Source: Candidatus Woesearchaeota archaeon | GTDB lineage: Archaea; Nanobdellota; Nanobdellia; Woesearchaeales; WAPJ01 | Reading direction: 5' to 3' | Length of the DNA stretch: 15,787 nt | Assembly (NCBI GenBank): GCA_015519985.1 | Contig: WIAN01000048.1 | Location: 1-15,787, forward strand | Shown here: positions 1 through 15,787 of the stretch, piece after piece | How positions within the stretch are numbered: the stretch's first letter is position 1 | Layout: each line of letters opens with the position of its first letter | Program-made: the position numbers and the translations under genes | The notes under the pieces: generated by a model | Told to the model about the DNA's origin: nothing | What the model saw: only the letters and a program-made list of their open reading frames with translations | The model's database searches: none

Positions 1-471
1 AAAGACAACATTATTTTTTTAGATATTGAAACTTATGGTTATGATAAAAATAAAAATATTACTTTTATAGGTTTATCTGATGGAGAAAATTTTAAATTAT
101 TCAATCCTAACAATATTACTTTTGACATTTCTAAAATTTTAAAAAACAAAATGATAGTTACTTTTAATGGTAATGTTTTTGACATTCCTCATATTAAAAA
201 AAAGTTAAATTATAATTTTGAAACCAATTTTTTTATTGATTTAAGATTTTTATTAAACAAAATAAATATTAAAGGTTCTTTAAAAGAAGTTGAAAAAAAA
301 TTTAATATTAAAAGGAATTTAAAACTTTCTTCTGGAGATCCTTTATTGTTGTATAAAAAATTTTATGCTACTCAAGATTATTATTATTTAGAATTGTTGG
401 AAGAATACATAAAACAAGATGTTGAATCTCTAATAGTTTTACTCCCAAAAGTATGGGAAATTATTTCCTGA
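1..471 (+). CDS. YprB-like RNase H-fold (DEDDy) 3'-5' exonuclease domain protein, 5'-truncated by the window edge
   Basis: The reading frame is open from base 1 to the TGA at 469-471, so the start lies upstream of the window; 156 residues are visible. Numbering from the first visible codon, a FLDIET motif (D8, E10) is the ExoI motif. TFNGNVFD (D61) is ExoII, and YIKQD (Y136, D140) is the Y-x3-D ExoIII motif of DEDDy nucleases. The intervening FIDLRFLL and GSLKEVEKKF segments resemble the region between ExoII and ExoIII in the RNase_H_2/YprB family. Members are predicted metal-dependent nucleases; their substrate is usually unknown. Only a few residues before ExoI are missing from view, so this could be a stand-alone domain or the C-terminal part of a larger protein. 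The last 33 bases overlap the convergent gene ending at 439. The family call is fairly firm; the cellular role is not known. Confidence 0.85.
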   Translation, partial: KDNIIFLDIETYGYDKNKNITFIGLSDGENFKLFNPNNITFDISKILKNKMIVTFNGNVFDIPHIKKKLNYNFETNFFIDLRFLLNKINIKGSLKEVEKKFNIKRNLKLSSGDPLLLYKKFYATQDYYYLELLEEYIKQDVESLIVLLPKVWEIIS

Positions 472-750
472 ATATGGGGAATTATCTGTTTTTGTTCTTT
501 CTGGATTTTTTAAACTTCTGCGAATTTCATATCCTACTGCTGCTGCTACCATTAATGTTCCTACTATTGGTTCTAAATTTTGGTTGTGTTTATCAACTTT
601 ATCACTATTAGCTAAAACATAACCTGCAAGAGTTAAATATGCTGTTCCCATTCCTAAAAATATTGTTTTTAATATTCTACCAAATTTCTTTAAACTTTTC
701 TTTTCAAACTCTTCATTTTCTATTCCATTTACAGTTTCTTCCAAACTCAT
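439..750 (-). CDS. Small two-helix membrane protein, unknown function
   Basis: A 103-residue protein if started at the ATG at 750; an in-frame TTG at 759 would add three residues. I prefer the ATG, because the TTGAT just ahead of it has the spacing of a weak GGTGAT-type Shine-Dalgarno. However, a TATA-like box at 781-788 would place the transcript start near 759, so a leaderless TTG start is possible. The N-terminal 25 residues are charged (EENEEFEKKSLKK). They are followed by a hydrophobic segment (about 27-46, IFLGMGTAYLTLAGYVLA), a short polar loop, a second one (about 61-74, VGTLMVAAAVGYE) and a polar tail rich in Lys, Arg, Asn and Pro. No family is recognised. The 3' end overlaps the convergent nuclease gene by 33 bases. 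It is likely real because it is divergent from, and shares a promoter region with, the envelope cluster, but it is short. Confidence 0.6.
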   Translation of the reverse strand: MSLEETVNGIENEEFEKKSLKKFGRILKTIFLGMGTAYLTLAGYVLANSDKVDKHNQNLEPIVGTLMVAAAVGYEIRRSLKNPERTKTDNSPYSGNNFPYFWE

Positions 751-780
751 ATTAATCAACTTTTATGGAATTCTAAACTG

Positions 781-788
781 TTTATAAA
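781..788 (-). promoter_or_regulatory. TATA-like box for the small membrane protein gene
   Basis: TTTATAAA, centred about 26 bases ahead of position 759 on the minus strand. Transcription would start at or just before the TTG at 759, giving either a leaderless TTG start or a leader of about 8 bases to the ATG at 750. Placed by eye from the archaeal TATA spacing rule. Confidence 0.4.
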
Positions 789-833
789 ACTTTCTTTTTT
801 TATTACTTTAAAATAATGATTATTGTTTTTTTT

Positions 834-850
834 AAAAAGTTTTATAAATA
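834..850 (+). promoter_or_regulatory. BRE/TATA-like promoter of the envelope gene cluster
   Basis: A purine stretch AAAAAG is followed by TTTATAAATA (841-850), centred about 24-26 bases ahead of the paired ATG codons at 869 and 872. No Shine-Dalgarno lies between box and start, so the transcript is probably leaderless. It is divergent from the box at 781-788, with about 50 bases between them. It probably drives at least the two overlapping genes 869-3019 and 3016-5952. Confidence 0.5.
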
Positions 851-868
851 AAAAATTGTTAAAATCTA

Positions 869-3019
869 ATGATGTATTTTAATTATAATAAAACAAAAAA
901 AAAGGCACAAGTTACTTTGTTTGTAATAATAGCAATGATAATATTGTTAGGAATAATTTTAAGTTATTCTTTTATAAAAAGTTTAAACACTAATTTTAAT
1001 TCTGAAGAATTTAATTTTATACAAAATTCTTTTCAACAATGTTATGAAAATAATTTAAAAAGTAATATTAAAACTTTAGCAAGAAACGGAGGTTATTTGT
1101 ATTTAGATAAAGATGAGTTTGAAAAATATTTAGAAAATAATGATGTTAAAGGTTATTTTTTTAAAAACAATTTTTATCCTTACTATAATTATTTAGACAA
1201 TAATGTTTTAAAAACTTCTCTTCCCACTATTAGTTTTATTGAGGAAGAATTGTCTTTTTTTACTAATAAAAAAACGGAAAATTGTATAATTAATAATATT
1301 GAAAAATATAATTCTAACACTACAAACAAAATTTTTTATAACAATATAAAAGTTGATAGTAAAGTTGTTATTTCTGAAGATAAAATAAAATATTCTTCTA
1401 CATTAAAAGGTACTTTTAAAAAAAATTCTGCTACTAAAAGTTCTTTTAAAATTTCTGATTCTTTCAATTCTGATTTTAAAAAAATGTATGATATTGTTAA
1501 AGGTTTTTCTTCTTATGAATATTTTACTGGATTTTTAGAATATTATATTTTAGACATTATTTCTTTAAATGATGGTGTTGGAAAAAAATATCCTCCTTTT
1601 TATGCTTTAGATTTTTCTTATAATATTAACTTTTGGAATTCTAATACTGTAAGTAGTGAATTAAAAAATGATATTAAAAAACAATTTTCTATTTTTAGAT
1701 TTTCTTCTAAAGATGATTTAGAAAATTATAATACTCTTCCTTTAATGTTGAAAAGAGCTTTTATTACTTTAAAAAATAAAGATGATTATTTTGGAGATTA
1801 TGCTTTTTTACATTTTGTTGATGTTCCTGATGTTGATGTTAAATTTAACAAACAACTTTTTGTTTCTGGAGAAAAAATTAATATGCCTGTTGACATTTTA
1901 TCTTCTTTAATTCCTATAAGAGTTTATTATACTAAATATGATATTAAAGCTCCTATATTATTCTCTGTAAGAAGTAAAAATTCTGATTTATTGTTTAATT
2001 TTGCTTTTGAAACTAATATAAAACATAATTCTCCTGTTAAAGAAAAAGTTTCTCCTTATATTGAAGATTTTAATGTTAATGATGATGCTGTTTTTTTAGA
2101 AAAAGTTAGAGAAAGTGATTTTTATTGTAGAAAACCTTTAGGTAATAAAGTTTCTTTTGAATTTTATGATGAAGACAATAATAAACTTGACAATGTTAAT
2201 ATATTGTTTTTTTGCGGAGATGAATCTTGTGCTTATTCTTATAATAGCAATAACAATAAGGTTACTCTTCCTTTATGTTATAATGCTAAAATTTCTTTTA
2301 AACATAATGATTTAGATTTTGATAATATTAATGATTATAAAAGTTTAGATAATTCTTTTGAAGACAGTTTTTCATTAGTAGGATATAAAAAACATAAATT
2401 GTCTTTGAAAGTTAATATTTATGATTTGTTAAAAGTTACTGAAAGAGAAGCAGAAGAAAAAAGCAGTAAATTGTTTAAAGACAAAAATAGACTTATAAGT
2501 TTAAAACCTGATCATTATGAACTTTCTTCTAATAAGAGGTTTTTTGAAAATGGAGAAAATCTAATTTTAACTTTTAAAAAATTAAACTCTGACTTTTTTT
2601 ATTCTATAAAAATTAACAATTCTAATTATAATGATTATAAAGAAATTTATTTGTATCCTGGAGATTATTCTTTAAATATTCTTCTTTTAAAAAAGTTAGA
2701 TGAACCTTTTTATATTCCTGAAAGAGAAGATTGTGTTTTTGGCTATCCTAACTTTGTTTGTATTGGAAGACAAAAGTATGATAAAGTAGAATTTAATAAT
2801 ACTTTTTTAGAATTTTCTTTCAATTATAATGAATCTTTACCTTTCAATATTCCTTTTGATAAAGTTAAAAATGATAATGCTGTTTTAGAATTTAATATTC
2901 CTGCTTTTGTTTTATTTAAAGTGCCTGAGAACGAAAGATTTATAGATGATTTGTCTTTTATGGATTATGGTAGTGAAATATTTTTAACTAACAATAATTT
3001 AGGTGTATTTTTAAGATGA
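869..3019 (+). CDS. Large surface protein with class III (pilin-like) N-terminus; paralogue of the 7031-8809 product
   Basis: A 716-residue protein of unknown function. A short basic leader ends in KKKA, followed by QVTLFVIIAMIILLG. This resembles class III signal peptides of archaellins and pilins, with possible cleavage A13/Q14, though the usual Gly at -1 and Glu at +5 are absent; it may simply be a membrane anchor. Beyond the helix (about 15-37) the protein should lie outside the cell. An N-terminal region has C58, GGY at 74-76 and C139. A beta-type region has DFYC, CGDESC (C449, C454) and LPLC (C470). The same elements, with nearly the same spacing, occur in the 7031-8809 product, so the two are paralogues. 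The rest is Asn/Lys/Phe-rich with no recognised enzyme motif. ATG 869 is followed at once by ATG 872; either could be used. The stop overlaps the next start (ATGA, 3016-3019), indicating co-translation. I recall similar QVT-leader/GGY proteins in other DPANN genomes, unverified. Confidence 0.85.
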   Translation: MMYFNYNKTKKKAQVTLFVIIAMIILLGIILSYSFIKSLNTNFNSEEFNFIQNSFQQCYENNLKSNIKTLARNGGYLYLDKDEFEKYLENNDVKGYFFKNNFYPYYNYLDNNVLKTSLPTISFIEEELSFFTNKKTENCIINNIEKYNSNTTNKIFYNNIKVDSKVVISEDKIKYSSTLKGTFKKNSATKSSFKISDSFNSDFKKMYDIVKGFSSYEYFTGFLEYYILDIISLNDGVGKKYPPFYALDFSYNINFWNSNTVSSELKNDIKKQFSIFRFSSKDDLENYNTLPLMLKRAFITLKNKDDYFGDYAFLHFVDVPDVDVKFNKQLFVSGEKINMPVDILSSLIPIRVYYTKYDIKAPILFSVRSKNSDLLFNFAFETNIKHNSPVKEKVSPYIEDFNVNDDAVFLEKVRESDFYCRKPLGNKVSFEFYDEDNNKLDNVNILFFCGDESCAYSYNSNNNKVTLPLCYNAKISFKHNDLDFDNINDYKSLDNSFEDSFSLVGYKKHKLSLKVNIYDLLKVTEREAEEKSSKLFKDKNRLISLKPDHYELSSNKRFFENGENLILTFKKLNSDFFYSIKINNSNYNDYKEIYLYPGDYSLNILLLKKLDEPFYIPEREDCVFGYPNFVCIGRQKYDKVEFNNTFLEFSFNYNESLPFNIPFDKVKNDNAVLEFNIPAFVLFKVPENERFIDDLSFMDYGSEIFLTNNNLGVFLR

Positions 3020-5952
3020 AAAAATTTGAATATAACAGATGTGATAAAACTAAGAATAATAATTTTAAAACTTATTATTTATCTTTGTTAGTTTTATTCT
3101 TCTTTTTATTTTTTTCTTTTAATGTTTTTTCTTTGTCTGTTGAAAATTTTAATTTTGAAAATTCAAATATTATTAATAACAAAATTTTTATTCCTAAAAG
3201 TGGTGTTTTAAAAGTTACTTTTGACAATAATGTTAATGTTGATGATGTTTATTTAACTTTAAATTCTAAAACTTTAAACTTTTATAATTGTGAAGATAAT
3301 GTTTGTTCTGTAAATTTAAACTTTTATTCTGGAGGAAAATATGAATTGAAAGTTTATGATAATACTGGTTTTTTAGATAAAACTATTTTTGTTGTTGATG
3401 TTTCTCCTGTTGTTGTTAATAATGTTAATTTTTTTTCTGAAGATAACAGTGTTTTTTTAAATGTTAATTTTAAAGATTATGCTGATTATGACAATAAAAT
3501 TTTAGGTTGTGGTTTGAAAAGTTTAAAAATTTTAGATTCTGATAAAAATGTTTTGTTTGAAAATAATTATAATAATGTTCAAAATTCTTTAAAAGTTAAT
3601 GTTGATTCTTTTAAAGAAAAATTAAATTCTAATCTTATTTTTGTTTTTGAAGATTGTTTTGGTAATAAGAAAGTTTATAATTATAATAATATTTTAGATT
3701 TGGAAAGTCCTAAAATTTTGTCTGTTAATGGACAGAATGATAATTTAAAAGTTTCTTATAAAAATAATGGTTTTGAAAAATTGTTGTATTTTGATGTTAA
3801 AGTTGAAGAAAATAATAATGTTGATTTGGAAAAAAGCAGTGTTAATTTTAAATCTTCTTCTATTAATATTGTCAAAAAGTTTTCTTCTTGTAATGTTTTT
3901 TATGAAAATAAAAAAAAGTTTTTTTCTTGCAGTGTTGTTATTCCTTTAACTTATGTTGAAAAAGATTTTTCTTTGAAAGTTTTTGTTAGTGATGGTAATA
4001 GTATTTCTTCTAAAACTTTTAATGGAGAAATTTTAGTTGATGATGTTAATCCTAAATTTTTGTCTTTTAAATCTAATTCTTATGGTTATAATAATGAAAT
4101 GTTTTTGAAAGATGTTTTTTATGTTGATTTTGAAGAAAACTTTTTTATTGATAAAAATTCTGTTGTTGTAAAATTGAATAATTTTAATTCTTTAGAATTA
4201 TCTCCTGACTTTTGTTATAAAAAAAAAGATAACATTGTTAGGTGTGTTTTTAACATTTCTAATATTTTAGATGATATTAAGAATTCTGTTGATTCTTTAG
4301 AAGCTACTTTGATTTCTGCTAAAGATGAGAATGATAATGAGGTTATTTTTTCCTTTACTGATGACAGATCTGCAATTTTTTATTTTGATGATAAAAAACC
4401 TTCTGTTAAAACTGTGCTTTTTAAAATTAATAGTGAATATTATTCTGATCTTGTTTTATCTGAAAATTCCAATTTTATTTTGAGAGTTATTGTTTTTAAA
4501 GAAGGAAGTGTTTTGTCTAATGTTTATTATTTAAAATACTCTTCTGAATCTGATTATGAAAAAGTTCCTTTGAAAAAAATTTCTTGTTATGAACAAGAAA
4601 AATATTATGTTTGTGACTATGAAGGTTTTGAGTTGAATAAAAATACAGTTCTTAACTTTTTGATTGAAGATTCTTCTGGAAATAGTGTTGTTGTTAAAAA
4701 AAATGTTTTGTTTTCTGATAATAATGTTAATTTAATTTCTGACGCTTGGTTTTTAAGTGATATTATTGTTTCTCCTAAATATTTTATTCAAAGTTATGAT
4801 TCTGATTTTTCTGTTAATATTCCTCTTTTAAGATCTGAAATTAATCCTAATGGAAAATTGTCTTCTTCTATAGTTGAGTGTTCTTCTGAAAATGCTGATT
4901 TTACTTTTGTAAATTCTTATGTTGATGATGTTAATGATGAAGTTGTTGTTTCTGGTTCTTTAATTTCTAATTCTGATTCTAAGATTAAAGTTGATTGTGA
5001 ATTAAAAATTAAAACTTATGATGAAACTGATAATTCTTTTTCTAATTTTGAATCTCATAATTTTTCTTTCTATTTATTCCCTTTTGGTTATGAAGATAAT
5101 AATATTTTTAACTCTGATGGTTCTTTTAAAAGAGATCTTTTAACTTCTTCTACTGCTATTTCTATTTTGTCTTCTGCTGATAAATTGTTATCTACTTCTG
5201 AAGATTTATGTAATGTTTTGACAGCTATCAAAACAGGTAGTGTAACTTCTGATGCTATTGCTATTACTGTAAAATATGGTATTGTTACTTCTGCTGCTTA
5301 TCCTTCTGTAAAAAGTATTGCTGATAGAATTTTCAATCTTAATGAAAATTTTGAAAAGTATGGAGAAAAATTTTGTGAATTTGTTTATTGTAATAATGAA
5401 TGGACTGATAAAGTTGAAAATTTTTATAATAATTTAGAATTGCCTTTACAATCTAAACTTGAAGGTTATGGTTTGACTTTTAAAAAGAAAGATGTTAGAG
5501 ATTCTTTAATTTTATCTTCCATTTCTTTATGTGTTCCTGGTATTGTTAAAAATATTAAAAGAATACAAAATATTGATTGTGCTTCTAAACTTTGTTATTT
5601 AGAAGCTTCTAAAGGTAATGTTCCTTTCTCTTATTGTGATGTTTCTTCAAGTATTGCTTATTGTCAATATACAGGTAATGAAATATTACAAATTGTTCCT
5701 TTCGGTGATTTTGTTGATTCTTTTGGTGTTATAGGAGATATTATTGAACATCCTTTTACTGCTTTGTCAGGTTGGATTGTTGATACTGCTTCAAAGTACA
5801 TTGAAGAGGTAAGAGTTGTTATTGAAGCTAAAAAGTTAGTAGAGATTTTTTCATCTTTTGGTTCAGAAGATAATAGTGTTGAAAATATTTTTGATGATAA
5901 TAGTTATTGTACTACTTTAAATGAAGAATTAGAACGTTTAGAAAATAATTAA
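3016..5952 (+). CDS. Giant secreted protein with Ig-like repeats and Cys-containing helical C-terminal region
   Basis: A 978-residue protein. A Sec-type signal peptide is clear: a basic, polar N-terminus (1-20) then a hydrophobic run LVLFFFLFFSFNVF to about residue 39. Residues about 40-690 are beta-rich and appear to be serial Ig/cadherin-like domains. They are joined by Asp/Pro linkers: DLESPKIL near 228, DDVNPKF near 340, DDKKPSV near 458 and SDNNVNL near 566. From about 705 the composition changes to mostly helical, with Ala/Ser/Ile segments and clustered cysteines; residues about 854-895 hold C-x4-C, then GNVPFSYC, AYC and TGNEI. About 20 cysteines follow the signal peptide, suggesting disulfides outside the cell. 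No C-terminal anchor is evident. The start overlaps the previous stop by 4 bases, so it is translationally coupled to the class III-leader protein and is a likely partner of it. Exact function, binding target and domain family are not recognised. Confidence 0.85.
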   Translation: MKKFEYNRCDKTKNNNFKTYYLSLLVLFFFLFFSFNVFSLSVENFNFENSNIINNKIFIPKSGVLKVTFDNNVNVDDVYLTLNSKTLNFYNCEDNVCSVNLNFYSGGKYELKVYDNTGFLDKTIFVVDVSPVVVNNVNFFSEDNSVFLNVNFKDYADYDNKILGCGLKSLKILDSDKNVLFENNYNNVQNSLKVNVDSFKEKLNSNLIFVFEDCFGNKKVYNYNNILDLESPKILSVNGQNDNLKVSYKNNGFEKLLYFDVKVEENNNVDLEKSSVNFKSSSINIVKKFSSCNVFYENKKKFFSCSVVIPLTYVEKDFSLKVFVSDGNSISSKTFNGEILVDDVNPKFLSFKSNSYGYNNEMFLKDVFYVDFEENFFIDKNSVVVKLNNFNSLELSPDFCYKKKDNIVRCVFNISNILDDIKNSVDSLEATLISAKDENDNEVIFSFTDDRSAIFYFDDKKPSVKTVLFKINSEYYSDLVLSENSNFILRVIVFKEGSVLSNVYYLKYSSESDYEKVPLKKISCYEQEKYYVCDYEGFELNKNTVLNFLIEDSSGNSVVVKKNVLFSDNNVNLISDAWFLSDIIVSPKYFIQSYDSDFSVNIPLLRSEINPNGKLSSSIVECSSENADFTFVNSYVDDVNDEVVVSGSLISNSDSKIKVDCELKIKTYDETDNSFSNFESHNFSFYLFPFGYEDNNIFNSDGSFKRDLLTSSTAISILSSADKLLSTSEDLCNVLTAIKTGSVTSDAIAITVKYGIVTSAAYPSVKSIADRIFNLNENFEKYGEKFCEFVYCNNEWTDKVENFYNNLELPLQSKLEGYGLTFKKKDVRDSLILSSISLCVPGIVKNIKRIQNIDCASKLCYLEASKGNVPFSYCDVSSSIAYCQYTGNEILQIVPFGDFVDSFGVIGDIIEHPFTALSGWIVDTASKYIEEVRVVIEAKKLVEIFSSFGSEDNSVENIFDDNSYCTTLNEELERLENN

Positions 5953-5958
5953 AATAAT

Positions 5959-5976
5959 TAAAACAGGCAGGTTTTA
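5959..5976 (+). other. Perfect 6-bp inverted repeat around a GC-richer hexamer
   Basis: TAAAAC and GTTTTA flank AGGCAG just after the stop at 5952. The hairpin would be weak (one G-C pair), so it is not a convincing terminator. The loop is one of the few G-rich spots in this gap; a protein-binding site is possible. Confidence 0.25.
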
Positions 5977-6006
5977 GATAAAATAGATAAAGTTTAAATA
6001 GATAAA
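5975..6006 (+). repeat. Three direct copies of TAGATAAA in the 5' region of the 6029 gene
   Basis: Exact copies lie at 5975-5982, 5984-5991 and 5999-6006, spaced 9 and 15 bases apart; a one-mismatch copy (TTGATAAA) lies at 6020-6027. They surround the TATA-like TTTAAATA at 5993-6000. They could be operator sites, or chance repeats in AT-rich sequence. Confidence 0.35.
5993..6000 (+). promoter_or_regulatory. TATA-like box ahead of the 6029 gene
   Basis: TTTAAATA centred about 26 bases ahead of position 6022, so transcription could start some 6 bases before the ATG at 6029. Suggests the second half of the envelope cluster can be transcribed independently. Confidence 0.35.
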
Positions 6007-6028
6007 ATTTATTTTGTAGTTGATAAAA

Positions 6029-6988
6029 ATGAATAAAATAAAGATGAAAATTAATAAAACAAAAAAAGAAAAAAAAGTTGTTAGATTGTTAGTGTTTTTT
6101 TTAGTACTGTTTTTTGTTTTATCTTTATTTTCTAATGTTGTTTTTTCAGATGATTTATCAGATGGAATGGGTAATGCTGTTAGTCCTGGTTCTTCTTCTA
6201 TTGGTTCTAATGATGCAGGTAATACTGGTACTGATAATCCTAGTAGTGGTTCTTCTGATACTGGTTCAAATAGTAATTCTGATTCATCTAATTCTAATAA
6301 TAGACGTTTATCTATTTATGGTTCTGATTTTAAATTTCGCCAAGGTAATTCTGATAGGCCTTTATCTATTTCAGGTTCTGATTTTAAATTTCGTCCTAAA
6401 ACTAGTAAGTTTAAAGATTATGATTTTTCTTTAAGCAGGATTAATGAATATTCTGATTATATTTATAGTTTGACTTGTAATTGTAAATTTGATGATTCTT
6501 GTTCTGACTTTTTGAATGTTTATTGTGCTAATACTAAAGATTTTCTTCCAGATTATTTAAAATGGACTGTTGATTTTTTTAAAAATCCTGTGAATACTGT
6601 TTGTAATTCTTTCCTTCCTAATATTAATTATAAAGGTTTAGGTGTTTCTTTAAATCAAGAATCTCTTTCAGATCAAACAATGCCTTCTAATAATGTTAAT
6701 GCTTATATTCAAGCTGCTAGATCTTTACAAGAAGATACTTATTTTTATTATTTTAAATTTTATTTTTCTCCTAAAAAAGAATATTCTTCTAATAATATTG
6801 TTTTTAAATTTTTGATTTCTGGAGCTTATGAAAATGCTGATTTTGATGTTGAAGAATCAAATTCTGGTTTTACTTTGATTAAAACTTTGAATACTAATAA
6901 GAATATTGAAAAAGTTTGTATGTATTTTGATCCTATTCCTGAAGGTTTTTCCTCTAACTATTTTTGTGCTGATGTAGTTGATATTTAA
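6029..6988 (+). CDS. Secreted protein with Ser/Gly/Asn linker and Cys-containing beta domain, unknown function
   Basis: The start is set at ATG 6029 (319 residues) rather than the in-frame TTG at 6020, because TTGAT ahead of the ATG resembles the archaeal GGTGAT ribosome site. A very basic N-terminus (many Lys, about residues 1-18) precedes a hydrophobic segment LLVFFLVLFFVLSLF and VVFS, a typical signal peptide ending near residue 40. Residues about 42-91 form a Ser/Gly/Asn/Asp-rich flexible linker. An 18-residue tandem duplication follows, each copy carrying LSI-x-GSDFKFR. The remainder has a Cys cluster (TCNCKFDDSC, NVYC, NTVC) and then a probable beta-sandwich, YFYYFKFYFSP through KVCMYFD and NYFCADVV to the end. 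No transmembrane helix beyond the signal is seen. Its position between two large secreted proteins suggests it is a component or partner of the same surface assembly. No family recognised. Confidence 0.75.
   Translation: MNKIKMKINKTKKEKKVVRLLVFFLVLFFVLSLFSNVVFSDDLSDGMGNAVSPGSSSIGSNDAGNTGTDNPSSGSSDTGSNSNSDSSNSNNRRLSIYGSDFKFRQGNSDRPLSISGSDFKFRPKTSKFKDYDFSLSRINEYSDYIYSLTCNCKFDDSCSDFLNVYCANTKDFLPDYLKWTVDFFKNPVNTVCNSFLPNINYKGLGVSLNQESLSDQTMPSNNVNAYIQAARSLQEDTYFYYFKFYFSPKKEYSSNNIVFKFLISGAYENADFDVEESNSGFTLIKTLNTNKNIEKVCMYFDPIPEGFSSNYFCADVVDI
6308..6394 (+). repeat. Tandem duplication, 54-base period, inside the 6029 gene
   Basis: Two copies (6308-6340 and 6362-6394) of a unit encoding LSI-(Y/S)-GSDFKFR, one codon differing in residue and two synonymously or nearly so. 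The second copy begins 54 bases (18 residues) after the first. The DNA match is strong, which suggests either recent duplication or conserved constraint. Confidence 0.8.
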
Positions 6989-6994
6989 AATGAA

Positions 6995-7008
6995 AAGATT
7001 TTTAAATT
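6995..7008 (+). promoter_or_regulatory. BRE/TATA-like promoter of the 7031 gene
   Basis: AAAGA followed by TTTTTAAATT, centred about 27 bases ahead of the ATG at 7031, with no Shine-Dalgarno in between: a leaderless transcript is likely. A 7-T run at 7023-7029 between box and start could also act as a weak terminator for the preceding gene. Confidence 0.4.
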
Positions 7009-7030
7009 AAAAACTGTTAAAATTTTTTTA

Positions 7031-8809
7031 ATGTATAAGAAACTTTTTAAGAATAGAACTGCACAAGTAACTTTTTTTATAATTATAGCTGTTTTGTCTT
7101 TATTGTCTATTGTTGCTGTTGTATATATTTCAAATTTAGATTTTTCTTCTAATAATGTTAATGTTTCTTCTAATAATGTTGTTTTGCAACAATGTATTTC
7201 TGAACAGTTTGAAAATTCTTTAAGAGTAGCTTCTTTAAAAGGAGGTTATGTTGATTTTAATAATGTTCCTTATTTTGTTCCTTTTAACAGTTATAAAATG
7301 CCTTTATGGAAAAAAGATAATACTTTATTTATTCCTGATGCTGAGAGTATTGAACAACAATTAAGTTCTGATTTGAAAAATAGGATTATAGAGTATTGTG
7401 TTTCTGATGATGTTAAGAGTGTTTTAAAAAATAAGTTGAATGTTAAAGTATTATTGTCTGAAGATGAGAATAGAGCTGTAGTTAAATTTAATACTTATAA
7501 ACAAGAAAAAAACAGTGTTAAAAATTTTGGTGTTTATGAAGTTAAAAACAGTGTTCCTTTTTTAAAAATGTTGAATACTGCTAAAAATTTTTATTCTGAT
7601 TTAGAAAGTAAAGATGTTTTGAAAGATTTAACAACTACTATTATTGCTATGAACAAAAATATTCCTACTGAAGGTTTGAGTTTTGATTGTGAAAAAAAAG
7701 TTTGGGATGTTGAAACTGTTAAAAAAGCTTTTTTTAAATCTTTAAAGGATATTTCTCCTAAAGTTTCTTTTAATGGAGTTCCTAAATATGATAATGAAAT
7801 TGTTAAAAAACATTTTACTTATAATTTAGATTCTGTTAAGAATAGTAATGTTAAAGTTAAAATGATTTTTAAAGAAAATTATAATAATTCTTTTTTTAAA
7901 GTTGATAATGTTGAAGGTAATTTAATGACTTCTTTTGTAACTAAGAATGCTGTTGGCTGTCAAAATTCTTATAGCTTTTATTATGATTATTCTGTTCCTG
8001 TTATTTTTTCTTTATATGATGAAAATGAAGATTATTATTTTAGATTTGCTTTGCCTATAGAGGTTTATAGGAATAATGTTGATGTTGATCCTGAAAGTAA
8101 AATTGAAAGTTCTAATGAAGTTGTAGTTGAAAATACTGTTGATGAAAATAATAATGAAGTTGAAGTTAAAAGAACTGTTTTGAACGATTTTTGTAGTAAG
8201 ACTACTTATGAAAAAATTAATCTTTCTATAAAAGATAATTTTGATAATCCTGTCAGTAAAGTAGTTTCTTATATACAATGTGGTTCTCAACAATGTTATT
8301 TAGATGTTGTTGATAATTATGTTTATTCTTCTTTACCTTCTAATTGTGCTTTTGGTAAAATTTATGTTTCTAAAAAAGGTTATTCTCTTGAAACTTTAAA
8401 TTATAAATTTAACAAATTTTCAGATTTAAAAAATAAAGATGTTGTTTTATACAAATTGTACAATTTTATTTTAAAAGAAGAATGTAATGGTGTTTGTGAT
8501 TTTGAAAATTTTAATTTTGTTGTTTTTAACAATAAAGATAATGTTGAAACTCCTGTATTTTTATCTAAAAATGATGATTTTGCATCTGTGAAACCTAAAG
8601 ATGGAAAAATTGTTTTTGCTATTGTAAAAACAACTCCTTCAGGATTTAATTTTGTTGAAAAAAAATCTTTTAGTTTAGAAGATTTTGACAAAGGAACTGA
8701 TTATTATATTAAAGTTGTTGGAAAGCCAAGAGAGGAAGGTTTTTATACTTTTGAAGACATCTCATTTGAGCCTGTTAATAGTGAAAATAATGGTGAAAAT
8801 ATTAATTAA
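7031..8809 (+). CDS. Class III (pilin-like) N-terminus surface protein; paralogue of the 869-3019 product
   Basis: A 592-residue protein. A basic leader ends in KNRTA, followed by QVTFFIIIAVLSLLSIVAVVYI, so a class III-type cleavage A11/Q12 or an uncleaved anchor is possible. The exterior part repeats the layout of the 869-3019 product. C55 is followed 16 residues later by GGY (71-73), exactly the same distance as in the paralogue; C123 comes next. Further on are NDFC, CGSQQC (C417, C422) and LPSNC (C439), then a GY-x(n)-VVLYKL segment typical of small beta-sandwich (carboxypeptidase-regulatory/PEGA-like) domains. Near residues 38-51 there is a 21-base-period repeat encoding SSNNV twice. An acidic, Asn-rich segment near residues 355-385 (ESSNEVVVENTVDENNNEVEV) looks like a linker. 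No catalytic motif is seen. It is the fourth gene of the envelope block; the conserved Cys pairs suggest disulfides outside the cell. Confidence 0.85.
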   Translation: MYKKLFKNRTAQVTFFIIIAVLSLLSIVAVVYISNLDFSSNNVNVSSNNVVLQQCISEQFENSLRVASLKGGYVDFNNVPYFVPFNSYKMPLWKKDNTLFIPDAESIEQQLSSDLKNRIIEYCVSDDVKSVLKNKLNVKVLLSEDENRAVVKFNTYKQEKNSVKNFGVYEVKNSVPFLKMLNTAKNFYSDLESKDVLKDLTTTIIAMNKNIPTEGLSFDCEKKVWDVETVKKAFFKSLKDISPKVSFNGVPKYDNEIVKKHFTYNLDSVKNSNVKVKMIFKENYNNSFFKVDNVEGNLMTSFVTKNAVGCQNSYSFYYDYSVPVIFSLYDENEDYYFRFALPIEVYRNNVDVDPESKIESSNEVVVENTVDENNNEVEVKRTVLNDFCSKTTYEKINLSIKDNFDNPVSKVVSYIQCGSQQCYLDVVDNYVYSSLPSNCAFGKIYVSKKGYSLETLNYKFNKFSDLKNKDVVLYKLYNFILKEECNGVCDFENFNFVVFNNKDNVETPVFLSKNDDFASVKPKDGKIVFAIVKTTPSGFNFVEKKSFSLEDFDKGTDYYIKVVGKPREEGFYTFEDISFEPVNSENNGENIN

Positions 8810-8846
8810 GAAAATAAATTAAGAAACTAATTGATTATAAATATTT

Positions 8847-8858
8847 GTGATTAAAATG
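8847..8858 (+). promoter_or_regulatory. GTGAT ribosome site deciding the start at 8856
   Basis: GTGATTAAAATG: GTGAT matches the archaeal AGGTGAT Shine-Dalgarno core and lies 4 bases ahead of the ATG. The GTG itself is in frame and could be taken for a start, giving M-I-K-M. Equivalent TTGAT-N4-ATG arrangements precede the genes starting at 750 and 6029. Confidence 0.45.
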
Positions 8859-11207
8859 GTTGAAAAGTTTAATAAGTTTAACAAATTTAATAAATTCGGT
8901 AAAAGAATTTTGTTTTTAATACTATTATTGTTTTATTTTACTGTTGTTTTTTCTAATGCTGTTTTTTCCGAAGAAAATAGTTGTAAAGATAATATTTTAG
9001 ACTATTTTTATGTTGAAAATACAGGTTCTGATAATGAAGTTACTTTAACTGCAAATTCTGATTATTCTTCTATTGAAGTTAGTTTTGCCTTAAAATTAAT
9101 ACCTAAAGAGAATGCTGTTAAAAGAATAAAAGACGTCAAATTTTTATCTGAAGGTTTTTTCAATAATGATTTTATTGTAGATTCTTTAACTTCTGAAAAA
9201 AACAATGACGAATATATTTTGCATTTAAAATTGTCTCCTAAAAGTTTTGATTTTCAAAATTTAAAAGAGGATGTTGATAAAAATGTTGGTTTGAGTGTTT
9301 TAATAACTTTTGTTGATATTAATGATAATGAAAAAACTGTTGTTTTTTGTCTTCCTTCTTTTTCAGTAAAAATAATTTTAGATGAAAATTTTGTTCCTAA
9401 AGATTTAGTTGATAGTATAAATTCTGCTAAAAAAACTTATGAAAATTTTAAAAAATTAGATTCTGGTTTTAAAATTTTAGAAACTACTTATTCTTTAATG
9501 TGTAATAATAAACAAAAAAGTTATGAAAAAAAAGTTTCAGATTGGAATACTAATTGTTCAATTTTAAAATCTGATATTAAAAAATCTTTATTAGGAGAAG
9601 AAGTTAATGTTGATGAAGTTTGTAATGTTAAAAAAGATTCTTTTGAAGGTTCTAACGATGAAGAAAAAACAAATAATTGTAAAGAAAGATTTTCTTTTTG
9701 TAAAGAAAATTATAATGATGTTTTAAAATCTGAAAAAGAAATGTTAGATGTTTGTATGAGAGTAAGTTGTAATCCTGTTTATACTAAAGAAGAACATTCT
9801 AAAAGATATTTTGATTTTTTAGGTATTAATTATTGTGAAAATAATATTGATAGTGAAAAATGTAATGATCAATATAAAAGAATTGAGAATACTAAATGTG
9901 AATTTTTAGATGTTAATACTTTAGATGAAAATAAAAACTTGTTTAATTTTAAAAATTCTTATGAACAACAAGTTTGCGGAGCTCCTGGAGAAATTAAAAC
10001 TTTAATAGATCCTTCTTCAAGTATTGTTGGTTCTGCTGCTTGTATGTGTATACCTTCTTTATCTTCTTATATATCTAACTATAGAGATTTGTATGAAAAT
10101 TATGTTTCTTGCTTAGAAGGTTCTTCAGCAAAAAAAGCTTCTGAATGTTTAAATGTTAATTATATTTTTTTATGTGAAAACGCATTAGACTTTTTTTCTT
10201 GCGGATATTTAGATTTAGCTTCTTATAGTGGAAGAATAAGTTCTTTTTTAGATGAAAATAATAAAGCTTATGTAATTACAAATAACATTCCTACTAGAAT
10301 AAATAATAAAATAAAAAATGATTATTCTGCTTTAGTATCTTATGATTTTAACTTTAATACTGGAAGTTTAAAAAATGCTGTTTGCAGAACTGCTTTCGGA
10401 GATGAAAATATTGATTGGGGAAAAATATTGTTAGATTCTTTTTCATACAATTTTGAAGCTTCATTAACTTCAGGAGTTAATTTTTGTGATGTAAATAAAA
10501 AATTAGATAGTAGTTGTTATTGTGGAACTCAAAAAGATTTTAATGAAGAAATTTCAAATTCTGAAGATAATACTGTAAAACCAAATTGTGGTGAAAATTA
10601 TATTTGTACTTTTGAAGATAATGATAAAAAGTTTTATTGTAAAGAAGAAAATGAAGTTAATATTCCTAATAACAAAGAAAATGAAAAAGTAGAAGAAAAA
10701 GTTGTTTTAAGAGACTCTTCAAGTTATGATTCTTCAAATACTGATATGAATAACAAAGAAAATGAAAATAGTGAAGAAAGAGTTGTTATAAGTAAATCTG
10801 ATTCTTTATCTGAAGTAAAGATAGATGATAACAAACTAGCTGGAGAATTAACAATAACTTCAGATAACTCAAATTTCTTTAAAAAAGTGCCATATTGTAA
10901 AAAAGAGTCTGATGGAATAACCGTTCTTTCCAGTGTTAAAAAAATTGTTATGTTTAAAAATGATATTATATCTTTAGAATATAATACTTATTATGATAAA
11001 AGAAGAACTAAAGAAAACTTGTTTCCTTCTAAATATTTGATTGATTATTGTGATAAAATTGAGTATGATTGTGAGGGAAATTCTTTTATATTCAAAGGTA
11101 CTGGTTGTTATTATGAAGATGTCAATTCAAAAGTTTATTATGACCATAAGAATATTGTTGAAACTGTTCCTATAACTTTTACATATAAAAAAACAGATTT
11201 TAGATAA
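8856..11207 (+). CDS. Large cysteine-rich secreted protein, unknown function
   Basis: A 783-residue protein from ATG 8856. The signal peptide has an unusual n-region made of KFN repeats, then a hydrophobic core (ILFLILLLFYFTVVF) and a likely end near residue 40. The mature protein holds about 30 cysteines. Residues about 42-175 look beta-rich. From about 185 to 540 the protein is helical and Cys-rich; one striking module (about 396-449) runs ACMCIPSLSSYI, VSC, SEC, FLC, FSC. A small knot-like Cys segment follows (SSCYCG, NCGENYIC, FYC; about 545-595). Then comes an acidic linker with an imperfect 27-residue duplication, and a C-terminal region with four more Cys. No transmembrane helix after the signal is evident. 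I recall similar CIPSLSSYI-type Cys modules in giant secreted proteins of other DPANN archaea, unverified. It closes the envelope block and is followed by a T13 terminator, suggesting it ends the transcription unit. Confidence 0.82.
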   Translation: MVEKFNKFNKFNKFGKRILFLILLLFYFTVVFSNAVFSEENSCKDNILDYFYVENTGSDNEVTLTANSDYSSIEVSFALKLIPKENAVKRIKDVKFLSEGFFNNDFIVDSLTSEKNNDEYILHLKLSPKSFDFQNLKEDVDKNVGLSVLITFVDINDNEKTVVFCLPSFSVKIILDENFVPKDLVDSINSAKKTYENFKKLDSGFKILETTYSLMCNNKQKSYEKKVSDWNTNCSILKSDIKKSLLGEEVNVDEVCNVKKDSFEGSNDEEKTNNCKERFSFCKENYNDVLKSEKEMLDVCMRVSCNPVYTKEEHSKRYFDFLGINYCENNIDSEKCNDQYKRIENTKCEFLDVNTLDENKNLFNFKNSYEQQVCGAPGEIKTLIDPSSSIVGSAACMCIPSLSSYISNYRDLYENYVSCLEGSSAKKASECLNVNYIFLCENALDFFSCGYLDLASYSGRISSFLDENNKAYVITNNIPTRINNKIKNDYSALVSYDFNFNTGSLKNAVCRTAFGDENIDWGKILLDSFSYNFEASLTSGVNFCDVNKKLDSSCYCGTQKDFNEEISNSEDNTVKPNCGENYICTFEDNDKKFYCKEENEVNIPNNKENEKVEEKVVLRDSSSYDSSNTDMNNKENENSEERVVISKSDSLSEVKIDDNKLAGELTITSDNSNFFKKVPYCKKESDGITVLSSVKKIVMFKNDIISLEYNTYYDKRRTKENLFPSKYLIDYCDKIEYDCEGNSFIFKGTGCYYEDVNSKVYYDHKNIVETVPITFTYKKTDFR
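8865..8897 (+). repeat. KFN codon repeat (9-base period) in the signal-peptide n-region
   Basis: Three KFN units plus a KF, each unit about 9 bases with synonymous variation (AAG/AAA, TTT/TTC, AAT/AAC). A repeat inside a signal-peptide n-region is unusual; it may vary in copy number. Confidence 0.7.
10668..10829 (+). repeat. Imperfect tandem duplication, 81-base period, in the acidic linker
   Basis: Copy 1 begins at 10668 and copy 2 at 10749. Their first 20 bases are identical and encode NNKENE; similarity continues through EE(K/R)VV and then fades. The unit is 27 residues, in frame, in a low-complexity charged linker. Confidence 0.65.
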
Positions 11208-11228
11208 TTTTATTAATAGTTTTAAACA

Positions 11229-11241
11229 TTTTTTTTTTTTT
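11229..11241 (+). terminator. T13 run ending the envelope cluster
   Basis: Thirteen consecutive T, 22 bases after the stop at 11207, with no hairpin ahead of it. Archaeal RNA polymerase terminates at such U-tracts. A second run of eight T follows at 11271-11278. Confidence 0.6.
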
Positions 11242-11276
11242 AGAAACTTTTAAAAACTTTTGTGATATACTTTTTT

Positions 11277-11291
11277 TTATAATTTTAAATT
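11277..11291 (+). promoter_or_regulatory. TATA-like element ahead of the ZPR1-like gene
   Basis: TTTATAAT and an overlapping TTTAAATT lie about 22-30 bases ahead of the GTG at 11310. The transcript would begin within a few bases of the GTG, so initiation is probably leaderless or nearly so. Confidence 0.4.
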
Positions 11292-11309
11292 TAATTTGGG
11301 GTTTTTATA

Positions 11310-11945
11310 GTGGGGGACAAAAAAAATAATAACAATAATAATACTAATAATAATGTAGAGAATAATGTTGATAATATTAATAATAATACTAATGCTGATA
11401 ATGATTTTTCTCCTAATGTTGTTACTGGAGAAACTTGTCCTATTTGTGGTAAAAAAACTTTAACTTTAACTGAAGCTGAAAGAGACATTCCTTTTTTTGG
11501 AAAAGTTTATTTGTTTAGTATGAATTGTTCTAATCCTGAATGTAAATATTCTGTTAGTGATGTTGAAAGTGAAGAAGTTAAAGAACCTTCTGAATATTCT
11601 TTAGACGTAAGTAAAGAAGATCATTTGAATGCTAGAGTTATAAAAAGCAGTAATGCTACTGTTAAAGTCGGTAGAATTATGACTATAACTCCTGGAACTG
11701 CAAGTCAAGGTTATATTAGTAATATTGAAGGAGTTTTAAAAAGAACTCAACACGCTTTAGAAATGGCTTATGATATGGAAGATGATAATTCTAATAAAAA
11801 AAAGTTAAAAAATAAAATTAAAAAGTTAAGAAAAGTATTATATGGAAACGAACCTATTACTATTACTATTTCAGATCCTACTGGAAATTCTGCTATTATT
11901 CATGAAGATGTTGTTAAAAAAACTTTAAAGAAATCTAAAAAATAA
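11310..11945 (+). CDS. ZPR1-family zinc-finger protein
   Basis: A 211-residue protein starting at GTG. After a low-complexity Asn-rich tail (residues 6-32) comes a zinc-finger motif: CPICG (C43, C46), EAERDIPFFGKVYLFSMNC and C73/C78, then KYSVSDVES. This matches the archaeal single-module ZPR1 family, with the ending PGxxSxGYISNIEGVLKR typical of its alpha/beta part. In eukaryotes ZPR1 acts as a chaperone for translation elongation factor eEF1A; the archaeal role is inferred by similarity. The second Cys pair is C-x4-C, whereas I expect C-x2-C in most ZPR1 proteins. The C-terminal part (DPTGNSAIIHED and a Lys-rich end) is complete, so the protein looks full length for an archaeal member plus the added N-terminal tail. 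Its stop lies 16 bases from the convergent NFACT-R stop. The family is confident. Confidence 0.92.
   Translation: MGDKKNNNNNNTNNNVENNVDNINNNTNADNDFSPNVVTGETCPICGKKTLTLTEAERDIPFFGKVYLFSMNCSNPECKYSVSDVESEEVKEPSEYSLDVSKEDHLNARVIKSSNATVKVGRIMTITPGTASQGYISNIEGVLKRTQHALEMAYDMEDDNSNKKKLKNKIKKLRKVLYGNEPITITISDPTGNSAIIHEDVVKKTLKKSKK
11325..11402 (+). repeat. Asn-codon (AAT/AAC) low-complexity run
   Basis: Clustered AAT and AAC codons encode the Asn-rich N-terminal tail of the ZPR1-like protein. Mixed AAT/AAC use argues against a pure slippage repeat, but length variation is plausible. Confidence 0.7.
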
Positions 11946-11956
11946 ATGTACTATAA

Positions 11957-11963
11957 TTTTTTT
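11957..11963 (+). terminator. T7 run after the ZPR1-like gene
   Basis: Seven T, 12 bases past the stop at 11945, overlapping the end of the convergent NFACT-R gene. A weak archaeal U-tract terminator. Confidence 0.35.
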
Positions 11964-12807
11964 ACCTCTTTAAATATTTTATATCTACATTTCCAGGCAA
12001 ACTTTTTACAATTTCATCTAATGTTATGTCTTTTATTCCTTTTTTTTCTAAATATTTTTTTATTTCTTTAGCAGCATCACTAACCTTTATTTTCCCTGGT
12101 GTTAATTCTATAAAACTATCTTCTTTAACAGGGCTTATTATAATATAATTGTTTTCTTCTATTTTTATTGTTTTAACATACAATTTTAATATTCCTGTAA
12201 AAATGTTTTTTTTACCATATATCATAAAACTTCCTTTTTGCAAATATTCTCCTGCTTTTGCTTTTTTGCTTACTTGTTCTGGTAATACAAAAAATGCATC
12301 TATTACTGAAACTCCATACTTCCATGCTCTACTAAAAGAAACGGTAGCATCTACTAATTCTTGTATTTCATCTTTATATTCTTCTATATTATTTATTATT
12401 TTTTCTCTTTCATCTTTTTCTAATTTTAATATAAAAAAAGGACTTCCATTTACATCAGCATGAAACACTAAATCATTTTTTTCTAATCTTTTTTTTATTA
12501 ATTCTTCATTTGTATTTGCATCTCTTCCTCCTATTGCTAAATGTCCTTTAGAAGTATAAAACCACCTGTATTTCATATACCAAAACGTTTTTTTTATTAT
12601 TTTTGTAGTTTTTTTTTCTTTACTTTTTTCTTTTTGTTCTTTTATTTCTATTTCTTCTTTTTGTTTTTCTTCTAATTCAAACTTTTTTATTGCTTCGTAT
12701 GCTCCTTTTGCTTTTTTTTTGAACTTTTTAGAATTTTCAAAATAGTAAGATGCATTTTCTTCTAATGTTTTGTTCAAATCTAATTCTATTTCAATTCTTT
12801 CTTCCAT
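11962..12807 (-). CDS. NFACT-R (DUF814) domain protein lacking the N-terminal NFACT-N half
   Basis: A 281-residue protein. Residues 1-35 (IELDLNKTLEENASYYFENSKK) match the segment that precedes NFACT-R in full-length Rqc2/RqcH/NEMF relatives. Next is a charged coiled-coil stretch (about 36-72) and the NFACT-R domain (about 73-190). That domain carries WFYTSKGHLAIGGRD, NEELIKKRL, NDLVFHADVNGSPFFI and the closing WKYGVSVIDAFFVLPEQVSKKAKAGEY and KGSFMIYGKK. The C-terminal part (IELTPGKIKVSDAAKEI, LPGNVDI) is also conserved. Known relatives bind obstructed 60S/50S subunits and tRNA in ribosome-associated quality control. Archaeal NFACT proteins usually run to about 600-700 residues, so this one begins just before the linker and lacks the NFACT-N and HhH regions. 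They may be encoded elsewhere. The TATA box at 12835-12844 sits close to this ATG, supporting the short start rather than a truncated gene. Family call is confident; function is inferred. Confidence 0.92.
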   Translation of the reverse strand: MEERIEIELDLNKTLEENASYYFENSKKFKKKAKGAYEAIKKFELEEKQKEEIEIKEQKEKSKEKKTTKIIKKTFWYMKYRWFYTSKGHLAIGGRDANTNEELIKKRLEKNDLVFHADVNGSPFFILKLEKDEREKIINNIEEYKDEIQELVDATVSFSRAWKYGVSVIDAFFVLPEQVSKKAKAGEYLQKGSFMIYGKKNIFTGILKLYVKTIKIEENNYIIISPVKEDSFIELTPGKIKVSDAAKEIKKYLEKKGIKDITLDEIVKSLPGNVDIKYLKR

Positions 12808-12834
12808 AATATTTTTTTTTTAGAATTAAAATTA

Positions 12835-12844
12835 TTATATAAAA
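12835..12844 (-). promoter_or_regulatory. TATA box of the NFACT-R gene
   Basis: On the minus strand it reads TTTTATATAA, the strongest TATA match in the window. It is centred about 32 bases ahead of the ATG at 12807, placing the transcript start some 6 bases before it. Shows this gene can be transcribed independently of the KaiC-like gene upstream. Confidence 0.6.
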
Positions 12845-12903
12845 GTTTTGAAAATTTTTTATGTTTATTTTACATTTATTATTCTTATTATGTTCTTACA
12901 TTT

Positions 12904-13716
12904 TTATATTAATGCTGGTTGTCCTCCATACAATGCTTTGAATTTTCCATTTGAAAATTCTAATGTAAAAACATCATTATTTGCTCTTGTAGCTCTCATT
13001 TTTACAATGCTTATTTCTCTAGAAACTTTTCTATGTCTTTCTACCAAATCTAATTTTATAACTCCATCTGCTAAAAAACTTTCAATTTCAAATTCTCCAT
13101 ATCTATCTTTTGTCAATGGCATTTCTGAAATTAAAAATGTTGTTAATTTTAAATCTCTAAAAAATTCAAACATATAAAACAATTCTCCTCTTGGATTTTT
13201 AAAATCACTAACTACATACAATGCTGACAAACTATCCAATACAAATAAGTCTAAATTAATGTTTTCTTTTAATTTTTTTATTGTATTTTTTATTACATTC
13301 AACCAATCTCCGCTTTTTCCTATCTCTACATTTTTTAATTCTTTTCTTATAGCGGCTAAATCTACTACTATTAAACTTCCTTCACTGCTTTTATTTACAT
13401 TATTTATTATTTGTGTTAATTCTTTTAAATTGTCGACTACATAAATATCAATTTCCCCTAAATCAAAATCTAAATTTACCATATGATTTAATAAACTTTC
13501 ACTGCTTTGTTCTAAAGTTAAATACAACCCTACTTTGTTGTTATGTAATATTTCATTATACAATATGTTGAATGTTAAACTGCTTTTCATTGTTCCTGCT
13601 GTTCCTGATACTAATACTATGTGATTTTCAGGTATTCCTCCTTGCATTTCTTCATCAAAATTTTCAATGTAAGTTTTTATTCTTTTTATTTGACTTTTAT
13701 CTTGAACTATTTCCAT
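12904..13716 (-). CDS. KaiC/RAD55-like P-loop ATPase
   Basis: A 270-residue single-domain ATPase of the KaiC/RecA superfamily. Walker A is GTAGTMKSS (38-46), with Met43 where the usual GxxxxGK has Gly; the Lys44 and Ser45 are present. The catalytic acidic site reads LTLEQSSE (E69, Q70), with Gln in place of the second Glu of KaiC. Walker B is LDLFVLDSLSAL (D161). The C-terminal part (FLADGVIKLDLV, EISIVKMRATRANND, FSNGKFKALYG) is the standard KaiC-family ending, including the KMR strand. Length is that of one KaiC domain, so it is not the clock protein with two domains. Such proteins in archaea are often signalling or regulatory ATPases of unknown target. It lies 69 bases downstream of the propeller gene, with no U-tract between them on this strand, so the two may be co-transcribed. 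ATG 13716 is fixed by a good Shine-Dalgarno. Confidence 0.92.
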   Translation of the reverse strand: MEIVQDKSQIKRIKTYIENFDEEMQGGIPENHIVLVSGTAGTMKSSLTFNILYNEILHNNKVGLYLTLEQSSESLLNHMVNLDFDLGEIDIYVVDNLKELTQIINNVNKSSEGSLIVVDLAAIRKELKNVEIGKSGDWLNVIKNTIKKLKENINLDLFVLDSLSALYVVSDFKNPRGELFYMFEFFRDLKLTTFLISEMPLTKDRYGEFEIESFLADGVIKLDLVERHRKVSREISIVKMRATRANNDVFTLEFSNGKFKALYGGQPALI

Positions 13717-13723
13717 TATGATA

Positions 13724-13730
13724 CACCTCT
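13724..13730 (-). promoter_or_regulatory. Shine-Dalgarno of the KaiC-like gene
   Basis: AGAGGTG read on the minus strand, 7 bases before the ATG at 13716; it matches the anti-SD CACCTCC. It is the only strong ribosome site in the window, where most starts are leaderless or weak, so this gene has a true leader. Confidence 0.8.
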
Positions 13731-13785
13731 TGATTTTAAAATAATATTATATTTTTATTATAATTTTTTTTATTATTTTGTTTTT

Positions 13786-15054
13786 TTATTTTTTTTCAAA
13801 TTTGAAACTTCTAAATTCTCCTTTATTTGTTATTAGTGCTAAAATTTTTTCTTCTTCTATAATATTCATTCCTATTATCATTCCATTTACTTCTTTTTTG
13901 AATAATAATTTTGCAAAATAACTTTCTTCTTCTATTGAATTGTTTTGTTGTATTATTCCTGCTGTTCCTGAAAAAAAAGTTGGAACAAAATCAGGATCTG
14001 GACTGAAACAATAAAGTTTATTATCATAGCTTCCTACAAAAATTTCTTTGTATAAATCGTCATCCACATCTAAAACCATTGGTTTTGCAGCAACCCAAAA
14101 ATCTGTTTCATAATCCCATATTTCATTCCCATATGAGTTTAAAACATAAACTTTATCATCACAACTTCCAAATATTATTTCTTTTATGTCATCATTATTT
14201 ACATCTTCTATGAATGCTTCGCTTAATATTCTTCCTTCTGTTTTAAACTTCCATGTTAATTCTCCTTCTAAATTTATACAATAAAAGTTTTTATCTGTAC
14301 TTCCAAATAATATATAATAATTTCCGTCAAATTTTCCTATTGCAGGTTTTGCTATTATTGACTTTTCTGTTTTAAACTCCCAATTTTTTTTTATTGTTTT
14401 TTTATCAATATTTATTTCAAAAGAATATAAATTTCCATCTTCTCCTCCTATAAATAATGTGTTTTTTTCTATAAAATATTTTGGTTGTGAAAATATTTTT
14501 GTGTTTAAATTAAACTTTATAATTTCTTTTCCATTTTCATCCAATAATAATACATAACCAGAATTTGTAGTTATGAAAAAATAAATTTTGTTTTTATATT
14601 CAAAAAATTCTTCTGTATGATTAAAAGAATCGTCAAATTCGTACAACAATTTTTTTACTTTTCCTATTTTTCCTTTTAAAATTTTGTCTTCTAACTTGTA
14701 TATTGTTCCATTTTTTAAAATTATTATTTCAAATTCTTTATTGTTTTTTTCGTTCTTTGTTTTTTTATTATTTTTTTTCTTTTTATAATATCCTACAATG
14801 TTCGAAGAAAATTCTTGGTCTAAAAATAATTCTTTTAAATTTATAGTTTTACTTTCTTTTATTTTTAATATTTCAAAATCTTCTTTTAAAGCTTCTATTT
14901 TAGAAAATATTAAAGGTATTTTTATTAATTCTCCTTCTTTAGTTCCTACTATTGCATTGTATTTTTTTTCATCTTTGTAAAATATCGGTCCTAAAGTTAA
15001 ATTTTTTTTAGTATTTATATTACAATAATATACATCTACATTCTTTAAAGTCAT
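13786..15054 (-). CDS. Beta-propeller (PQQ/FG-GAP-like repeat) protein, probably cytoplasmic
   Basis: A 422-residue protein if started at ATG 15054; an in-frame TTG at 15069 would add five residues and I find nothing to favour it. Repeats of a propeller type are visible: VGTKEGELIKI near 36, TTNSGYVLLLDENGKEI near 163, GGEDGNLYSF near 203, GSTDKNFYCINLEGELTW near 251, GSCDDKVYVLNSYGNEIW near 296, GSYDNKLYCFSPD near 341, and TNKGEFRSF at the end. This fits a ring of about seven blades. Asp-rich EDVNNDDIKEIIFG and LDVDDDLYKEIFVG resemble FG-GAP calcium-type loops. A Lys/Asn-rich insert (about 90-107, KKKKNNKKTKNEKNN) breaks one blade. No signal peptide or membrane helix is seen, although this repeat type is often extracellular. 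No enzyme motif is recognised, so a scaffold or ligand-binding role is likely. It is the first gene of the minus-strand group, upstream of the KaiC-like ATPase. Confidence 0.8.
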   Translation of the reverse strand: MTLKNVDVYYCNINTKKNLTLGPIFYKDEKKYNAIVGTKEGELIKIPLIFSKIEALKEDFEILKIKESKTINLKELFLDQEFSSNIVGYYKKKKNNKKTKNEKNNKEFEIIILKNGTIYKLEDKILKGKIGKVKKLLYEFDDSFNHTEEFFEYKNKIYFFITTNSGYVLLLDENGKEIIKFNLNTKIFSQPKYFIEKNTLFIGGEDGNLYSFEINIDKKTIKKNWEFKTEKSIIAKPAIGKFDGNYYILFGSTDKNFYCINLEGELTWKFKTEGRILSEAFIEDVNNDDIKEIIFGSCDDKVYVLNSYGNEIWDYETDFWVAAKPMVLDVDDDLYKEIFVGSYDNKLYCFSPDPDFVPTFFSGTAGIIQQNNSIEEESYFAKLLFKKEVNGMIIGMNIIEEEKILALITNKGEFRSFKFEKK

Positions 15055-15146
15055 ATTGTTTTTAAACAAATTTTACTTTTAATAAGTTTGTATTAATTTT
15101 TAAGTAATTATAAAAGATTAAAATAAAAAAATGTTAAAATCTTTTT
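15055..15146 (+). promoter_or_regulatory. Divergent promoter region between the propeller and membrane-protein genes
   Basis: 92 bases, no gene. On the minus strand a TATA-like TTATTAAAA (about 15076-15087) lies about 26-30 bases ahead of the ATG at 15054. On the plus strand ATTATAAAA (about 15107-15115) lies some 35 bases ahead of the ATG at 15147, implying a leader of about 10 bases. Both are by-eye calls. Confidence 0.35.
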
Positions 15147-15787
15147 ATGCCTTATTTTCCTAAAAGATCTAAAAGAAAAAATATAGATAATAATATTAGT
15201 AAAGATATGAATATTGATGAGAATAGTAAAAGTGACAATAGTATTGATATTTCTGTTGATGTTAATTTTGATGAAAATAATGAAGATCATCTAGAAAAAA
15301 TTTCTTCTTTTAAAAAAACTTTAGATTCTCATCATACAATACAAAATGCTAAAAAAGAATTGTATGAAAAACACAATAATGCTTTTGTAAAAAAAACTCT
15401 TAAAGATTTTGATAAAAAAGCTGTATTGCAAAAAAATATTTTTGTTAAAAGAAACAACTATTATTTTTCTATAAAAAATTTTTTAGACGATTTTTCTTTT
15501 GGTTTAGCAAACATACAATTTTTAAACATAACTTTATATTTATTATTGCCTTCTTATTTTTTTATTGGTTTAATTTTAAGTTTGAAAACTTTCATAAAAA
15601 CTTTTTTTGAAAACAATTATGGTTTTTTTTCTTCTGCTTTTGAAAAAGAAAAATTTAAAACTTATATTTATGGAAATATTATTGGTTTTTCTCTAATATT
15701 TTTAGGAATAGCAGCAACTTTTAAATTAAAATTATTGTATATTTTAATGTTTTTTTTAATAGGAGTTTTTTCTACTTTGTATATTAA
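15147..15787 (+). CDS. Multi-pass membrane protein, 3'-truncated by the window edge
   Basis: 213 codons are visible from ATG 15147 and the frame stays open to the window end. The first 110 residues are polar, basic at the start (MPYFPKRSKRKN) then Asn/Asp/Ser-rich, and should lie in the cytoplasm. Hydrophobic segments follow at about 119-146 (through YLLLPSYFFIGLILSL), 175-193 (IIGFSLIFLGIAATF) and 195-213. This spacing suits a transporter-type protein, possibly of the MFS-like kind, but no signature motif is seen and only part of the protein is present. The lead-in FLDDFSFGLANIQFLNITLYLLLPSYFF is distinctive and could be searched. Unknown function. Confidence 0.7.
   Translation, partial: MPYFPKRSKRKNIDNNISKDMNIDENSKSDNSIDISVDVNFDENNEDHLEKISSFKKTLDSHHTIQNAKKELYEKHNNAFVKKTLKDFDKKAVLQKNIFVKRNNYYFSIKNFLDDFSFGLANIQFLNITLYLLLPSYFFIGLILSLKTFIKTFFENNYGFFSSAFEKEKFKTYIYGNIIGFSLIFLGIAATFKLKLLYILMFFLIGVFSTLYI

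Follow-up and report, generated by a model that had tools for sequence, protein, structure and literature searches.

Here, we describe five consecutive genes, P1 to P5, in a window of 15,787 nucleotides (the whole stretch of DNA that was analysed) from a Candidatus Woesearchaeota archaeon. As judged from sequence comparison, these genes appear to form a nearly class-wide, previously undescribed set that encodes predicted exported proteins with large modular members. Our preferred, still tentative, reading is that the set makes up a disulfide-braced cell-contact apparatus with exchangeable ends.

Five adjacent genes for predicted exported, cysteine-containing proteins

The window is contig C24 of an 826-kb draft genome (170 contigs, 91.7% complete) of a tiny, probably partner-dependent archaeon. 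P1 to P5 are five consecutive open reading frames on the plus strand. P1 (869..3019, 716 residues) is a leader-anchored paralogue of P4, P2 (3016..5952, 978 residues) is predicted to be exported and has a conserved Cys-rich C-terminal region, and P3 (6020..6988, 322 residues, TTG start) is a predicted exported low-complexity protein. P4 (7031..8809, 592 residues), the core family member, is also leader-anchored, and P5 (8847..11207, 786 residues, GTG start) is a predicted exported Cys-rich protein that was placed in a BLAST cluster. As the initial annotation described, P1 and P2 overlap by 4 bases and the other genes are closely spaced, with gaps of 67, 42 and 37 bases for P2-P3, P3-P4 and P4-P5, respectively.

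The initial annotation also took all five proteins to be exported, two of them by QVT-type leaders, and noted numerous cysteines; these points were borne out. Exactly one hydrophobic segment above threshold was predicted near the N-terminus of each protein: residues 13-31 in both P1 (905..961, plus strand) and P4 (7067..7123, plus strand), where it lies within the QVT leader (KAQVTLF in P1 and TAQVTFF in P4), residues 17-35 in P2 (the weakest), 23-41 in P3 and 21-39 in P5. Export and a single transmembrane helix are predicted for all five proteins. The cysteines number 8, 22, 7, 10 and 30 in P1 to P5, as compared with 4 in the neighbouring ZPR1 homologue and 0, 0 and 4 in three minus-strand neighbours. 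When relatives were aligned, the columns in which 80% or more of the rows have Cys numbered 4 for P1 (16 rows), 21 for P2 (21 rows), 3 for P3 (15 rows), 8 for P4 (70 rows) and 19 for P5 (36 rows).

Profiles built without the window and P0002 retrieved P1 (9.5e-45), P2 (6e-60), P4 (1.7e-41) and P5 (1.8e-8) of the window, and gave no match to shuffled window proteins. Window P3 was not retrieved by a profile built without the window row; an earlier P3 profile had contained that row, and window P3 was lost once the row was removed. The putative identity of P3 is based on its position and on three Cys columns, and in many relatives the same slot holds larger exported proteins.

No named system had been recognised in the initial annotation, and family scans left this unchanged: nothing above a cut-off was found for P1 to P5 of the window (the best Pfam-A match of P1, at 0.061, is far below the family cut-off), and none of the 70 aligned P4 rows matched Pfam-A at E ≤ 0.01. 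Profile searches of the PDB gave a best value of 0.017 for P4 (Calpain-7, not significant) and of 0.73 for the C-terminal part of P2, and no match for the P5 core. Rfam and tRNA scans of the window were empty.

P1 and P4 belong to one widespread family

That P1 and P4 are paralogues, as initially annotated, is supported by BLASTP (3e-11) and by profile-profile comparison (probability 100, 7e-97 over 621 columns), in which the homology spans the whole length of the proteins. In all 70 aligned P4 rows, the sole predicted transmembrane helix is N-terminal. In a gene tree with an arbitrary root, P1, order-level P4 and other-order P4 each fall on one side of a branch, with support of 94, 67 and 62, respectively. 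The window rows are on very long branches in this tree, and window P1 falls in the P1 group with a support of 86.

Searches of a protein database with window P4 and with A1 matched only the query itself and P0002, which we take to be because of AT-rich query words. A more central alignment used as the query gave 62 relatives, and the names listed were all 'hypothetical protein'; a first genome-contig search with P0002 as query gave no match. The P1/P4 family was found in 92 of 193 genomes of the order by single-sequence search, in 293 of 378 genomes of the class by profile search and, when 148 high-quality genomes were drawn from the phylum, in 132; all 148 are members of one class, so that this count speaks for that class. 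In the same draw, the P5-core profile matched 86 genomes, 27 of them from other orders, and the C-terminal part of P2 was found in 90, of which 83 are from the window's order. The family to which the window's archaeon belongs has one further genome in the comparison set.

The leaders of P1 and P4 resemble those of archaeal class III signal proteins and type IV pilins, with a [KR][AG]Q leader before an N-terminal hydrophobic helix. A prepilin-like leader, [KR].?[AG]Q, was found in 67 of 70 P4 rows and 11 of 16 P1 rows, and the A24 peptidase was matched in 143 of the 148 genomes. Both observations count in favour of a type IV pilus in which P1 and P4 would serve as minor pilins and P5 as a tip adhesin resembling PilY1, a reading that we regard as very unlikely. 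A glutamate at position +5 after the cut is typical of pilins. Among the rows that matched the leader motif, this residue was seen in neither protein: all 63 such P4 rows have Phe at +5, and of the 13 such P1 rows 10 have Phe and 3 have Tyr, where the motif itself demanded a hydrophobic or aromatic residue and left 7 P4 and 3 P1 rows unmatched. Unlike type IV pilins, P4 relatives are mostly about 590-890 residues long and have no pilin family match, and their presence does not follow the pilus platform.

Membership in a type IV pilus was rejected on this last point of co-occurrence. T2SSF was matched in 119 of the 148 genomes and unmatched in 29; the 20 of these 29 that were listed all carry the P1/P4 family, and of the 16 genomes in which the family was absent, 15 have T2SSF (hand tally). 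T2SSE was matched in 147 of 148 genomes, with a best match no better than 1e-25 in 39, and of the 40 genomes in which T2SSE is unmatched or matched no better than 1e-25, 39 carry the family (hand tally). Since T2SSF-free genomes keep the P1/P4 family, the family does not depend on pili. A24 was found in 19 of the 20 listed genomes without T2SSF, and its persistence in the absence of the platform would fit processing of the P1/P4 leaders. The window's genome (G000), at 91.7% completeness, has T2SSE and T2SSF matches and no A24 match, and 'class III' processing of the P1/P4 leaders is unproven.

Gene order recurs in other genomes

The initial annotation suggested that the five genes form a joint system, and we found that the exported, Cys-rich gene set and its order recur in other DPANN genomes. 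The genes turned out to be neither scattered nor assigned to separate known roles, with the P1-P2 and P4-P5 units lying apart in some genomes. P5 comes directly after P4 in 59 of 60 order-level regions, and in the remaining one the contig ends. Named loci were collected from 554 stretches that matched a sequence pattern, 337 of which encode a relative; the best 80 of these 337 gave 78 loci, many of them from the same genomes as the 60 order-level regions, and the named relatives are Woesearchaeota, Nanoarchaeota, Nanoarchaeia or archaeal records. A family gene stands directly before P5 in 73 of the 78 loci (an 85-residue piece in L166), a short called ORF lies between the two in 2, and 3 loci end at the family gene, such that 75 of 78 keep the pairing. 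In other orders, a gene of at least 1205 residues is next on the same strand after P4 in all 20 regions when ORFs under 100 residues are ignored. In 80 of the 86 genomes with a P5-core match, a member of the P1/P4 family was matched no more than 8 kb upstream of the best such match. An exact 4-base overlap was seen in 24 of 60 P4-P5 pairs (window included) and in 7 of 16 P1-P2 pairs, the 16 genes (window's included) being classed as P1 by the P2 that follows. Different neighbours were seen for five additional members of the family, and one more lies at the end of its contig.

P1-P2-P3-(6-TM gene)-P4-P5 is an order-level arrangement in Woesearchaeota. Read by eye, it is uninterrupted in eleven loci (L100, L101, L102, L103, L106, L115, L123, L136, L141, L146 and L152). 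In L107 and L111, no 6-TM gene was recognised, as in the window, in which none lies between P3 and P4. The P1-P2 pairing was found in at least 32 of 62 genomes of the 148-genome draw. Among the 62 genomes in which a P2 match was taken, 17 have P2 and P5 on the same contig no more than 20 kb from each other, and 5 have them on the same contig at a greater distance (21 to 318 kb); the other 40 are genomes with the two on different contigs, together with undetermined cases. The P1-P2 and P4-P5 units are separable.

Other genes border the set in single loci. A methionyl-tRNA-synthetase-like gene, as read from sequence, is directly or nearly directly upstream of P1 in L049, L101 and L146. In L038, a PAC2-family gene (10008-10817, minus strand) is directly upstream of P4, in the slot of the 6-TM gene elsewhere; genes of L036 and L046 cluster with it, the family scan covering the L038 gene alone.

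P5 has a conserved core and varied ends

P2 and P5 have in common a Cys motif of about 65 residues (hhalign probability 85.7, E 5e-6), located by profile comparison at 5488..5715 in P2 and 9993..10196 in P5, both on the plus strand. This putative link is short and its probability moderate. Big_3_3 Ig-like modules were matched in 9 of 21 aligned P2 rows, and window P2 is not among them.

At 786 residues, window P5 is a short relative of proteins of up to 3149 residues, which have a Cys-rich core, Ig/FN3 modules in some and variable C-termini. Window P5 itself has neither a hydrolase nor an Ig/FN3 family match. Twelve relatives were scanned whole: six have N-terminal FN3-, Ig- or Glucodextran_B-type matches, two have C-terminal hydrolase matches, four have neither and none has both.

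The C-termini were compared in 136 unique complete proteins encoded downstream of P1/P4-family genes. Three of these (L078_4, L124_11 and L126_5) are not P5 and were left out of a 133-protein scan; the 133 P5 proteins (window included) are frames of at least 700 residues that adjoin a family member or lie one gene past it, which places short P5 proteins such as those of L037 (459 residues) and L055 (548 residues) outside the set. The last 330 residues of the 136 proteins matched SLT (9), M23 (3), GDSL, cupredoxin, Amidase_2 and VanY (2 each), and NlpC/P60, DUF2272, DPBB_1 and SH3_3 (1 each), and the preceding 360 residues of the 133 proteins matched Amidase_2 (2), SLT (2) and 3D (1). The C-termini of the 136 proteins fell into clusters of 51, 20, 12, 4, 3, 3, 2, 2, 2 and 2 members and 35 singletons. 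They seem to form many unrelated clusters, and not all are unrelated, as the largest joins 51 of 136.

The P5 hydrolases sit mainly in other orders. In the last 690 residues of the 44 other-order P5 proteins we found SLT (11), M23 (3), GDSL (2), and Amidase_2, NlpC/P60, VanY, DPBB_1, 3D and DUF2272 (1 each), counts in which one protein may carry several domains. Peptidoglycan hydrolase ends are present in at least 11 of the 44, and at least 22 have no hydrolase-type match in these residues. By subtraction, only a few of the 88 order-level P5 proteins have a hydrolase match. The C-terminal domain of L182 aligns with Slt70 (1qsa) across a Q-E-S stretch, which we take to hold the catalytic Glu of Slt70, and that of L178 aligns with M23 endopeptidases; the C-terminus of L181 had no match in the PDB search. 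The P5 ends of L203 and L233 look GDSL/SGNH-like by eye, and an amidase-like stretch seems to precede that of L233.

SLT domains were matched in 82 of the 148 genomes of the draw, for the most part in frames that are not P5, and in 0 of 4 control archaea. With hand-chosen anchors, and with second fragments of one domain dropped by hand, 16 of the 133 SLT places listed are within 10 kb of a P1, P2, P4 or P5 match, as compared with a crude expectation of about 5 that assumes two 20-kb windows per 1.1-Mb genome. In some genomes, the SLT protein is encoded near P5 rather than on P5. In the genome of the window's archaeon, a single SLT frame was found, and it is on a different contig.

A proposed cell-contact apparatus and its alternatives

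In our proposal, a class-wide set made up of two related units, P1-P2(-P3) and P4-P5, is present in the window in compact form. An N-terminal helix would hold P1 and P4 in the membrane, with a disulfide-braced ectodomain outside, and the Sec-exported, Cys-rich P2 and P5 would each bind their own upstream partner. P5 is modular, in that N-terminal Ig/FN3 adhesin-like modules are added in some relatives and a peptidoglycan hydrolase at an exchangeable C-terminus in others, mostly from other orders. The apparatus could function in adhesion and, in some lineages, in local cutting of the bacterial wall, and in the window's lineage the core would be kept with neither addition. The sequences show the gene order, the homologies, the conserved cysteines and the C-terminal domains of relatives; we infer display at the surface, disulfides, binding of P4 to P5 and of P1 to P2, the contact function and its target. 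The initial annotation had raised a surface assembly for host attachment; the idea gains indirect support from the Ig/FN3 and hydrolase domains on P5 of relatives, with host attachment itself still an inference.

The set may serve contact with other cells because some relatives carry wall-cutting enzymes on its largest protein. Our confidence is slightly lowered because none of the twelve proteins scanned whole has both adhesin-type and hydrolase parts, and the fibre-plus-tip picture is assembled from different lineages. It also counts against the proposal that most P5 proteins have no hydrolase match and that the majority of SLT domains are encoded away from the set. A bolder version, which we consider doubtful, is that P4-P5, duplicated as P1-P2, is the core of an undescribed contact organelle of the class, in which a leader-anchored, disulfide-locked base carries a giant exported protein with interchangeable ends. 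If this were true, some of those ends would open bacterial walls, and certain of these archaea would then be partners or predators of bacteria.

The near-universality of the family in the class also fits a general envelope architecture, i.e. an S-layer-like scaffold or wall-anchored matrix with no special contact role, whose hydrolase ends are lineage-specific additions. The many conserved cysteines, the family's presence in 132 of 148 genomes and the lack of a recognised enzyme in most P5 proteins would agree with it, and Ig-like modules are common in surface scaffolds. However, exchangeable peptidoglycan-active C-termini would be odd for a lattice protein, and an S-layer has no need of paired genes with a single-TM partner; we think this explanation possible, on balance rather unlikely. 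Less likely again is that P5 mainly displays wall-breaking enzymes for nutrients or killing, as peptidoglycan scavenging or antibacterial attack with no stable attachment. The SLT, M23, NlpC/P60, amidase and VanY matches on P5 and the contrast in SLT between this group and the control archaea speak for it, as do the predatory Woesearchaeota proposed in the parts covered of PMC9723730, but the P4-P5 pair is kept even though no enzyme domain is seen in 22 or more of the 44 P5 proteins from other orders and in nearly all of those at the order level, window P5 among them. We give slightly less credence still to the view that P1, P4 and the 6-TM protein serve to export or fold the giant P2 and P5. 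It would account for the recurring P4-P5 and P1-P2 pairings and for the 6-TM gene that often adjoins them; against it, the family scans matched no transporter or ATPase, each P4 row has one transmembrane helix and a large exported domain, and the window is without a 6-TM gene between P3 and P4.

Relation to known systems

The closest account is that of fam00969, described in the parts covered of PMC8204110 (2021) as extracellular murein-transglycosylase proteins of up to 3000 residues from the same lineages. Compared by description, some P5 relatives fit it in lineage, size and murein transglycosylase domain, but that account, in the parts covered, is of one protein family; it mentions neither the partner P4 nor a P1-P2 unit, and neither the arrangement of the genes nor the further C-terminal domains. 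Window P5, with 786 residues and no family match, does not fit this profile, and SLT is found in 11 of the 44 other-order P5 relatives. Large lytic transglycosylases are part of the proposal of predatory Woesearchaeota in the covered parts of PMC9723730, and the same kind of enzyme is mentioned in those of PMC11537232 and PMC10936187. The P4-P5 gene set is not described in the parts covered of PMC9258230 and PMC11329633, nor in a literature search by title and abstract start that took in few subscription papers.

P5 can also be compared with two designs of surface and effector proteins. The N-terminal part of the P5 profile matches chains of the kind found in bacterial Ig/FN3 repeat adhesins of the Bap/Lap type, namely 7dm0 (2e-8) and 6xi3 (3e-4); unlike these adhesins, P5 has a Cys-rich core without a PDB match and a P4 partner, and window P5 is without the modules. 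Polymorphic toxins and phage-tail lysins have a conserved part together with varied, partly murein-cutting C-terminal domains. P5 is like them in joining a conserved part to varied C-termini, and unlike them in that no immunity, tail or secretion gene was recognised in the window.

Our analysis bears on the ways in which uncultured Woesearchaeota and related archaea make contact with other cells or live on them, and ties some of the reported wall-cutting domains of these archaea to a fixed genetic unit. P4 and P5 could serve as markers, and imaging, binding assays and structural studies could be directed at them. Should the hydrolase ends prove active on murein, this would speak for bacteria as the partners or prey of some of these archaea.

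Genes downstream of P5

On the minus strand of the window, a gene for 281 residues (11962-12807) matches only the C-terminal part of RqcH (380-640 of 645), the archaeal ribosome-rescue factor, below the model cut-off; it may be a split or shortened RqcH, its N-terminal part being absent here. Between it and P5, a ZPR1 zinc-finger homologue (11310..11945, plus strand) was identified by family match. Nothing about this gene suggests a surface role, and it is probably outside the apparatus. It is a recurrent neighbour downstream of P5: in the window, and in ten loci of relatives (L055, L081, L099-L103, L106, L141 and L146), it is the first or second called ORF to follow P5.
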